DNA from: Cupriavidus sp. D39 | GTDB lineage: Bacteria; Pseudomonadota; Gammaproteobacteria; Burkholderiales; Burkholderiaceae | Direction: 5' to 3' | NCBI RefSeq assembly: GCF_026627925.1 | Contig: NZ_JAPNLE010000009.1 | Span: forward strand, 5,084,001-5,148,000 | DNA: 64,000 nucleotides | Shown: positions 1 through 64,000 of the stretch, piece by piece | Numbering within the stretch: position 1 is the stretch's first letter | How the letters are laid out: each line of letters opens with the position of its first letter | Notes under the pieces: generated by a model | The model's database searches: none | Told to the model about the DNA's origin: nothing | Seen by the model: the letters and a program-made list of their open reading frames with translations, nothing else | Position numbers and translations under genes: made by a program

Positions 1-1495
1 ACGGTATGCAGTCCCATCTTGCGCAGGTGCAGGATGCGCTCGCGGATGCCTTCCTTGAGCACGTCCTCCAGCACCACCACGCCGAGGATGGCATTGCCGG
101 AGGCCACCACCAGCGGCGTGGCGCCCTTGCCGCCGATCATCCTGAGCATGGCGTCCAGTCCGGGCGGCACCGTGCCGCCGAGTTTGCCGACGTGGGCCAG
201 GACCGCATCCGGCGCCCCCTTGCGCAGCACGCTCCCATCCGGCAGGTCGATGCCGCTCATGCGGCTCTGCGCCGAGAAGGGCACGATGATGGTGCCATGG
301 GGCGGTGCATTGGCGCTGCGGCCAAGGGCTGCCGTCACGATGCTCTTGCCCTCGGGAGTCTGGTCGCCGGCGGAGGCGAGCGCCGCCAGCCGCTGCAGCT
401 CGGCCTCGGAGCAGGTGGCCACGGGCAGGAACTGGGTGGCGCGGCGATTGCCCACAGTGATGGTGCCGGTCTTGTCGAGCACCACGGTGTCGATATCGCC
501 CGCCACCTCGACCGCCTTGCCGCTCTTGGCGATGATATTGGCGCGCATCGCCCGGTCCATGCCGGCGATGCCGATGGCCGCGAGCAGGGCGCCGATGGTG
601 GTGGGGATCAGGCATACCAGCAGGGCCACCAGGGTCGGGATATCGGTGCCCAGGCTCTTGAGCGGCGTGGCCAGCCCGAGGTACGACGTCATGTACTGCT
701 CGGCGTTCAGGGCCATCGGCCACAGTGGCACCACCACGATCAGGAAGATCAGGGTGAAGGCGGACAGGACCAGCGTCAGCGCGATCTCGTTCGGTGTGCG
801 TTGCCGTACCGCGCCTTCCACCAGGCGGATCATGTGGTCGATGAAGGTGTCGCCCGCGCGCGCGGTGATGCGGATGGTGATTTCGTCGGAGATCACCATG
901 GTGCCCCCGGTCACGCCGGTGCGGTCGCCGCCGAACTCGCGGATCACCGGCGCGGACTCGCCGGTGATGGCGGATTCGTCCACCGCCGCCGCGCCCTCGA
1001 CCACTTCGCCGTCGCTGGGGATGATCTGCCAGGCCTTGACGATCACCAGGTCGCCCGGCACCAGCTTGGTCGATCTGACGGTCTCCACGCGATCGCCCTG
1101 CAGCCGGTAGGCCACCGTGTCGTGGCGCGTACGGCGCATGGATTCTGCCTGTGCCTTGCCGCGCTCCTCGGCGATGGCCGTGGCGAAATTGGCAAACAGC
1201 ACGGTCGCCCACAACCAGCCGTCGAGCGCGACGAAGTAGGTCAGCGGAACCTGGCTCACGGCGTGGCCCAACGCCACTTGCACGGTGTAGAACAGGGTCA
1301 GCAGCGCACCGAGCTCCACCACGAACATCACCGGGTTTTTCCATTGCACGTCCGGCCGCAGCGCCAGCACCGCCTGCCACATGGCGGTGCGCACCAGCGG
1401 CCAGGGAAGAGTTCGTGCGGCATCAGGCTGCGCGACGGCTTCAGCCCGGTGGGCAGGCCGCCAACCGCATCGTGAGGTGTCTTGATGCTAGCCAT
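1..1495 (-). CDS. kdpB: Potassium-transporting P-type ATPase subunit KdpB (partial, frameshifted near N-terminus)
   Basis: This is the catalytic ATPase subunit of the high-affinity KdpFABC K+ pump in the inner membrane. The window cuts the gene just before the expected MVTGDN motif. Visible family features are the actuator TGES motif (AITGESAPVIREFGGD), the membrane stretch leading to IPTTIGALLAAIG, and the phosphorylation motif DKTGT around residue 341. The ATG at 1495 has an AAGGA ribosome site about 9 bases upstream, but its frame runs into nonsense after about 31 codons. One extra base in the three-G run at 1404-1406 (CCC on the coding strand) joins it to the main frame, giving HELFPWPLVRTAMW. 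In the main frame the nearest ATG without this correction is internal, at 1383. The family assignment is certain. Whether the shift is real is doubtful. Confidence 0.9.
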
Positions 1496-1552
1496 GACAG
1501 GGTTCCTTCGATAGAGGCATCACTGCAACACTGCAACCGGGGGCGCTCCTGG

Positions 1553-3363
1553 CTACCCCCGAACGGGATCGGCCCGAGATACTCGGCCAGCGGCCCAAGC
1601 GCTGCTACCGGCAGGAACAGCAGCGCACCCACGATGGCAATGGTGCCCAGCAGCAGCAGGCCGAAGGTCAGGGTGTTGTCGCGCATGGTGCCCAAGGTCG
1701 TCGGCGCCACCTTCTTGCGCCCGAGGAAGACCGCCATGGCGATCGGCGCAATGATCGGCAGGTAACGGCTGAACAGCATCACCAGGCCGGTCGACACGTC
1801 CAGCGGCACGGCCGACGGTGGCGGGGCCGGGTTGGCGTTGGGGCCATAGCTGACAGCCAGTCCATCGAAGGCGGATCCATTGTTGGCCGAGGCCGAGGAG
1901 AACTGGTAGGTGATCTCGGTGAAGGCGTGCGGGCCGGCATTGGGCGCGGCCTTGGGGCCCCAGTCGGTCGCGGAGACGATGCCGGTGGGGCCCAGGATCA
2001 GGATCGGATGGATCAACAGCGCGATCATGGCCAGCTTCATTTCGCGCGCGCCGACCTTGCGTCCCAGGTACTCCGGTGTGCGGCCCACCATCTGTCCCGC
2101 CAGGAACACGCCCACGATCAGGAACAGCAACAGGTTGATCATGCCGACGCCCTTGCCGCCGAACACGCAATTGATCCACATGCCGATCAGCGGCGGGAGC
2201 CCCGCCATCGGATGCAGGCTGTCGTGCTCGGCATTGACAGCGCCGCAGGTCACATCCGTCGTGATGGCGGCAAAGGTCGCGCCGGCGGAAGTGCCAAAGC
2301 GCAGTTCCTTGCCTTCCAGGTTGCCCAGGTGCTGGTCCACCGGCAGTGCGGGCAGCGCCGGTATCGTCAGCATGGCGGGCGAGCCCGCTGCCTTGCCGGG
2401 CATCGGGTAGCTGCGCGCCACCGGATGCGCCGTCAGCGCGGGATTGGGCTGCAAGGCGTCCCAGTAGATCGTCCAGCCGATCAGGCTGACCATCATGGTC
2501 AGCATCACGCCGTAGATCACCACGGCGTGGCGCAGCCGCCCGAGCATGCGGCCGTACATCAGCACGAGCGCGAACGGGAACACCATCATGGCAACGGTGG
2601 TCAGCACATTGCTGGCCGCCGTCGGGTTTTCAAAAGGATGCGCCGCGTTCATGCCATAGAAGCCACCGCCATTGGTGCCGAGCATCTTGATCGGCACCAC
2701 CGCCGCGACCGGGCCGACGATGATGGTCTGCGTCTTGGGCTCGCCATTGTCGGCCGTGCCCATCGCGGCTGGCTCCAGCGTGCTCACCTGGTACGCGCTT
2801 TGGTAGGTCATGGGCGTGCCTTGCTGGATGAAGATCACGCCGCACACCAGCGCCGCCGGCAAGAACATGTAGATCACCACCCGCCACATGTCCACGAAGA
2901 AGTTGCCCAGGGCCGGCTCGCCGCGCAGCGCGCGGATGATGGCTGCCAGCGCGCACAAGCCAACCGCCGCCGACAGGAACATGTTCGGCAGGATGAAGAA
3001 GATCTGGCTGAAGTTGGAGAGGTGCTGGTCGCCCGAGTAGTGCTGCAGGTTGGTATTGGTGATGAACGAGATGACCGTGTTGAAGATGGTCGATGGCGCC
3101 AGCATGCCGCGGCCCATCGGGTTGAGCGGCGTGACGGGCTGCAGCGATAGCACCACGTAGCCATAGACGAACAGCAAGCCGTTGAACACCAGCAAGGCCA
3201 GCGTGTATTGCTTCCAGTCCTGGGGCCCGCTATCGAGGCGCGCTTCGAACCAGCGCAGGCCCGGCAGCGGCCGGTACTTGCCATCCATGATCCACGCCAT
3301 GTAGCGGCTGAGCGGGATCGACACGGCAATGGCGAGGGCCAGGATGAGCAGGGGAGGGTCCAC
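1553..3363 (-). CDS. kdpA: Potassium-transporting ATPase subunit KdpA (C-terminal frameshift)
   Basis: KdpA is the channel-like K+-binding subunit of KdpFABC, with about ten membrane helices. The family selectivity-filter segments are visible, for example NTNLQHYSGD, GTNGGGFYGMNAAHPFENP, and TTDVTCGAVNAEHDSLHPMAG. A GTG at 3363 preceded by GGAG is the likely start (MDPPLLILALAIAV). The ATG at 3411 overlaps kdpF and would add a charged leader. As read, the frame passes the expected end IPFGG and adds about 40 unrelated residues to a TGA at 1441, overlapping kdpB. The G run at 1556-1560 has five bases. Six would end the protein with FGG at the TAG at 1553-1555, giving about 603 residues, which is normal for the family. 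I use that end. Confidence 0.92.
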
Positions 3364-3401
3364 ATAGGTCGCTCCGGGAAGTGACGGCGAATTTCGCCGC
3401 G

Positions 3402-3482
3402 CTAGAACCATTCCGGCCGGATCAGGGCCAGCACCAGGTACACAAAGACGAACAGGGACAAGCCCGCGGCAAGCCAGGTCAT
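3402..3482 (-). CDS. kdpF: Small membrane subunit KdpF
   Basis: This is a 26-residue hydrophobic peptide that starts MTWLAAGLSLFVFVYLVLAL and ends IRPEWF. That is a single transmembrane helix followed by the short charged tail ending in RPE-W-F typical of KdpF, which stabilises the Kdp complex. A GGAG ribosome site lies about 10 bases before the ATG. It sits directly upstream of kdpA, with the kdpA start about 39 bases after its stop. The gene is too short for ordinary ORF callers. Position, length and the tail make the call confident. Confidence 0.88.
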   Translation of the reverse strand: MTWLAAGLSLFVFVYLVLALIRPEWF

Positions 3483-3522
3483 GGTGGGTATCTCCAATGC
3501 AATCGCGCCGCCCCGGCGGCCT

Positions 3523-3618
3523 TCAGATGCGTTCGCAGCCGAGCAGGAACAATCCGCACAGGCCGATGCCGGCAAGGCCCAGCGCGAACAGCAGGGGAAG
3601 CCATAAGAAGAGGTTCAT
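3523..3618 (-). CDS. 31-residue membrane peptide upstream of kdpF
   Basis: This is a short open frame (MNLFLWLPLLFALGLAGIGL, then CGLFLLGCERI) with a good GGAG ribosome site 9 bases before the ATG. It is one hydrophobic helix with a short Cys-Glu-Arg C-terminus. It precedes kdpF by about 40 bases on the same strand, so it is probably the first gene of the kdp transcript. I recall small unnamed membrane ORFs ending in a Cys-(D/E)-Arg motif in the same place in other proteobacterial kdp operons, but I cannot verify that here. No function is assigned. It may be an accessory peptide of the pump. Confidence 0.6.
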   Translation of the reverse strand: MNLFLWLPLLFALGLAGIGLCGLFLLGCERI

Positions 3619-3943
3619 GAGCGTGTGCTCCACGTCGCCTGAAGCGCTGTGCCGGCCCGTCGGAGGCTGATACGGGAGGGCGCGCGATATCTGCATTAGC
3701 TATAGCCGTGCCGGCGGCATCATGCGGTAAAGATGGGCGGGCCCGATGTCAAATTTCCGTAAAACAAAAAAGGCGGCGTGCCGCGGCGCGTTCGCGGGTG
3801 AAGGATGTTTACGAAAAAAATATGCGGCTATCTGTGTCTTTACAGAATCTTTGCGGGATCCGAACTTATATGGAATCGAGATGACCGGCCGATACACGCC
3901 GGTAGCGAAACGATCAAGGATCGAGACAAGGGAAGGGGGCGAC
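3619..3943. other. Divergent intergenic region between the kdp operon and uspA-like gene
   Basis: These 325 bases must carry the promoters of both the kdp transcript (leftward) and the UspA gene (rightward). It is clearly AT-richer than its surroundings between 3745 and 3870, with runs such as AAAACAAAAAA and GAAAAAAATATG. I could not identify a convincing -35/-10 pair or a KdpE-type operator by eye. No gene is supported in it. Confidence 0.5.
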
Positions 3944-4369
3944 ATGCTGAGAGTTCTGGTACCCGTCAACGGCTCCGCGCACGCGCTGGATGCGGTGCGT
4001 CATGCCGCCTTCATGTTCCGGGACCGCTGTGTGTCCGAGGTGGTCCTGCTCAATGTCCAGCCGCCGCTGGAATTCGGTCGCGCCTCGGCCTTCCACTCGC
4101 TGGCCGCGTTGCGCAAGCTGGAGGAGGCGAGCGGGGAGGCTGCGCTGCGCGATGCACGCAGCATCCTGGACGACGCCGGGGCCAGGTATGTTGCGCAGAT
4201 CAAGGTGGGCGACGTGGCGCACACCATTGCGCAGGCCGCGGCCGCGAACGACTGCGATGCCATCGTGATGGGCACGGCCGGGCGCACGGCCGTGGGCGCG
4301 TTGCTGGCGGGACGGCTGACCAACAAGCTGATACGCATGTCGAGCGTGCCGGTGACACTGGTCAAGTAG
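3944..4369 (+). CDS. Universal stress protein, UspA family
   Basis: This is a 141-residue single-domain Usp protein. It opens with the family strand (MLRVLVPVNGS) and ends with the ATP-binding loop, where IVMGTAGRTAVGALLAG followed by VPVTLVK matches the G-2X-G-9X-G-(S/T) region. It is therefore probably a nucleotide-binding cytoplasmic stress protein. The ATG at 3944 follows a GGAAGGGGG ribosome site. An upstream ATG at 3746 in the same frame would add 66 low-quality residues and is not used. It sits between the kdp operon and a large APC permease, a setting that suggests ion or membrane-stress response. Confidence 0.88.
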   Translation: MLRVLVPVNGSAHALDAVRHAAFMFRDRCVSEVVLLNVQPPLEFGRASAFHSLAALRKLEEASGEAALRDARSILDDAGARYVAQIKVGDVAHTIAQAAAANDCDAIVMGTAGRTAVGALLAGRLTNKLIRMSSVPVTLVK

Positions 4370-4389
4370 CTCGCACTCTCACGGCACTC

Positions 4390-6355
4390 TCACGCCACGT
4401 TCATCGGCAGCAGCACCATCTGCTTTCCTTGCAGGTGCAGCCGTGCCTGAAGCTCGGCGGGGGTCTGGTTGTGCAGCCTGGCGGTGAGGAAATTGACGTG
4501 CTGGAAGATCAGCTTGCTGGCAAAGCAGACGCTGTTCGGGTACTCCGCCGTCACGGCATCGACCAGCGTCATGAACTCGAGCACCGGGTTTGTGCCGAAT
4601 GCCGCACGCGAATCGGCCGCCAGGCCGTGGCGCTGGCAATTGGCGACGTAGTAGCGCAGTGACTCGCCAATCGCCTGCTGAAGGTGGTGCAGGGTTTCCT
4701 GGCCCTCGTAGCTCTGCGCATCGACCTCTCCTACGGCCAGGAAGATCATGTTCTTGAAGTGTCCCGGAAACAGGCGCTCGACCCAGAGCAGTGCATGCAT
4801 GCTGGCGCCGCGATGCTTGCCCACCAGTACGATCGCGGTGGGCAATGTGCGGTCGAGCGGCCGCACGCGGCTGGCATCGACCAGCGGCGGGCTGCCGGCG
4901 AACAGGGCATCCGCACGGGCGAGCTCGGTGCGGATGGTCGTGTAGTGCCGCTTGACCAGCACGCACAATGCGATCACCAGGCCCGTTACCAGCACGGTCA
5001 GCCAGCCGCCGGCGGTGAATTTTTCCACCAGCGTGATCACCAGGACCGTAGCGGTGACCGTCAAGCCCAAGAGAGAGGGCGAAGCGCACGATCCAGCGCG
5101 GCTCGCCGCGATGGCGCCACCAGTAGATGCACAGGCCAAGCAGCGACAGGCTGAAGGTCAGGAACACATTGATGCTGTACAGCACCACCAGGACCGCAAC
5201 CTGGCCGTGCGTCCACAGCAGGATCAGCAAACTGGCCACGCCCATGACGATGACGCCGTTCTGCCGCACCAGCCGGGCGGAGAGATCGCGGAAATGCCGC
5301 GGCACCCAGTAGTCCGCTGCCATGTTCGACAGCACCGCCGGGCCGTCCAGGAAGCCGGTCTGCGCGCCCACGAGCAGCAGCCCGGCCTCGGAGGCCAGCA
5401 GCACCGCGAGCAACGCATGGCGGGACCATGCCGAGCCGAAGCCGAGATGGTCGATGATGCGGTCGAAGACCACGGCGTTCAGCGTCTTGCCCTCCACCGG
5501 GGATGCATTCCAAAGCATATACAGCAAGATAATCCCGCCCGCCGTGAAGGCCAGTGAAGTCGCCATGTAGAACATCGTCCACTTGCCGTTCGGCACCCGC
5601 GGCTCGGCCAGCATGTTCACGTTGTTCGAAACTGCCTCCAGCCCGGTGTAGGTACCACCACCCAGCGAGAACGCGCGCATCAGCAGCGCAGCCACCACGA
5701 TCGGCCCCATCGCCTGCGACATCCCGGACGCCTCGCCAATCGCGTTGGGCACGACCGCGCCAAGGTGATCGCCGTGCGCGGCAACGCCATACACGATCAG
5801 CCCGAGATGCAAGACCACGAAGGCCAGGAAGATCGGCATCAGCACCAGGATCGATTCCTTCATGCCGCGGAAATTGAGGCCCGTCATCATGACCACGATC
5901 GCCAGCTCGGTTGCCAGCTTGAGGGGTTGCGCCTCGACCGGCAGCAGGCTGAAGAACGCGTCGACGCCGCTGGCCAGCGAGGTCGCGACGGTGAGCACGT
6001 AGTCGACCAGCAACGCCGCGCCCGACACCAGTCCGGGGCGCGGCCCCAGCAAGGCCGTGGCCACGCGGTAGCCGCCGCCGCCGGTGGGGAACAGCTCGAT
6101 GACCTGGTTGTAGCCGACCGCGATGATGAATACCGTGCTGGCGGTGGCAAGGGCAAGGAAGAGTGCCAGCGGCGTGTGGGTGCCAAGGGCCAGGAATGCC
6201 TCCTCGGGCCCGTAGCACGAGGAGGAAAGCCCGTCGGCGCCCAGCCCCACCCAGGCCAGCACCGGCACCACGGCGATCGCGTGGCGGGTTTCCGGCGCGA
6301 GCGGGTCGAGCGGCTTGCCGGCCAGGTGCCTCCACCACTTCGACAATGCCGCCAT
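4390..6355 (-). CDS. APC-superfamily amino-acid/cation permease (frameshifted)
   Basis: This is a large inner-membrane permease of about 655 residues, with twelve or more hydrophobic segments followed by a soluble C-terminal domain of roughly 170 residues (from RTELARADALF). The N-terminal part resembles APC-family proteins (GADGLSSSCYGPEEAFLALG, LFPTGGGGYRVA, LNFRGMKES). The start at 6355 has an AGGTGG site. The frame breaks at about 5070-5077, in a GA repeat (CT on the coding strand). Upstream it reads WIVRFALSLG, and downstream the correct frame resumes as LLGLTVTATVLVITLVEKF. One CT unit more, or one base fewer, restores it. The substrate is unknown. If the shift is real, the soluble tail is lost. 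Confidence 0.8.
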
Positions 6356-6508
6356 GTTCGCCACCTGGGATGCGATTGGGACGCGATCGGGACGCGATTG
6401 CGGCTGGCGGCGTCGCTGCCCGCGTGCCAGCACCGGGAGCTCGGCGCTCCCATGGAAGTAATGTAGGCGGCGAGCAGGCCGATTCGCAAGCACGGGTTCA
6501 ACGCCGTG

Positions 6509-7984
6509 CTACGACGCCGGCTCGCCCCGCAGCGCGTCGATCACCTGTGCCAGCCGCGCGATCAGCCCGTCGATGGCGCCGGCCGGCACGCCGGCGTAGC
6601 CGAACACGAAGCCGTTGTACTGCGCCAGCGGCGTGCCGGGCAAGCGGTAGGTGCTCAGCGGCCGCACGATCAGTCCTTGCGCGCGGGCCGCGCGGGTGAC
6701 CACGGTATCGGCAAGAGGCAGTTCCAGGCGCGCGGACAGGTGCATGCCGCCAGCGCTGGCCGATACCGTCACGCTGCCGCGCAGGTGGCGCGCCAGTGCA
6801 GCCTCCAGGGCGTCGCGGCGCAATCCGTAGCGCTGGCGCATGCGGCGCAGGTGGCGGGCGAACTGGCCGCTGTCGATGAAGTCGGCCAGTGCGATCTGCT
6901 CGGCCACGTGGCCACGCCGGGTGATCTCGCCAAGCGTGCCGGCGATGGTCTCGGCCAGGTAGCGCGGCACCACCATGAAGCCCAGGCGCAGCGCCGGGAA
7001 CATGGTCTTGCTGAACGTGCCCAGGTAGATCACCGGCGCATCCTCGCTGAGCCCCTGCACGGCCGAGAGCGGCACGCCGCCGCGGCGGAACTCGCTGTCG
7101 TAGTCGTCCTCGACGATCCAGGCGCCGGCGGCGCGGGCATCTTCGATGAGCTTGAGGCGCCGTTCCAGGCTGAGGATGGAGCCCAGCGGATACTGATGGG
7201 ATGGTGTGATGTAGATCAGCCGGGGCGGGGCGTCGCGCCACTGCTCGGGGCGGGGCGCCAGTCCGTCCGCATCCACCGCCACAGGCTCGAGCACGAGCCC
7301 GGCCGACTGGAAGGCGGCCCGCGCGCCGCCGTAGCCGGGATTCTCGATCCAGGCCGTGTCGCCGGCATCGGCCAGGATGCGCGCGCACAGGTCCAGGCTG
7401 GTCTGCGTGCCGTCGGTGATGAAGACCTGGTCCATGTCGCAGCGCACCCCGCGCGAGACCTTCAGGTACTCGGCGATGGCGTGGCGCAGCGCGGGCTGCC
7501 CTTCGACCTTGCCATAGCCAAGATGGCGGGGACCGAGCTGGCGCCAGGCGCGTTCGATGCAGCGCCGCCACGCGGCCAGCGGAAAGCCATCGAGGTCGGG
7601 CACGCCCGGCACGAAAGGCAGCAGGTCGTGCATGCCGTCGGCATCGCGCCGCAGTCCGCGCACGCGCTGCGACAACGCGGCGACGCGCTTGACCGCCCCC
7701 GCGCTGTGGCCGGCTTGCACCAGGCCCACGCGCGCCACTGTGGTGCCGTGCCGCGTCGGCACCACGAAGCCTTCCGCCGCCAGGCTCTCGTAGGCGTAGA
7801 TCACCGAGTTGCGTGCCATGCCGAGCTCCGCCGCCAGCGTGCGCGTGGCGATCAGCTGGCTGCCCTGGGCGATCCTGCCGTCGAGGATGGCGCCGCGCAG
7901 GCATTCGTACAGGAGCCGCTGCTGGGTGAGCTTGCGGCCATCGAGCTGGCGCGTGAAGGTCGAGACCAGCAGGCCGTAGTCCAT
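6509..7984 (-). CDS. MocR/PdxR-type transcriptional regulator (GntR HTH fused to aminotransferase fold)
   Basis: This is a 491-residue protein. Residues of about 20-90 form a GntR winged helix (RTLAAELGMARNSVIYAYESLAAEGFV). The rest is a fold-type I aminotransferase-like domain, with the PLP-lysine region near IYLGTFSKTMFPALRLGF and the Asp region IVEDDYDSEFRRGG. Such proteins bind PLP as effector and regulate adjacent genes. It is divergent from a PNPOx-like gene (8146), which is the expected target. Three TTCCGTG direct repeats lie just upstream of its start, see 7993-8017. The family is certain, but the effector and regulon are inferred. Confidence 0.9.
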   Translation of the reverse strand: MDYGLLVSTFTRQLDGRKLTQQRLLYECLRGAILDGRIAQGSQLIATRTLAAELGMARNSVIYAYESLAAEGFVVPTRHGTTVARVGLVQAGHSAGAVKRVAALSQRVRGLRRDADGMHDLLPFVPGVPDLDGFPLAAWRRCIERAWRQLGPRHLGYGKVEGQPALRHAIAEYLKVSRGVRCDMDQVFITDGTQTSLDLCARILADAGDTAWIENPGYGGARAAFQSAGLVLEPVAVDADGLAPRPEQWRDAPPRLIYITPSHQYPLGSILSLERRLKLIEDARAAGAWIVEDDYDSEFRRGGVPLSAVQGLSEDAPVIYLGTFSKTMFPALRLGFMVVPRYLAETIAGTLGEITRRGHVAEQIALADFIDSGQFARHLRRMRQRYGLRRDALEAALARHLRGSVTVSASAGGMHLSARLELPLADTVVTRAARAQGLIVRPLSTYRLPGTPLAQYNGFVFGYAGVPAGAIDGLIARLAQVIDALRGEPAS

Positions 7985-7992
7985 ATCGTGGT

Positions 7993-8017
7993 TTCCGTGG
8001 GTTCCGTGTTTTCCGTG
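7993..8017. promoter_or_regulatory. Three TTCCGTG direct repeats, candidate MocR-type operator
   Basis: The heptamer TTCCGTG occurs at 7993, 8002 and 8011, with exact 9-base periodicity, immediately upstream of the regulator start and inside the divergent region with the PNPOx-like gene. MocR regulators are known to bind direct repeats in such divergent promoters. The assignment is inference, and chance simple repetition is possible. Confidence 0.35.
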
Positions 8018-8145
8018 GTTCTAAAAACCGTGCGTTCGTTGGGTCTAGCCATGGTGCCACGAAAACCCTATCTTGGCTGCATCGCCGCAACGCGATGCAT
8101 TGCCGTGCGGCAAGCCCACCCCCAACCCCATGACAAGGAGCCACC

Positions 8146-8840
8146 ATGAGCCAGAAACCCATGCCGCCGAGCGAGCGTACCCGCGTGCGGCGCGTTGCCG
8201 AGCGCGGCCATTACGATCGCGCGACCCTGCATGCGATCCTCGACGATGCTTACCTGTGCCACCTGGCCTTCACCGACGATCACGGCACCCACTGCATTCC
8301 CACCGCGTGCTGGCGCGAGGGCGAGCACCTCTACATCCATGGCTCCAATGGCAGCCGCATGCTGAAGCTGGCCGCGACAGGCAGCCAGGTCTGCGTAACC
8401 GTGACGCACCTCGACGGCCTGGTGATGGCGCGATCCGCGTTTCATCATTCGATGAACTACCGCTCGGCGGTGATCTACGGCAGTTTTGAAGTGGTGGGTG
8501 GCGCGGCGAAGGCGGCGGCGATGGATGCCTTCCTGGAGCGCATTGCGGTGGGGCGTTCGGGCGAGGCGAGGCCAGGGGATGCCAATGAGCTGGCGGCGAC
8601 CACGGTGTTGCGCATCGGGCTGGAGGAGGCGGCCACCAAGATCCGCAGCGGCGGGCCCAAGGATGACGAGGCCGATATGGCGTTGCCCGTATGGGCGGGC
8701 GTGCTGCCGCTGAGCCTGCAGGGGCAACGGCCGGTGCCGGATGGCTTGCAGCGCAGCGTGCCGGATTATGTGCGGCACTGGGGGAGGGCGCTTGCGCCGA
8801 GGCGGAGGTGCCGGGCAGGACAGTCGCAGTCGATGCTTGA
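8146..8840 (+). CDS. Pyridoxamine 5'-phosphate oxidase-like flavin-binding protein (probable C-terminal frameshift)
   Basis: This is a split-barrel FMN-binding protein. The fold signature is visible in DDAYLCHLAFTDDHGTHCIPTACWREGEHLYIHGSNGSRML and GLVMARSAFHHSMNYRSAVIYG. It is a relative of PNPOx, not necessarily the biosynthetic enzyme. As read, the frame does not stop after VPDYVRHWG but runs on for nearly 280 Arg/Pro-rich residues to 9636, antisense to suhB, which is implausible. A sixth G in the run at 8780-8784 gives a TGA at 8838-8840 and about 231 residues, close to the family size. It lies divergent from a MocR regulator. The function is probably linked to vitamin B6 or flavin redox, but this is unproven. 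Confidence 0.75.
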
Positions 8841-8854
8841 GCCGGCAGCACGCC

Positions 8855-9160
8855 ATGGCCATCCCTGTGCTTTCACGTCGAGAGGCCATCGCGCTGCTGG
8901 CCGTGGTGGGGCTGCTGTACGGCGGGGTGTTCGGTATCGCGCTGGCTTACCTGGCGCTGACCACGGTGAACCGCGCACTGCCGGCCATGGCGACGTCGCT
9001 CGGCCTGCTGGGGGTGCCGGTGTCCGGCAGCCTGTGTTCGGCCCTGGCGCTGGGCGAGCCGCTTGGGCGGCCGCTGCTGGGCGCGATGGCGATGATCGTG
9101 GGCGGCGTGGCACTCGGCATCTGGCATCCTGCCGGGGCGCCGCCGCGCCCGTTACGCTGA
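8855..9160 (+). pseudogene. C-terminal remnant of an EamA/DMT-family transporter
   Basis: This open frame of 101 residues contains two or three membrane segments (IALLAVVGLLYGGVFGIALAYLAL, then a stretch ending in LGEPLGRPLLGAMAMIVGGVALGI). The pattern ALAYLAL-T-NRALPA followed by a Gly/Pro helix and a GEPL motif matches the last part of the second EamA repeat. A full DMT transporter has ten helices and about 300 residues, so the first two thirds are missing. Upstream sequence holds the PNPOx-like gene, leaving no room for it. It is probably a deletion remnant. Confidence 0.55.
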
Positions 9161-9199
9161 GCGCGGCCAGGCGGCCGCGCTGCGTCGCTGCCGAGGTCC

Positions 9200-10021
9200 T
9201 TAGCGGGCCGGCTTGGCGTTGTCCACCGAGAACGGGGACAGCAGGCGCACCATCTGCGCGAATGCCTTGGGGTTGCCGGCCAGCACTTCACCCTGCTCGA
9301 GCTGGCGCGCTTCGCCCGAGTAGTTGCCCACCAGGCCGCCGGCCTCGGTCACCAGCAGCATGCCGGCGGCCATGTCCCACGGGTGCAGGCCTTGCTCGAA
9401 GAAACCATCGGTGCGGCCGCAGGCCACGTAGGCCAGGTCCAGCGCCGCGGCGCCCGGGCGGCGCAGGCCGGCGCAGCTTCGCGTCATCAGCGCGAACAGT
9501 TCCATGTACTGGTCCAGGCCTTCCATGTCGCGATAGGGGAAGCCGGTGCCGATCAGGCAGTCGGCCAGCTTGTCGCGGCGGGACACACGGATGCGGCGGT
9601 TGTTCAGGAACGCGCCGGCCCCCTTGCTGGCTGTGAAGAGTTCGTCACGCGACGGATCGTAGACGACGGCTTGTGCCGGCACGCCCTTGTGCAACTGGGC
9701 GATGGAAACCGCATACTGCGGGAAGCCATGGATAAAGTTGGTGGTGCCGTCGAGCGGGTCGATGACCCAGACGTATTCGCTGGTGGGTTCTTCGCCCTCG
9801 GCCCAGGACTGGCCGGACTCTTCCGCTAGAATGGCGTGATCCGGGTAGGCCGTGCGGATGATCTCGACGATCGCGGCCTCGGCGGCGCGGTCGACTTCGG
9901 TGACGAAATCGTTGTGCTGCTTGCGGGAGACCTGAACCCGGTCGACGTCCATCGACGCGCGGTTGATGACGGAACCTGCCTTGCGGGCCGCCTTGACGGC
10001 AATATTTAGCATCGGATGCAT
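9200..10021 (-). CDS. suhB: Inositol monophosphatase family protein SuhB
   Basis: This is a 273-residue Mg-dependent phosphatase. The family motifs are complete: [16 protein letters not shown], the metal-binding [17 protein letters not shown] and the C-terminal [17 protein letters not shown]. SuhB hydrolyses inositol-1-phosphate and in E. coli also acts in rRNA antitermination. The start [16 protein letters not shown] at 10021 matches the usual SuhB N-terminus. A longer frame upstream is not used. It is divergent from trmJ, with about 155 bases between them, an arrangement I recall as common in betaproteobacteria. Confidence 0.93.
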
Positions 10022-10176
10022 GAATCTCTCCAGGCCGGCCAAGGGTGCGCGGCCTGGCGCAAAAGGCCGGCGCGCTGCCCTTCGGGGCGGCTGACAACAC
10101 AACGGATTGTAGAAGAACGGGCGCGTCGCTATCGCATAAAACGGGCGGCGCACCGAAGATGAAGCCTGAATTGTAT

Positions 10177-11172
10177 ATGAACCCGCAGAACCAGACGAGC
10201 GCGGACGCCAGCGGCGCCCCCGCCGCAGCCCCCGCTACCCCGGCCGGCCCGGAGCTTGATCCCCCATCTGGCGCGACTTCCCAGGCAGTTTCCGCTGTCG
10301 CTGCGCAGGCCGCAGCCGCTGCGGCCCTGACGGCCCCCGCCGCGTTCGCCGCCGTGCGCTTCGTGCTGGTCGAGACCAGCCACCCCGGCAATGTCGGTGC
10401 CGTCGCGCGGGCCATGAAGACCATGGGTTTCGGTACCGAGCCGGGCAGCCTGGTGCTGGTTTCGCCACGTGAGCCGGCGGTGCGCGAGCATCCGGATGCC
10501 ATCGCCATGGCCAGTGGCGCCGACGACGTGTTGGCGGGCGCGGTGATCGTCGAGAACATCGAGGCCGCGCTGGCCGGCACCGCTTACGCAGTGGCGCTCA
10601 CTGCACGCCAGCGCGAGTTCGGGCCGCCCCGCCTGCTGCCGCGCGACGCGGTGGCGCAGGCCGGGGCCCGCATTGCCGCCCTGCAAGCAACCCCGCAAGC
10701 CACCCAGCAAAGCACCGCCGCCGTCGGTGCCCACGTAGCCTTCGTGTTCGGCAATGAGCGTTTCGGCCTGCCCAACGAGGTGGTCGACCGCTGCTCGGCG
10801 GTCACCCATATTCCCGCCAATCCCGCTTACACCTCGCTCAATCTTGCCCAGGCCGTGCAACTGGTGGCCTACGAGATGCGCCTGGCGCTGCTGGAGGTGA
10901 GGGCGACGCCGCTCGCCGAGATCGGCTATGCTGGCGAACCGGCCACGGCCGAGCAGATCGAGGCCATGTTTGGCCACCTGCAGTCGGGGCTGGAAGCCAT
11001 CGGCTTCCTCGATCCGGCCAGCCCGAAGAAGCTCATGCCGCGCCTGCGCCGGCTGCTCGCACGCAGCGGGCTGGAGCGCGAGGAAGTCAATATCCTGCGG
11101 GGCATCGCCAAGCACATGCTGGCGGCCGCGCAAGGCCCCGGCGCACGGGCGCCAACCAAACAGGAGAAGTGA
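10177..11172 (+). CDS. trmJ: tRNA (cytidine/uridine-2'-O)-methyltransferase TrmJ
   Basis: This is a SPOUT-class methyltransferase that modifies tRNA position 32. The signature segments are [23 protein letters not shown], the knot region [18 protein letters not shown] and [16 protein letters not shown]. The first 50-odd residues are an unusual Ala/Pro/Thr-rich extension (from [15 protein letters not shown]) that is not part of the SPOUT fold and may be disordered. The start is uncertain: ATGs at 10159 and 10177 are both in frame, and neither has a strong ribosome site. Stop TGA is 5 bases before the next start. Confidence 0.9.
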
Positions 11173-11176
11173 GCAG

Positions 11177-11758
11177 GTGGAGATTCCGGCCTACTACATG
11201 CGTGGCGGCACCAGCAAAGGCGTCTTCTTCCTGGCTGACGACTTGCCCACCGATCCGGGCGACCGCGACGGCGTGCTGCTGCGCGTGATCGGCTCGCCCG
11301 ATCCGCATGGCCGGCACAGCGATGGCATGGGCGGCGCCACTGCCAGCACCAGCCAGGTCGTGCTGGTGCGTTCCTCGCAGCGTCCCGATTGCGATGTGGA
11401 CTGCCTGTTCGGCGCGGTGGCCATCGGCGAGCCGCGCATCGACTGGGCCGGCAATAGCGGCGACCTGCTGGCGGCGGCGGGCCCGTTCGCGATCTGGCGC
11501 GGTTTCGTGCCCGCGCGCGACAGCGTCACCCCCGTGCGCATCTGGCAGCAGAACGTGGGCCAGGCCTGCGTTGCCCGCGTGCCTTGCCGCAATGGCCATC
11601 CGCTCGAGGATGGCGATCTTGCCGAGGACGGCCTGCCGTTTGCGGCGGCCGGGATCGTGCTCGACTACCTCGCGCCGGCCGGTGCGCCATTGCCTTCGCG
11701 CCCCACCAGCGCCCGCCGCCTGATGACCGGCCTGGTTCACGTGCCCGAGCGATGTTGA
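11177..11758 (+). pseudogene. Truncated PrpF-like isomerase (N-terminal half only)
   Basis: This GTG-started frame of 193 residues aligns by eye with the first half of PrpF/aconitate isomerase proteins: PAYYMRGGTSKGVFF, RVIGSPDPHGRHSDGMGGATASTSQVV, CDVDCLFGAVAIG, IDWAGNSGDLLAAAGPFAI, VRIWQQNVGQACVARVP. Family members are about 390 residues with a second, similar domain. Here the frame decays after LDYLAPAGAPLPS and stops at 11758, and no second domain follows before cysE. It starts 5 bases after trmJ. A frameshift alone does not rescue it, since I found no family-like continuation in the other frames. It is probably a deletion-generated pseudogene. Confidence 0.7.
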
Positions 11759-11966
11759 TCGCAGGCGCCGCCTGTCCCGGATGTTCCACATGTCCCGCGG
11801 ACCAGTCGGCGTCATTGCAGTCAATGTCCATGGCGGCAGCAGGGTAGCAAATCTCTTACACTCCCTGATCCCGTTTTCACCGGCCAATGACCATGCTGGC
11901 GATCGCGCGCCAGCCCTGGTGACCCAGGGCGCGCGGCGCACCGCGTGGCAACACGACACGACCAAG

Positions 11967-12710
11967 ATGTTCACTCGCCTGAAGGAAGATATCGACGCCA
12001 TCATGCGGCGCGACCCCGCCGCACGCAGCCGTCTGGAGGTACTGACCTGCTATCCCGGCTTTCACGCCGTGATGTTCCATCGCTTCGCGCATGCCTGCTG
12101 GAATGGAGGGTTTCACTGGCTGGGCCGCTGGATTTCGCACTGGGCCCGTTTTTTCACCGGCATCGAGATCCACCCCGGCGCCAAGGTGGGGCGGCGCGTG
12201 TTCATCGATCACGGCATGGGCGTGGTGGTGGGCGAGACCGCGGAGATCGGCGACGACTGCACCATCTACCAGGGCGTGACCCTGGGCGGGACCTCGCTCT
12301 ACAAGGGTGTGAAGCGCCATCCCACGCTGGGTGCGAATGTGGTGGTGAGCGCTGGGGCCAAGGTGCTCGGTGGCTACACCATCGGTGACGGCGCGCGCAT
12401 CGGCTCCAATGCCGTGGTGCTCAAGCCGGTGCCGCCGGGCGCCACCGCGGTCGGCATTCCGGCGCGCATCATCTTGCCGGACGCGCCCAGCGGGCAGCAG
12501 GGCGCCAAGCAGGAGTTCTCCGCCTATGGCATCACGCCAAACGCGGACGACCCAGTCTCGCTCGCGCTCAAGAGCCTGATCGACAACGCGGCGCAGCAGC
12601 ACGAGCGACTGGAGACCGTGATGGCCGCGCTGGATCGCCTGGGCGAGCATCTCGAGAACACGCCGAACGACCGCTTCGATGCGAGCGAGCTGCGCAAGTT
12701 GATGAAGTGA
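11967..12710 (+). CDS. cysE: Serine O-acetyltransferase CysE
   Basis: This enzyme forms O-acetylserine from serine and acetyl-CoA, the first step of cysteine synthesis. It has 247 residues. A helical N-terminal region ([22 protein letters not shown]) is followed by a left-handed beta-helix of hexapeptide repeats ([60 protein letters not shown]), which includes the conserved His and Asp of the active site. The start ATG at 11967 (MFTRLKEDI) matches the short-form CysE. Longer in-frame starts would add unrelated residues. The IS200/IS605 element begins just after its stop. Confidence 0.93.
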
Positions 12711-12732
12711 GTTGATCGGGATGCGCGTCAAA

Positions 12733-12753
12733 CCTCGGCCTTTCAGGTCGAGG
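12733..12753 (+). repeat. Left-end subterminal hairpin of the IS element
   Basis: A 9-bp stem, CCTCGGCCT pairing with AGGTCGAGG (one G-T wobble), around a TTC loop. IS200/IS605 transposases recognise such subterminal hairpins in single-stranded DNA, so this is a good candidate for the left-end TnpA site. A second perfect 7-bp hairpin (GGACGCC, loop GTA, GGCGTCC) lies at 12765-12781, just after the tnpA stop. Confidence 0.55.
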
Positions 12754-12791
12754 AAGGATAGCGCGGACGCCGTAGGCGTCCAATGCTGAGC

Positions 12792-13208
12792 TTAGTGCGG
12801 CATTTTCTGCTGTTCGATGTATTGCCGCACAATCTCGATAGGCGCACCGCCACAGCTTCCAGCGAAGTAGGACGGCGACCAGAGAGCGCCGCCCCATAGT
12901 TTCTTGCGGATGCTGGGGTATCCCTTTTCTCGAATCGTGCGGCTGGACACGCCTTTCAGGCTGTTCACCAAGAATGACACTGAGACCTAGGGCGGATAGT
13001 TCACCAGCAAGTGAACATGGTCGTCCTCGCCGTCGAACTCCACCAGTTCGGATTCGAAATCCAAGCAGACGCTGGCAAAGATGCCGCGCTTGTCGCCGAG
13101 TATCTCCTTGGTGAACACATTGCGCCGATATTTGGTCACGAAGACCAAATGCACGTGCATCAGGAAAACGCAATGCTTGCCGTGCCGAATGTTCTGGTTC
13201 TTTCCCAT
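12792..13208 (-). pseudogene. tnpA: IS200/IS605 transposase TnpA interrupted by an amber codon
   Basis: This is a Y1 HUH single-strand transposase. The reading frame is uninterrupted from ATG 13208 to 12987, then meets TAG at 12987-12989, and resumes in the same frame to the TAA at 12792. The context NYPP-stop-VSVSFLVNSLKGVSSR suggests a lysine (AAG) became TAG. The HUH motif (DDHVHLLV) lies before the stop. The nucleophile tyrosine region (IEIVRQYIEQQ) lies after it, so the truncated product of 73 residues cannot cleave DNA. Total intact length would be about 138 residues, typical for the family. Suppression or sequencing error are alternatives. Confidence 0.85.
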
Positions 13209-13230
13209 GGGTCAAGTCTAAAATGGCCCG

Positions 13231-14457
13231 ATGCAACGACTCCAGGCTTTCAAATACGAACTCATGCCGACCGGCGAACAGCAGCGCGACATGCGCCGCT
13301 TCGCGGGGTCGTGCCGGTTCGTATTCAACAAGGCGCTGGCGTTGCAGAAAGAGAACTACGAAGCGGGCGGCAAGTTCATCGGGTACGTCGCAATGGCGAA
13401 GCGCCTGACCGAGTGGCGTAATGGAACGGAGACACCTTGGCTCAAGGATTCCCCGGTTCACCCGCTGCAACATGCGCTCAAGGCTTTGGAGCGAGCCTAC
13501 AAGAACTTCTTCGGCAAACGCGCCGCCTATCCGTGTTTCAAGAAGAAAGGGCAGCGCGACAGCTTCCGCTACCCCGACTCGAAGCAGATCAAGCTCGACC
13601 AGACTAACGGACGAATCTTCCTGCCGAAATTGGGCTGGCTGCGCTATCGCAATTGCCGGGATGTGTTGGGCAAGGTCAAGAACGCCACGGTATGCCGGTC
13701 GGGTGGCAAGTGGTTCGTTTCGGTCCAGACCGAGCGGGAAGTGGAGCAGCCGGTGCCGCAGGCCACCAGTGCTATCGGGATTGACATGGGCATTACCCGT
13801 TTCGCTACGCTCAGCAATGGCACCTACCTCGCGCCGCTCAACAGCTTCAAGAAGCACGAGGCCCGTCTGCGCCGCTACCAGCGCGCAATGCGCCGCAAGA
13901 CAAAGTTCAGCAGCAATTGGAAGAAGGCGAAAGCCCGTGTCCAGCGAATTCACACCCGCATCAGCAATGCCCGCCGGGACTACCTGCACAAAGCCACGAC
14001 CACGATCAGCCAAAACCACGCGATGGTGTGCATCGAGGACTTGCAGGTGGGAAATATGTCCAGGTCTGCGGCGGGAAGCACCGCGGCGCCGGGTAAGAAC
14101 GTTCGGGCCAAGTCTGGCCTGAACAAAGCCATCCTCGACCAAGGCTGGTTCGAGTTCCGTCGCCAGCTCGAGTACAAGCTGGCGTGGAATGGCGGCTGGC
14201 TTATTGCAGTGCCGCCGCAGCACACCAGCCAGACTTGTCCGCGTTGCAGTCATGTCTCTGCCGAGAGCCGGCAGACCCAAGCTCGGTTCGCCTGTGTGGC
14301 GTGCGGGTTCGAGGAGCATGCCGACCTGGTCGGCGCGATTACCGTTTTGGCGCGGGGACACCGCGTTGCAGCCTGTGGAGAGCCGGCGCAGTCAGGCCGC
14401 TCTATGAAGCAGGAACCCACCGAAGCGGCTACGCAAAATATCTGCGTAGCGCCGTAG
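13231..14457 (+). CDS. tnpB: IS605-type TnpB, RNA-guided nuclease family (intact)
   Basis: This is a 408-residue TnpB/OrfB. An N-terminal helix-turn region (MQRLQAFKYELMPTGEQQRDMRRFAGSCRFVFNKAL) is followed by a split RuvC-like nuclease: first Asp in AIGIDMGITRFATLS (about residue 185), Glu in MVCIEDLQVGNMS, last Asp in EEHADLVGAITVLARG. A zinc ribbon CPRC...CVAC precedes the last acidic residue. All three acidic residues and four Cys are present, so it is probably active as an omega-RNA-guided DNA nuclease, as shown for ISDra2 TnpB. It is divergent from the broken tnpA by only 22 bases. The C-terminal tail of about 35 residues overlaps the putative omega RNA. Confidence 0.92.
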   Translation: MQRLQAFKYELMPTGEQQRDMRRFAGSCRFVFNKALALQKENYEAGGKFIGYVAMAKRLTEWRNGTETPWLKDSPVHPLQHALKALERAYKNFFGKRAAYPCFKKKGQRDSFRYPDSKQIKLDQTNGRIFLPKLGWLRYRNCRDVLGKVKNATVCRSGGKWFVSVQTEREVEQPVPQATSAIGIDMGITRFATLSNGTYLAPLNSFKKHEARLRRYQRAMRRKTKFSSNWKKAKARVQRIHTRISNARRDYLHKATTTISQNHAMVCIEDLQVGNMSRSAAGSTAAPGKNVRAKSGLNKAILDQGWFEFRRQLEYKLAWNGGWLIAVPPQHTSQTCPRCSHVSAESRQTQARFACVACGFEEHADLVGAITVLARGHRVAACGEPAQSGRSMKQEPTEAATQNICVAP

Positions 14458-14516
14458 AATCCCTCCCTTTCCGCCGAAAGGCGGCGGCCGCAGGCCGAGG
14501 GAGGGGAGGATGTCAA
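14400..14516 (+). ncRNA. Putative omega RNA / structured right end of the tnpB element
   Basis: The 3' end of tnpB and the right end carry strong structure. First comes a 7-bp hairpin GCTACGC / GCGTAGC overlapping the last tnpB codons (about 14428-14450). Then comes a three-way junction: an outer 8-bp stem (CCCTCCCT 14461-14468 with AGGGAGGG 14498-14505) enclosing CCGCC-GAAA-GGCGG (14471-14484) and CGGCC-GCA-GGCCG (14485-14497). In studied TnpB systems the guide RNA is made from this region, with the flank (here from 14517) as guide. Structure is seen directly. Its transcription and the 5' end are inferred. Confidence 0.4.
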
Positions 14517-14566
14517 GAAGTGATTTGACGAAGCAGACGGATGCAGCAGGGAAGGGGGATTCGGCG

Positions 14567-15355
14567 TCAGCCCACTTGCGGCAGCACGCTGAATCCACCC
14601 GCGTCGAGTTGCAGCACGGCGGCGCGCGGCCGCTTGCCGTCGAGGTCCCAGTCGGTCAGCACCCAGCGCACGCCTTCCGGGCTTTCATGCCGGGCGGGGC
14701 GGTGGGTGTGGCCATGCACCAGGGCCGGGGCCTGGCTTGCGCGCAGTAGCGCGGCCACGGCCTGCGGCGTGGTGTCGCCGTAATCGGGCGGGGCATCGCG
14801 GCGGGCCTGTGTGCGGCCGGCCTCGCTGTCCGCGCGCAGGCGGCGCGCCACGCGCAGCCTCAGCGTCAAGGGCAGCGACAGGAAGGCACGCTGCACCCAG
14901 CGTTTGCGGGTCCAGTGGCGAAACCGCATGTAGCGCGCATCGTCGGTGCACAGCATGTCGCCATGGCTGAGCACCACGCGCTGGCCGGCGCAATCGATCA
15001 CGGTGGGGTCGGGCAGCAAGGTGGCGCCTGCGGCGCGCGCAAAGCGCTGCCCCAGCAGGAAGTCGCGGTTGCCGTGCATCAGGTAGACCTTGGCGCCGCG
15101 CTCGGCAAGCCGGCGCAGGCTGGCGGCCACCTGCGCCGCGAAGGGGCTGTCGGTTTCTTCGTCGCCAACCCAGAATTCGAAAAAATCACCCAGGATGAAC
15201 AGGGCGCGCGCCTCTTGCGCCGCGCGTTCGAGCACGTGCTCGAAGGACGCCAGCGTGCGCGGCATGCCGGGGGTGAGATGCAGGTCGGAAATGAACCACG
15301 CCGGCGCTGGCACCGCGAGGGCGCCGGCGGCCGGGGTGGATGGGGTCACAGTCAT
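14567..15355 (-). CDS. lpxH: UDP-2,3-diacylglucosamine diphosphatase LpxH
   Basis: LpxH cleaves UDP-diacylglucosamine to lipid X in lipid A synthesis, at the inner face of the membrane. The 262-residue protein has the calcineurin-type metal motifs in order: SDLHL, GDFFEFWVGDE, HGNRDFLLG, LSHGDMLCTDD, VHGHTHRPA. Start MTVTPSTP at 15355 adds about 18 residues before the first motif. A longer upstream frame lacks support. It heads a leftward group with two cyclophilins and a TPR protein upstream on the same strand. Its 3' end faces the IS element's right end. Confidence 0.93.
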   Translation of the reverse strand: MTVTPSTPAAGALAVPAPAWFISDLHLTPGMPRTLASFEHVLERAAQEARALFILGDFFEFWVGDEETDSPFAAQVAASLRRLAERGAKVYLMHGNRDFLLGQRFARAAGATLLPDPTVIDCAGQRVVLSHGDMLCTDDARYMRFRHWTRKRWVQRAFLSLPLTLRLRVARRLRADSEAGRTQARRDAPPDYGDTTPQAVAALLRASQAPALVHGHTHRPARHESPEGVRWVLTDWDLDGKRPRAAVLQLDAGGFSVLPQVG

Positions 15356-15437
15356 GCGGTTGGAAAGAGAAGCTGGCCTGACGTCATGGTGCGACCCCGC
15401 GGGGCTCGGTGAAACGTGTCCCGGGATGGCCAGTGGC

Positions 15438-15938
15438 TTATTCGACCACCACGGCCTTTTCGATGACCACGTCTTCGAGCGGCACGTCCTGGTGGAAGCC
15501 AGCGCTGCCGGTACGCACGCCCTTGATCTTCTCGACCACGTCGGTACCGTCGACAACCTTGCCGAACACGGCATAGCCGAAGCCTTGCGGGGTCGGCGAG
15601 GTGAAGTTCAGGAAGTCATTGTCGACCGCATTGATGAAGAACTGCGCGGTGGCCGAGTGCGGTGCGTTGGTACGCGCCATGGCAACCGTGTAGCGATCGT
15701 TCTTCAGGCCGTTGCCGGCTTCGTTCTCGATCGGGGCATCGGTGCCCTTTTGCTTCATGCCGGGTTCGAAACCGCCGCCCTGGATCATGAAGTTCTTGAT
15801 CACACGGTGAAAAATGGTGTTGTCGTAGTGACCCTTGCGCACATACGACAGGAAGTTTTCAACCGACTTCGGTGCCTTTTCAGCGTCGAGTTCGATGGTG
15901 ATGACACCCTGGTTGGTGTGGAGCTCTACCTTGGACAT
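15438..15938 (-). CDS. ppiB: Cytoplasmic peptidyl-prolyl isomerase (cyclophilin B)
   Basis: This is a 166-residue cyclophilin without a signal peptide. Core residues are [15 protein letters not shown], with the catalytic Arg, then [22 protein letters not shown] and [18 protein letters not shown]. It accelerates proline isomerisation during folding. It lies between lpxH and a secreted paralogue (15971-16552), with about 30 bases to the latter. The two share the same cyclophilin core by eye and look like an old duplication split by compartment. Confidence 0.93.
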
Positions 15939-15970
15939 TGGATTTCCTTTGTTCGGTGTTTGTTCGGCGG

Positions 15971-16552
15971 TTATTTGACGACGGTAGCCGACTCGATCAC
16001 GATCGGCGTGGCCGGCACATTGCGCATCGGGCCATACGAGGTGGTGGGCGCGTTCTTCATCTTGTCGACGGTATCCATGCCTTCCACCACCTTGCCGAAC
16101 ACGGCGTAACCATTACCGTCCGGCTGCGGATAGTCGAGACTCGAATTATCCACCACATTGATGAAGAACTGGGCGGTGGCGGAGTTCGGATCGCTGGTGC
16201 GCGCCATGGCCACCGTGCCGGCCTTGTTCTTCAGCCCGTTCTGGGCTTCCAGCGGGATCGGCGCGCGCGTGGGCTTTTGCTTCATGTCCCGGTCGAAGCC
16301 GCCGCCTTGCACCATGAAGCCGTTGATGACGCGGTGGAAGATGGTACCGCTATAGAAGCCGCTCTTCACGTACTCCATGAAGTTCGCGACGGTCTTGGGC
16401 GCGGCGTCCGGATAGACCTCGAGCGTGAACTTGCCGGCGCTGGTGACGAACTGCACCCGCTCGGTTTTTGTCTGCTGTGCCTGCGCGGCCAGCGGCGAGA
16501 GCGCCAAGGCGGCGGCGATGCCGGCAAGGACGAGGCGACGCGAAAAGATCAT
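15971..16552 (-). CDS. ppiA: Periplasmic peptidyl-prolyl isomerase (cyclophilin A type)
   Basis: This is a 193-residue cyclophilin with a cleavable signal peptide ([20 protein letters not shown], then LAAQAQQ, likely cut after AQA). The mature part has [45 protein letters not shown] and [16 protein letters not shown]. It would catalyse proline isomerisation in the periplasm. The start at 16552 places the twin Arg and hydrophobic core at the N-terminus. Longer upstream frames are Pro/Ser-rich and not credible. It is in line with ppiB, lpxH and the TPR gene. Confidence 0.9.
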
Positions 16553-16622
16553 GCTTGACTCCGTGGATCGGGGAAACGATAGGGCCGGGCAGGGTCGCGG
16601 CCCCGCCCGTTGGGCAAGGTAA

Positions 16623-17321
16623 TTAAGGTTTGGGCGCGGCGGCCGGCTCGCTGGCGGCCGCGCCTGGCTTGCGGGTACCGACGGCCGGCGGCTGGGTGGC
16701 CGCGACAGGCTGCAATTGCTTGAGGCCGGCAGCGGCGCCCGCATCCTTGGGATTGCGGCGCAGGGCGTTGCGGTACGCATTCTCGGCCATGCGGCGGTAG
16801 ACATCGCCAAGGTTGGCATAGCCCACGGCGAAATCGGGCTTGACATCGATCGCGAGCAGCAATTCCGCTTCGGCGCGCTTCAAGTCCCCGCGCTTGGCAT
16901 ACAGCAACGCCAGGTTGTTGTGCGGTTCGGGCAACTCCGGGAAGTCCTGGGCCATGGATTGCAGCGCCGCGATGGCCTCGTCCTCGCGCCCGGCCTGGGC
17001 CAGGGCCCATGCACGCTCGAAGCGCGCCTGGGCATTGCGCGGGTTGGTGGCCAGCACGCGGTCGAAACGGTCGATGGCCTCGCCATACTGCTTCTGCGCT
17101 GCCGCCTTTTCGGCGCCCGCCATGCCGGGGTCGGCCGAGCGCACGCCGCCGGGCGCGCTGCCCGGCACCGCGAGCGATAGCGGACCGTTCTGCGCGCGCG
17201 CGGGCGCCGCGACGGCAACGAGGCCTGCCAGGATCGCCGCCAAGGCGAAGGAGGCGGCCGCAAGGCGTTGGCGCGCGGGCTGGGATGAAGCGGTTGCCAT
17301 GGTGGGCAGGAACAGGCTCAT
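16623..17321 (-). CDS. Exported tetratricopeptide-repeat protein
   Basis: This is a 232-residue protein with an N-terminal export signal ([23 protein letters not shown]). Three to four TPR units lie between about residues 75 and 190: [117 protein letters not shown]. The tail is Ala/Pro-rich. It is probably a periplasmic scaffold protein. The partner is unknown. ATGs at 17321 and 17300 are both possible starts. I chose the longer one, with neither having a strong ribosome site. It is divergent from cysS. Confidence 0.82.
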
Positions 17322-17564
17322 GTATGGGCGGTCCGTTATACTCCGCGGCATTCTAGCAAAGCGCGGGCATGCCGGCCCGGGTATCGGCGCGATGGCCTCG
17401 CCGCGCGGGCTTGCGGTGCTGCGGCGCAAGGCGGGGCAACGGCCCACCGCGCCCGGGCGCTTCCGGTAAGATATGGGTCGCGCCAGGCTTTAGGCAGGCG
17501 CCAGGTAGCCGGTCTCGCGAATGGCGCGACAATGGCGCAATCCCTCATCCATTCACCTCGTTTC

Positions 17565-18937
<1,373 letters not shown>

Positions 18938-18953
<16 letters not shown>

Positions 18954-19882
18954 ACGCTGCCGTGCGCAAGACGGCGACGCCCACGGCGCCGTCCAAGACT
19001 GCTGCGACCACCAAGGCCAAGTCCGCGGCCAAGCCGCTGGCGCCCGCGAAACTGCTTAAGGCGAGCACGGCGGCGAAGGTGGCCAAGCCCGCCAAGCCAG
19101 CCAAGCTAGTGAAGGCGGCCGCCAAGGAAGCTGGCAAGTCACTTGGCCCGGTGCTAAAGGCGGACGGCAAGCCCGCGCTCAAGACCGGCGCGCGCGCGGC
19201 CAGGGCGCCTGTGCTGCCTGAAGCCGAGGCGCTGCCGCTGCCGGTTGAAACGGTGGTGGATGCCGTGCGCCCGGCCTACTGGGATGAGGCCTGCGCCGAC
19301 CTGATGAAGCGCGACCGCATCCTGCGCAAGATGATCCCCACCTACGGCCCCGCGCACCTGATCTCGCGTGGCGACCCGTTCATCACGCTGGCCCGGTCCG
19401 TGGTGGGCCAGCAGATCTCGGTGAAGGCCGCGCAGACGGTGTGGGAGCGGCTGGTGGTGGTCTGTCCCAAGCTCACGCCGGCGCAGATGCTCAAGGCGGG
19501 TCACGACAACCTGGCCGCCTGCGGCCTGTCGCGCCGCAAGGCAGAATACATCGTCGACCTTGCCGAGCATTTCAAGGCAGGGCGCGTGCATGTGAATAGC
19601 TGGACCGAGATGGATGACGAAGCCGTCATCGCGGAGCTGACGCAGATCCGCGGCATAGGCCGCTGGACCGCCGAAATGTTCCTGATGTTCAACTTGATGC
19701 GGCCCAATGTGCTGCCACTCGATGACGTTGGCCTGATCAACGCCATCTCGGCGAATTATTTCAGCGGCGAGCCCGTCACGCGCAGCGAGGCGCGCGAGGT
19801 TGCGGCCAACTGGGAGCCGTGGCGCACCGTCGCTACCTGGTATATGTGGCGTAGTCTTGATCCCCTGCCTGTGACGTATTAG
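18938..19882 (+). CDS. AlkA-like DNA-3-methyladenine glycosylase with Lys/Ala-rich N-terminal tail
   Basis: This HhH-GPD base-excision glycosylase removes alkylated bases. The helix-hairpin-helix and catalytic Asp region is [34 protein letters not shown], and the fold begins near [18 protein letters not shown]. The first 85 or so residues are low-complexity Lys/Ala/Pro (segments such as [32 protein letters not shown]), resembling histone H1-like tails. The GTG start at 18938 lies inside the cysS 3' end. A TTG 12 bases later is an alternative start. The tail is real coding sequence in frame with the enzyme and probably adds non-specific DNA binding. Confidence 0.88.
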
Positions 19883-19934
19883 GCTGGAAGGCAGCAAAAT
19901 TTGCACGGAAGTGCGCGAGACTGCATCCGCAGAC

Positions 19935-19965
19935 TTGCGGTTTAGTGGGCGAATTCCGGTAGAAT
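19935..19965 (+). promoter_or_regulatory. Candidate sigma-70 promoter for accA
   Basis: TTGCGG at 19935-19940 and TAGAAT at 19960-19965 are separated by 19 bases, slightly long for a sigma-70 promoter. It lies 31 bases before the accA ATG, so the leader would be short. It is suggested by eye only. Confidence 0.4.
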
Positions 19966-19996
19966 GCGCTCCTTCACAGACAGGTACGCGAGTCTC

Positions 19997-20968
19997 ATGA
20001 AAACCACCTTCCTAGATTTTGAGCAGCCTATTGCCGAACTCGAGGCAAAGATCGAAGAACTGCGATTTGTGCAGGACGATTCGGCTGTCGATATCTCCGA
20101 AGAGATTTCGCGGCTGGCCGGCAAGAGCCAGCAGCTTACCAAGGACATCTACGCCAACCTGACCCCATGGCAGGTGGCACAGATCGCCCGGCACCCGCAG
20201 CGTCCTTACACGCTGGACTATGTGCGCGAGATCTTCACCGATTTCCACGAACTGCACGGCGACCGCGCCTTTGCCGACGATCTGTCGATCGTGGGCGGCC
20301 TGGCTCGCTTCAACGGGCAGGCGTGCATGGTGATGGGCCACCAGAAGGGCCGCGACACCAAGGAGCGCGCGCTGCGCAACTTCGGCATGTCCAAGCCCGA
20401 GGGCTATCGCAAGGCCAAGCGCCTGATGGAACTCGCCGACAAGTTCGGCCTGCCGATCTTCACCTTCGTCGACACCCCGGGGGCATTCCCCGGCATCGAC
20501 GCCGAAGAGCGCGGCCAGTCCGAAGCCATCGGCCACAATCTCTATGTCATGGCAGGCCTCAAGGTGCCCCTGATCGCCACCATCATCGGTGAAGGCGGCT
20601 CGGGCGGCGCACTGGCGATTGCCGTGGGCGACGTGGTGCAGATGCTGCAGTTCGCTACCTACGCCGTGATCTCGCCGGAAGGCTGCGCGTCGATCCTGTG
20701 GAAGACCGCCGAGAAGGCGCCGGAAGCTGCCGAAGCCCTCGGCCTGACCGCGCACCGCCTCAAGGCGCTCAGCCTGATCGACAAGATCGTGAGCGAGCCG
20801 CTGGGCGGCGCGCACCGCGACGTCAAGGGCATGGCTGCCATGCTCAAGCGCTCGCTGGCGGATTCGCTGCGCCAGTTCCAGGGCATGAGCGTGAAGGAGC
20901 TGCAGGCACGCCGTCATGAGCGCCTGCTGGCCTATGGCAAGTTCAAGGAAACCGGCGCACCGGGCTGA
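19997..20968 (+). CDS. accA: Acetyl-CoA carboxylase carboxyltransferase subunit alpha
   Basis: This 323-residue subunit, with AccD, transfers CO2 from biotin to acetyl-CoA to make malonyl-CoA for fatty acid synthesis. Family features are the N-terminal helical [45 protein letters not shown], and the crotonase-type core [30 protein letters not shown] and [15 protein letters not shown]. Start [10 protein letters not shown] at 19997 is the family start. The following gene tilS begins inside its 3' end. Confidence 0.96.
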
Positions 20969-22391
20969 CCCGTCCGCCGGCCTGACCGACAAGGTCGCAC
21001 AGGCGCTTCAGGCCGGTGCGGCCTTTGTTGTTTCTGGCGACGGCGCGCGGGCAGGCACGGTGGCGGTGGCCCTTTCCGGCGGACGCGATTCGGTCGCGCT
21101 GCTGCACGCGTTGCGTGCGGCCGTGGTGGCGTCATCGCTGCCGCTGCGCGTGGTTGCGCTGCATGTGCATCATGGCCTGCAGGCCGAGGCGGACCAGTGG
21201 GACGCTTTCTGCGCCTCGCTGTGCAGCGACTGGCAACTGCCGTTTTTCAGCCGCCGCGTCACCGTGACCCAGGGGCAGGGCGAAGGGCTGGAGGCAGCGG
21301 CGCGCCGCGCGCGCTACGCTGCGCTCGAGGCCATGTGCGATGAGGCCGGGGCGCAACTGCTGCTGTTCGCGCATCACCTGGACGACCAGGTCGAGACCGT
21401 GCTGTTGCGCCTGTTCCGCGGCAGCGGGCTGGCCGGGCTTGGCGGCATGCCGCGCCTGCGCCGGCTTGGGGAGAGGCAGCAGATCGTATTGCTGCGTCCC
21501 TGGCTTGAGGTCGGCCGCGACGACATCGATGCGTACTGCGCCATCCACGCGCTCCCCTGGATCGACGATCCTTCCAATGACGATGCCCGTTTCGCCCGCA
21601 ACGCGCTGAGGCAGCAGATGCCGGCGCTGGCTGCCGCGTTTCCTGCATTGCGTGCCAACGTGGCGCAGGCTGCAGCGCACCTGGCGCAGGCCGGCGAATT
21701 GCTCGACGCGCTCGCCACGCAGTGGATGTCGGGGTTGGTGCGCACGCCGCGCGATGCCAGCACGCTGGCCGAGCTAGATCTCGCCGGGCTGCGCGCGCTG
21801 GCGCCGGCCCAGGCCGATGCCGTGCTGCGCCTGTGGCTGCGCGAGCTCGGCACGCAGGCCCCATCCACCGCGCGGCTGTCCGCCATGCGCGCGCAACTGA
21901 TCGAGCACGAAGGCGGCGAGCCCGCCATCCATCACGAGGCCCTGGTCTTGCATCGCTTCCAGGGGCGCGTGCTGGCACGCTGCGCCGGGCCGGCCATCGT
22001 GTCGGAAGACCTGGCGCTGCATTGGCAGGGAGAAGCAAGCCTGCCTGTGCCCGCGTGGCATGGCGAGCTGCGCTTCACGCGCGACGATACCTTCGGCCTG
22101 CCGGAAGCGGCGCTGCGCCGCCCCATGCGCCTTGCTGCGCGGCAAGGCGGCGAGCGCATCGTGCTGCGCCCGGGCGGGCCAGCGCGCGCGCTCAAGCAGG
22201 CCTACCAGGAGGCTGGTGTGCCGATGGCGCGCCGCGCGCGGCTGCCGCTGCTGTGGTCTGGCGACCAGCTTGTGTTCGCGGCTGGCCTGGGCATGCACCG
22301 GCGCTGGCCGGATGCGCCGGCCGCGCCACGCTGGCGTGTCGAATGGGTCGAGTGGGTGGATGGGCCGGGCCACATCGCGCCGATCGATTGA
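20916..22391 (+). CDS. tilS: tRNA(Ile)-lysidine synthetase TilS
   Basis: TilS converts C34 of the CAU-anticodon tRNA-Ile to lysidine so that AUA is read as Ile. This is a 491-residue protein with the PP-loop ATP motif ([16 protein letters not shown]), a following [17 protein letters not shown] segment, [30 protein letters not shown], and a TilS C-terminal substrate-binding domain ([20 protein letters not shown]). The start at 20916 overlaps accA by 53 bases. About 37 residues precede the PP-loop, so a later start is possible. Confidence 0.92.
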
Positions 22392-22555
22392 GCGCCGGTA
22401 AGCCGCTTTCGGGCCGTTTTCAGGCCGCTTTCTGGCCGCAGCAACCCTTGCGCTCCACTTGCCGCGGCCGTCGTCCGATGCCCTCACGCCTTGCCTTGGG
22501 TCGCCCCTTCGTGTATTTTCAGGGGTTTTGCACAATCGCTGGTGTCGACAAACAG

Positions 22556-23806
22556 ATGGCTCTCATCGTTCACAAATACGGTGGCACTTCGATGGGTTCT
22601 CCGGAACGCATCAAGAATGTCGCCAAGCGCGTTGCCAAATGGCATCGTGCAGGTCACCGCGTAGTCGTGGTGCCTTCGGCCATGTCAGGCGAGACCAATC
22701 GCCTGCTTGGCCTTGCCAAGGAAATTTCGGCGCAGCCGAGCCCGCGTGAGCTGGATATGCTGGCCGCCACCGGCGAGCAAGCCAGCTCCGCCTTGCTCGC
22801 GATTGCGCTGCAAGGCGAGGGCGTCGACGCGATCAGCTACACCGGCTGGCAAGTGCCGGTGAAGACCGACTCGTCCCACACCAAGGCCCGCATCGAGTCC
22901 ATCGATGACGAGCGCATCCTGGCCGATCTCGACGCCGGGCGCGTGGTGGTGGTCACGGGCTTCCAGGGCATCGACGACAACGGCAACATCACCACGCTGG
23001 GCCGTGGTGGCTCCGACACCTCGGCCGTGGCGATCGCCGCCGCCATCGAGGCTGAGGAATGCCTGATCTACACCGACGTGGACGGGGTCTACACCACCGA
23101 TCCGCGCGTGGTCGAAGACGCTCGCCGCCTGGACCAGATCACCTTCGAGGAGATGCTGGAAATGGCCAGCCTGGGCTCCAAGGTGCTGCAGATCCGTTCA
23201 GTGGAATTCGCCGGCAAGTACCGCGTGAAGACCCGCGTGCTGTCGTCGCTCACCGACCCCCTGATGCCCCTCGAGCAAGAAATGCACTCGGGCACGCTGA
23301 TCACTTTTGAGGAAAATTCTGAAATGGAAGCAGCCGTCATCTCCGGCATCGCCTTTGCCCGTGACGAGGCGAAGATCACCGTCCTGGGCGTGCCCGACAA
23401 GCCCGGCATCGCGTACCAGATCCTGGGCCCGGTTGCCGACGCCAACATCGACGTCGACATGATCATCCAGAACCAGTCCGTCGACGGCAAGACCGACTTC
23501 ACCTTCACCGTGCCGCGCGGCGAATACCAGCGCGCGCTCGCCATCCTCAACGATGGCGTGAAGGCCCATATCGGCGCTGCCAGCGTATCGGGCGACCCGA
23601 AGGTGTCGAAGGTCTCGGTAGTCGGCGTGGGCATGCGCTCGCACGTCGGCATCGCCAGCAAGATGTTCCGCACGCTGTCCGAAGAAGGCATCAACATCCA
23701 GATGATCTCCACCTCGGAAATCAAGATCTCGGTGCTGATCGACGAGAAGTACATGGAGCTCGCCGTGCGCGCGCTGCATAAAGTGTTCGAGCTGGATCAG
23801 GCGTGA
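22556..23806 (+). CDS. lysC: Aspartokinase
   Basis: This enzyme phosphorylates aspartate, the first step of the Lys/Thr/Met/DAP pathways. It has 416 residues. The kinase motif is HKYGGTSMGSPERI at the N-terminus, with LGRGGSDTSAVAIAAAI and DVDGVYTTDPR for ATP and Asp binding. From about residue 265 there are two ACT domains (ITVLGVPDKPGIAYQILGPVADANIDVDMI and VSVVGVGMRSHVGIASKMFRTLSEEGINIQMISTSEIKISVLI), so feedback inhibition by Lys and/or Thr is likely. Start at 22556. A 164-base gap separates it from tilS. Confidence 0.96.
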   Translation: MALIVHKYGGTSMGSPERIKNVAKRVAKWHRAGHRVVVVPSAMSGETNRLLGLAKEISAQPSPRELDMLAATGEQASSALLAIALQGEGVDAISYTGWQVPVKTDSSHTKARIESIDDERILADLDAGRVVVVTGFQGIDDNGNITTLGRGGSDTSAVAIAAAIEAEECLIYTDVDGVYTTDPRVVEDARRLDQITFEEMLEMASLGSKVLQIRSVEFAGKYRVKTRVLSSLTDPLMPLEQEMHSGTLITFEENSEMEAAVISGIAFARDEAKITVLGVPDKPGIAYQILGPVADANIDVDMIIQNQSVDGKTDFTFTVPRGEYQRALAILNDGVKAHIGAASVSGDPKVSKVSVVGVGMRSHVGIASKMFRTLSEEGINIQMISTSEIKISVLIDEKYMELAVRALHKVFELDQA

Positions 23807-23881
23807 TCCATGCGAAGGCCGCGTGCGGCCTGCGCTTCTGACGGGCCGAGCAAGTTTTTTAAATTAGTCATCGAATCACCG

Positions 23882-23910
23882 TTGACCAATTGAAATTGGC
23901 CCGATAGAAT
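23882..23910 (+). promoter_or_regulatory. Sigma-70 promoter of the tRNA-Ser gene
   Basis: TTGACC at 23882-23887 and TAGAAT at 23905-23910 have an exact 17-base spacer, 43 bases before the mature tRNA 5' end. A palindrome CCAATT-GA-AATTGG (23886-23899) lies between the boxes and could be a protein site. The promoter is convincing by sequence, and the palindrome role is unknown. Confidence 0.8.
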
Positions 23911-23953
23911 ACGCGCTTCGTTGTGTGGCCTCCCTCACACAACGGCAGATTTG

Positions 23954-24047
23954 GGAGACGTGGCCGAGAGGTCGAAGGCACTCCCCTGCTAAGGGAGCAT
24001 CCGGGCCAAAACCTGGATCGAGGGTTCGAATCCCTCCGTCTCCGCCA
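23954..24047 (+). tRNA. tRNA-Ser (anticodon GCU)
   Basis: This is a 94-base class II tRNA with CCA encoded. The acceptor GGAGACG (23954-23960) pairs with CGTCTCC (24037-24043). The discriminator base is G at 24044, then CCA. The anticodon stem is CTCCC...GGGAG with the loop holding GCT at 23988-23990, reading AGC and AGU serine codons. A long variable arm and the GGTTCGAATCC T-loop are present. It is a single gene with its own promoter and terminator. Confidence 0.97.
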
Positions 24048-24071
24048 CTACACATCGTATTGGCGGCGGAA

Positions 24072-24108
24072 CCCCGGAAGATTGCGGTCTTCCGGGGTTT
24101 TGTTTTTT
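24072..24108 (+). terminator. Intrinsic terminator after tRNA-Ser
   Basis: A perfect 10-bp stem CCCCGGAAGA / TCTTCCGGGG with a six-base loop is followed by TTTTGTTTTTT. It lies 24 bases after the tRNA CCA, as expected for an independent tRNA transcript. Confidence 0.92.
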
Positions 24109-24404
24109 GTGGCGTCGAATCGTGCGAGCGTGCGGCATGCGCGTTCCAGCGCGGAGTGGCACATCGATTGCCACTAGATGAAATCGCGCGGCAACGCGAT
24201 GAACATCGACGACGGCGCCAGCCGGACCTGAGCCAGGTGCTGGAGCGGGTGGCGGGCTTCATCAAGGACCGCGTGGGGCACGGCTGAGAGCGAAGATCGG
24301 ATTAGAATGCGCGTGCCAGCGCATGTTCACGCCTGACCCGGCGCCACCCCGGCGCGGCGGCGCATGCGTTTGATTGGCGGCTTTCAGGTTTTCAGGCTTA
24401 CATC
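24109..24404. other. Intergenic region between tRNA-Ser terminator and the gamma-CA-like gene
   Basis: About 300 bases with no clear gene. A short open frame ending at 24287 reads LDEIARQRDEHRRRRQPDLSQVLERVAGFIKDRVGHG near its end and could be a tiny charged protein. I see no good start with a ribosome site and recognise no family. No integrase or att-like repeat follows the tRNA. Confidence 0.4.
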
Positions 24405-24946
24405 GTGACCATTCGCAGCTTCCAGGGCAAGGCCCCCAACTCGGCGACCGCGCGTTCGTCGACCCCAGCGCCGTCGTGATCGGCGACGTAGAGATCGGCG
24501 CGGACAGTTCCATCTGGCCGCTGGTGACCATCCGAGGCGACATGCATCGCATCCGCATCGGCGCGCGCACCAGCGTGCAGGACGGCAGCGTGCTGCACAT
24601 CACGCATGCCGGGCCGTTCAACCCCGAGGGCTTCCCGCTCACCATCGGCGACGACGTGACGATTGGCCACAAGGCGCTGTTGCATGGCTGCACGGTGGGC
24701 AGCCGCATCCTGATCGGCATGGGCACCATCGTGATGGACGGCGCGGTGATCGAGGACGAAGTGATCCTCGGCGCCGGCAGCCTGGTGCCGCCGGGCAAGG
24801 TGCTAGAGAGCGGGCATCTCTATGTTGGCAGCCCGGTGAAGCAGGCGAGGCCGCTGACGGAGAAGGAGCGCGGTTTCTTCCGCTATACGGCGGCCAACTA
24901 CGTCAAGCTGAAGGACCAGCACGTGGCGGAGTTGAAGGGCGCCTGA
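24405..24946 (+). CDS. Gamma-carbonic-anhydrase-like hexapeptide protein (frameshift near N-terminus)
   Basis: This is a left-handed beta-helix protein of about 180 residues from the YrdA/gamma-CA family. It shows AFVDPSAVVIGDVEIGADSSIWPLVTIRGDMHRIRIGARTSVQDGSVLHITH, the metal-ligand histidines in VTIGHKALLHGC, and VGSRILIGMGTIVMDGAVIEDEVILGAGSLVPPGKVLE. The natural start appears to be GTG 24405 (MTIRSFQGKAP), but its frame is lost at the C run 24433-24437. A sixth C joins it to QLGDRAFVDPSAVV. An in-frame ATG at 24374 gives an unrelated N-terminus and is probably an artefact. It may bind zinc. The substrate is uncertain. Confidence 0.82.
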
Positions 24947-24970
24947 GCGCCTGCCCGCCGCCGCATTCGC

Positions 24971-26392
24971 CTAGACCACCTTGCCCGGATTCATCCGCCC
25001 CTGCGGATCCAGCGCCTGCTTGATCGCCCGCATCATCGCCAGTTCCACTTCGCTCTTGTAGCGCCGGTTCTCTTCACGCTTGAGTTGGCCGAGGCCGTGT
25101 TCCGCCGATATCGATCCCCGATGCGCGTGCACACTGTCATGCACGATCAGGTTGATGGCTGCCGAATTGCCGAGGAATGCATCATGGCTCTCGCCCACCG
25201 GGGGCGAAACGTTGTAATGCAGGTTGCCGTCGCCGAGATGGCCGAAGGTGACCATGCGCGCGCCGGGAAAGGCTTGCTGGATCAGGGCGTCGGTGGTGTC
25301 GATGAAGTCCGCGATGCGCGAGATGGGCAGGGCGATGTCGTGCTTGATGTTCTTGCCTTCGTCGACCTGGGCGAGCGGGATATGCTCGCGCAGGTTCCAG
25401 AAGTCGCGCGACTGCTGCACGGACTCGGCGACTACCGCGTCTTGCACCACGCCGGCTTCGAAGGCGGTTTCCATCAGCGCTTCGAAGATGGCGCGCGCAT
25501 GGTCTTCGCTTTCGTTGTCGGAGAGTTCCAGCAGCACGACTTGCGGATGCGGCCGGTCGAACGGATAACGCAGTTGCGGGTAGTGGGTCGTGACCAGCGA
25601 CAGGCACCGCTCCGACATCAGCTCGAAGCCGGTGAGCATGGCGCCGGCGCGCTGCTGTGCGATAGCGAGCAAGGCCAGCGCCGCGCGCGGGCTGGCCACG
25701 GCGGCCAGCGCGGTGACGCGGGCGCGTGGCAGCGGGTAGAGTTTCATCACGGCGGCGGTGATGATGCCGAGCGTGCCTTCCGCGCCGATAAAAAGGTCGC
25801 GCAGGTCGTAGCCGGTGTTGTCCTTGCGCAGGCCGCGCAGGCCGTCCCAGATCTCGCCGGCAGGCGTTACCACTTCCAGCCCCAGGCAGAGCTCGCGCGT
25901 ATTGCCATAGCGCAGCACGGCCGTGCCGCCCGCGTTGGTGGAGAGGTTGCCGCCGATGGTGCAGCTGCCTTCCGCGGCCAGGCTCAGCGGGAACAGCCGG
26001 CCGTGCTCGCGCGCGGTGTCTTGCAACTGCTGCAGGATCACGCCGGCTTCCACGGTGATGGTGTTGTTGAGCGGGTCCACCTGCCGCACCCGGTTCAGGC
26101 GCTGCAGCGAGATCACCACCGACGCGGGTTCCGCCTGCGGCGTGGCGCCGCCGCATAGCCCCGTATTGCCGCCTTGCGGCACCACGGCCAGCTTGTGCGC
26201 GTGGCAGGCGTGCACGGCGGCGGCGACTTCCTCCGCCGAGCCCGGCCGCAATACCGCCACTGCCTCGCCCGTGTAGCGCTTGCGCCAGTCGGTCAGGTAG
26301 GGGGCCTTATCGGCGGCGTCGGTCAGCACGTGCTGCTCGCCGAGCGCGGCGCGGCAAAGGGCAAGGAAGGAGTCGAGGTGCGAGGCGTTCAT
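24971..26392 (-). CDS. FAD-binding oxidase/dehydrogenase, GlcD/D-lactate dehydrogenase type
   Basis: This is a 473-residue flavoprotein. The PCMH-type FAD domain shows AVVPQGGNTGLCGGATPQ, LSLAAEGSCTIGGNLSTNAGGTAVLRYGNTRELCLGLEVVTPAG and DLFIGAEGTLGIITAAVMKLYP. The C-terminal cap has REHIPLAQ, KHDIALPIS, FGHLGDGNLHYNVSPP and the metal-binding SISAEHGLGQLKRE. Such enzymes oxidise D-lactate, glycolate or D-2-hydroxyglutarate. The exact substrate cannot be told. Start MNASHLDSFLALCRAALG at 26392. It follows a DUF2069 gene and wrbA on the same strand, about 86 bases apart. Confidence 0.9.
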   Translation of the reverse strand: MNASHLDSFLALCRAALGEQHVLTDAADKAPYLTDWRKRYTGEAVAVLRPGSAEEVAAAVHACHAHKLAVVPQGGNTGLCGGATPQAEPASVVISLQRLNRVRQVDPLNNTITVEAGVILQQLQDTAREHGRLFPLSLAAEGSCTIGGNLSTNAGGTAVLRYGNTRELCLGLEVVTPAGEIWDGLRGLRKDNTGYDLRDLFIGAEGTLGIITAAVMKLYPLPRARVTALAAVASPRAALALLAIAQQRAGAMLTGFELMSERCLSLVTTHYPQLRYPFDRPHPQVVLLELSDNESEDHARAIFEALMETAFEAGVVQDAVVAESVQQSRDFWNLREHIPLAQVDEGKNIKHDIALPISRIADFIDTTDALIQQAFPGARMVTFGHLGDGNLHYNVSPPVGESHDAFLGNSAAINLIVHDSVHAHRGSISAEHGLGQLKREENRRYKSEVELAMMRAIKQALDPQGRMNPGKVV

Positions 26393-26478
26393 GGCGGTGG
26401 GTCCGGGAGGGCGGCCGCCGTGGCGGCGGCCGCGCTGGGATGGATCGGTGCGGGCTGACGGCGAGCTCGCCGGCGTGG

Positions 26479-27620
<1,142 letters not shown>

Positions 27621-27668
27621 TTATAGTTGCGGCCCCGCCACTGAATCCGGTTAGGAGTTTGCCCCAGC

Positions 27669-29033
27669 ATGTTTGCCGCCCGCATCGTTCGCCTGCGCAG
27701 GGAATGGAACCTGCAAAAACTGCGCGCGCTCACCCGCTACGCGCTGCGCCGCGCCGGCGAAGGCCGCTTGCCGCAGGTCGCGGCCAGCCTGACATTCACC
27801 ACGGTGCTGGCGGTGGTGCCCGTGCTGACGGTGGCCTTTGCCTTGCTGGCGGCCTTCCCGGTGTTCCGCGAGTTTCGCAGCGAGACCGAGTCGTTCCTGT
27901 TCCAGAACCTGATTCCGGGCAACGTCAGCAATTCCATTACCAGCTACCTCGGCCAGTTCGCCAAGAACGCCAAGGGCCTGACCGCCGTGGGCCTGGGCGG
28001 CCTGATGGTGACTTCGGTCCTGACCATGCTGACGGTGGAGGACGCGCTCAACGCGATCTGGCGGGTCAAGCAGCGCCGCCCGCTGGCGCAGCGCGTGCTG
28101 GTCTTCTGGGCCGTGCTGACGCTGGGCCCCGTGCTGATCGGCGCCAGCCTGTCGATCAGCTCCTACCTGATCTCGGTCTCGGCCGGCTATGTCGGCACCA
28201 TGCCGTTCGGGCTGGGGCTGGTGGTGAGCCTGACGCCGGTGCTGCTCTCGGCGGTGGCTTTTGCCTTTCTCTACACCGCCGTGCCCAACGCCAACGTGGA
28301 ATGGCGCGATGCGATTGCCGCCGGCCTGGTGGCGGCGCTGGCCTTCGAGCTGGCCAAACGCGGCTTCGGTTACTTCGTCACCCATATCCCGACCTACACC
28401 GCGGTCTACGGCACCTTTGCCGCGCTGCCGATCTTCCTGCTGTGGATCTACCTGAGCTGGCTGGTGACCTTGCTGGGCGCCACCATTGCCGCCAACCTGC
28501 CGGTGATCCGGCAGGGCTACTGGCGCCGCCGCACCTTTGCCGGCAGCGAGTTCTTCGACGCGCTTGGCGTGCTCTACCTGCTCTACCGGGCGCGGGACGA
28601 AGTGCCGCGCAGCGCTGGCGAGCTGGACCTGGGGCGAAAGCTGCGGGTCGAGGCGGATTACCTGGCGGACCTGCTGGGCAAGCTCAAGGCCATGCATCTG
28701 GTCGGCAGGCTGGCGCAGGATCGCGGCCAGGCGCACTGGGCGCTGCTGTGCGACCCGGGGCAGGTGACGCTGCGCACGCTGCACGACCGGCTGGTGCTGA
28801 ACCTGCCGCGCCTGCCGCGCACGGCCCTGGCGCAGCAGCTGCAAGGCGCCGATGCACTCAAGCAGGTGCTGGACAACCCACGCCTGGACCAGCCGCTGGA
28901 GGCGGTGTTCCGGCGCCAGCAACAGGATCAGCAGGGGCAAGCGCAGGCAGGGTCGGCAACCCAGGAACGCCCGGCCGATCCCGCACGGCGCACCCTTGAA
29001 GTGGTGCCACCCGGTTGGCACGGCCAGGTTTGA
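27669..29033 (+). CDS. YihY/BrkB-family membrane protein
   Basis: This is a 454-residue inner-membrane protein with six helices. Family segments are RYALRRAGEGRLPQVAASLTFTTVLAVVPVLTVAFALLAAFPVF, GLMVTSVLTMLTVEDALNAIWRVKQRRPLAQRVLVFWAVLTLGP, and FGYFVTHIPTYTAVYGTFAALPIFLLWIYLSWLVTLLGA. A soluble C-terminal tail of about 160 residues includes a winged-helix-like region and a Gln-rich stretch (QQQDQQGQAQ). Historically annotated as ribonuclease BN, which is now thought wrong for this family. The role is unclear. Start ATG at 27669, divergent from wrbA. Confidence 0.88.
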   Translation: MFAARIVRLRREWNLQKLRALTRYALRRAGEGRLPQVAASLTFTTVLAVVPVLTVAFALLAAFPVFREFRSETESFLFQNLIPGNVSNSITSYLGQFAKNAKGLTAVGLGGLMVTSVLTMLTVEDALNAIWRVKQRRPLAQRVLVFWAVLTLGPVLIGASLSISSYLISVSAGYVGTMPFGLGLVVSLTPVLLSAVAFAFLYTAVPNANVEWRDAIAAGLVAALAFELAKRGFGYFVTHIPTYTAVYGTFAALPIFLLWIYLSWLVTLLGATIAANLPVIRQGYWRRRTFAGSEFFDALGVLYLLYRARDEVPRSAGELDLGRKLRVEADYLADLLGKLKAMHLVGRLAQDRGQAHWALLCDPGQVTLRTLHDRLVLNLPRLPRTALAQQLQGADALKQVLDNPRLDQPLEAVFRRQQQDQQGQAQAGSATQERPADPARRTLEVVPPGWHGQV

Positions 29034-29045
29034 TGGCCGCGTGGG

Positions 29046-29363
29046 CTAGAAGGGAATCCTGCCGCGCCAGATCTCGCTGTACATGACCCAGTCGCCCATC
29101 AGGCTGTAGAGCGGATGGCGGAAGGTGGCGGGGCGGTTCTTCTCGAAGGCGAAATGGCCGACCCAGGCGAAGGCATAGCCTGATACCGCGGCCGCTGCCA
29201 GCCACCACCAGTTGCCGCTGAGGATCAGCGCGAGCAGGCACAGCAATGCCACTGTGGAGCCGGCGAAATGCAGGCGGCGGCAGGTGGGGTTGCGGTGTTC
29301 GTTCAGGTAGAACGGGTAGAAGGCGGCGAAATTCTCGAACTCACGGGGGTGGGCCTGGGGCAT
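29046..29363 (-). CDS. Mpo1-like (DUF962) membrane protein
   Basis: This is a 105-residue protein. It shows FENFAAFYPFYLNEHRNPTCRRLHFAGSTVALL at the N-terminus and WVGHFAFEKNRPATFRHPLYSLMGDWVMYSEIWRGRI at the end, with His residues conserved in the DUF962 family. Yeast Mpo1 is a 2-hydroxy fatty acid dioxygenase in alpha-oxidation, so a similar lipid role is possible. Start MPQAHPREFENF at 29363. A longer frame starting at 29741 runs through the palindrome cluster and is rejected. It is convergent with the YihY gene. Confidence 0.85.
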   Translation of the reverse strand: MPQAHPREFENFAAFYPFYLNEHRNPTCRRLHFAGSTVALLCLLALILSGNWWWLAAAAVSGYAFAWVGHFAFEKNRPATFRHPLYSLMGDWVMYSEIWRGRIPF

Positions 29364-29464
29364 GGCGGGTTCCTGTGGGGGGTTCGGGGGAGGTTTTAGT
29401 TTATTTGGGGTGTGGTGGTGACTGCAACTGCAACTGCCTAACGTCAAAGGCAACTGCAGTTTCA

Positions 29465-29795
29465 CCTCCCCTTCGGGGAGGCGACCTACTTTTTTGTCTT
29501 GCCAAAAAAGTAGGCAAAAAAGCGCGCCGGATGGGGCGACACCCCCTCGGGATTCGACGAAAAGAGCGGCCGGGACCCAAACTCGCATCGCCTTAAGGCG
29601 ATACTCAAACATGGGTCCCTCTTTTCCGCTCTTTTCGCCGAATCCCGAGGCGCCCCATACGGCCTTGGCACACCTCCACGGCTCGCTTCGCATCGCGCGT
29701 GGGTGTTTCCCGCCCCTTCGGGCGGGAAACACGGCTACCACAGTTGGTTGATCTTGCCGCTGGTTTGCTCCCCTCTCCCACTTGTGGGAGAGGGG
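29465..29795. repeat. Cluster of five strong palindromic elements
   Basis: This gene-free interval (29364-29831) has stacked hairpins. CCTCCCC/GGGGAGG lies at 29465-29481. A perfect 12-bp stem CCTACTTTTTTG/CAAAAAAGTAGG is at 29485-29514. A long imperfect inverted repeat at 29531-29658 has ATGGGGCG/CGCCCCAT at its ends, arms sharing CTCGGGATTCG and CGAAAAGAGCGG, and a 16-bp central palindrome at 29587-29602. A perfect 13-bp stem GTGTTTCCCGCCC is at 29703-29732. A perfect 12-bp stem CCCCTCTCCCAC is at 29770-29795. It may be a nest of dispersed intergenic repeats and may also end converging transcripts. Confidence 0.8.
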
Positions 29796-29831
29796 CCGGG
29801 GAGAGGGCGGGCGCCCGCGGCGCTGCAGCGT

Positions 29832-30656
29832 TCAACCTGCCGCTACCACCTTGCGCGCAAACGCCGCCAGTGCGTCGAGTACCTCGTCCGGCCTTTCCCC
29901 CATCAGCGCGTGCCCGCAGGGCACCGTGACCGTGCTGGCCGAGGCCATCTTGGCCGCGAGTGCTTGCGCGGCTTTGGGCGAGGTCATCATGTCCTTGCTG
30001 CCGCTGATGAACAGGGCGGGGCAACGCACGCCGGCCACGGCGGCGTCGCCGTTGGCGTAGGCGTTGCAGGCGGAGAAGTCGTTGTGGAAGACGTGGCCTT
30101 CGGGGTTGCGTTGTGCCACGCGTTCCATCAGGCGCTGGCTGCCGCCTTGCATCCACGAACCCGGTCCCGGCGAGGAAGGCTTGTTGGCTAGGCTGGAGTG
30201 CGACCAGGCGTTGACCATGGCGATGGCCTGGTCCACGCGGTTGAGCGAGGCGTCGAGCAGGGCGTCGGCGACTTTCATCGGGTAGGCCGTGGCGAGCAGG
30301 GCGATGGCGCGCACCGCGTCCGGGTGGCGGGCGGCGGTTTCCAGCGCGATCAACGAGCCCATGCTGTGCCCGAAAACCAGCGCGGGGGCGCTGACCCCGG
30401 CCGCGCGCACCAGCTCGACCACCCAGTCGGCCATGGCCTCGACCGTCTTGAGGGGCGCGCCCTCGCTACGGTTGTGGCCGGGCAGGTCGACCGCCAGCAC
30501 GCTGAAGCCATGGTTGGCGAACCAGCGCGTCTGCAGGGCCCAGACGCTATGGTCGTTCTGCGCGCCGTGCACGAACACGGCGCAGGGCAGGGCCGGGTCG
30601 AAGGGTTTGCCTCCGGTGTAGGCGTAGGCCTTGCGGCCTGCGATCGTCAGTTCCAT
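29832..30656 (-). CDS. Alpha/beta hydrolase
   Basis: This is a 274-residue alpha/beta-hydrolase fold protein. The oxyanion region is AVFVHGAQNDHSVW, the nucleophile elbow is ALVFGHSMGSLIALE (Ser at about residue 96), the acid is in CPALFISGSKDMMTSPKAA, and the catalytic His is in VTVPCGHALMGERPDEV. The substrate is unknown. The start ATG overlaps the stop of metY by one base, so it is co-translated with that gene. There is no signal peptide. Confidence 0.88.
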   Translation of the reverse strand: MELTIAGRKAYAYTGGKPFDPALPCAVFVHGAQNDHSVWALQTRWFANHGFSVLAVDLPGHNRSEGAPLKTVEAMADWVVELVRAAGVSAPALVFGHSMGSLIALETAARHPDAVRAIALLATAYPMKVADALLDASLNRVDQAIAMVNAWSHSSLANKPSSPGPGSWMQGGSQRLMERVAQRNPEGHVFHNDFSACNAYANGDAAVAGVRCPALFISGSKDMMTSPKAAQALAAKMASASTVTVPCGHALMGERPDEVLDALAAFARKVVAAG

Positions 30657-31966
30657 CAGGCTTGCCCTCCCTTGGCGCTCATGGCTTTCTCGGCGGCCTT
30701 GAGGCCGCGCTTGAGGTCGTCGATGAGGTCGTCCGGGTCTTCCAGGCCGACCGACAGGCGGATGGTGCCTTCGCTGATGCCGGCCGCCTGCAGCGCCGCG
30801 GCGTCCATGCGGAAGTGGGTGGTGGAGGCGGGGTGGATCACCAGCGAGCGGGCATCGCCCACGTTGGCCAGGTGCGAGAACAGCGCCAGGTTTTCGATGA
30901 AACGCTGGCCCGCGGCGCGGTTGCCCTTGAGGTTGAAGCTGAACACGGCGCCCGCGCCGCGCGGCAGCAGGCGCTTGGCGAGCTCATAGTCAGGGTGGGA
31001 TTCCAGCTCCGGATAGGCCACCGACTCGACCATCGGGTGCGACACCAGGAACTGCACCACCCGGCGCGCGTTCTCCACGTGGCGGGCCATGCGCAGCGGC
31101 AGCGTCTCGATGCCCTGCAGCAGTTGCCAGGCGGCCATCGGGCTCAGGCAGGCGCCGAAGTCGCGCAGGCCTTCGCGGCGCGCGCGCAGCAGGAACGGGG
31201 CCACCGTGCTTTCCTCGGTAAACACCATATTGTGGAAGCCCGCGTAGGGCTCGGACAGCTCGGGGAAGCGCCCCGAGGCGTCGAAGTCGAAGGTGCCGCC
31301 TTCCGCCAGCACGCCGCCGATGGTGGTGCCGTGGCCGCCCAGGAACTTGGTGGCCGAGTGATAGAGCAGGCCGGCGCCCAGGTCGAAGGGCTTGAGCAGG
31401 TAGGGCGTGGTGAAGGTGGAGTCGACCAGCAGCGGGATGCCGTTGTCCTGGCCGAGCTGCGCCAGGGTCGGGATGTCGAGCACGTCCAGCCCGGGGTTGC
31501 CCAGGGTCTCGCCGAACAGCAGCTTGGTCTCGGGCCGGATGGCGGCGCGCCAGGCGTCGATGTCGCGCGCCTGCACGAAGGTGGTCTCGATGCCGAAGCG
31601 GCGCAACGTGTAGTGCAGCAGGTTGTGCGAGCCGCCGTACAGGGCGCTGGATGCCACGATGTGCGAGCCCGCACCCATCAGCGTAGCCACCGCCAGATGC
31701 AGCGCGGCCTGGCCCGAAGCCACGCCGATCGCGCCGGCGCCGTTCTCCAGGGCGGCGACGCGCTCTTCGAAGACGGCGACCGTGGGGTTGGAGATACGTG
31801 AGTAGACGTGGCCCGCGCGTTCCATGTTGAACAGCGAGGCGGCGTGCTCGCTGTCTTTGAAGACGAAGGATGTCGTCAGGTGGATGGGCGTGGCCCGCGC
31901 CCCCGTGGCGGGGTCGGGGGCGGCGCCGGCATGCAGCGCCAGGGTGTCGAAACGGGTACCGGACAT
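30656..31966 (-). CDS. metY: O-acetylhomoserine sulfhydrylase (PLP, Cys/Met metabolism family)
   Basis: This is a 436-residue PLP enzyme of the cystathionine gamma-synthase family. N-terminal FDTLALHAGAAPDPATGARATPIHLTTSFVF and the PLP lysine in LYHSATKFLGGHGTTIGGVL are typical of O-acetylhomoserine aminocarboxypropyltransferase, which makes homocysteine from O-acetylhomoserine and sulfide. Further signals are GDARSLVIHPASTTH and SVGLEDPDDLIDDLKRGL. Start MSGTRFDTLALHAG at 31966. An upstream frame extension is rejected. MetZ (O-succinylhomoserine) specificity cannot be excluded. Confidence 0.9.
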   Translation of the reverse strand: MSGTRFDTLALHAGAAPDPATGARATPIHLTTSFVFKDSEHAASLFNMERAGHVYSRISNPTVAVFEERVAALENGAGAIGVASGQAALHLAVATLMGAGSHIVASSALYGGSHNLLHYTLRRFGIETTFVQARDIDAWRAAIRPETKLLFGETLGNPGLDVLDIPTLAQLGQDNGIPLLVDSTFTTPYLLKPFDLGAGLLYHSATKFLGGHGTTIGGVLAEGGTFDFDASGRFPELSEPYAGFHNMVFTEESTVAPFLLRARREGLRDFGACLSPMAAWQLLQGIETLPLRMARHVENARRVVQFLVSHPMVESVAYPELESHPDYELAKRLLPRGAGAVFSFNLKGNRAAGQRFIENLALFSHLANVGDARSLVIHPASTTHFRMDAAALQAAGISEGTIRLSVGLEDPDDLIDDLKRGLKAAEKAMSAKGGQA

Positions 31967-32168
31967 GGCTTCAAGGGCTAGAGTTGTCTCCGGATCGCAT
32001 CGTAGCATCCGCTGCCGCCGCGGAGCACGGCAAATGGCCCTGGCGGCCCCGGCGGCGGCCCGTGCTTTACTTGGGCGGCTGGTTTCGGCTAGGATCGGCG
32101 CATCAGGCCATGCCGGCAGCGGCAGGCAATAAACAGCAAAACAGCAGATTCAGCAAGCGGAGACCATC

Positions 32169-32615
32169 ATGAAAGTCAGCGACATCCTGCAGATCAAGGG
32201 CAACACGCTCTATACGGTGAAGCCGGAAACGTCACTGCTGCTGGCGGTCAACATCATGGCCGAGCACGATATCGGCTCGCTGGTGGTGATGGAATACGGC
32301 GACCTGGTCGGCATGCTGACCTTCCGCGAGATCATCAAGACGCTCTCCGCCAACGGCGGCAACGTCGGCACCACCAGCCTGCGCAAGGTCATGGACGACG
32401 CGCCGCTGACCTGCACCATGGAGACGGACGTCAATGAAGTCCGCCGCATGATGCTGGAGCGCCACACCCGTTACCTGCCGGTGCTGGATAACCGGACGCT
32501 GATGGGCGTGATTTCGTTTTACGACGTGGCCAAGGCCGTGGTGGAAGAGCAGAGCTTCGAGAACCGCATGCTCAAGGCCTACATCCGCGACTGGCCGGAA
32601 GAAAAGACCGAGTAA
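32169..32615 (+). CDS. Two-CBS-domain protein
   Basis: This is a 148-residue protein made of a pair of CBS domains (MKVSDILQIKGNTLYTVKPETSLLLAVNIMAEHDIGSLVVMEYGDLVGMLTFREI, and LRKVMDDAPLTCTMETDVNEVRRMMLERHTRYLPVLDNRTLMGVISFYDVAKAVV). CBS pairs bind adenosyl ligands and sense energy state. The target is unknown. It stands alone, divergent from metY by about 200 bases. Confidence 0.9.
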   Translation: MKVSDILQIKGNTLYTVKPETSLLLAVNIMAEHDIGSLVVMEYGDLVGMLTFREIIKTLSANGGNVGTTSLRKVMDDAPLTCTMETDVNEVRRMMLERHTRYLPVLDNRTLMGVISFYDVAKAVVEEQSFENRMLKAYIRDWPEEKTE

Positions 32616-32746
32616 GCCGCTCGTTGCGCGCAGGCGCCAGGTAGCGGCGGGCGGCGGCCTTGGCCGATCGAGGTGCTGCGGGTTGCCCTGGTCCGGCAGC
32701 ATGTGCACCCTCCTGGGGCACGGCCCGTAATCCGTATAAATGATAA

Positions 32747-32774
32747 ATGCCGCGCAACGACGCGGCATCTTTTT
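32747..32774 (+). terminator. Intrinsic terminator after the CBS gene
   Basis: An 8-bp stem ATGCCGCG/CGCGGCAT with loop CAACGA is followed after one C by TTTTT. It lies about 130 bases after the CBS stop and only 26 bases before the next gene, so it may also act on transcripts entering that gene. Confidence 0.75.
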
Positions 32775-32799
32775 GAGCCGACCGCTACATGAGCGCTAC

Positions 32800-34698
32800 A
32801 TGAGCCAACAAAACCAGTTCCGTCTGCTCCGCACGCGCCGCTTCGCGCCGTTCTTCTGGACCCAGTTCCTGGGCGCCATGAACGACAACCTGTTCAAGGT
32901 CGCCTTCACCTCCCTTGTCACCTACCATACGGCCCTGTTCGACGGCGTTGACGCCAAGAGCGCGGCGTTCCTGATCTCGGCCATCTTTATTGCGCCGTTC
33001 GTGCTGTTCTCGGCCACCAGCGGCCAGATCGCCGACAAGATCGAGAAATCCCGCCTGATCCGGCTGGTGAAGACGCTGGAAATCGCCATCATGCTGCTGG
33101 GCCTGGCGGGCTTTGCCATACACAGCGCGCCCTTGCTCTACACGGGTACCTTCCTGATGGGGCTGCACTCGACGCTGTTCGGCCCGGTCAAGTTCGCCTA
33201 CCTGCCGCAGCACCTGGACGAGACCGAGCTGGTGGGCGGCAACGGGCTGGTGGAGATGGGCACCTTCGTCGCCATCCTGCTTGGCACCCTGCTTGGCGGC
33301 GAACTGGCCGGCCTGACCCATGGCGAGGAGATCGTGGGGCCGCTCTATGTCGGCGCCGCCTGCGTGCTGCTGGCGCTGGTCGGGCGCATGGTGTCCGCGC
33401 GCGTGCCGGATTCGCCGGCGCCGCAGCCTGACCTGCGCATCAACTGGAACCCGTTCTCCGAAACCTGGCGCAACCTCAAGCTGGCGCGGACCGACCGCAC
33501 GGTGTTCCTGAGCCTGCTGGGGATTTCCTGGCTCTGGTTTTTGGGCGCGACGTTCCTCACCTCGTTTTTCAGCTTTGCCAAGGACGTGCTGGGCGGCGAC
33601 CAGAATGTGGTGACGCTGCTGCTGGCGGTGTTCTCGGTCGGCATCGGCACCGGCTCGCTGCTGTGCGAGCGGCTGTCCGGGCGTCAGGTGGAGATCGGTC
33701 TGGTGCCGTTTGGCTCGATCGGCATGACGGTGTTCGCGGTCGACCTGTTCTTTGCCAGCAACGGCGAGCATCATGCAGAACTATCCGGGCTGGCCGGCTT
33801 TGCCGCCGACCCGCGCCACTGGCGCGTGCTGATCGACCTGTTCCTGCTGGCGATGTTCGGCGGCTTCTACAGCGTGCCGCTGTACGCGCTGATCCAGAGC
33901 CGCTGCGCGCCGACGCACCGGGCCCGCATCATTGCCGCCAACAACATCCTCAACAGCTTTTTCATGATCGGCTCCTCGCTGCTGGCGGTGGTGCTGACCC
34001 AGGCCGGTTTCAGCATTGCGCAGCTGTTCCTGGTGGTGGGGCTGCTCAACGCGGTGGTCGCCATCTACATTTACTCGCTGGTGCCGGAGTTCCTGCTGCG
34101 CTTCATTGCCTGGATCCTGGTGCACACGGTGTATCGCCTGAAGCGCGTCAATGCCGAGCACATTCCGACCGAGGGTGCGGCGGTGCTGGTGTGCAACCAC
34201 GTCAGCTTTGCCGATGCGGTGGTGCTGATGGCCGCGAGCCCGCGTCCGGTGCGTTTTCTGATGGACCACCGCATCTTCAAGGTGCCGCTGATGTCGTGGT
34301 TCTTCCGCCAGGCCAAGGCTATCCCGATCGCGCCGGCGCACGAGGACCCGGTCATGCTGGAGCGCGCCTACGACGAGGTCGCGCGCGCGCTGGCCGACGG
34401 CGACCTGGTCTGCATCTTCCCGGAGGGCAAGATCACGGCCACCGGCGAGCTCAATCCCTTCAAGCAGGGCGTGCAGCAGATCATCCGGCGCACCCCGGTG
34501 CCGGTCGTGCCGATGGCGCTGCGCGGGCTGTGGGGCAGTTTCTTCTCGCGCAAGGGTGGCAACGCCATGTCCCGGCCATTCCGGCGCGGCATCCTCAACC
34601 GGCTGGAACTGGTCGTGGGCGACCCGATTGCGCCGGAACTGGCCACGCCGGAGGGGCTGCAGCAGGTGGTGCAGGGCCTGCGCGGCGAGTGGCGCTAA
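32800..34698 (+). CDS. Lysophospholipid transporter-acyltransferase fusion (LplT-PlsC)
   Basis: This is a 632-residue two-domain protein. Residues of about 1-430 form an MFS transporter like LplT (FLGAMNDNLFKVAFTSLVTY, GLHSTLFGPVKFAYLPQHL). From about 440 there is a PlsC-type acyltransferase with the NHxxxxD motif in VLVCNHVSFADAVV and FPEGKITATGELNPFK. It probably flips lysophospholipids inward and re-acylates them, as separate LplT and Aas do in E. coli; unlike Aas it lacks an AMP ligase domain. Start MSQQNQFRLL at 32800. It lies 22 bases upstream of a GST gene. Confidence 0.9.
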   Translation: MSQQNQFRLLRTRRFAPFFWTQFLGAMNDNLFKVAFTSLVTYHTALFDGVDAKSAAFLISAIFIAPFVLFSATSGQIADKIEKSRLIRLVKTLEIAIMLLGLAGFAIHSAPLLYTGTFLMGLHSTLFGPVKFAYLPQHLDETELVGGNGLVEMGTFVAILLGTLLGGELAGLTHGEEIVGPLYVGAACVLLALVGRMVSARVPDSPAPQPDLRINWNPFSETWRNLKLARTDRTVFLSLLGISWLWFLGATFLTSFFSFAKDVLGGDQNVVTLLLAVFSVGIGTGSLLCERLSGRQVEIGLVPFGSIGMTVFAVDLFFASNGEHHAELSGLAGFAADPRHWRVLIDLFLLAMFGGFYSVPLYALIQSRCAPTHRARIIAANNILNSFFMIGSSLLAVVLTQAGFSIAQLFLVVGLLNAVVAIYIYSLVPEFLLRFIAWILVHTVYRLKRVNAEHIPTEGAAVLVCNHVSFADAVVLMAASPRPVRFLMDHRIFKVPLMSWFFRQAKAIPIAPAHEDPVMLERAYDEVARALADGDLVCIFPEGKITATGELNPFKQGVQQIIRRTPVPVVPMALRGLWGSFFSRKGGNAMSRPFRRGILNRLELVVGDPIAPELATPEGLQQVVQGLRGEWR

Positions 34699-34720
34699 CG
34701 ACAAGCGGAAGGCGGCAACC

Positions 34721-35439
34721 ATGATCACCCTTTACACCTTTGGGCCGGCCTTCGGCCTGCCCGATGCCAGCCCCTTCGTCACCAAGGCCGACATGCTGCT
34801 CAAGCTCGGGGGCTGCCGCACCGCTGCGCCCAGGGCGGATTGCGGCGCGCGCCCAAGGGCAAGCTGCCCTATCTCGACGACGAGGGCCGCGTGGTGGCGG
34901 ACTCCACGCTGATCCGCTGGCACCTGGAGAAGACCTACCATATCGACTTCGACGCAGGGCTGACGCAGTCCCAGCGCGGCACGGCCTGGGCGGTCGAGAA
35001 GATGCTGGAAGATAACTTCTACTGGGCGGTGGCCGACGCGCGCTGGAACCACGACGCCAATTTTGCCCGGGGTCCGGCAACGTTTTTCCGCGCCGTACCT
35101 TGGCCGCTGCGCGGCCTGGCGATCCGTTTTGTGCGCTCGAAGATCCGCCGCATCCTGTGGACGCAGGGGCTCGGGCGCCATAGCCCCGCCGACCTGGCCG
35201 CGATCGCCGGCCGCGATGTGGCGGCCGTGGCCGACGTGCTGGGCGAGCAGCCTTACCTGATGGGCGACAAGCCTTGCGGCGCCGACGCCACCGTCTTCGC
35301 CTTCATGGCCGGCGCGCTGTGCCCGTTGTTCGACACGCCGATCCGCACCGCGGCTGAATCCCACCCCAACCTGGTGGCCTACGTGGCGCGCATGCGCGAG
35401 CGCTACTATCCAGACCTGCAGGCGGCGCCAGCGCGCTGA
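34721..35439 (+). CDS. Glutathione S-transferase family protein (frameshift)
   Basis: This is a GST-like protein of about 239 residues. The N-terminal thioredoxin fold is MITLYTFGPAFGLPDASPFVTKADMLLKL. The frame then breaks in the G run 34808-34812. A sixth G restores KLGGLPHRCAQGGLRRAPKGKLPYLDDEGRVVADSTLIRWHLEK, with the glutathione-site Pro in KLPYLDDEG. The C-terminal helical half ends LVAYVARMRERYYPDLQ. The segment GDKPCGADATVFAFMAGAL is typical of the metaxin-like GST branch. Without the correction only a 63-residue fragment would be made from this start. Confidence 0.82.
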
Positions 35440-35526
35440 GCGCGAGCCGGGGCGGGCCTGAAGGGCGGCAAAAGCCTTACAATGTAGCCCGTTCCCCAAT
35501 TCTCACGCCCCGCGCGGTCTCCCATC

Positions 35527-36645
35527 ATGTCCGGCAATACTCTCGGCCTGCTCTTCACTGTCACCACTTTCGGCGAATCGCACGGGCCGGCCATCGGCGC
35601 GGTGGTGGATGGCTGCCCGCCGGGCATGTCCCTGACCGAGGCCGACATCCAGATCGACCTGGATCGCCGCAAGCCCGGCACCTCGCGCCACGTCACGCAG
35701 CGCCAGGAGCCCGACCAGGTCGAGATCCTGTCCGGCGTGTTCGAGGGCAAGACCACCGGCACGCCGATCTGCCTGCTGATCCGCAATACCGACCAGCGCA
35801 GCAAGGACTACGGCAATATCGTCGAGACCTTCCGCCCGGGCCATGCCGACTACACCTACTGGCAAAAGTACGGCATCCGCGACTATCGTGGCGGCGGCCG
35901 TTCGTCGGCGCGCCTGACGGCGCCGGTGGTGGCGGCGGCGGCCGTGGCCAGGAAGTGGCTGCGCGAGCAATACGGCACCGAGATCCGGGGCTATATGTCG
36001 CAGCTGGGCGAAGTCCGCGTGCCGTTCGTGGACTGGGCGGAAGTGCCGGAGAATCCCTTCTTCGCGCCCAATGCGGAGATCGTGCCGGAGCTGGAAACCT
36101 ATATGGACGCGCTGCGCCGCGACGGCGACTCCGTCGGCGCGCGCATCGAGGTGGTGGCGAGCAATGTGCCGGTGGGCCTGGGCGAGCCGCTGTTCGACAA
36201 GCTCGATGCCGATATCGCGCATGCCATGATGGGCATCAACGCCGTCAAGGGTGTGGAGATCGGCGCGGGGTTCGAGAGTGTCAGCCAGCGCGGCAGCGTG
36301 CATGGTGACTCGCTCAGCGCGGAAGGCTTCCGCGGCAATAACGCCGGCGGCATGCTTGGCGGCATCTCGACCGGCCAGGACGTCACCGTCTCGCTGGCGA
36401 TCAAGCCTACCTCCAGCATCCGCACCCCGCGCGAATCCATCGACAAGGCCGGCCAGCCCGCCACGGTGGAAACCTTCGGCCGCCACGATCCCTGCGTGGG
36501 CATCCGCGCCACCCCCATCGCTGAGGCCATGCTGGCGCTGGTGTTGATGGACCACGCGCTGCGCCACCGTGCCCAGTGCGGCGACGTCAAGGTCGATACC
36601 CCGCGCATTCCCGCCCAGTCGCCGCAGTCCGGCCAGTCGCGCTGA
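35527..36645 (+). CDS. aroC: Chorismate synthase
   Basis: This 372-residue enzyme is FMN-dependent and makes chorismate from EPSP, the last shikimate step. All family patches are present: [99 protein letters not shown] and [17 protein letters not shown]. Start [10 protein letters not shown] at 35527. An MFS gene follows at once. The pair may share a transcript. Confidence 0.97.
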
Positions 36646-36646
36646 G

Positions 36647-37873
36647 TTGGCGCAGGCGGAACAACACGCCCGCGCCGCGGGCGCCGGGCGTGTCTCCGAG
36701 ACGCGCTTTGGCCTGTTTTACCTCGGCTACTACGGCTACGTCGGCGTCATCTCTCCCTATGTGAGCCTGTTTTTCGCCGGGCGCGGTTACTCCCCGGTGC
36801 AGATCGGCGTGCTCATGGCCTGCTTCCAGGTCAGCCGTATCGTCGGCCCGTATTTCTGGGGCTGGCTGTCGGACGTGATGCACACCCGGGTGCGCCTGCT
36901 GCGCCTGGCCGCCGTGACTTCCTTGCTGGCGTTCCTGGTGGTGCCCGGCGTCACCAGCTACGGCGGCATGATGGCAATGATGATCGGGCTGAACCTGATC
37001 ACCAGCGCCATGTCGCCGCTGGGCGACGCGCTCACCATCTCCACGCTGCGCCGCTACGGCGCCTTCGATCATCGCTACGGGCGCATCCGCATGTTCGGCT
37101 CGGCCGGCTTTATCGCGGCCGTGCTGCTGGGCGGGGCGCTGTTCGAGCGCTACGGCATGGAGGTGTTCCCGTGGCTGGCGAGCGCCATGCTGGCGCTGTT
37201 CCTGGTGGTGGTGTTCGGCATGCGCGATGCGCCCGACGAGGGGCCACGCGTCAAGCCGCCCCCGGCGCTGCCGCTGCTGCGCCGTCCCGATGTGAGCTGG
37301 TTCTTCGGCTCGGCGTTCCTGATGATGTTCGCCCACGCCGCGCTGTACGTGTTCTATTCGCTGTACCTGGAACAGCTTGGCTACAGCAAGTTTTCCATCG
37401 GTGTGATGTGGACCATCGGCGTGGTGGCTGAGATCGTTTTCTTTTTCTACCAGGGACGGCTGTTCGGCAGCGTCCCGCTGCGCACCATCCTCGCCGGCAC
37501 CTTCGTGCTGGCCGCGATCCGCTTCGGCCTGACCGGCTACTTTGCCCAGTTGTCATGGCTGATGGCGCTGGTGCAGGTCCTGCACGCGGCCACCTTCGGC
37601 GCGCACCATAGCGCCAGCCTGAAGCGCCTGCAGCGCTGGTTCGCCGGGCCGCTGCAGGGACGCGGCCAGGCACTCTACACCGGCCTTTCCTACGGCCTTG
37701 GCGGCACCTGCGGCGGCCTGGCGATGGGGTGGACGTGGAAGGCGCTTGGGCCCGCCCACACGTTCGGGCTGGCGGCGCTGGCGGCGGCGGGCGGCGCGCT
37801 GTGCGCGTTCATGACGTTCCGTACGGAGGCGGCTTCGGACGCCAAGGCAGACGCTGCCACAGCCGGGCGCTGA
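36647..37873 (+). CDS. MFS transporter, HcaT/PPP-type
   Basis: This is an inner-membrane transporter of about 408 residues with twelve helices. It begins with ETRFGLFYLGYYGYVGVISPYVSLFFAGRGYSPVQIGVLMACFQVSRIVGPYFWGWLSDV, a pattern of the phenyl-propionate permease-like branch. DHRYGRIRMFGSAGFIAA and GRGQALYTGLSYGLGGTCGG are further hallmarks. The start is unclear: TTG 36647 (2 bases after the aroC stop) is used, GTG 36692 is a shorter option, and ATG 36569 overlaps aroC by 77 bases. None has a strong ribosome site. The substrate is unknown. Confidence 0.82.
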   Translation: MAQAEQHARAAGAGRVSETRFGLFYLGYYGYVGVISPYVSLFFAGRGYSPVQIGVLMACFQVSRIVGPYFWGWLSDVMHTRVRLLRLAAVTSLLAFLVVPGVTSYGGMMAMMIGLNLITSAMSPLGDALTISTLRRYGAFDHRYGRIRMFGSAGFIAAVLLGGALFERYGMEVFPWLASAMLALFLVVVFGMRDAPDEGPRVKPPPALPLLRRPDVSWFFGSAFLMMFAHAALYVFYSLYLEQLGYSKFSIGVMWTIGVVAEIVFFFYQGRLFGSVPLRTILAGTFVLAAIRFGLTGYFAQLSWLMALVQVLHAATFGAHHSASLKRLQRWFAGPLQGRGQALYTGLSYGLGGTCGGLAMGWTWKALGPAHTFGLAALAAAGGALCAFMTFRTEAASDAKADAATAGR

Positions 37874-37910
37874 CTGGCGCCGGCGTTTGGCGTTTGCTGA
37901 GGCCAGGGCT

Positions 37911-39017
37911 TCAGAGCAGGCTTGCCACGTGCTCGGCCAAAGCCAGCGAGGAGGTCAGCCCGGGCGACTCGATGCCGAACAGGTTGACCAGCCCCGGCAC
38001 GCCATGGGTGGCGGGGCCATCGATGCGGAAATCCGCCGCCGGCTCGCCCGGCCCGCTGATCTTGGGGCGGATGCCAGCGTAGCCCGGCTGCAGCGCGCCA
38101 TCGGCCAGCCCCGGCCAGTAATTCCGCACTTCCCCGTAAAAGCTGTCGGCATCGGCCGGATCCACGCCGTACTCGATCTGGTCGATCCAGCGCACATTGG
38201 GGCCGAAGCGCGCCTGGCCGCCCAGGTCGATGGTCAGGTGCACGCCCAGGCCGGCGGCCTCCGGCACCGGGTAGATCAGGCGCGAGAATGGCGCACGCCC
38301 GGCCAGCGTGAAATAGCAGCCCTTCGCGTAGTACTGCGGCGGAATGTGTTCGGCAGGCATGCCCTCGATGCGGCGCGCCAGCGCCGGCGCGGTCAGGCCG
38401 GCCGAGTTGATCACGGTACGGGCCAGCAGCGTGGTGCCCGCCGCGTCATCCTGGCTGCCCACCTCGAGGCGGATGCCATCCGGCGTCACCGCGCCGCCTG
38501 CCACGGGCGACTGCACCGCCAGCATGGCACCGGCATTCTCGGCATCGCCCAGCAACGCCAGCATCAGGCCATGGCTGTCGACGATGCCGGTAGACGGCGA
38601 GAGCAGGGCGGCGCGGCATTGCAGGTTCGGCTCCAGCGCCTGCGCTTCGGCCTGGCCAAGCCATTGCAGGTCGTGCACGCCATTGGCCGCGGCCTTGGCG
38701 CGGATGGCTTCCAGCGTGGCTACCTGGGCCTCGGTGGTGGCTACGATGAGCTTGCCGCAGCGCTGGTGGTGGATGTGATGCGAGGCGCAGTAGTCGTACA
38801 GCATGGACTTGCCGCGCACGCACATCGCCGCCTTGAGCGAGCCGGCCGGATAGTAGATGCCGGCATGGATCACTTCGCTGTTGCGCGCGCTGGTGATGGT
38901 GCCGAAGGCGTTCTCGGCTTCCAGGATGATGACTTCGCGGCCCTGCATGGCCAGTTGTCTCGCCACGGCCAGGCCAACCACGCCCGCGCCGATTACCACG
39001 CAATCTACTTGTTCCAT
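37911..39017 (-). CDS. FAD-dependent oxidoreductase, LhgO-like
   Basis: This is a 368-residue DAO-family flavoprotein. It has an N-terminal dinucleotide fold [64 protein letters not shown], and the C-terminal [31 protein letters not shown]. This fits the L-2-hydroxyglutarate oxidase-like group that oxidises 2-hydroxy acids. No iron-sulfur motif is seen. Upstream on the same strand is an FCD-type GntR regulator, a frequent partner of hydroxy-acid oxidases, so that gene may control it. Confidence 0.87.
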
Positions 39018-39121
39018 TGTTGTTCTCTGCTGTTGCGGCCGGCGCCTGTCATGCCATGCGTGCCGCGGGTCCCTGGATTGTGTTGTGCCGTCGATTGGCC
39101 CTGTGCCTTGCGCGCCAGGGC

Positions 39122-39820
39122 TTAACTCAATGTCAGCCCCATGCGCTTGGCCGCCGCACCGAGGTGCCGGCGGGCGGCCTGGCGCGCCGCGCTGGCGTTG
39201 CCGGCGGCGATGGCCGCAACAAGCGCGGCGTGCTCGCTGTCCGCGCCCTGCGAGCCGCCGCGAAAGCGCGCGGCGTTTTCCCAGGCCGTCTGCCGCGCCG
39301 CCAGCATGTGCTGGCCAACGAAATCGGTCAGGCCGGTGAAGCAGGGGTTGTGCGCGGCCTGCGCGATGGCGTGGTGGAACGCCACGTCGGCGGCTGCGGC
39401 ACTGGCGAAATCTTCAGCGTGCTCGCGCATCGCGCACAGCGCGGCGTGGATGGCGCGCAGGTCGTCGTCGGTGCGGCGCAGCGCGGCCATTTCGGCGCAG
39501 GCGCATTCCACCACCATGCGCAACTCGAACAACTGGGCCGGAGTCGGGCCGCCTTGCAGTTCGGGGGCCATGCGCCATACCTGGCCGCCGGGCATGTCCG
39601 ATACATAGGCGCCCGAGCCCTTGCGCGTGACCAGCAGCCCGTCCGCCTTCAGCTGTGCAATGGCCTCCCTGACGATGGGGCGGCTCACGCCAAAGGTCTC
39701 GCCAAGGGCGGCTTCGGCCGGGAGCCGGGCGCCGGCGGCAAAACGGCCGGCCGCGATGTCGGCGCGCAGGGCGTCGGCGATACGTGCGGCAAGCGAGGCG
39801 GGGCGGCTCAGGACGGTCAT
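39122..39820 (-). CDS. GntR-family transcriptional regulator, FCD (FadR/LldR) subgroup
   Basis: This is a 232-residue regulator. It has an N-terminal winged helix ([61 protein letters not shown]) and a C-terminal all-helical FCD ligand domain with metal-site residues in [32 protein letters not shown] and [18 protein letters not shown] regulators sense carboxylic acids. It is upstream of the LhgO-like oxidase. A CTGTCTGACAG operator-like palindrome is just before its start (39836-39848). Confidence 0.9.
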
Positions 39821-39835
39821 CGATAAATATGTAAG

Positions 39836-39848
39836 GCTGTCTGACAGC
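39836..39848. promoter_or_regulatory. Candidate operator for the FCD regulator
   Basis: The palindrome GCTGTC-T-GACAGC contains GT-N3-AC, the core half-site arrangement known for FadR-type regulators. It lies 16 bases upstream of the regulator's ATG, so autorepression is plausible. Confidence 0.5.
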
Positions 39849-40125
39849 TTGTGGTGGGATTTTGCGAGGAAAGCGGGGCGGCGTCAAGGCAAGCCTGCGC
39901 CATGGATTTGCGGATCGTCCTCAAGGTTTACTGGGAATGCGCCGATAGCAAGCTGAATGAGATGCGCTATTCACCTGGTACCTCGCGGCGGCCCACAGCA
40001 GCCGCGCCTGCCGCGCCGTGCACTGAGCGCCTCGCTAGGTGGTGGCCGGGCCGTACGTTCGTGCGTTCCCGTGGCCGCCGTTGGATCTGCCACGCCTGCT
40101 GCCTGGGCGTTCACCGGGGCTTCCC

Positions 40126-41004
40126 ATGATTGCACTTACCCCTAACGATCTCCCCGTCGGCCAGCCCTTGCCCTGGTCCTTGCTGGACGAGGCGGGCAAC
40201 CTCGTGCTCGGCAGCGGCAGCGTGATCCCCGAGGACCGCGACGTTGCGCTGGTGTTCCGGCATGGCACGGTATGCCGGCCGGAGGACGAGCCGGGCGAGC
40301 CGGTGGATAGCGGCCGGTTCGCCAATGTGGGGCCGCTCGGCCTGCAGGTTGGCACCCTGCTGCAGGTCAAGTCGCCGGGGCAGGCAGGGCGCGCCGCTGC
40401 CAGCCGGCTGATCGGCTTTGTCGAGCAGGGCCTGTTCGCGACCTGGCCGCAGCTGGGCGGCAAGGAGTTGCAGCTTCAGCCTGGCGAGAAGGTGCTGCTG
40501 CGCGGTTTTTCCGGTCACGCCATCCTCAGCTTCGAGTCGACGGTGACCGCGATCTGCCGCAGTCCCTTCCGTTACCTGGTGTTGTCGGCGCCGGCCGATC
40601 CGCAGCAGATGCCGGTGCGCAAGGCGACCCGCGTGCCGACACGGCTGGCGGCCTACCTGGTGGATCCCGGCGGCACGGACGACGATGCGCCGGCCTCTCA
40701 CCAGCCAGCCCGGCTGGTGCTGCTGACCGACCTGAGCACCGGTGGCGCGCAGATCCAGATCGCCGGCGCGGTGCCGGCGCCTGGCGCGGCGGTGCGCTTG
40801 TGCTTCCATCTGCGCACTGCCGCGCTGGACAGCGAGATCATGGTCGACGGCGTGGTGCGCAACGCGTCGCCCGCCGAGGGAGACGTGGAGTTTCCCACGT
40901 TCGGCGTTGCGTTCGATGCGCTCGGCGAGCGCGAGCTGACGCTGCTCCAGTGCTTTATCTATGAGCAGTTGCTGGCAGGCGCCAGCATGCAGGTCAGCGC
41001 CTGA
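40126..41004 (+). CDS. PilZ-domain flagellar-brake-type protein
   Basis: This is a 292-residue cytoplasmic protein. The N-terminal half (about 1-165) resembles the YcgR_2 type lead domain (VGTLLQVKSPGQAGRAAASRLIGFVEQGLFATWP). The C-terminal PilZ domain has the c-di-GMP-binding Arg-rich turn RKATRVPTR and the DLSTGGAQIQI (D/N-x-S-x-x-G) motif. It probably responds to c-di-GMP, slowing motility or affecting surface traits. Start MIALTPNDLPVG at 40126, with a weak ribosome site. It stands alone, divergent from the FCD regulator. Confidence 0.85.
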   Translation: MIALTPNDLPVGQPLPWSLLDEAGNLVLGSGSVIPEDRDVALVFRHGTVCRPEDEPGEPVDSGRFANVGPLGLQVGTLLQVKSPGQAGRAAASRLIGFVEQGLFATWPQLGGKELQLQPGEKVLLRGFSGHAILSFESTVTAICRSPFRYLVLSAPADPQQMPVRKATRVPTRLAAYLVDPGGTDDDAPASHQPARLVLLTDLSTGGAQIQIAGAVPAPGAAVRLCFHLRTAALDSEIMVDGVVRNASPAEGDVEFPTFGVAFDALGERELTLLQCFIYEQLLAGASMQVSA

Positions 41005-41139
41005 TGCCGGCGTTTGGAGTCAACCTGCTAACGCAGCCTGTTGCCCGAAGCCCGTTTCCCGTCTCTACTGTCCTCCTGCAAAAAGTGGATACGGCATTTC
41101 GGAATGCCGATAACCCGACCACCATCACGAGGAGACAGC

Positions 41140-41619
41140 ATGAAGCGGAACCCGCGTTTCGGCGCGCGCCTGCGCGCGCCCATCCTGGCGGCCCTGCTGG
41201 CCGTGGCCATGCCCGCCATGGGCAATGTCGCGCAGGGAGCAGGCCAGGCGAGCACATTGTCGAGGGATGAGCCCGCGCTGGGGTTGGAAGCTTTCTCAAG
41301 CTCAAGCTCAAGCTCAAGCGCTGGCAAGCCTGCCGGCAGCGACGCCGGCACTGACGGTGCGCGCCTGCTGGTCGGGATGTCGCCCCTGGATATTGCCTCG
41401 GCCACCGCCCTCGGCAAGCCGCGCGAGGCTGGCGGCATGACGGATGTGGTGCTGGCCCTGATCGACGGGATCGGCCAGGTGCCGCTCGCCGGCCCGGCAC
41501 TCATCACGCTGATTGCCGGCGTGGCCGATGTGATCGGCTGGTATCAAAGCGTGGCGGACGACAAGCCGCTCTACCACGATTCGCTGACGTCGCCCGCGAC
41601 GTCGAGCCCGCAGGTCTGA
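41140..41619 (+). CDS. Exported hypothetical protein with a serine repeat
   Basis: This is a 159-residue protein. It has a signal peptide (MKRNPRFGARLRAPILAALL, then AVAMPAMGNVAQGA), a polyserine tract of about 9 residues coded by TCAAGC tandem units (41296-41319), then a hydrophobic segment MTDVVLALIDGIGQVPLAGPALITLIAGVADVIGWY. GGAG lies 6 bases before the ATG. I recognise no family. It may be a small membrane-associated lipid or envelope protein. A bidirectional terminator follows. Confidence 0.75.
   Translation: MKRNPRFGARLRAPILAALLAVAMPAMGNVAQGAGQASTLSRDEPALGLEAFSSSSSSSSAGKPAGSDAGTDGARLLVGMSPLDIASATALGKPREAGGMTDVVLALIDGIGQVPLAGPALITLIAGVADVIGWYQSVADDKPLYHDSLTSPATSSPQV
41296..41319 (+). 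repeat. TCAAGC hexanucleotide tandem repeat (four copies)
   Basis: Four exact copies of TCAAGC encode Ser-Ser pairs inside the exported protein. Gain or loss of units keeps the frame and would change the length of the serine linker. Confidence 0.9.
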
Positions 41620-41624
41620 GGCAA

Positions 41625-41654
41625 AAAAACGGCACCGAATCCGGTACCGTTTTT
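41625..41654. terminator. Bidirectional terminator between the exported protein and ETF-QO gene
   Basis: AAAAACGGCACCG pairs with CGGTACCGTTTTT (one mismatch) around the loop AATC. It has an A run on one side and T run on the other, fitting the convergent genes. Confidence 0.88.
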
Positions 41655-41671
41655 CTTGCCATGCGGCGAAC

Positions 41672-43357
41672 TTACATGCCCACGTAGTTCGGGCCGCCGC
41701 CGCCTTCCGGCGTCACCCAGACGATGTTCTGCGTGGGATCCTTGATGTCGCAGGTCTTGCAGTGCACGCAGTTCTGCGCATTGATCTGCAGGCGTTCCTT
41801 GCCGTCTTCGTTCTGCACGAACTCGTACACGCCGGCCGGGCAGTATCGGCTTTCGGGGCCGGCAAACTTGTCCCAGTTGACGTTGACGGGGACGCTGGCA
41901 TCCTTGAGCGTCAGGTGGGCCGGCTGGTTTTCCTCATGGTTGGTGTTGCTGATGAACACCGAGCTGAGGCGGTCGAAGGTCAGCTTGCCGTCCGGCTTGG
42001 GATAAGCGATCTGCGGGCACTCGGCCGCTGGCTTGAGGTAGACGTGGTCGGGCTTTTCGCGGTGGATGGTCCAGGGCGGGTTGCGGATGCCCAGCTTGGG
42101 CAGCAGCCATTGCTCGATGCCGGTCATCAGCGTGGCGGTGGTGCGGCCCTTCTTGAACCACTGCTTGAAGTTCTTGGCTTGCAGCAGTTCCTTGTGCAGC
42201 CAGCTGTTCTCGAAGGCGGTCGGGTAGGCCGCGAGTTCGTCGTGCTGGCGGCCGGCCTGCAGCGCATCGTAGGCGGCTTCGGCGGCCATCATGCCGGTCT
42301 TGATGGCGGCGTGGCTGCCCTTGATGCGCGAGGCGTTGAGGTAGCCGGCGTCGCAGCCGACCAGGGCGCCACCCGGGAATACGGTCTTGGGCAGCGACAG
42401 CAGGCCGCCTGCCGTGATGGCGCGCGCGCCGTAGCTGATGCGCTTGCCGCCTTCGAAATACTTGCGGATTTCCGGGTGCGTCTTGAAGCGCTGGAATTCC
42501 TCGAAGGGAGACAGCCAGGGGTTGGTGTAGTCCAGGCCTACCACGAAGCCCACCGCGACCTTGTTGTCTTCCATGTGGTACAGGAAGGAGCCGCCGTAGG
42601 TGGCCGGGTCCAGCGGCCAGCCGGCGGTGTGCACCACCAGGCCTGGCTGGTGCTTGGCGGGATCGATCTCCCACAGCTCTTTGAGGCCGATGCCGTAGCT
42701 TTGCGGATCCTTGCCGTCGTCGAGCTTGTATTTCGCGATCAACTGCTTGCCCAGGTGGCCGCGCGAGCCTTCGGCGAAGATGGTGTACTTGGCGTGCAGC
42801 TCCATGCCGAGCTGGAAGTTCTCGGTAGGCTCGCCTTCCTTGTTGATGCCCAGGTTGCCGGTCGCCACGCCCTTGACGGAGCCGTCGTCGTTGTAGAGCA
42901 CTTCGGCAGCGGGGAAGCCGGGGAAGATCTCGACGCCCAGGCCTTCGGCCTGCTGCCCCAGCCAGCGCGTGAAGTTGGACAGGCTGATGATGTAGTTGCC
43001 GTGGTTGTGGAAGCATTCCGGCAGCAGGGCGGACGGCGTGGCCTTGGAACCGGTTTCGTTGAGGAACAGGAACTTGTCTTCAGCGACCGGTTGGTTCAGC
43101 GGGGCGCCGAGTTCCTTCCAGTTGGGGATCAGCTCGTTCAGCGCACACGGGTCCATGATGGCGCCGGACAGGATGTGGGCGCCGGGTTCGGAGCCCTTCT
43201 CCAGCACGCAGACATTGACCTCGGTGCCTTTCTCCTGGGCGAGTTGCTTCAGGCGGATGGCGGTTGCCAGGCCGGCGGGGCCGCCGCCAACGATGACTAC
43301 GTCGTATTCCATGGCCTCGCGGGGGCCGTACTGCTCCAGGAGCTGTTGCTGATTCAT
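41672..43357 (-). CDS. etfD: Electron transfer flavoprotein-ubiquinone oxidoreductase
   Basis: ETF-QO passes electrons from acyl-CoA dehydrogenases via ETF to ubiquinone at the inner membrane. It has 561 residues. The FAD fold is DVVIVGGGPAGLATAIRLKQ, HILSGAIMDPCAL follows, and the ubiquinone/FAD region is GGLLSLPKTVFPGGALVGCDAGYLNASRIKGSH. The 4Fe-4S cluster ligands are in ESRYCPAGVYE and NCVHCKTCDIKDPTQNIVWVTPEGGGGPNYVGM. This supports active fatty-acid beta-oxidation. It is divergent from an SDR (43702), with a palindrome between them. Confidence 0.96.
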   Translation of the reverse strand: MNQQQLLEQYGPREAMEYDVVIVGGGPAGLATAIRLKQLAQEKGTEVNVCVLEKGSEPGAHILSGAIMDPCALNELIPNWKELGAPLNQPVAEDKFLFLNETGSKATPSALLPECFHNHGNYIISLSNFTRWLGQQAEGLGVEIFPGFPAAEVLYNDDGSVKGVATGNLGINKEGEPTENFQLGMELHAKYTIFAEGSRGHLGKQLIAKYKLDDGKDPQSYGIGLKELWEIDPAKHQPGLVVHTAGWPLDPATYGGSFLYHMEDNKVAVGFVVGLDYTNPWLSPFEEFQRFKTHPEIRKYFEGGKRISYGARAITAGGLLSLPKTVFPGGALVGCDAGYLNASRIKGSHAAIKTGMMAAEAAYDALQAGRQHDELAAYPTAFENSWLHKELLQAKNFKQWFKKGRTTATLMTGIEQWLLPKLGIRNPPWTIHREKPDHVYLKPAAECPQIAYPKPDGKLTFDRLSSVFISNTNHEENQPAHLTLKDASVPVNVNWDKFAGPESRYCPAGVYEFVQNEDGKERLQINAQNCVHCKTCDIKDPTQNIVWVTPEGGGGPNYVGM

Positions 43358-43581
43358 TGTCTCTAACCCTCTATTCTTGGCAACTTGCGCGCAATTGTGG
43401 GAAATGCCGTGTTCGTGGTACCGGGGATGCGATGATCGGGGGGAACTTGGGGCAGGGGCGGGGCGGCGCGGGCGCTAAATCGTGGCTGCCATGCGCGTTT
43501 TTCCTCTTTCCCTTTGTGGCCCGAGTTCTTAGAATCTCCGGCATTGTCCGGGACTCGCCATGGTCAGGCAAGATTTTTTTG

Positions 43582-43593
43582 GAACGACCGTTC
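43582..43593. promoter_or_regulatory. Palindrome GAACG-AC-CGTTC, candidate TetR-type operator
   Basis: This perfect 12-base inverted repeat sits in an AT-rich stretch (T runs on both sides) within the 344-base gap between ETF-QO and the SDR. It resembles binding sites of TetR-family fatty-acid regulators, but no regulator gene is nearby. The rest of the gap (43358-43701) holds no supported gene. Confidence 0.45.
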
Positions 43594-43701
43594 TTTTTTT
43601 GATATGCTGCCTTCGGTTTCAGCAGGCAGATTTCGCGAGGAGCGCCCGTTGGCCGTGGCCATGGCAGGCGGCGCCGGGGGCTCCCGAACATAGAGGCCAT
43701 T

Positions 43702-44487
43702 ATGGGTTTGTCGATCAATCTGGAAGGCAAGGTCGCGCTGGTGACAGGCGCTTCAAGCGGTCTGGGCACGCGGTTTGCCCACGTCCTGGCGAGCGCCGGC
43801 GCCAAGGTCATCCTGGCGTCTCGGCGCACCGAGCGGCTCAAGGAGCTGCGTGCCGCGATCGAGGCCGAGGGCGGCAGCGCGCACGTGGTGCAGCTCGACG
43901 TGACCGACCACGACAGCATCCGCTCGGCGGTGGCGCATGCCGAGACCGAGGCCGGTGCGATCGACATCCTGGTCAATAACTCGGGCGTCTCCACCACCCA
44001 GCGCCTGACCGACGTGACCCCCGACGACTTCGATTTCGTCTTTGACACCAATACCCGGGGCGCTTTCTTCGTGGCGCAGGAAGTGGCCAAGCGCATGATT
44101 GCGCGCGCCAAGGGCGCCGAGAAGAACGGCAATCCGCTGCCGCAGTCACGCATCGTCAATATCGCGTCGGTCGCCGGGCTCAAGGTGCTGTCGCAGATCG
44201 GCGTGTACTGCATGAGCAAGGCCTCGGTGGTGCACATGACCAAGTCGATGGCGCTGGAATGGGCGCGCCATGGCATCAACGTCAACGCCATCTGCCCCGG
44301 CTATATCGATACCGATATCAACCACCACCATTGGGACACCGACGCCGGCCAGAAACTGATCCAGATGCTGCCCCGCAAGCGCGTGGGCAAGCCCGAGGAC
44401 CTGGACGGCCTGCTGTTGCTGCTGGCGTCCGACCAGTCGGCATTCATCAACGGCGCGATCATCACCGCCGACGACGGCATGGTGTGA
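43702..44487 (+). CDS. Short-chain dehydrogenase/reductase
   Basis: This is a 261-residue classical SDR. The cofactor motif is ALVTGASSGLGTRFA, with IDILVNNSGVS, IVNIASVAG, and the catalytic YCMSK at about residue 170, with a Ser in NIAS upstream. RR after ILAS suggests NADP(H) use. It may reduce 3-oxoacyl or hydroxyacyl substrates, in line with the neighbouring ETF-QO. Start ATG at 43702. No downstream partner is close, since the TRAP operon begins 370 bases later. Confidence 0.88.
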   Translation: MGLSINLEGKVALVTGASSGLGTRFAHVLASAGAKVILASRRTERLKELRAAIEAEGGSAHVVQLDVTDHDSIRSAVAHAETEAGAIDILVNNSGVSTTQRLTDVTPDDFDFVFDTNTRGAFFVAQEVAKRMIARAKGAEKNGNPLPQSRIVNIASVAGLKVLSQIGVYCMSKASVVHMTKSMALEWARHGINVNAICPGYIDTDINHHHWDTDAGQKLIQMLPRKRVGKPEDLDGLLLLLASDQSAFINGAIITADDGMV

Positions 44488-44856
44488 CCGTCGCAAGGGG
44501 CGGCGCACCCTTGCGTGCGCTTGCCGGCAGGTCGGCCCTGGCCCGCGCCAAAAGCGGGGCGGGGCCCGCGATTCTCGGTCCCCGGGCTTATCCGGTCCCC
44601 TTGGGCACCTTGCGGAATCGATGACCTGCCGGGTCGCCCCAATGGCCCGATAGCCGCCAGTTGGCGCGAGCCAGCGCGGGGCGCATGGGTGCCCCTGTCC
44701 AACAGGCGCGACGCGCGCAATGGAGCAAAAGTTCCCGCGCGTTCTGCAAGTCTTGGCATAATCCGCCATGTCTTGAGATTAAGTCTTTACATAATTCAAA
44801 GAGAAAATCCGCGCGCAGCCTGCGGCGCCGCGCGGACCGGACCGGAGGCCGGGGAG
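44488..44856. other. Intergenic region before the TRAP operon
   Basis: These 369 bases hold no convincing gene. The last 100 bases are AT-rich, with TTGGCATAATCC at about 44753 and TGAGATTAAGTCTTTACATAATTC downstream, and probably contain the dctQ promoter. I could not fit a clean sigma-70 or sigma-54 consensus. Confidence 0.4.
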
Positions 44857-45465
44857 ATGCAAGCAGAACAGGAGGGGCGGCGCGATGCCGACCCAAAACA
44901 CGTCACGGCCATGCCGGACGAGACTGGCGCCAGCCAGCAAGAGGACAGCGGCTTCAAGGTATCGCCGCGGATTGAAGACTGGGTTGGCGTGATCGTCATG
45001 GTGCTGCTGGTGTGCATCACCTTCGCCAACGTGGTGGTCCGTTATTTCACTGATGAATCGTTTGCCTGGACCGAGGAATTCTCGGTCTTCCTGATGATCG
45101 TGCTGGCCCTCGTGGCAGGCAGCGCGGCCGTGGCGCGCGACCGCAACATCCGCATCGAGTTCTTCTTCGATCGCGGCAGCGCGGCACGGCAGCGGCGCCT
45201 GGCGGTGCTATCGGCGGTGGCCGTTGCGGTCATGTTCATCGCGCTGGCGGTGCTGGGCGCTCGCGTGGCGTGGGACGAATACACGTTTGGCGAGACCTCG
45301 CCGGGCATTGGCGTGCCTAGCTGGTGGTACTCGGTCTGGCTGCCGGTGCTGTCCGCCGCCATCGCGCTGCGGGCGCTCGGCGTAGCGGTGCGCAACCTGC
45401 GCGCGCTCAAGGCCCTGCATGCCGAGCGCCTGAATGGCGTGGCGGCTTCGGAGGCCGCGCCATGA
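44857..45465 (+). CDS. dctQ: TRAP transporter small membrane subunit DctQ
   Basis: This is a 202-residue membrane protein with four helices (DWVGVIVMVLLVCITFANVVVRYF, FAWTEEFSVFLMIVLALVAGSAAVARDR, LAVLSAVAVAVMFIALAVLGARVAW, WWYSVWLPVLSAAIALRAL). F-W-E-E and the DRNIRIEFF stretch are DctQ hallmarks. With DctM and DctP it imports an organic acid using a sodium or proton gradient. GGAGG lies 9 bases before ATG 44857; ATG 44911 is an alternative. The stop overlaps the dctM start (ATGA). Confidence 0.9.
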   Translation: MQAEQEGRRDADPKHVTAMPDETGASQQEDSGFKVSPRIEDWVGVIVMVLLVCITFANVVVRYFTDESFAWTEEFSVFLMIVLALVAGSAAVARDRNIRIEFFFDRGSAARQRRLAVLSAVAVAVMFIALAVLGARVAWDEYTFGETSPGIGVPSWWYSVWLPVLSAAIALRALGVAVRNLRALKALHAERLNGVAASEAAP

Positions 45466-46766
45466 CGCTGATTGCCATTACCTTGTTCGTGGTGTTCCTT
45501 GGCCTGATGATGCTGGGCGTGCCGATCGGCGTGTCGCTGGGTCTCGGCGGCCTGGTGGCGATCGGCCTGTCCAACCTTGACACCCAGATGTTCGGCCTGC
45601 TGGCCGTGCCGCAGAATTTCTACGCCGGCCTGGGCAAGTACCCGCTGCTGGCGATCCCGATGTTCGTGCTGGTCGGCTCGATCTTCGACCGTTCCGGCGT
45701 GGCGCAGCGACTGGTGACCTTTGCCATTGCCATCGTCGGGCGCGGTCCCGGCATGCTGCCGCTGGTGGCCATCCTGGTCGCGATGTTCCTGGGCGGCATC
45801 TCCGGCTCCGGCCCGGCCAATGCGGCCGCGGTGGGCGGGGTGATGATCGCGGCGATGTCGCGGGCCGGCTATCCCGGCGCGTACAGCGCGGCCGTGGTTG
45901 GCGCTGCCGCCGCGACCGATATCCTGATCCCGCCGTCCGTTGCGTTCATCATCTACAGCGTGCTGGTGCCCGGCGCCTCGGTGCCGGCACTGTTCGCCGC
46001 CGGCATGATCCCCGGCATCCTGGCCGGCGTGGCGCTGATCGTGCCGGCCGTCTGGCTGGCGCGCAAGCACAATATGGGCGCCATCGAGGCCGGCTTGCCG
46101 CGTCCGCCGTTCTGGAAGAGCCTGCGCGAAGCGGCCTGGGGCCTGGTCGCGCCGTTCCTGATCCTGGGCGGCATGCGCGCGGGCTGGTTCACGCCGACCG
46201 AAGCCGCCGTGGTGGCGGTGGTCTACGGCCTGTTCGTCGGCATGGTGATCTACCGCAGCATCGGCATGCGCGATTTGTTCGTGATCTTCCAGGAGGCGGC
46301 GGAGACTTCCGCAGTGATCCTGCTGGTGGTGGCGCTGGCCGGCATTTTTGCCTACGCGCTGTCCACGCTGGGCGTGATCGATCCGCTGGCCAATGCCATC
46401 GCGCATTCGGGACTGGGCGAATACGGCGTGCTGGCGCTGATCGTGGCCTTGCTGATGACGGTGGGGATGTTCCTCGACGGCATCTCGATCTTCCTGATCT
46501 TCGTGCCGCTGCTGCTGCCGATCGCCAATGCCTTCCACTGGAACCCGGTGTGGTTCGGCGTGGTGCTGACGCTCAAGGTGGCGCTCGGCCAGTTCACGCC
46601 GCCGCTGGCGGTGAACCTGATGGTCTCGTGCCGGATCGCGCGCGTGCGCATGGAAGAGACCGTGCCCTGGGTGGTGTGGATGCTGCTGGCGATGTTCGTC
46701 GCCATGCTGATGGTGCTGGCCTTCCCGCCGCTGGCGACCTGGCTGCCTGACTACCTCGGTTATTGA
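45462..46766 (+). CDS. dctM: TRAP transporter large permease subunit DctM
   Basis: This is a 434-residue permease with about 12 helices. Typical segments are LLAIPMFVLVGSIFDRSGVAQRL, MFLGGISGSGPANAAAVGGVMIAAMSRAGYPGAYSAAVVGAAAATDILIPPSVAFIIYSV, GWFTPTEAAVVAVVYGLFVG, FLDGISIFLIFVPLLLPIANAF and GQFTPPLAVNLMVSC. It is the ion-coupled channel of the TRAP system and is translated in step with dctQ through a 4-base overlap. Confidence 0.95.
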   Translation: MTLIAITLFVVFLGLMMLGVPIGVSLGLGGLVAIGLSNLDTQMFGLLAVPQNFYAGLGKYPLLAIPMFVLVGSIFDRSGVAQRLVTFAIAIVGRGPGMLPLVAILVAMFLGGISGSGPANAAAVGGVMIAAMSRAGYPGAYSAAVVGAAAATDILIPPSVAFIIYSVLVPGASVPALFAAGMIPGILAGVALIVPAVWLARKHNMGAIEAGLPRPPFWKSLREAAWGLVAPFLILGGMRAGWFTPTEAAVVAVVYGLFVGMVIYRSIGMRDLFVIFQEAAETSAVILLVVALAGIFAYALSTLGVIDPLANAIAHSGLGEYGVLALIVALLMTVGMFLDGISIFLIFVPLLLPIANAFHWNPVWFGVVLTLKVALGQFTPPLAVNLMVSCRIARVRMEETVPWVVWMLLAMFVAMLMVLAFPPLATWLPDYLGY

Positions 46767-46772
46767 AGTATC

Positions 46773-46796
46773 GACGTATTGACGTATTGACGTATT
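46773..46796 (+). repeat. Three tandem GACGTATT units between dctM and dctP
   Basis: Three direct copies of the octamer GACGTATT lie 7 bases after the dctM stop, followed by TGAAGTCTTC. They may be spacing or a regulator site. No function is evident. Confidence 0.8.
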
Positions 46797-46850
46797 GAAG
46801 TCTTCGTTGCCCATAAGAAACACACAACAGATCCTGAGAGGAGAGAACGC

Positions 46851-47878
46851 ATGAAACGTCGTGCCTTGATGCTGTCGCTGGCAGCTACCATCGCTGCTGC
46901 CGCCCTCGCGCCCGCTGGCGCCATGGCGCAGAGCTACAAAGCCGAATACAAGATGTCGCTGGTGCTCGGCCCGGCCTTCCCGTGGGGTAAAGGCGGCGAG
47001 ATCTGGGCTGACCTGGTGCGCCAGCGCACCAGCGGCCGCATCAACATCAAGCTGTACCCGGGCACCTCGCTGGTGGCCGGCGACCAGACCCGCGAATTCT
47101 CGGCGATCCGCCAGGGGTGATTGACATGGCGGTCGGCTCGACCATCAACTGGTCGCCGCAGGTCAAGGAACTGAACCTGTTCTCGCTGCCGTTCCTGATG
47201 CCCGACTACAAGGCACTTGATGCGCTTACGCAAGGCGAAGTCGGCAAGTCGATCTTCGCGACCCTGGACAAGTCCGGTGTGGTGCCGCTGGCCTGGGGCG
47301 AGAACGGCTTTCGCGAAGTCTCCAACTCCAAGCGCGAAATCCGCAAGCCGGAAGACTTGAAGGGCATGAAGCTGCGTGTGGTGGGCTCGCCGCTGTATAT
47401 CGAGACCTTCAATGCGCTCGGCGCCAACCCGACCCAGATGAGCTGGGCCGACGCGCAGCCGGCCATGGCCTCGGGCGCGGTGGATGGCCAGGAAAATCCG
47501 CAATCGGTGTTCGCAGCCGCCAAGCTCTACACGGTGGGCCAGAAGTACGTGACCACCTGGGGCTACGTGGCCGACCCGCTGATCTTCGTGGTCAACAAGC
47601 AGATCTGGGAAAGCTGGACCCCGGCCGACCGCGAGATCGTCAAGCAAGCTGCCATCGACGCCGGCAAGCAGGAAACGGCACTGGCCCGCAAGGGCCTGGT
47701 GGAGGAGGGCGCGCCGGGCTGGAAGGACATGGAAACCCATGGCGTCAAGGTTTCGCAACTGACGCCGGCTGAGCACGACGCCTTCCGCAAGGCTACCGGC
47801 AAGGTCTATGAGAAGTGGAAGAAGCAGATCGGCGTGGAGCTGGTGAGCAAGGCGGAAGCCTCCATCGCCAAGCGCTGA
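46851..47878 (+). CDS. dctP: TRAP transporter solute-binding protein DctP (frameshift)
   Basis: This is a periplasmic substrate-binding protein of about 342 residues. It has a signal peptide (MKRRALMLSLAATIAAAALA, cut near AMAQS), then SYKAEYKMSLVLGPAFPWGKGGEIWADLVRQRTSGRINIKLYPG. The frame breaks at the G run 47114-47117. A fifth G gives AIRQGVIDMAVGSTINWSPQVKELNLFSLPFLMP without interruption. LRVVGSPLYIETFNALGANPTQMSWADAQPAMASGAVDGQENP contains the conserved acid-binding Arg and the segment after it. A GAGAGGAGAG ribosome site precedes ATG 46851. The substrate is unknown. Without the correction, two fragments would be made. Confidence 0.9.
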
Positions 47879-48102
47879 GCCGGGGCCGGAGCGCTGGGGG
47901 CGGCGTCAACGCTCCCCCACCGCCCGGGGGTGTTGCGGGAATGGCACATGCTGGCAATTGTTACAAAACGCGGCCTGAGGCGGGCAAGCTTGTTACAATC
48001 CGCGATCGGCGGGGTGCGCGAAGCGCATCATCGCCCAGTTTGGGTGTCGCATGGCGCACCCCGATTTTCTTGAACCATCGTGCCTGTCCAAGCCGGAACG
48101 CC

Positions 48103-48812
48103 ATGTTGAATCATTCCTGCCGCGCCCCTTGCTTGCCAGCCTCATCGGCTTGGCCCTGTCCTTGTCCGCCTCCGGCGTACTGGCAGCGGGCGAGCCCATA
48201 CCTCCCTTCGCCGCACCGGCGCCGCTGACGGCCATCGTTAGCGGTCCCCAGGCCTCCGCCTCGTCACTGGGGCTGGTATCGGAGCTCCAGCAGCGCCTGC
48301 GCGACCGGTCGGTGCGTGAGCTGCGCACCAGCTACAACGGCGATTACGGCACCACGCTGATGCTGGCGGACGACCAGGTGGTTTGCTACGTGGCGCTGTT
48401 CTACCAGAAGAACCTGTGGCGGGTGTTCCGTTTCGAATCGATCGGCCCGGCCGAGCAGGCTTATCGCCAGGTGACCCAGCAAAGTGCAACCTGGGCCAGC
48501 GACGATATCCGCCGCCAGGTGCTGGCTTCGCAGAAGCGGGCATTCGACAAGGCTTTGCAGGAAACCGAGGCGCGCGCCAATGCGCTCAATGAGGATGTGC
48601 GCGTGATGCAGGCACAGCGCCAGCGCATCGCCGAGGAGCAGAAGGCGTCGCGCGCCGAGGTCCAGAGCGCGGAAATCGAAAGCCGTGCCTCGCGTATCCG
48701 CCTGGAGCAGCTGCAGCAACAGATTCGCCGCATGGAGTCGTCGCTGGCGGACTCCGGCCTCGCCGTTCCCGGCCAGGTGCCGGATGGCAACCGCCCGGCC
48801 CGCCGCCAGTAA
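48103..48812 (+). CDS. DUF2968 exported protein (N-terminal frameshift)
   Basis: This is a protein of about 236 residues found, as far as I know, mainly in Burkholderiales. The globular core is LQQRLRDRSVRELRTSYNGDYGTTLMLADDQVVCYVALFYQKNLWRVFRFES, followed by a long coiled coil (FDKALQETEARANALNEDVRVMQAQRQRIAEEQKASRAEVQSAEIESRASRIRLEQLQQQIRRMESSL). ATG 48103 (MLNHSCRAP) continues as a signal peptide LLASLIGLALSLSASGVLA only if the C run 48125-48128 has a fifth C. An in-frame start at 48051 without correction gives an odd N-terminus. The function is unknown; it is probably periplasmic. Confidence 0.75.
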
Positions 48813-49062
48813 GGCACTTTGCCATGCCGGCGGCCCGCGCCGCCGGTTGTCCGGTCTTTCTCCTGCGGCCAGGATGGCCCACGCTCGCCCCCGTTCCTTG
48901 TCACGCACTTGCGTGCAGGTCCCGATTGAGGAATTTTCCGTACCCAGAAAGAGATCCGTCTGATTTCTCCGCAGGGACTGCGGCGCTATGATTTTTCGCT
49001 GACCCGCTATCGCTCGGATAGGCCGGCGCGGCCGGGTCTCGCATGCGCTGTAGAGGTGAGCC

Positions 49063-49823
49063 GTGTCTCGTTTCCCCGTGTCCCGTTCCCCATACCCGTC
49101 TCCATCTCCGCCTCCCACGCTCGATGTGCCGCCCCCGTGGGGGACGAGTTTCGATGTGCGCGATACGCTGAAGACATTGCGCAGCGAGGCCATCCGGGAC
49201 CATCTCGCGGCCACGGCGCCTGTCCATGCCCAGGCATTGCGCCGCGAACGCCAGCGGGGAATGGCCACCGGCGCCCTCGGCGGTGCTGCGGCCGTGCTGC
49301 TCGCATGGTTCGCCGCGGTCATGCTGGCGAGCCCTGAGCCCAGGCCCAAGCCCAATCCGTTGGCCGCTTCGGCAGCGGCCGAAGCGCAGGCCGACATCCC
49401 GGCGGCCGTGGCAGCGGAGGCTCCGCTCGCGCCGCCCGAGCCTTTCGCGCCCTCGCTGGCGGAAAGCGCCAGCCCGCAGGCCGCCCCGTCCGCCATCGAC
49501 GAACCCATGATCATGGACCCGCGGGACCGGGTGCGGGTCCGTGAAAGCCGCGCACTGGGCATGGTGGCGTTGCCGGACGCCCATGCGGCGCCCCGCACGC
49601 AAGCGGTTGCCCTTGCGGCGCCGCCATCCAGGCGGCCCCGCGCCGCGCCCGTCCTGGCCGCCCCGGCCGCATACGCCAGCAGCATCCTGCATCCGCGCGC
49701 CGAGGCCGGCGACCCGCCGCTTCCCCCGCGCCGGATATCGACCTGCGCCCGAACGCGGTGGCCTTCCTGCCGCCCGAAATGGGCTTCGAACTCCCCGGGC
49801 ACGCCCGCTTGATCGACAATTGA
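49063..49823 (+). CDS. Membrane-anchored Ala/Pro-rich hypothetical protein (C-terminal frameshift)
   Basis: This is a protein of about 253 residues with one membrane helix (GALGGAAAVLLAWFAAVMLAS) after a basic N-terminal domain (FDVRDTLKTLRSEAIRDHLAATAPVHAQALRRERQRG), then a long Ala/Pro region. The frame becomes Arg/Cys-rich after RAEAGDPPLP. A sixth C in the run 49723-49727 gives the acidic end PAPDIDLRPNAVAFLPPEMGFELPGHARLIDN and a stop at 49823. GTG start with AGAGG upstream. I recognise no family. Codon usage is like its neighbours. Confidence 0.6.
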
Positions 49824-49915
49824 TGGACGACTGAGACGGCATGCCTGGCTCGGCGCGGCGGAACCGTCGTTTCCGCCGAGAGGAAACGGCGCGTCGCCGT
49901 GGTAGGCTCGGGTGC

Positions 49916-50314
49916 ATGAAACCCGTATTCACTCTGCGCATGCCCATCCGGTGGGGCGACATGGACGCCATGGGCCATGTCAACAACACGGTCTACTTCC
50001 GCTACCTGGAACAGGCGCGCATCGCCTGGTTCGAGTCGCTTGGCCACGGCGGCAAGGATGCCAGCGGTTGCGGGCCGGTCATCATCAACGCCCACATGAG
50101 CTTCCTGAAGCAGTTGCGCTATCCCGGGGATATCGAATGCCGGATGTTTGCCGGCGAGCTGGGCCGCACGAGCTTCGAGACCCGCATGGAGATACTGCGC
50201 ACCGACCAGCCGGACGTGGTGTATGCCGAGGGCGGCGCCAAGGTGGTCTGGTGCGACTACGAGGCCGAGAAATCGGTGCCCGTGCCGGCGGCGCTCCGGG
50301 CGCTGATGGAGTAG
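49916..50314 (+). CDS. Acyl-CoA thioesterase, 4HBT/YbgC family
   Basis: This is a 132-residue hotdog-fold thioesterase. The active-site helix region is MPIRWGDMDAMGHVNNTVYFRYLEQARIAWFESLG, with the catalytic Asp in GDMDAMGHVNN. RYPGDIECRMFAGELGRTSFETRMEI follows. It hydrolyses acyl-CoA thioesters, and the chain length is unknown. ATG at 49916. A longer frame upstream starts in another region and is not supported. It is convergent with the PAS-LuxR gene. Confidence 0.88.
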   Translation: MKPVFTLRMPIRWGDMDAMGHVNNTVYFRYLEQARIAWFESLGHGGKDASGCGPVIINAHMSFLKQLRYPGDIECRMFAGELGRTSFETRMEILRTDQPDVVYAEGGAKVVWCDYEAEKSVPVPAALRALME

Positions 50315-50336
50315 GGCAGTGGCACTGGTCCGCGGA

Positions 50337-50882
50337 CTAGTGGTTGACCAGGCGCTGCACCAGGTCGACCGAGGTATGGGCCCCGTATTTCTTCATCAGC
50401 CGGGCCCGGTAGATGTCCACCGTGCGCGGGCTGATGGACAGCAGCTTGCCGATCTGCTTGCTGGTCTTGCCGTCCACCAGCTGCGCGGCGATGTCGCGCT
50501 CGCGCGCCGTCAGCTCGGCGGTGACCGGGCGCTTCTGCGAAAGGTCCTCGAAAGTCCAGATGCCGGCGCCCAGCGGCTGCCGGCGGTCCAGCGCGCGCCC
50601 GGTGACATGGCACCAGAACAGGTCGCCGCCGGCGCGCTTCATGATGCGCTCGTCGGAGTAGGTGCCCTTGGCGTTCATGATCGGCACGATGCGCGCGCCG
50701 GTGCGCTCGAACTCATCGGCGGTGGGATAGAGTACCTGGAACGACTCGCCGATCAGGGCGGCCCGGGTGGTGCCAAAGATGCGGCAGAGCTCGTCGTTGC
50801 AATCCTCGATCATGCGCTCGCGCGACAGCACGAGGCCGACCGGGGCGAGCTGGAAGGCGGTCTGGTAGTCGATAGCGGGCAT
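50337..50882 (-). CDS. PAS-domain LuxR-family regulator
   Basis: This is a 181-residue regulator. The N-terminal PAS domain covers about 8-115 (YQTAFQLAPVGLVLSRERMIEDCNDELCRIFGTTRAALIGESFQVLYP, then AGIWTFEDLSQKRP). The C-terminal LuxR helix-turn-helix is ELTARERDIAAQLVDGKTSKQIGKLLSISPRTVDIYRARLMKKYGAHTSVDLVQRLV. There is no phosphoacceptor domain. It is divergent from the CoA-transferase genes and probably controls them. The ligand of the PAS domain is unknown. Confidence 0.9.
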   Translation of the reverse strand: MPAIDYQTAFQLAPVGLVLSRERMIEDCNDELCRIFGTTRAALIGESFQVLYPTADEFERTGARIVPIMNAKGTYSDERIMKRAGGDLFWCHVTGRALDRRQPLGAGIWTFEDLSQKRPVTAELTARERDIAAQLVDGKTSKQIGKLLSISPRTVDIYRARLMKKYGAHTSVDLVQRLVNH

Positions 50883-50967
50883 TTGCTTATGTAATTGTAC
50901 GTATTGGCGTGGGATGCAACGCTTGCGTATGCTGTCGGACGGTTGGCAGCCGGACGATCTCCGTCCG

Positions 50968-50983
50968 ATTGTACCGTTACAAT
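50968..50983. promoter_or_regulatory. Inverted repeat ATTGTA-N4-TACAAT upstream of the CoA-transferase genes
   Basis: This perfect 6-bp half-site repeat lies 73 bases before the CoA-transferase ATG in the divergent region with the PAS-LuxR gene. TACAAT could also serve as a -10 box. It is a candidate site for the PAS-LuxR protein, as an inference from position. Confidence 0.45.
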
Positions 50984-51055
50984 TTCCCTGCGTGACTCGC
51001 CGGCATCACCCGGAGGCGGGCGCAATGACAGGAAATCACCGAGGAAGGAGCAAAC

Positions 51056-51757
51056 ATGAACAAGGTCTACGCCAGCGCCGCGGAGGCGCTCGCGGGCGTC
51101 GTTCGCGACGGCCAGACGATCGCGGTTGGCGGTTTCGGTCTGTGCGGCATCCCGGAGGCGCTGATTGCCGCGCTGCGCGACAGCGGCGCCAAGCAGCTCA
51201 CCTGCATCTCGAACAACGCCGGTGTCGACGGTTTCGGCCTGGGCCTGCTGCTCGCTACGCGCCAGATCAAGAAGATGATTTCGTCGTACGTGGGCGAGAA
51301 CAAGGAGTTCGAGCGCCAGTACCTGGCCGGCGAACTGGAGCTGGAGTTCACCCCGCAGGGCACGCTGGCCGAGAAGCTGCGCGCCGGCGGCTCGGGCATC
51401 CCGGCCTTTTTCACCAAGACCGGCGTGGGCACCATCGTGGCCGACGGCAAGGAAATCCGCGAGTTCGATGGCCAGCAGTACGTGATGGAGCGCGCGCTGA
51501 CCGCCGACGTGGCCCTGGTCAAGGCCTACAAGGCGGATCGCGCCGGCAACCTGGTGTTCCGCCGCACCGCGCGCAACTTCAACCCGATGTGCGCGATGGC
51601 GGGCAAGGTCACCATCGTCGAGGTCGAGCACCTGGTCGATACCGGCACGCTGGATCCGGATGAGGTCCACACCCCGGGCATCTTCGTGCAGCGCATCGTG
51701 CTGAACGCCAACCCCGAGAAACGCATCGAGCAGCGCACCGTGCGTGCCGCGGGCTAA
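51056..51757 (+). CDS. scoA: Succinyl-CoA:3-ketoacid CoA-transferase subunit A
   Basis: This 233-residue subunit and its partner transfer CoA from succinyl-CoA to acetoacetate, feeding ketone bodies to the TCA cycle. Family marks are [106 protein letters not shown] and [26 protein letters not shown] precedes the ATG. It is followed 11 bases later by subunit B. Confidence 0.93.
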
Positions 51758-51768
51758 GGAGAAACATC

Positions 51769-52407
51769 ATGGCATGGACACGTGACGAAATGGCGGCGCG
51801 CGCCGCGAGCGAGCTGCAGGATGGCTTCTATGTGAACCTGGGCATCGGCCTGCCGACGCTGGTGGCCAACCATGTCCCGCAAGGCATGGAAGTGTGGCTG
51901 CAATCCGAGAACGGCCTGCTGGGCATCGGCCCGTTCCCGACCGAGGCCGAGGTCGACGCCGACATGATCAACGCCGGCAAGCAGACCGTGACCACCCTGC
52001 CGGGCTCGTCGATCTTCTCCTCGGCGGATTCCTTCGGGATGATTCGCGGTGGCCATATCAACCTGGCCATCCTGGGCGCCATGCAGGTCAGCGAGAAGGG
52101 CGACCTGGCCAACTGGATGATCCCGGGCAAGATGGTCAAGGGCATGGGCGGCGCGATGGACCTGGTGGCCGGCGTGGGCCGCGTGGTGGTGCTGATGGAA
52201 CACACCGCCAAGAAGAAGGACGGCAGCGAGGACATCAAGATCCTGGCGTCGTGCGCGTTGCCGCTGACCGGCGTGGGCGTGGTCAACCGCATCATCACGG
52301 ACCTCGGCGTGATCGACGTGACCGAAGCCGGCCTCAAGCTGGTGGAGACCGCGCCGGGCGTGAGCCGTGAGGAGATCCAGAGCAAGACGGGCGCACCGCT
52401 GCTCTGA
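51769..52407 (+). CDS. scoB: Succinyl-CoA:3-ketoacid CoA-transferase subunit B
   Basis: This 212-residue partner subunit carries the catalytic Glu in [14 protein letters not shown]. Further family stretches are [92 protein letters not shown] and [26 protein letters not shown]. It is in one operon with scoA and ends in a strong terminator. Confidence 0.94.
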
Positions 52408-52424
52408 TCCGCTGCTGCCGTAGT

Positions 52425-52459
52425 AAAAAACCCCGCGAGCTTGCGTTCGCGGGTTTTTT
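52425..52459 (+). terminator. Terminator after the CoA-transferase operon
   Basis: AAAAAACCCCGCGA pairs with TCGCGGGTTTTTT (one bulged C) around an eight-base loop, with A and T tracts on the two sides, so it can end transcription from both directions between scoB and the convergent DUF411 gene. Confidence 0.9.
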
Positions 52460-52489
52460 ATTCACGGCGCCTGAGCGCCTTGGCCATTG

Positions 52490-52963
52490 TCAGGTGCTGC
52501 GCTTGTTGTAGCTGGCGAAGACCGATGCGCCACCATCGGCGCGGACCAGCAGGACATCGAACGGGTCCTTGCGCGAGCCCTGTTCCATGCCCGGCGAGCC
52601 GACCGGCATGGCGGGCACCGCCAGGCCCACGGCCTTGGGCTTGCTGGCCACCAGCCGCTTGATGTCGGCAGCGGGCACGTGGCCTTCGACCGCATAGCCT
52701 GCGATGCGGCCGGTATGGCAGGAGCCGAAGCGCTCGGGAATGCCGAAGCGGGCGCGATAGACGCCGGTGTCTTCCACGTCGCGCACGGTCACGGCAAAGC
52801 CGTTCGCGCGCAGGTGCTCGACCCAGCCCTCGCAGCAGCCGCATTGCGGGCTCTTGTAGACCTCGATGGCGAGCGGTGCCGCGGCGGCACTCGCGCCGGC
52901 GCGCAGCCCCAGCGAGACGGTGGCGCCCATGGCCAGGGCGCGGAGAAAGTGGCGTCGTTGCAT
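52490..52963 (-). CDS. DUF411 exported metal-binding protein
   Basis: This is a 157-residue protein with an N-terminal signal that has a twin-arginine look (MQRRHFLRALAMGATVSLGL). The DUF411 core is IEVYKSPQCGCCEGWVEHLRANGFAVTVRDVEDTGVYRARFGIPERFGSCHTGRIAGYAVEGHVPAADIKRLVASKPKAVGLAVPAMPVGSPGME. The CGCC and SCHT motifs probably bind copper or another metal. It sits between scoB (convergent) and the 3-hydroxybutyrate dehydrogenase on the same strand, with no obvious functional link. Confidence 0.88.
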   Translation of the reverse strand: MQRRHFLRALAMGATVSLGLRAGASAAAAPLAIEVYKSPQCGCCEGWVEHLRANGFAVTVRDVEDTGVYRARFGIPERFGSCHTGRIAGYAVEGHVPAADIKRLVASKPKAVGLAVPAMPVGSPGMEQGSRKDPFDVLLVRADGGASVFASYNKRST

Positions 52964-52998
52964 GGTTTGTGGTTTTCCTGTCATTGCGCTCCTTGCGC

Positions 52999-53775
52999 TC
53001 ATTGCGCCACCCAGCCGCCATCCATGTTCCAGGCCGCGCCGCGCACCTGGCGGGCCGCGTCGCTGGCCAGGAACACGGCCAGCGCGCCAAGCTCGTCGGG
53101 GGTGACGAACTGGCCGGAAGGCTGCTTCTCAATCACCAGTTCGTGCTTGGCCTGCTCAACGGGAATGCCGTCCTTCTGGGCGCGCGCTTCCACCTGCTTT
53201 TGCACCAGTGGGGTCAGCACCCAGCCCGGGCAGATCGCATTGGCGGTCACGCCAGTCTGCGCGGTTTCCAGCGCGGTGACCTTGGTCAGGCCGACGATGC
53301 CGTGCTTGGCGGCCACGTAGGCGGATTTCTGCGCGGAGGCCACCAGCCCGTGGGCGGAGGCGATATTGATGATGCGGCCCCAGTCCTTGCGCTTCATGCC
53401 GGGCAGGGCGAGGCGGGTGGTGTGGAAGGCGGAGGTCAGGTTGATGGCGATGATCGCGTCCCCGCGCTCGGGCGGGAAATCCTCGATATTGGCCACGTGC
53501 TGGATGCCGGCGTTATTGACCAGGATGTCGGCGCCGCCGAATTCCGCATCGGCGTAGCGCATCATGTCCTCGATCTCGGCGGACTTGCTCATGTCCGCGC
53601 CGTGATAGCCCACGCGGATACCCGCGCCGGCCTGCGCGATCTCGCGCTTGGCGGCGTCCGAGTCGCCGAAGCCGTTGACGATGATGTTGGCGCCCTGGGC
53701 GGCGAGCGCATGAGCGATGCCGAGCCCGATACCGCTGGTGGAACCCGTGACCAGTGCCGTCTTGCCTTTAAGCAT
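52999..53775 (-). CDS. bdhA: 3-hydroxybutyrate dehydrogenase
   Basis: This is a 258-residue SDR. It has TGSTSGIGLGIAHALA, NNAGIQHVANIEDFP, and INIASAHGLVASAQKSAYVAAKHGIVGLTKV with the catalytic Ser, Tyr and Lys. The family signature CPGWVLTPLVQKQVEARAQ and FLASDAARQVRGAAWNMDGGWVAQ is typical of 3-hydroxybutyrate dehydrogenase, which oxidises 3-hydroxybutyrate to acetoacetate, the substrate of the nearby CoA-transferase. Start MLKGKTALVTG at 53775. Confidence 0.93.
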   Translation of the reverse strand: MLKGKTALVTGSTSGIGLGIAHALAAQGANIIVNGFGDSDAAKREIAQAGAGIRVGYHGADMSKSAEIEDMMRYADAEFGGADILVNNAGIQHVANIEDFPPERGDAIIAINLTSAFHTTRLALPGMKRKDWGRIINIASAHGLVASAQKSAYVAAKHGIVGLTKVTALETAQTGVTANAICPGWVLTPLVQKQVEARAQKDGIPVEQAKHELVIEKQPSGQFVTPDELGALAVFLASDAARQVRGAAWNMDGGWVAQ

Positions 53776-53977
53776 GTTTGCCTCTTCGTCGGAGTGTTTT
53801 GGACGTTGGATTTGGACTGCGCGAAGGACCCGTCGCGCGCCAGCGGCAAAGGCATGGCGGCGAGAACCCCGATGCTGTGGCATTGTAACTGCTGCAGCGT
53901 ACAATCCACCTTTGCCCAACCTGGGCGCCGCCATGCCGGCGGCGCCGTTCTTGCTACCGTCTTGCCAGGGAGTTCAG

Positions 53978-54865
53978 ATGTCGTCAGTCAGTCCGCGCCT
54001 CGGCTTCGTCCAGTGCATCAGCCCGGCGGGCCTTCACCGCATGGCCTATCACGAATGGGGCGAGCCCACCAATCCCCGGGTGCTGATGTGCGTGCATGGC
54101 CTGACGCGCACCGGCCGTGACTTCGACACGGTGGCCGCCGCCTTGTGCGGCGAGTACCGCGTGGTGTGCCCCGACGTGGTCGGGCGCGGCCGCTCGGACT
54201 GGCTCGCGGACCCGCGCCGCTACGTGGTGCCGCAGTATGTGTCCGATATGGTCACCCTGATCGCGCGGCTCAATGTCGAGCAGCTCGACTGGTTCGGCAC
54301 CTCGATGGGCGGCCTGATCGGCATGGGCCTGGCGGGGCTGCCCAAGTCGCCGGTGCGCAAGCTGCTGCTCAACGACGTGGGCCCGCGCATTGCCGCCTCG
54401 GCGGTGGAGCGGATCGGCGCTTACCTGGGCCTGCCGGTGCGCTTCAAGACCTTCGAGGAAGGCCTGGCGTACCTGCAGACCATCAGCGCGTCTTTTGGCC
54501 GTCACACGCCCGAGCAATGGCGCGAGCTCAACGGCGCCATCCTCAAGCCGGTGCAGGGTGCCGAAGGCCTGGAATGGGGCTTGCATTACGATCTGGCGAT
54601 GGCGCTGCCGTTCCGCGAAACCACGCCCGAGCAGGTGAGCGCTGGCGAAGTGGCGCTGTGGCAGATGTTCGAGGCCATCCAGGCGCCCACGCTGGTGGTG
54701 CGCGGCGCGCAGTCCGACCTGCTCACGCGCGAGACGGTGGCGGAGATGGTGGCGCGCGGGCGCAACGTGACCTCGGTGGAGGTGCCGGATGTGGGGCATG
54801 CCCCGACGTTCATCGATCCCGCGCAAGTGGTCATCGCCAAGCAGTTTTTCCTGGGTGCGGCCTGA
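53978..54865 (+). CDS. Alpha/beta hydrolase
   Basis: This is a 295-residue hydrolase. It has VLMCVHGLTRTGRDFDTVAAAL (oxyanion loop), LDWFGTSMGGLIGMGLA with the nucleophile Ser at about residue 110, APTLVVRGAQSDLLTRETVAEM with the acid, and VPDVGHAPTF with the His. Next to bdhA, an ester or oligomer of 3-hydroxybutyrate could be a substrate, but this is a guess. It is divergent from bdhA by about 200 bases. Confidence 0.86.
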   Translation: MSSVSPRLGFVQCISPAGLHRMAYHEWGEPTNPRVLMCVHGLTRTGRDFDTVAAALCGEYRVVCPDVVGRGRSDWLADPRRYVVPQYVSDMVTLIARLNVEQLDWFGTSMGGLIGMGLAGLPKSPVRKLLLNDVGPRIAASAVERIGAYLGLPVRFKTFEEGLAYLQTISASFGRHTPEQWRELNGAILKPVQGAEGLEWGLHYDLAMALPFRETTPEQVSAGEVALWQMFEAIQAPTLVVRGAQSDLLTRETVAEMVARGRNVTSVEVPDVGHAPTFIDPAQVVIAKQFFLGAA

Positions 54866-54938
54866 GGTTTGAAGCCTGATGCGGCCGCGGCCCGGATCCG
54901 ATGCCTTTGATGTTTTACCCGACGACTAAAGTATTGCC

Positions 54939-55301
54939 ATGAGTACCAATGAACTGAAGCGCGCCCATGTGGGCAAGCGCCTGTCCGAATACGCGATCTA
55001 CAACGGCGTGGTCTACCTCGCCGGCCAGGTGCCGGAAGTCGATCCCACCGCGGACCTGCGTGGCCAGACCGGCGAGGTGCTGGGCCATATCGAGCGCCTG
55101 CTGAACGAAGCCGGCAGCGACAAGAGCCGGATTCTCTCGTGCCAGATCTTCCTCACCGACGTCGACCAGATCGGCATCATGAACGAGGTCTGGGACGAGT
55201 GGGTGGTGCAGGGCAATACGCCCCCGCGCGCCACCGTGGAGGCACGCCTGGCCAATCCGCAATACCTGATCGAAGTGGTGGTCACCGCCGCGCTCAAGTG
55301 A
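54939..55301 (+). CDS. RidA/YjgF-family enamine/imine deaminase
   Basis: This is a 120-residue Rid protein (YNGVVYLAGQVPEV, GQTGEVLGHIERLLNEAGSDKSRILSCQIFLTDVDQ, NTPPRATVEARLANPQYLIEVVVTAA). The Arg in PPRATVEARL is the carboxylate-binding residue needed for deaminase activity in RidA. It removes reactive enamine products of PLP enzymes. It lies 15 bases before relA and is probably cotranscribed. Confidence 0.9.
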   Translation: MSTNELKRAHVGKRLSEYAIYNGVVYLAGQVPEVDPTADLRGQTGEVLGHIERLLNEAGSDKSRILSCQIFLTDVDQIGIMNEVWDEWVVQGNTPPRATVEARLANPQYLIEVVVTAALK

Positions 55302-55316
55302 GGCCGGGGCAGCGAG

Positions 55317-57539
55317 ATGGTGACGTCGACTGACCTGACCGGGCAGATTGCCGGCACGCCCGATGCCGGGCTGGTGGAGCGCGCCCTGGCGTTCGTGCGC
55401 GAGCGCGGCAGCGCCGCGTTGCTGCCCACCGGCGAAACCGTGCTCTCGCATGCCGAGGGCATGCTGCGCATTCTCGATGGCCTGCGCGTCGATGATGCTG
55501 CGCGCGCGGCGGCCTGCCTGTTTGCGCTGGCCGCGTTCGTGCCTGGCAGCGAGGTGGAAATCGAGCCGCTCTTCGGCGAAGAGGTGGCGGGGCTCGTCAA
55601 GGGCGTGCGGCAGTTGTTGCGCATCGGCGCGATCGCGGTGGGCCACAGCGGCGCGCCCGAGACCACCAAGGACGAAATCGCCGCGCGCCAGGAGCAGGTG
55701 GAGGCGCTGCGCAAGATGCTGCTGGCCTTCGCGCAGGACATCCGCGTGGTGCTGGTACGCCTCGCCTCGCGCCTGCAGACGCTGCGCTGGCTGGCGCAGG
55801 TCAAGGCGCAGCCGCTGCCGGGCGTCGCGCGCGAAACGCTGGACATCTACGCGCCACTGGCCAACCGGCTGGGGATCTGGCAGATGAAGTGGGAGCTGGA
55901 GGACCTGGCCTTCCGCTTCGAGCAACCCGACACCTACAAGCGCATCGCGCGGCTGCTCGACGAAAAGCGCATCGAGCGCGAAGGCTATATCGCCAGCGCC
56001 ATCGCGCGGCTGCAGTCCGAGCTGGCATCGGCCGACATCCGTGCCGAGGTGAGCGGGCGCCCCAAGCATATCTACAGCATCTGGAAGAAGATGCGCGGCA
56101 AGGAGCTCGACTTTGCCGATCTCTACGACGTGCGCGCGTTTCGCGTGATCGTCGAGGACATCAAGGATTGCTACACCGTGCTGGGCATCGTGCACCATAT
56201 CTGGCAGCCGATCCCGCGCGAGTTCGATGACTATATTTCCCGGCCCAAGTCGAACGGCTACAAGTCGCTGCACACGGTGGTGATCGGCGACGACGGGCGC
56301 GCCTTCGAGGTGCAGATCCGCACCCAGGAGATGCATCACTTCGCCGAGTACGGCGTGGCCGCGCACTGGCGCTACAAGGAAGCGGGCAGCAAGGGCTATA
56401 GTGGCCAGTTCTCCGCCAGCGAGCGCTACGACGAGAAGATCGCCTGGCTGCGCCAGCTGCTGGCGTGGAAGGACGACGCCGATCATTCGGTGGCGCACGA
56501 CGAGTCGCCGTGGGAGCAGCTCAAGCACGCGGCCATCGACGACCACATCTATGTGCTGACGCCACAGGCGCGCGTGGTGGCGCTGCCGCAGGGCGCCACG
56601 CCGGTGGATTTTGCGTATTACCTGCATACGGACCTCGGCCATCGCTGCCGCGGCGCACGCGTGGATGGCACCATGGTGCCGCTGAACACGCCGCTCAAGA
56701 ACGGGCAGACGGTGGACATCATCGCCGTCAAGCAGGGCGGGCCATCGCGCGACTGGCTCAACGCGGAACTGGGCTACCTGGCCAGCCCACGGGCGCGCGC
56801 CAAGGTGCGGGCCTGGTTCAATGCGCTGGACTCGCAGGAGACCATGTCGCAAGGCCGCGCGCTGATCGACAAGACCTTGCAGCGCGAGGGCAAGACCGCG
56901 GTCAACCTGGATGACCTTGCCACGCGGCTCGGCTTCAAGACGCCGGACGATTTGTTCGCCGCGGTCGCCAAGGATGAGTTCAGCCTGCGGCATGTGGAGC
57001 AGGCGCTGCGGCACCCCGAGGGCGAAGCCGCGGTGGTGCAGAGCGAGGAAGAGGCCGTCACCAAGAAGAGCCGCGCCACCAGCGTGGCGCGCGGCGCCAA
57101 GAGCGGCGTGCTGGTGGTGGGCGTGGATTCGCTGCTCACGCAGATGTCCAAATGCTGCAAACCCGCACCGCCGGACGAGATCGTGGGCTTTGTCACGCGC
57201 GGGCGCGGCGTCTCCATTCATCGCCGCACCTGCCACACCTTCGGGCAGCTCTCGGCGCGCGCGCCGGAGCGCGTGATCCATACCGAGTGGGGCAAGCGCA
57301 GCGATGCCGTGTATCCGGTCGACATCCAGGTGGAGGCGATCGACCGGCAAGGGCTGCTGCGCGACATCTCCGAAGTGCTGTCGCGCGAGAAGATCAACGT
57401 CACCGGCGTGAAGACGCTATCGAGCAAAGGCGTCGCGCGGATGCAGTTCACCGCCGAGGTTTCGGAGGCCACGCAACTGCAGCGCGCACTCGGTTTGATC
57501 GAAGATGTGGTGGGGGTCTTGCAGGCGAAAAGAAAGTGA
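55317..57539 (+). CDS. relA: (p)ppGpp synthetase RelA
   Basis: This is a 740-residue stringent-response synthetase. The N-terminal hydrolase-like domain lacks the HD motif (CLFALAAFVPGS where SpoT has a His-Asp), so it is inactive in hydrolysis. The synthetase domain (about 240-360) has RPKHIYSIWKKMRGKELDFADLYDVRAFRVIV and the RelA-type EFDD in REFDDYISRPKSNGYKSLHTVV. A TGS domain follows (HIYVLTPQARVVALPQGATPVDFAYYLH), then a zinc-finger region (TQMSKCCKPAPPDEIVGFVTRGRGVSIHRRTC) and an ACT domain at the end. A tRNA-Val promoter overlaps its 3' end. Confidence 0.95.
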   Translation: MVTSTDLTGQIAGTPDAGLVERALAFVRERGSAALLPTGETVLSHAEGMLRILDGLRVDDAARAAACLFALAAFVPGSEVEIEPLFGEEVAGLVKGVRQLLRIGAIAVGHSGAPETTKDEIAARQEQVEALRKMLLAFAQDIRVVLVRLASRLQTLRWLAQVKAQPLPGVARETLDIYAPLANRLGIWQMKWELEDLAFRFEQPDTYKRIARLLDEKRIEREGYIASAIARLQSELASADIRAEVSGRPKHIYSIWKKMRGKELDFADLYDVRAFRVIVEDIKDCYTVLGIVHHIWQPIPREFDDYISRPKSNGYKSLHTVVIGDDGRAFEVQIRTQEMHHFAEYGVAAHWRYKEAGSKGYSGQFSASERYDEKIAWLRQLLAWKDDADHSVAHDESPWEQLKHAAIDDHIYVLTPQARVVALPQGATPVDFAYYLHTDLGHRCRGARVDGTMVPLNTPLKNGQTVDIIAVKQGGPSRDWLNAELGYLASPRARAKVRAWFNALDSQETMSQGRALIDKTLQREGKTAVNLDDLATRLGFKTPDDLFAAVAKDEFSLRHVEQALRHPEGEAAVVQSEEEAVTKKSRATSVARGAKSGVLVVGVDSLLTQMSKCCKPAPPDEIVGFVTRGRGVSIHRRTCHTFGQLSARAPERVIHTEWGKRSDAVYPVDIQVEAIDRQGLLRDISEVLSREKINVTGVKTLSSKGVARMQFTAEVSEATQLQRALGLIEDVVGVLQAKRK

Positions 57540-57548
57540 TGCTATACT
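57519..57548 (+). promoter_or_regulatory. Sigma-70-like promoter of the tRNA-Val genes
   Basis: TTGCAG at 57519-57524 and TATACT at 57543-57548 have an 18-base spacer, just before the first tRNA-Val. The -35 lies within relA coding sequence, so the tRNA genes can be transcribed on their own as well as by readthrough. Confidence 0.65.
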
Positions 57549-57560
57549 TTCGTTCTCCGT

Positions 57561-57637
57561 AGGCTCGTAGCTCAGCTGGTTAGAGCACCACCTTGACATG
57601 GTGGGGGTCGTTGGTTCGAGTCCAATCGAGCCTACCA
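57561..57637 (+). tRNA. tRNA-Val (anticodon GAC), copy 1
   Basis: This is a 77-base tRNA with CCA encoded. The acceptor AGGCTCG pairs with CGAGCCT, followed by discriminator A and CCA. The anticodon GAC is at 57595-57597 in the loop TTGACAT, reading GUC and GUU valine codons. The T-loop GGTTCGAGTCC is present. It starts 22 bases after the relA stop. Confidence 0.97.
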
Positions 57638-57643
57638 ACGAAC

Positions 57644-57870
57644 AAGCAGTAAGAAGTCATTGCAGCAGGACTTCGGCAGTAGAGTTTAAGCAGTACCGTT
57701 CAAGCAGTACCATAGGCTCGTAGCTCAGCTGGTTAGAGCACCACCTTGACATGGTGGGGGTCGTTGGTTCGAGTCCAATCGAGCCTACCAACGCATAGCA
57801 GTAAGCAGTAAGCAGTAAGTGGTAAAGCAGTAGTGGTAAAAGCAGTAAATCAAGCAGTACCGAAGCAGTC
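57644..57870 (+). repeat. AGCAGT-type short repeats flanking and following the tRNA-Val copies
   Basis: Ten exact copies of AGCAGT (mostly in AAGCAGTA context) lie in the spacer between the two tRNA-Val genes and just after the second, including three in direct tandem near 57797. The common start of both downstream tails suggests that the tRNA and tail were duplicated together and then the short unit expanded. Confidence 0.75.
57714..57790 (+). tRNA. tRNA-Val (anticodon GAC), copy 2
   Basis: This is a second gene, identical in sequence to copy 1 over all 77 bases, 76 bases downstream of it. It is a recent tandem duplicate, or kept identical by gene conversion. It has the same GAC anticodon and encoded CCA. 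Both are probably processed from one transcript that ends at the terminator at 57999-58023. Confidence 0.97.
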
Positions 57871-58205
57871 CGGTTGATCCCGATAACCTGGAACGGAAAA
57901 GGCGCCATGTTCAAGACACAGCGAACTACTACCGCTAATTAGCGACAGTAGTCGAGGTGCGCCTTCGGACCCGGTGGATTGGGGTTGAATCGAAAAACAA
58001 CGCAGCCTTGGCTGCGTTTTTTTCGTCTGTCGCTTCTTGGCTCCCTGCTATCCTGCTCGATCGCCCGTGGGTGGATCCGAGCGAAGTCCCCGCTGCCGGG
58101 TCCATGCTGGTTTGACAAAGTGGCATGAGCCCGGCGCTACAAGATGCTTTTTATTCGCTTGCCGGCGCAACGGCGCCGGCGGGTGGAATTCTGATGAGGT
58201 GCAAG
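57791..58205. other. Intergenic region between tRNA-Val and thrS
   Basis: These 415 bases hold the AGCAGT repeats, a 10-bp palindrome GCTAATTAGC within a CTACT...AGTAG stem (around 57926-57951), the terminator at 57999-58023, and then the thrS leader. TTGACA at 58094 may be the thrS -35, but I see no well-spaced -10. A short in-frame stretch from ATG 58125 precedes the thrS start and is probably untranslated leader. Confidence 0.5.
57999..58023 (+). terminator. Terminator after the tRNA-Val pair
   Basis: An 8-bp stem AACGCAGC/GCTGCGTT with loop CTTG is followed by a run of T (58017-58023). A-rich bases before it suggest it may also work in reverse. Confidence 0.9.
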
Positions 58206-60113
58206 ATGATCGCAATCACGCTGCCGGATGGTTCCCGACGCGAATTCCCCGGCCCGGTGACGGTCGCCGAAGTGGCGCAGAGCATTGGCTCAGGCCTGGC
58301 CAAGGCTGCCCTCGCGGGCAAGGTGGATGGTCAGACGGTCGACACCAGCTTCCTCATCGAGCGCGATGCAGCTCTCGCCATCGTCACGGACAAGGATGCC
58401 GACGGCGTTGATGTGATCCGTCACTCGACGGCCCACTTGCTGGCCTACGCTGTCAAGGAGCTGTATCCCGAGGCGCAGGTGACGATCGGCCCGGTGATCG
58501 AGAACGGCTTCTACTACGACTTCGCCTACAAGCGCCCCTTCACGCCCGAGGACCTGGTTGCCATCGAGAAGAAGATGGCCGAGCTCGCCAAGAAGGACGA
58601 GAAGGTAACGCGCGAGGTCTGGAGCCGCGATGAAGCCGTGAAACTGTTCGAATCGATGGGCGAGAAGTACAAGGCCGAAATCATCGCCTCGATTCCGCAG
58701 GACCAGGAGATCGGCCTGTACCGCGAAGGCAAGTTCGTCGACCTCTGCCGTGGCCCGCACGTGCCGTCCACGGGCAAGCTCAAGGTCTTCAAGCTGATGA
58801 AGGTGGCTGGCGCCTACTGGCGCGGCGACGCCAAGAACGAGATGCTCCAGCGCATCTACGGCACGGCCTGGGCCAAGAAGGAAGACCAGGAAGCCTACCT
58901 GCACATGCTGGAAGAGGCCGAGAAGCGCGACCACCGCAAGCTGGGCAAGCTGCTCGACCTGTTCCACCTGCAGGAAGAGGCGCCGGGCATGGTGTTCTGG
59001 CACCCGAAGGGCTGGCAGGTGTGGCAGGCGGTGGAGCAGTACATGCGCGGCCGCCTGACGCAGGCTGGCTATGAAGAAGTGCGCACACCGCAAGTGATGG
59101 ATCGTTCGCTGTGGGAGAAGTCGGGTCACTGGCAGAACTACAAGGAGAACATGTTCGTCACGGAGTCGGAGAAGCGCGACTACGCGATCAAGCCGATGAA
59201 CTGCCCCGGCCATGTGCAGATTTTCAATCACGGCCTGCGTTCGTACCGCGACCTGCCGCTGCGCCTGGCCGAGTTCGGCGCCTGCCATCGCAACGAGCCC
59301 TCGGGCGCGCTGCATGGCTTGATGCGTGTGCGCGGCTTTGTGCAGGATGACGCGCACATTTTCTGCACGGGAGAGCAGATCGTTGCGGAGGCCAAGGCCT
59401 TCAACGAACTGGCGTTCTCCGTGTACGACGATTTCGGCTTCAAGGACATTGCCGTCAAGCTGTCGCTGCGCCCTGACCAGCGCGCCGGTTCCGACGAGGT
59501 CTGGGACCATGCCGAGGAAGGCCTGCGCCTGGCGCTGCGCGCCTGCGGCGTGGAGTGGGAAGAGCTGCCGGGCGAGGGCGCCTTCTACGGCCCCAAGGTG
59601 GAATACCATATCAAGGACGCCATTGGCCGGTCCTGGCAATGCGGCACGCTGCAGCTGGACCTGGTGCTGCCGGAGCGCCTGGATGCCGAATACGTCTCGG
59701 AAGACAACTCGCGCAAGCGCCCGGTCATGCTGCACCGGGCCATCCTGGGCTCTTTCGAGCGCTTCCTGGGCATCTTGCTGGAAAACCATGCCGGCGCGCT
59801 GCCTGCTCGGCTGGCGCCGGAGCAGGTCGTGGTGTTGAATATTGCCGACTCGCAGGCGGAATATGCCGAAAACGTCGTGCAACTGCTGCAAAAACAAGGA
59901 TTTAGGGCTAAGGCGGATTTGCGTAACGAGAAAATTACGTATAAAATCCGCGAGCATTCCCTTCAGAAGATTCCCTACCTCCTGGTAGTGGGCGACAAAG
60001 AACGGGATGCCAGTCAAGTGGCCGTGCGTGCCCGTGGCAACGTGGATCTGGGCGTTATGCCCGTTTCCGCGTTTGTGGAGCGTCTGCAACAGGACGTTGC
60101 CAGCAAAGCCTGA
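58206..60113 (+). CDS. thrS: Threonyl-tRNA synthetase
   Basis: This is a 635-residue class II synthetase with an N-terminal TGS domain ([28 protein letters not shown]), an editing domain ([37 protein letters not shown] with the HxxxH metal site) and the catalytic core ([57 protein letters not shown]). The anticodon-binding domain lies at the C-terminus. ATG 58206 has a GAGGTG ribosome site 6 bases upstream and gives the usual family start. ATG 58125 would add 27 unlikely residues. It heads the thrS-infC-rpmI-rplT-pheST cluster. Confidence 0.97.
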
Positions 60114-60158
60114 TGGGATGAGCACGGCTTGTTTTTTGTCTTCTTGAGGTAACGCAAC

Positions 60159-60680
60159 ATCGCTACAGACAAAGGTCATCGCATCAATCGCGAAATCAGC
60201 GCACCCGAATTGCGCCTGGTCGGGGTTGATAACGAGCAGCTCGGCATCGTCAAGTTCATGGACGCGCTCCGCCTGGCTGAGGATAAGGACTTGGACTTGG
60301 TGGAAATCGCTCCTACAGCGGTGCCGCCGGTTGCCCGTATCATGGATTACGGCAAGTTCAAGTACGAGGAAGCCAAGCGCGCGCACGACGCCAAGCTGAA
60401 GCAGAAGATCATCCAGGTCAAGGAAGTCAAGTTCCGGCCGGGTACGGATGATGGCGACTACAACGTCAAGCTGCGCAACCTGAAGCGCTTCCTCGAAGAC
60501 GGCGACAAGACCAAGATCACGCTGCGTTTCCGCGGCCGTGAGATGGCGCACCAGGAAATCGGCGCGCGCGTGCTCGAACGCCTGAAGGCGGACCTGGAAG
60601 AAGTTGGCCAGGTCGAGCAGATGCCGAAGATGGAAGGCCGCCAGATGGTGATGGTGCTGTCTCCCAAGAAGAAGAAGTAA
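60159..60680 (+). CDS. infC: Translation initiation factor IF-3 (AUC start codon)
   Basis: IF3 prevents subunit rejoining and checks start codons. It has 173 residues: [22 protein letters not shown] then [49 protein letters not shown], and a C-terminal domain with [44 protein letters not shown]. No ATG, GTG or TTG gives this full N-terminus. The start is ATC at 60159, 6 bases after GAGGTAA. IF3 discriminates against such codons, so the rare start gives autocontrol, as with AUU in E. coli. A TTG at 60210 gives a short form that lacks 17 residues. Confidence 0.95.
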
Positions 60681-60699
60681 GATTTTGCGCGTCGCTGCG

Positions 60700-60723
60700 G
60701 CCTGGAGGGGAATCCCTCCGGGC
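60700..60723 (+). promoter_or_regulatory. Leader hairpin between infC and rpmI
   Basis: A 10-bp stem GCCTGGAGGG/CCCTCCGGGC (one G-U wobble) with the loop GAAT lies in the 170-base infC-rpmI gap, without a T tract. In other bacteria L20 represses rpmI-rplT by binding a leader structure, so this is a candidate site. That role is not shown here. Confidence 0.4.
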
Positions 60724-60850
60724 GCGGCGTCGTGCGAAAGCAGCGCAGAGGCCGCACGCGGCTTTAGCGCAACAATAAGTGGATGCGGGTTTTGCAAGTG
60801 TCGGCGCCAGCTGGCCACCTGCATGCATGTCATAGAAGCTGGAGTATTTC

Positions 60851-61048
60851 ATGCCGAAGATGAAGACCAAGAAAAGCGCCTCCAAGCGCTTTACTGCGCG
60901 TCCGAATGGTTCGTTCAAGCGTGGCCAAGCCTTCAAGCGTCACATCTTGACCAAGAAGACCACCAAGAACAAGCGCCAGTTGCGCGGCACCCAGGACGTC
61001 CATGAGACGAACCTGAAGTCCGTTCGCGCAATGATGCCTTACGCATAA
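60851..61048 (+). CDS. rpmI: 50S ribosomal protein L35
   Basis: This is a 65-residue basic ribosomal protein: [20 protein letters not shown], then [45 protein letters not shown]. It matches L35 along the whole length, with the Lys/Arg-rich N-terminus [10 protein letters not shown] and the end RAMMPYA. It lies directly before rplT, with 27 bases between, as in most bacteria. Confidence 0.97.
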
Positions 61049-61075
61049 CCCTAACGAAAACGAAAGGAGCATTAC

Positions 61076-61432
61076 ATGCCTCGAGTAAAACGTGGGGTCA
61101 CTGCACGGGCCCGCCACAAGAAAGTCATCGTCGCTGCCAAGGGTTTCCGCGGCCGCCGCAATAACGTCTACCGTATCGCCAAGCAGGCGGTCATGCGTGC
61201 TGGCCAGTACGCATACCGCGATCGCCGCAACAAGAAGCGCGTATTCCGCGCTCTCTGGATTGCGCGTATCAATGCTGCTTCGCGTGAGCATGGCATGACC
61301 TACAGCGTGTTCATGAACGGCCTGAAGCGGGCTTCGATTGAGCTGGACCGCAAGGTGCTGTCGGACATGGCTATCCATGACAAGCCTGCCTTTGCCGCCA
61401 TCGTCAACCAGGTGAAAGCCACCGTTGCCTGA
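61076..61432 (+). CDS. rplT: 50S ribosomal protein L20
   Basis: This is a 118-residue protein: [20 protein letters not shown] then [95 protein letters not shown]20 is needed for early 50S assembly and often represses its own operon. An AAAGGAG ribosome site lies before ATG 61076. Confidence 0.98.
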
Positions 61433-61751
61433 TGCCGGCTCCGGGGCGCCGCGCTAGTGTCTGGCGTGGCTTCCCGGGCAAGCACCGACCGCAAGGTCGA
61501 CAGCATTTCCGCTGAATTTGCCTGAGCAGCGCTCGTCGCCGCGACGGCGATTCAGCCGGACCTGCAGAAACGGGGCTCCTCACCGAGCCCCGTTTTTATT
61601 TCGAATGCCGTTTTGCATCGTAGACGACATCCGAAACGAAGCCCGCGCCGCCCCCGGTGCCGCGCGGACTCTGCACCCACATCGCACCTAGTGCCAACCC
61701 ACGCCCGGGCCCAGCGTGACCCGGACGCCAAATTTATCGCCGACCGCCGCC
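61433..61751. other. rplT-pheS intergenic region
   Basis: These 319 bases contain the terminator at 61568-61597. I found no phenylalanine-rich leader peptide that would point to pheST attenuation. Transcription of pheS probably depends on partial readthrough or a promoter after the terminator, which I could not identify. Confidence 0.5.
61568..61597 (+). terminator. Terminator between rplT and pheS
   Basis: An 11-bp stem AAACGGGGCTC/GAGCCCCGTTT with a six-base loop is followed by TTTTT. It is a strong intrinsic terminator that would separate ribosomal-protein genes from pheST, or act as an attenuator for the latter. Confidence 0.92.
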
Positions 61752-62783
61752 ATGTCTCTGGATCCGGATCAAATCGTCGCCGACGCCCAGGCCGCCTTCG
61801 CTGCAGCCAACGACAACGCCACGCTGGAAAACGAGAAAGCCCGCTTTCTCGGCAAGACCGGCGCGCTTACCGAGCTGCTCAAGAGCCTCGGCAAGCTCGA
61901 CCCGGAAACGCGCAAGAGCGAAGGCGCGCGCATCAACCAGGCCAAGCAGCAGGTCGAGGCCGCGCTGCAGGCGCGCCGCCAGGCGCTGGCCGATGCGCTG
62001 ATGAACGCGCGGCTGGCCGCCGAGGCCATCGACGTCACGCTGCCGGGCCGGGCCGTTGCCCGCGGCAGCCTGCATCCGGTGATGCGTACCTGGGAGCGGG
62101 TCGAGCAGATCTTCGGCTCGGTCGGCTTCGACGTGGCCGATGGCCCCGAGATCGAAACCGACTGGATGAACTTCACCGCGTTGAACAACCCGGACAACCA
62201 TCCGGCCCGTTCGATGCAGGACACCTTCTACGTGGACGGCCGCGACAGCGAAGGCAAGCTGCTGCTGCTGCGTACCCACACCAGCCCGATGCAGGTGCGC
62301 TACGCACGCATGCACGTGGAGAAGTACAAGGGCCGCGAGATGCCGCCGATCAAGGTGATCTGCCCGGGCCGTACCTACCGCGTCGACAGCGATGCCACGC
62401 ACTCGCCGATGTTCAACCAGGTCGAAGGGCTGTGGATCGGCGACGACGTGAGCTTTGCGGATCTGAAGGGCGTGTACACCGATTTCCTGCGCAAGTTCTT
62501 CGAGCGCGATGACATCCAGGTGCGTTTCCGCCCCTCGTACTTCCCGTTCACCGAGCCGTCGGCGGAAATCGACATGGCCTTCGGCAATGGCAAGTGGCTG
62601 GAGATTTCCGGCTCGGGCCAGGTGCACCCCAACGTGCTGCGCAATATGGGCCTGGACCCCGAGCGCTATATCGGCTTTGCCTTCGGTTCCGGCCTTGAAC
62701 GCCTGACCATGCTCCGCTACGGCATCAACGATCTGCGCCTGTTCTTCGAAGGCGACGCGCGTTTCCTGCGCCAGTTCGCCTGA
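61752..62783 (+). CDS. pheS: Phenylalanyl-tRNA synthetase alpha subunit
   Basis: This 343-residue subunit holds the class II catalytic core. It has an N-terminal coiled coil ([42 protein letters not shown]), then [80 protein letters not shown] and [37 protein letters not shown] 61752 ([13 protein letters not shown]) is the usual start. Another ATG 36 bases upstream is in frame but weak. It lies 71 bases before pheT. Confidence 0.96.
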
Positions 62784-62854
62784 GGCGCGCACGCGCGCCA
62801 GAGCACATCGTCACCGACACCACAGAACAGAATACTTACCGGATCAGAAGCGCC

Positions 62855-64000
62855 ATGCAATTCTCGGAATCCTGGCTTCGCAGTTTCGTCAATCCCGACA
62901 AGATCTCCACCGATGCGCTCTCGCACAGCCTGACCATGGCCGGGCTGGAAGTGGAAGAGGTCGGCCCCGTTGCGCCGCCCTTCAACAAGGTGGTGGTGGC
63001 GCGCGTGCTCTCCACCGAGCGCCATCCCAACGCGGATCGCCTCAACGTTTGCCAGGTCGATGCCGGCACCGGCGAGACCCTGCAGATCGTTTGCGGCGCG
63101 CCCAACGTGGCGCCCGGCGTGCTGGTGCCGTGCGCGCTGGTCGGCGCGGTGCTGCCGCCGTCAGAGGCGGGCGGCAAGCCGTTCGAGATCAAGGTGGGCA
63201 AGCTGCGCGGCGTGGACAGCTACGGCATGCTTTGCTCGGCGCGCGAACTCAAGCTGTCGGAAGACCACGGCGGCCTGATGCTGCTGCCCGAAGATGCCAG
63301 GATCGGCATGGACATCCGCGAGTACCTGGACCTCGATGACCAGGTCTTCGTCATCAAGCTGACCCCCAACAAGGCCGACTGCCTGTCGATCCACGGCGTG
63401 GCGCGCGAAGTTGCCGCGCTGACCGGCGCCCAGCTGCACTTGCCGGAGATGAAGCCGGTGGCTGTGACGCTGGCCGACAAGCTGCCTGTGAAAATTTCGG
63501 CGCCCGACCTGTGTGGCCGCTTCTCCGGCCGCGTGATCCGCGGCGTGAACGCGCACGCGGCCACGCCGGCATGGATGGTGCAGCGCCTGGAGCGGGCAGG
63601 GCAGCGCAGCCTCTCCGCGCTGGTCGACATCTCCAACTACGTGATGCTGGAGCTCGGCCGTCCGTCGCACGTGTTCGACCTGGACAAGATCCACGGCGGG
63701 CTGGATGTGCGCTGGGGCCGCAAGGGAGAACAGCTCAAGCTGCTCAACGGCAATACCGTGGAGCTCGACGAGCAGGTCGGCGTGATCGCCGACGACAAGG
63801 AGATCGAGAGCCTGGCCGGCATCATGGGCGGCGACAGCACCGCCGTGACGCTGGACACCACCAACATCTACCTGGAAGCCGCCTTCTGGTGGCCGCAAGC
63901 CATCCAGGGCCGCTCGCGCCGCTTCAACTTCTCGACCGATGCCGGGCATCGCTTCGAGCGTGGCGTGGACTACGCCACCACGGTTGAGCATATCGAGCGT
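62855..64000 (+). CDS. pheT: Phenylalanyl-tRNA synthetase beta subunit (partial)
   Basis: Only the first 382 codons are in the window. The sequence starts [20 protein letters not shown] and contains the tRNA-binding OB fold ([74 protein letters not shown]), then the B3/B4 editing region ([38 protein letters not shown]). The frame is clean to the last base. The remaining half should lie beyond the right edge. Confidence 0.96.

Follow-up and report, generated by a model that had tools for sequence, protein, structure and literature searches.

The window analysed here, a stretch of 64,000 nucleotides from Cupriavidus sp. D39, carries a complete IS605-type element at positions 12717-14516, located in the cysE-lpxH spacer 3′ of a TTGAT, in a host genome of 7.74 Mb that is 97.8% complete. 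An IS200/IS605 element of this extent had been proposed in an earlier note on this DNA, and a left end (LE) after TTGAT, the terminus of a right end (RE), tnpA and tnpB could all be located. The left flank (12699..12716, plus strand) holds the remains of a tandem repeat with two copies of TTGAT (12699-12703 and 12712-12716), the second of which stands directly 5′ of the element as the expected TAM. On visual inspection the LE (12717..12791, plus strand) includes a stretch at 12733-12753 that could form an imperfect hairpin, and the RE finishes with GAGGATGTCAA at 14516. Among 98 rows made up of the window and 97 loci, 6 of the loci being duplicates and 3 having a disrupted tnpB, TGTCAA was present 3′ of tnpB in 86, and a strict pattern recovered TTGAT-LE in 26, of which L056 at least appears fortuitous.

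In the three genomes nearest by flank identity (G003, G005 and G007) the cysE-lpxH spacer consists of TGATGAAG-like units in a short tandem repeat and holds no element; TTGAT lies inside this repeat in two of the three. The TTGAT at the LE together with the empty spacer in these related genomes fits an insertion 3′ of TTGAT without target duplication, as characterises the IS605 group, the repeat at the site precluding base-exact proof.

The transposase gene tnpA runs on the minus strand from 13208 to 12792 and is interrupted by a single in-frame TAG at 12987-12989, codon 74. An N-terminal part of 73 amino acids with the HUH motif His64/His66 (12987..13208, minus strand) is thereby separated from a 62-amino-acid open stretch with the catalytic Tyr130 (12792..12980, minus strand), and the stop thus lies between the HUH motif and the tyrosine as the earlier note had described. 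Each half alone matches PF01797 (65.0 and 62.2 bits), NF033573 was matched as well, and the HUH-Y1 transposase gene that marks the IS605 group is present, though interrupted. Apart from the TAG, tnpA departs from its relatives at 1 of 66 conserved columns. This functional appearance of the remaining gene is what a base-call error in an intact tnpA would leave, an explanation that we regard as very unlikely since the exact 73-amino-acid product occurs in the protein database on five contigs, which may not be independent, and since a 97% identical protein (P0002), with 2 differences in 73 residues, terminates at the same position, at a stop or a contig edge. A third (P0069), 79% identical, likewise ends at residue 73 by a stop or a contig edge. 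The search was made with the 73-amino-acid piece, and its length filter keeps out intact TnpA of 138 amino acids.

One may also speculate that the stop is tolerated, recoding or assembly of the two fragments preserving transposase activity. The working form of TnpA is a dimer, the second fragment has an open frame starting with GTG, and each half is recognisable as a family member by itself. Against this, a stop at codon 74 is not conserved, 34 of 35 aligned intact relatives having Lys in this column and the remaining one Asn (35 of 37, the extraction pattern having missed L045 and L054). To our knowledge neither recoding nor fragment assembly has a precedent in the IS200/IS605 family, and we consider this the most improbable of the explanations discussed here.

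The adjoining tnpB (13231..14457, plus strand) encodes 408 amino acids and matches NF040570 guided_TnpB with 371.3 bits. The assertion that it keeps all three RuvC acidic residues and the zinc ribbon was confirmed (D185, E269 and D365; C336, C339, C355 and C358). At 7 of 168 conserved columns, those on which at least 95% of the 87 remaining sequences agree, the protein departs from its relatives, which places it joint third of 88 with L031 and L068 where the median is 2; one of the seven departures, N371T, lies six residues after D365. A full-length TnpB in the protein database (P0121) shares 407 of 408 residues with that of the window, and represents a cluster of 11 sequences that seemingly includes the window's own TnpB. 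TldR proteins are domesticated TnpB derivatives, nuclease-dead repressors in which the RuvC catalytic residues are lost. The element resembles them in having a TnpB-related RNA-guided protein without an active transposase, but differs in that its RuvC triad is intact, so that the TldR-type loss of catalytic residues is not seen, and in that neither a conserved host locus nor a partner gene was seen.

The omega-RNA scaffold and RE (14375..14516, plus strand) overlap the 3′ end of tnpB and score 84.0 bits with a covariance model for which 27 of the 31 tnpA-intact relatives whose RE could be located were used. The scaffold is one G short in its core motif GTAGGAATC, of which AGGAATC is invariant across the 27 relatives of the model. 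The expected guide, GAAGTGATTTGACGAA (14517..14532, plus strand), is flanking DNA read into the omega-RNA, its length of 16 nucleotides being taken by analogy from ISDra2 as given in PMC10097598. A chromosomal guide target was ruled out: besides the element's own junction, the genome holds no TTGAT followed by the 15-nucleotide guide site with up to 3 mismatches. By our reading, the empty repeats of G003, G005 and G007 would also be poor targets because they mismatch the guide at several of its first positions. In the left flank, TTGAT is followed by GAAGTGAGTTGATCGG (12699-12719), which shares 11 of 16 positions with the guide of the element itself, all 11 within the first 12; this putative near-self-target is a remnant of the tandem repeat at the insertion site. 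Sigma-70 consensus matches numbered 0 against 0.6 expected by chance, too few to inform on promoters.

Decay of tnpA and of the omega-RNA among relatives

The state of tnpA was called by tblastn against ten cores of 126-127 residues, a gene being intact when at least 93% was covered without a stop, at 80 loci of the genome collection which are the best 80 of 423 relatives by similarity to open TnpB. Of these 80 loci, 34 have an intact tnpA and 25 have none; the gene is truncated in 17, carries a stop in 1 and a frameshift in 1, with one further call cut at a contig end and one without data. With the exception of L028, where it is disrupted, tnpB is open at all of these loci, and the 79 divide into 34 with intact tnpA, 43 with tnpA not intact and 2 unjudged. 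An open tnpB beside a damaged or missing tnpA is hence a frequent state of the clade (43 of 79 loci from the best 80 of 423).

The earlier note had raised early domestication, or selection for retention of the element through target cutting, as one reading of the locus and a recent mutation as the other. According to the former, TnpB and its omega-RNA are kept for cutting element-free alleles, or another target useful to the host, while the element is immobile. The frequency of full-length tnpB beside a broken or missing tnpA would agree with such retention, as would the open frame and preserved catalytic residues of tnpB in the window, but choosing loci by an open-looking TnpB tilts the sample towards those in which tnpB has survived. 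The site itself speaks against it, since among the matches listed no row for 59 other congeneric genomes spans the junction of flank and element, and the locus is accordingly not common to other species within those matches. In the genome sets each species is represented by a single genome.

The omega-RNA also weighs against retention. Of 36 elements with intact tnpA, 35 have the full core motif unchanged, as do 37 of the 49 whose tnpA is damaged or missing (Fisher p 0.006). Defects are thus concentrated in the latter (12 of 49 versus 1 of 36), and when terminal branches are weighted by length 12 of 13 motif losses fall on defective tips where 66% are expected (one-sided p 0.037). Both tests take the tips as independent and exclude the window, 6 duplicates, 3 disrupted loci, 2 loci whose tnpA was unjudged and 1 that runs off its contig. 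From this distribution we argue that upkeep of the nuclease arm mostly goes along with transposition. The defect in the window should be read with the qualification that L039 has the same G deletion and that the window's scaffold scores slightly above those of three tnpA-intact relatives (L054, L034 and L073), which weakens the scaffold as an argument for decay.

In other Cupriavidus genomes our reading of the tables gives 31 full or nearly full copies of the family tnpB, 8 of them adjoining an intact tnpA, and 13 of the 23 copies without one sit in a single genome, G019. For G019 and G038 the tables mark internal stops, which lie near the C-terminal end in the copies read and leave open frames of 386 (L102) and 415 (L096) amino acids. 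The reverse state, intact tnpA with a cut tnpB, was met once in these Cupriavidus tables (G033 contig 2). TTGAT-LE is kept 5′ of tnpB in nine relatives without a recognisable tnpA.

Carriage by phage found no support, as megablast gave no match to the element among phage records; TnpB relatives are encoded at 35 viral-contig loci and are at most 78% identical. Plasmid carriage was likewise set aside, as 14 of 72,556 plasmid records match, at 73-83% DNA identity, two of them spanning at least 80% of the query.

Selection on the two genes and the age of the stop

Selection was estimated as dN/dS with a purpose-written codon-likelihood script. For tnpA (36 sequences and 130 columns, with the column of the stop masked) the window branch has a dN/dS of 0.073 against a background of about 0.066-0.067 (2ΔlnL 0.004, p 0.95), and the log-likelihood drops by 1.35 when the value is set to 0.15 and by 2.51 at 0.20, the 95% upper bound lying between these values. 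By our arithmetic the neutral share of this branch would be at most about 12%. A window branch that evolves like that of intact relatives indicates that the TAG is young relative to the branch, and of the two readings in the earlier note it is the recent mutation that fits these data best. The absence of relaxation in tnpA also means that there has been too little time for a contrast between a kept tnpB and a decayed tnpA to develop.

For tnpB (88 sequences and 394 columns, after omission of 6 duplicates, 3 loci with disrupted tnpB and 1 misaligned start) the window branch gives 0.075-0.077 (95% interval about 0.05-0.11) against a background of about 0.13 (p 0.01). The low dN/dS that domestication would call for is therefore present, but the branch on which it was measured is mostly older than the arrival of the element at this site. 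The flanking genes are separated from those of the three empty genomes by a pairwise t of 0.60-0.66, or about 0.3 per lineage, while the element's own branch measures 1.2-1.5, in units that are only roughly comparable with those of the flanks. The element would accordingly have arrived late in its branch, unless the three empty genomes have lost it cleanly. Since the branch mostly predates the insertion, the constraint on tnpB cannot be credited to the time after the death of tnpA, and the dN/dS measurement suggested by the earlier note, while it does return a constrained tnpB, says little about what followed the stop.

Nor is the position of the lesion telling. Single base changes could create a nonsense codon in 199 ways across the two genes, 52 of them in tnpA (26%, or 24% with transitions weighted) and the rest in tnpB, which makes a first stop in tnpA unremarkable and shows no differential selection. 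Across the relatives the median dN/dS of tnpB is 0.137 in tnpA-defective tips (n=45) and 0.116 in intact ones (n=29). Both values are far below 1, as expected if a nuclease were retained after loss of the transposase, but the slightly higher value in the defective tips points the other way (Mann-Whitney p 0.03), without significance in the likelihood test (p 0.11).

Mobility and other copies of the element

The earlier note had held that the element cannot move. In the window's genome the broken tnpA is the sole Y1-transposase match, so that the candidate of a second Y1 transposase in this host was rejected, and in a genome 97.8% complete this makes immobility in this strain plausible. As a general statement the claim is too strong, as is illustrated by G019. 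In that genome Y1_Tnp matches occur at 11 places with the same model start position and one TGA each, beside 13 nearly full copies of the family tnpB (L102, L158, L170 and L179 among the loci) and no intact transposase of this type. Three further Y1_Tnp matches there comprise two partial ones and one distant match of 34 bits in a 243-amino-acid open frame, which we take for another type. The three tnpA copies read share the same N-terminal loss and keep the HUH motif and Tyr in a 104-amino-acid frame after the TGA. The lesioned copies seem to have spread in G019, perhaps in trans by a TnpA since lost, and scattered copies with one and the same lesion suggest that a dead tnpA need not mean immobility.

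It is thus conceivable, though we would not favour it, that the element in the window is still mobile through TnpA supplied in trans by another element, be it in other strains or incoming by transfer. The ends of the element look intact, and the multiplication of lesioned copies in G019 would offer a parallel, as would Halanaerobium, where, according to PMC7290912, 17 of 22 IS605 elements have the same internally deleted type of tnpA and a single one has the gene intact, the authors judging them movable in trans. Against this stand the single copy of the element and the lack of a second Y1_Tnp match in its own genome; for G019, moreover, the 104-amino-acid frame may have residual activity in cis, or the copies may have been homogenised. 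Halanaerobium hydrogeniformans, as portrayed in that source, is alike in combining intact ends and tnpB with a deleted or broken tnpA, but has many copies and one intact tnpA where the genome of the window has one copy and no intact tnpA that could be found.

Beside this single copy, the genome of the window holds an RE and scaffold remnant, two LE-like stretches, one of them near a distant tnpB, and four weaker tnpB matches of 31-37% identity. The remnant (L007:1502-1649, minus strand) is a solo RE with a complete omega-RNA scaffold of 79.9 bits and only a short tail of tnpB; its guide has no other TTGAT target with up to 3 mismatches in the genome, and its RNA could in theory serve as a guide in trans for the TnpB of the window. 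A solo LE (L009:1501-1569) consists of TTGAT and LE, with no tnpA or tnpB match within the locus of 3069 bases.

Relation to known systems and a probable early decay

A close counterpart is ISDra2, the IS605-group element of Deinococcus radiodurans, with which the element of the window shares TTGAT as target and TAM (PMC8612924), a Y1 tnpA with tnpB and a right-end guide RNA. Residues 3-373 of the window's TnpB are homologous to ISDra2 TnpB (phmmer E 6e-53 to 8bf8). The element of the window differs in its broken tnpA. The TnpB of ISDra2 cuts adjoining TTGAT, and the target proposed in PMC8612924 is the donor joint left after excision by TnpA. With its tnpA dead the element is functionally alike to the tnpB-only IS1341 group, but members of that group have no tnpA-derived sequence, and with nearly full tnpA sequence it is, by the rule in PMC9956272, a decayed IS605 element and not an IS1341.

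The most plausible hypothesis, which we consider probable, is that an ordinary IS605-group element, belonging to a TnpB clade found mainly in Betaproteobacteria, sits in a Cupriavidus chromosome and has entered the first stage of decay, with no demonstrated selection for its nuclease. This is supported by the unrelaxed tnpA on the window branch, the single Y1 match, the scaffold short of a G, the departures of TnpB at conserved columns and the common occurrence of the same state among the best 80 of 423 relatives. Other observations count against it: tnpB is not relaxed and even lies below background, a near-identical full-length TnpB (P0121) exists, and the shared end of P0002 at 97% identity suggests a stop old enough for slight divergence. 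Under early decay, the element would cease to excise in a cell without TnpA and donor joints would no longer arise, so that TnpB would meet none of the empty joints that are presumably its cut target. Its role in retention would then be idle, save against incoming element-free alleles with TTGAT and GAAGTGATTTGACGAA. The route, in which tnpA would be lost first with tnpB still open, would be shared with many relatives, and the element may then be viewed as a single-lesion snapshot of a possible start of tnpB-only elements.

Early domestication or selection for retention gains no positive support from these results, with tnpA unrelaxed, a tnpB branch that mostly predates the arrival at the site and a scaffold one G short, and we hold it to be unlikely; if TnpB is active and selected here, domestication would have been caught at its first step. 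The remaining task for TnpB, cutting incoming element-free alleles, would permit a related reading in which TnpB and its guide RNA persist after the loss of TnpA and act by themselves as a homing nuclease. A gene-drive role on plasmids is reported for TnpB in PMC11870625. For the present element we think the homing reading more unlikely still; if it is true, the locus would drive itself through the species without transposition.

Elsewhere in the window three minor features were seen. A PrpF match at 10928-11758 covers only profile positions 1-169 of 371, and the gene looks truncated. A short ORF at 8741-9160 has a weak match, below the cut-off, to the C-terminal part of EamA, and is possibly the remnant of a transporter. 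At 33470-33591 there is an Rfam match of 58 bits to the Burkholderia sRNA Bcj11.
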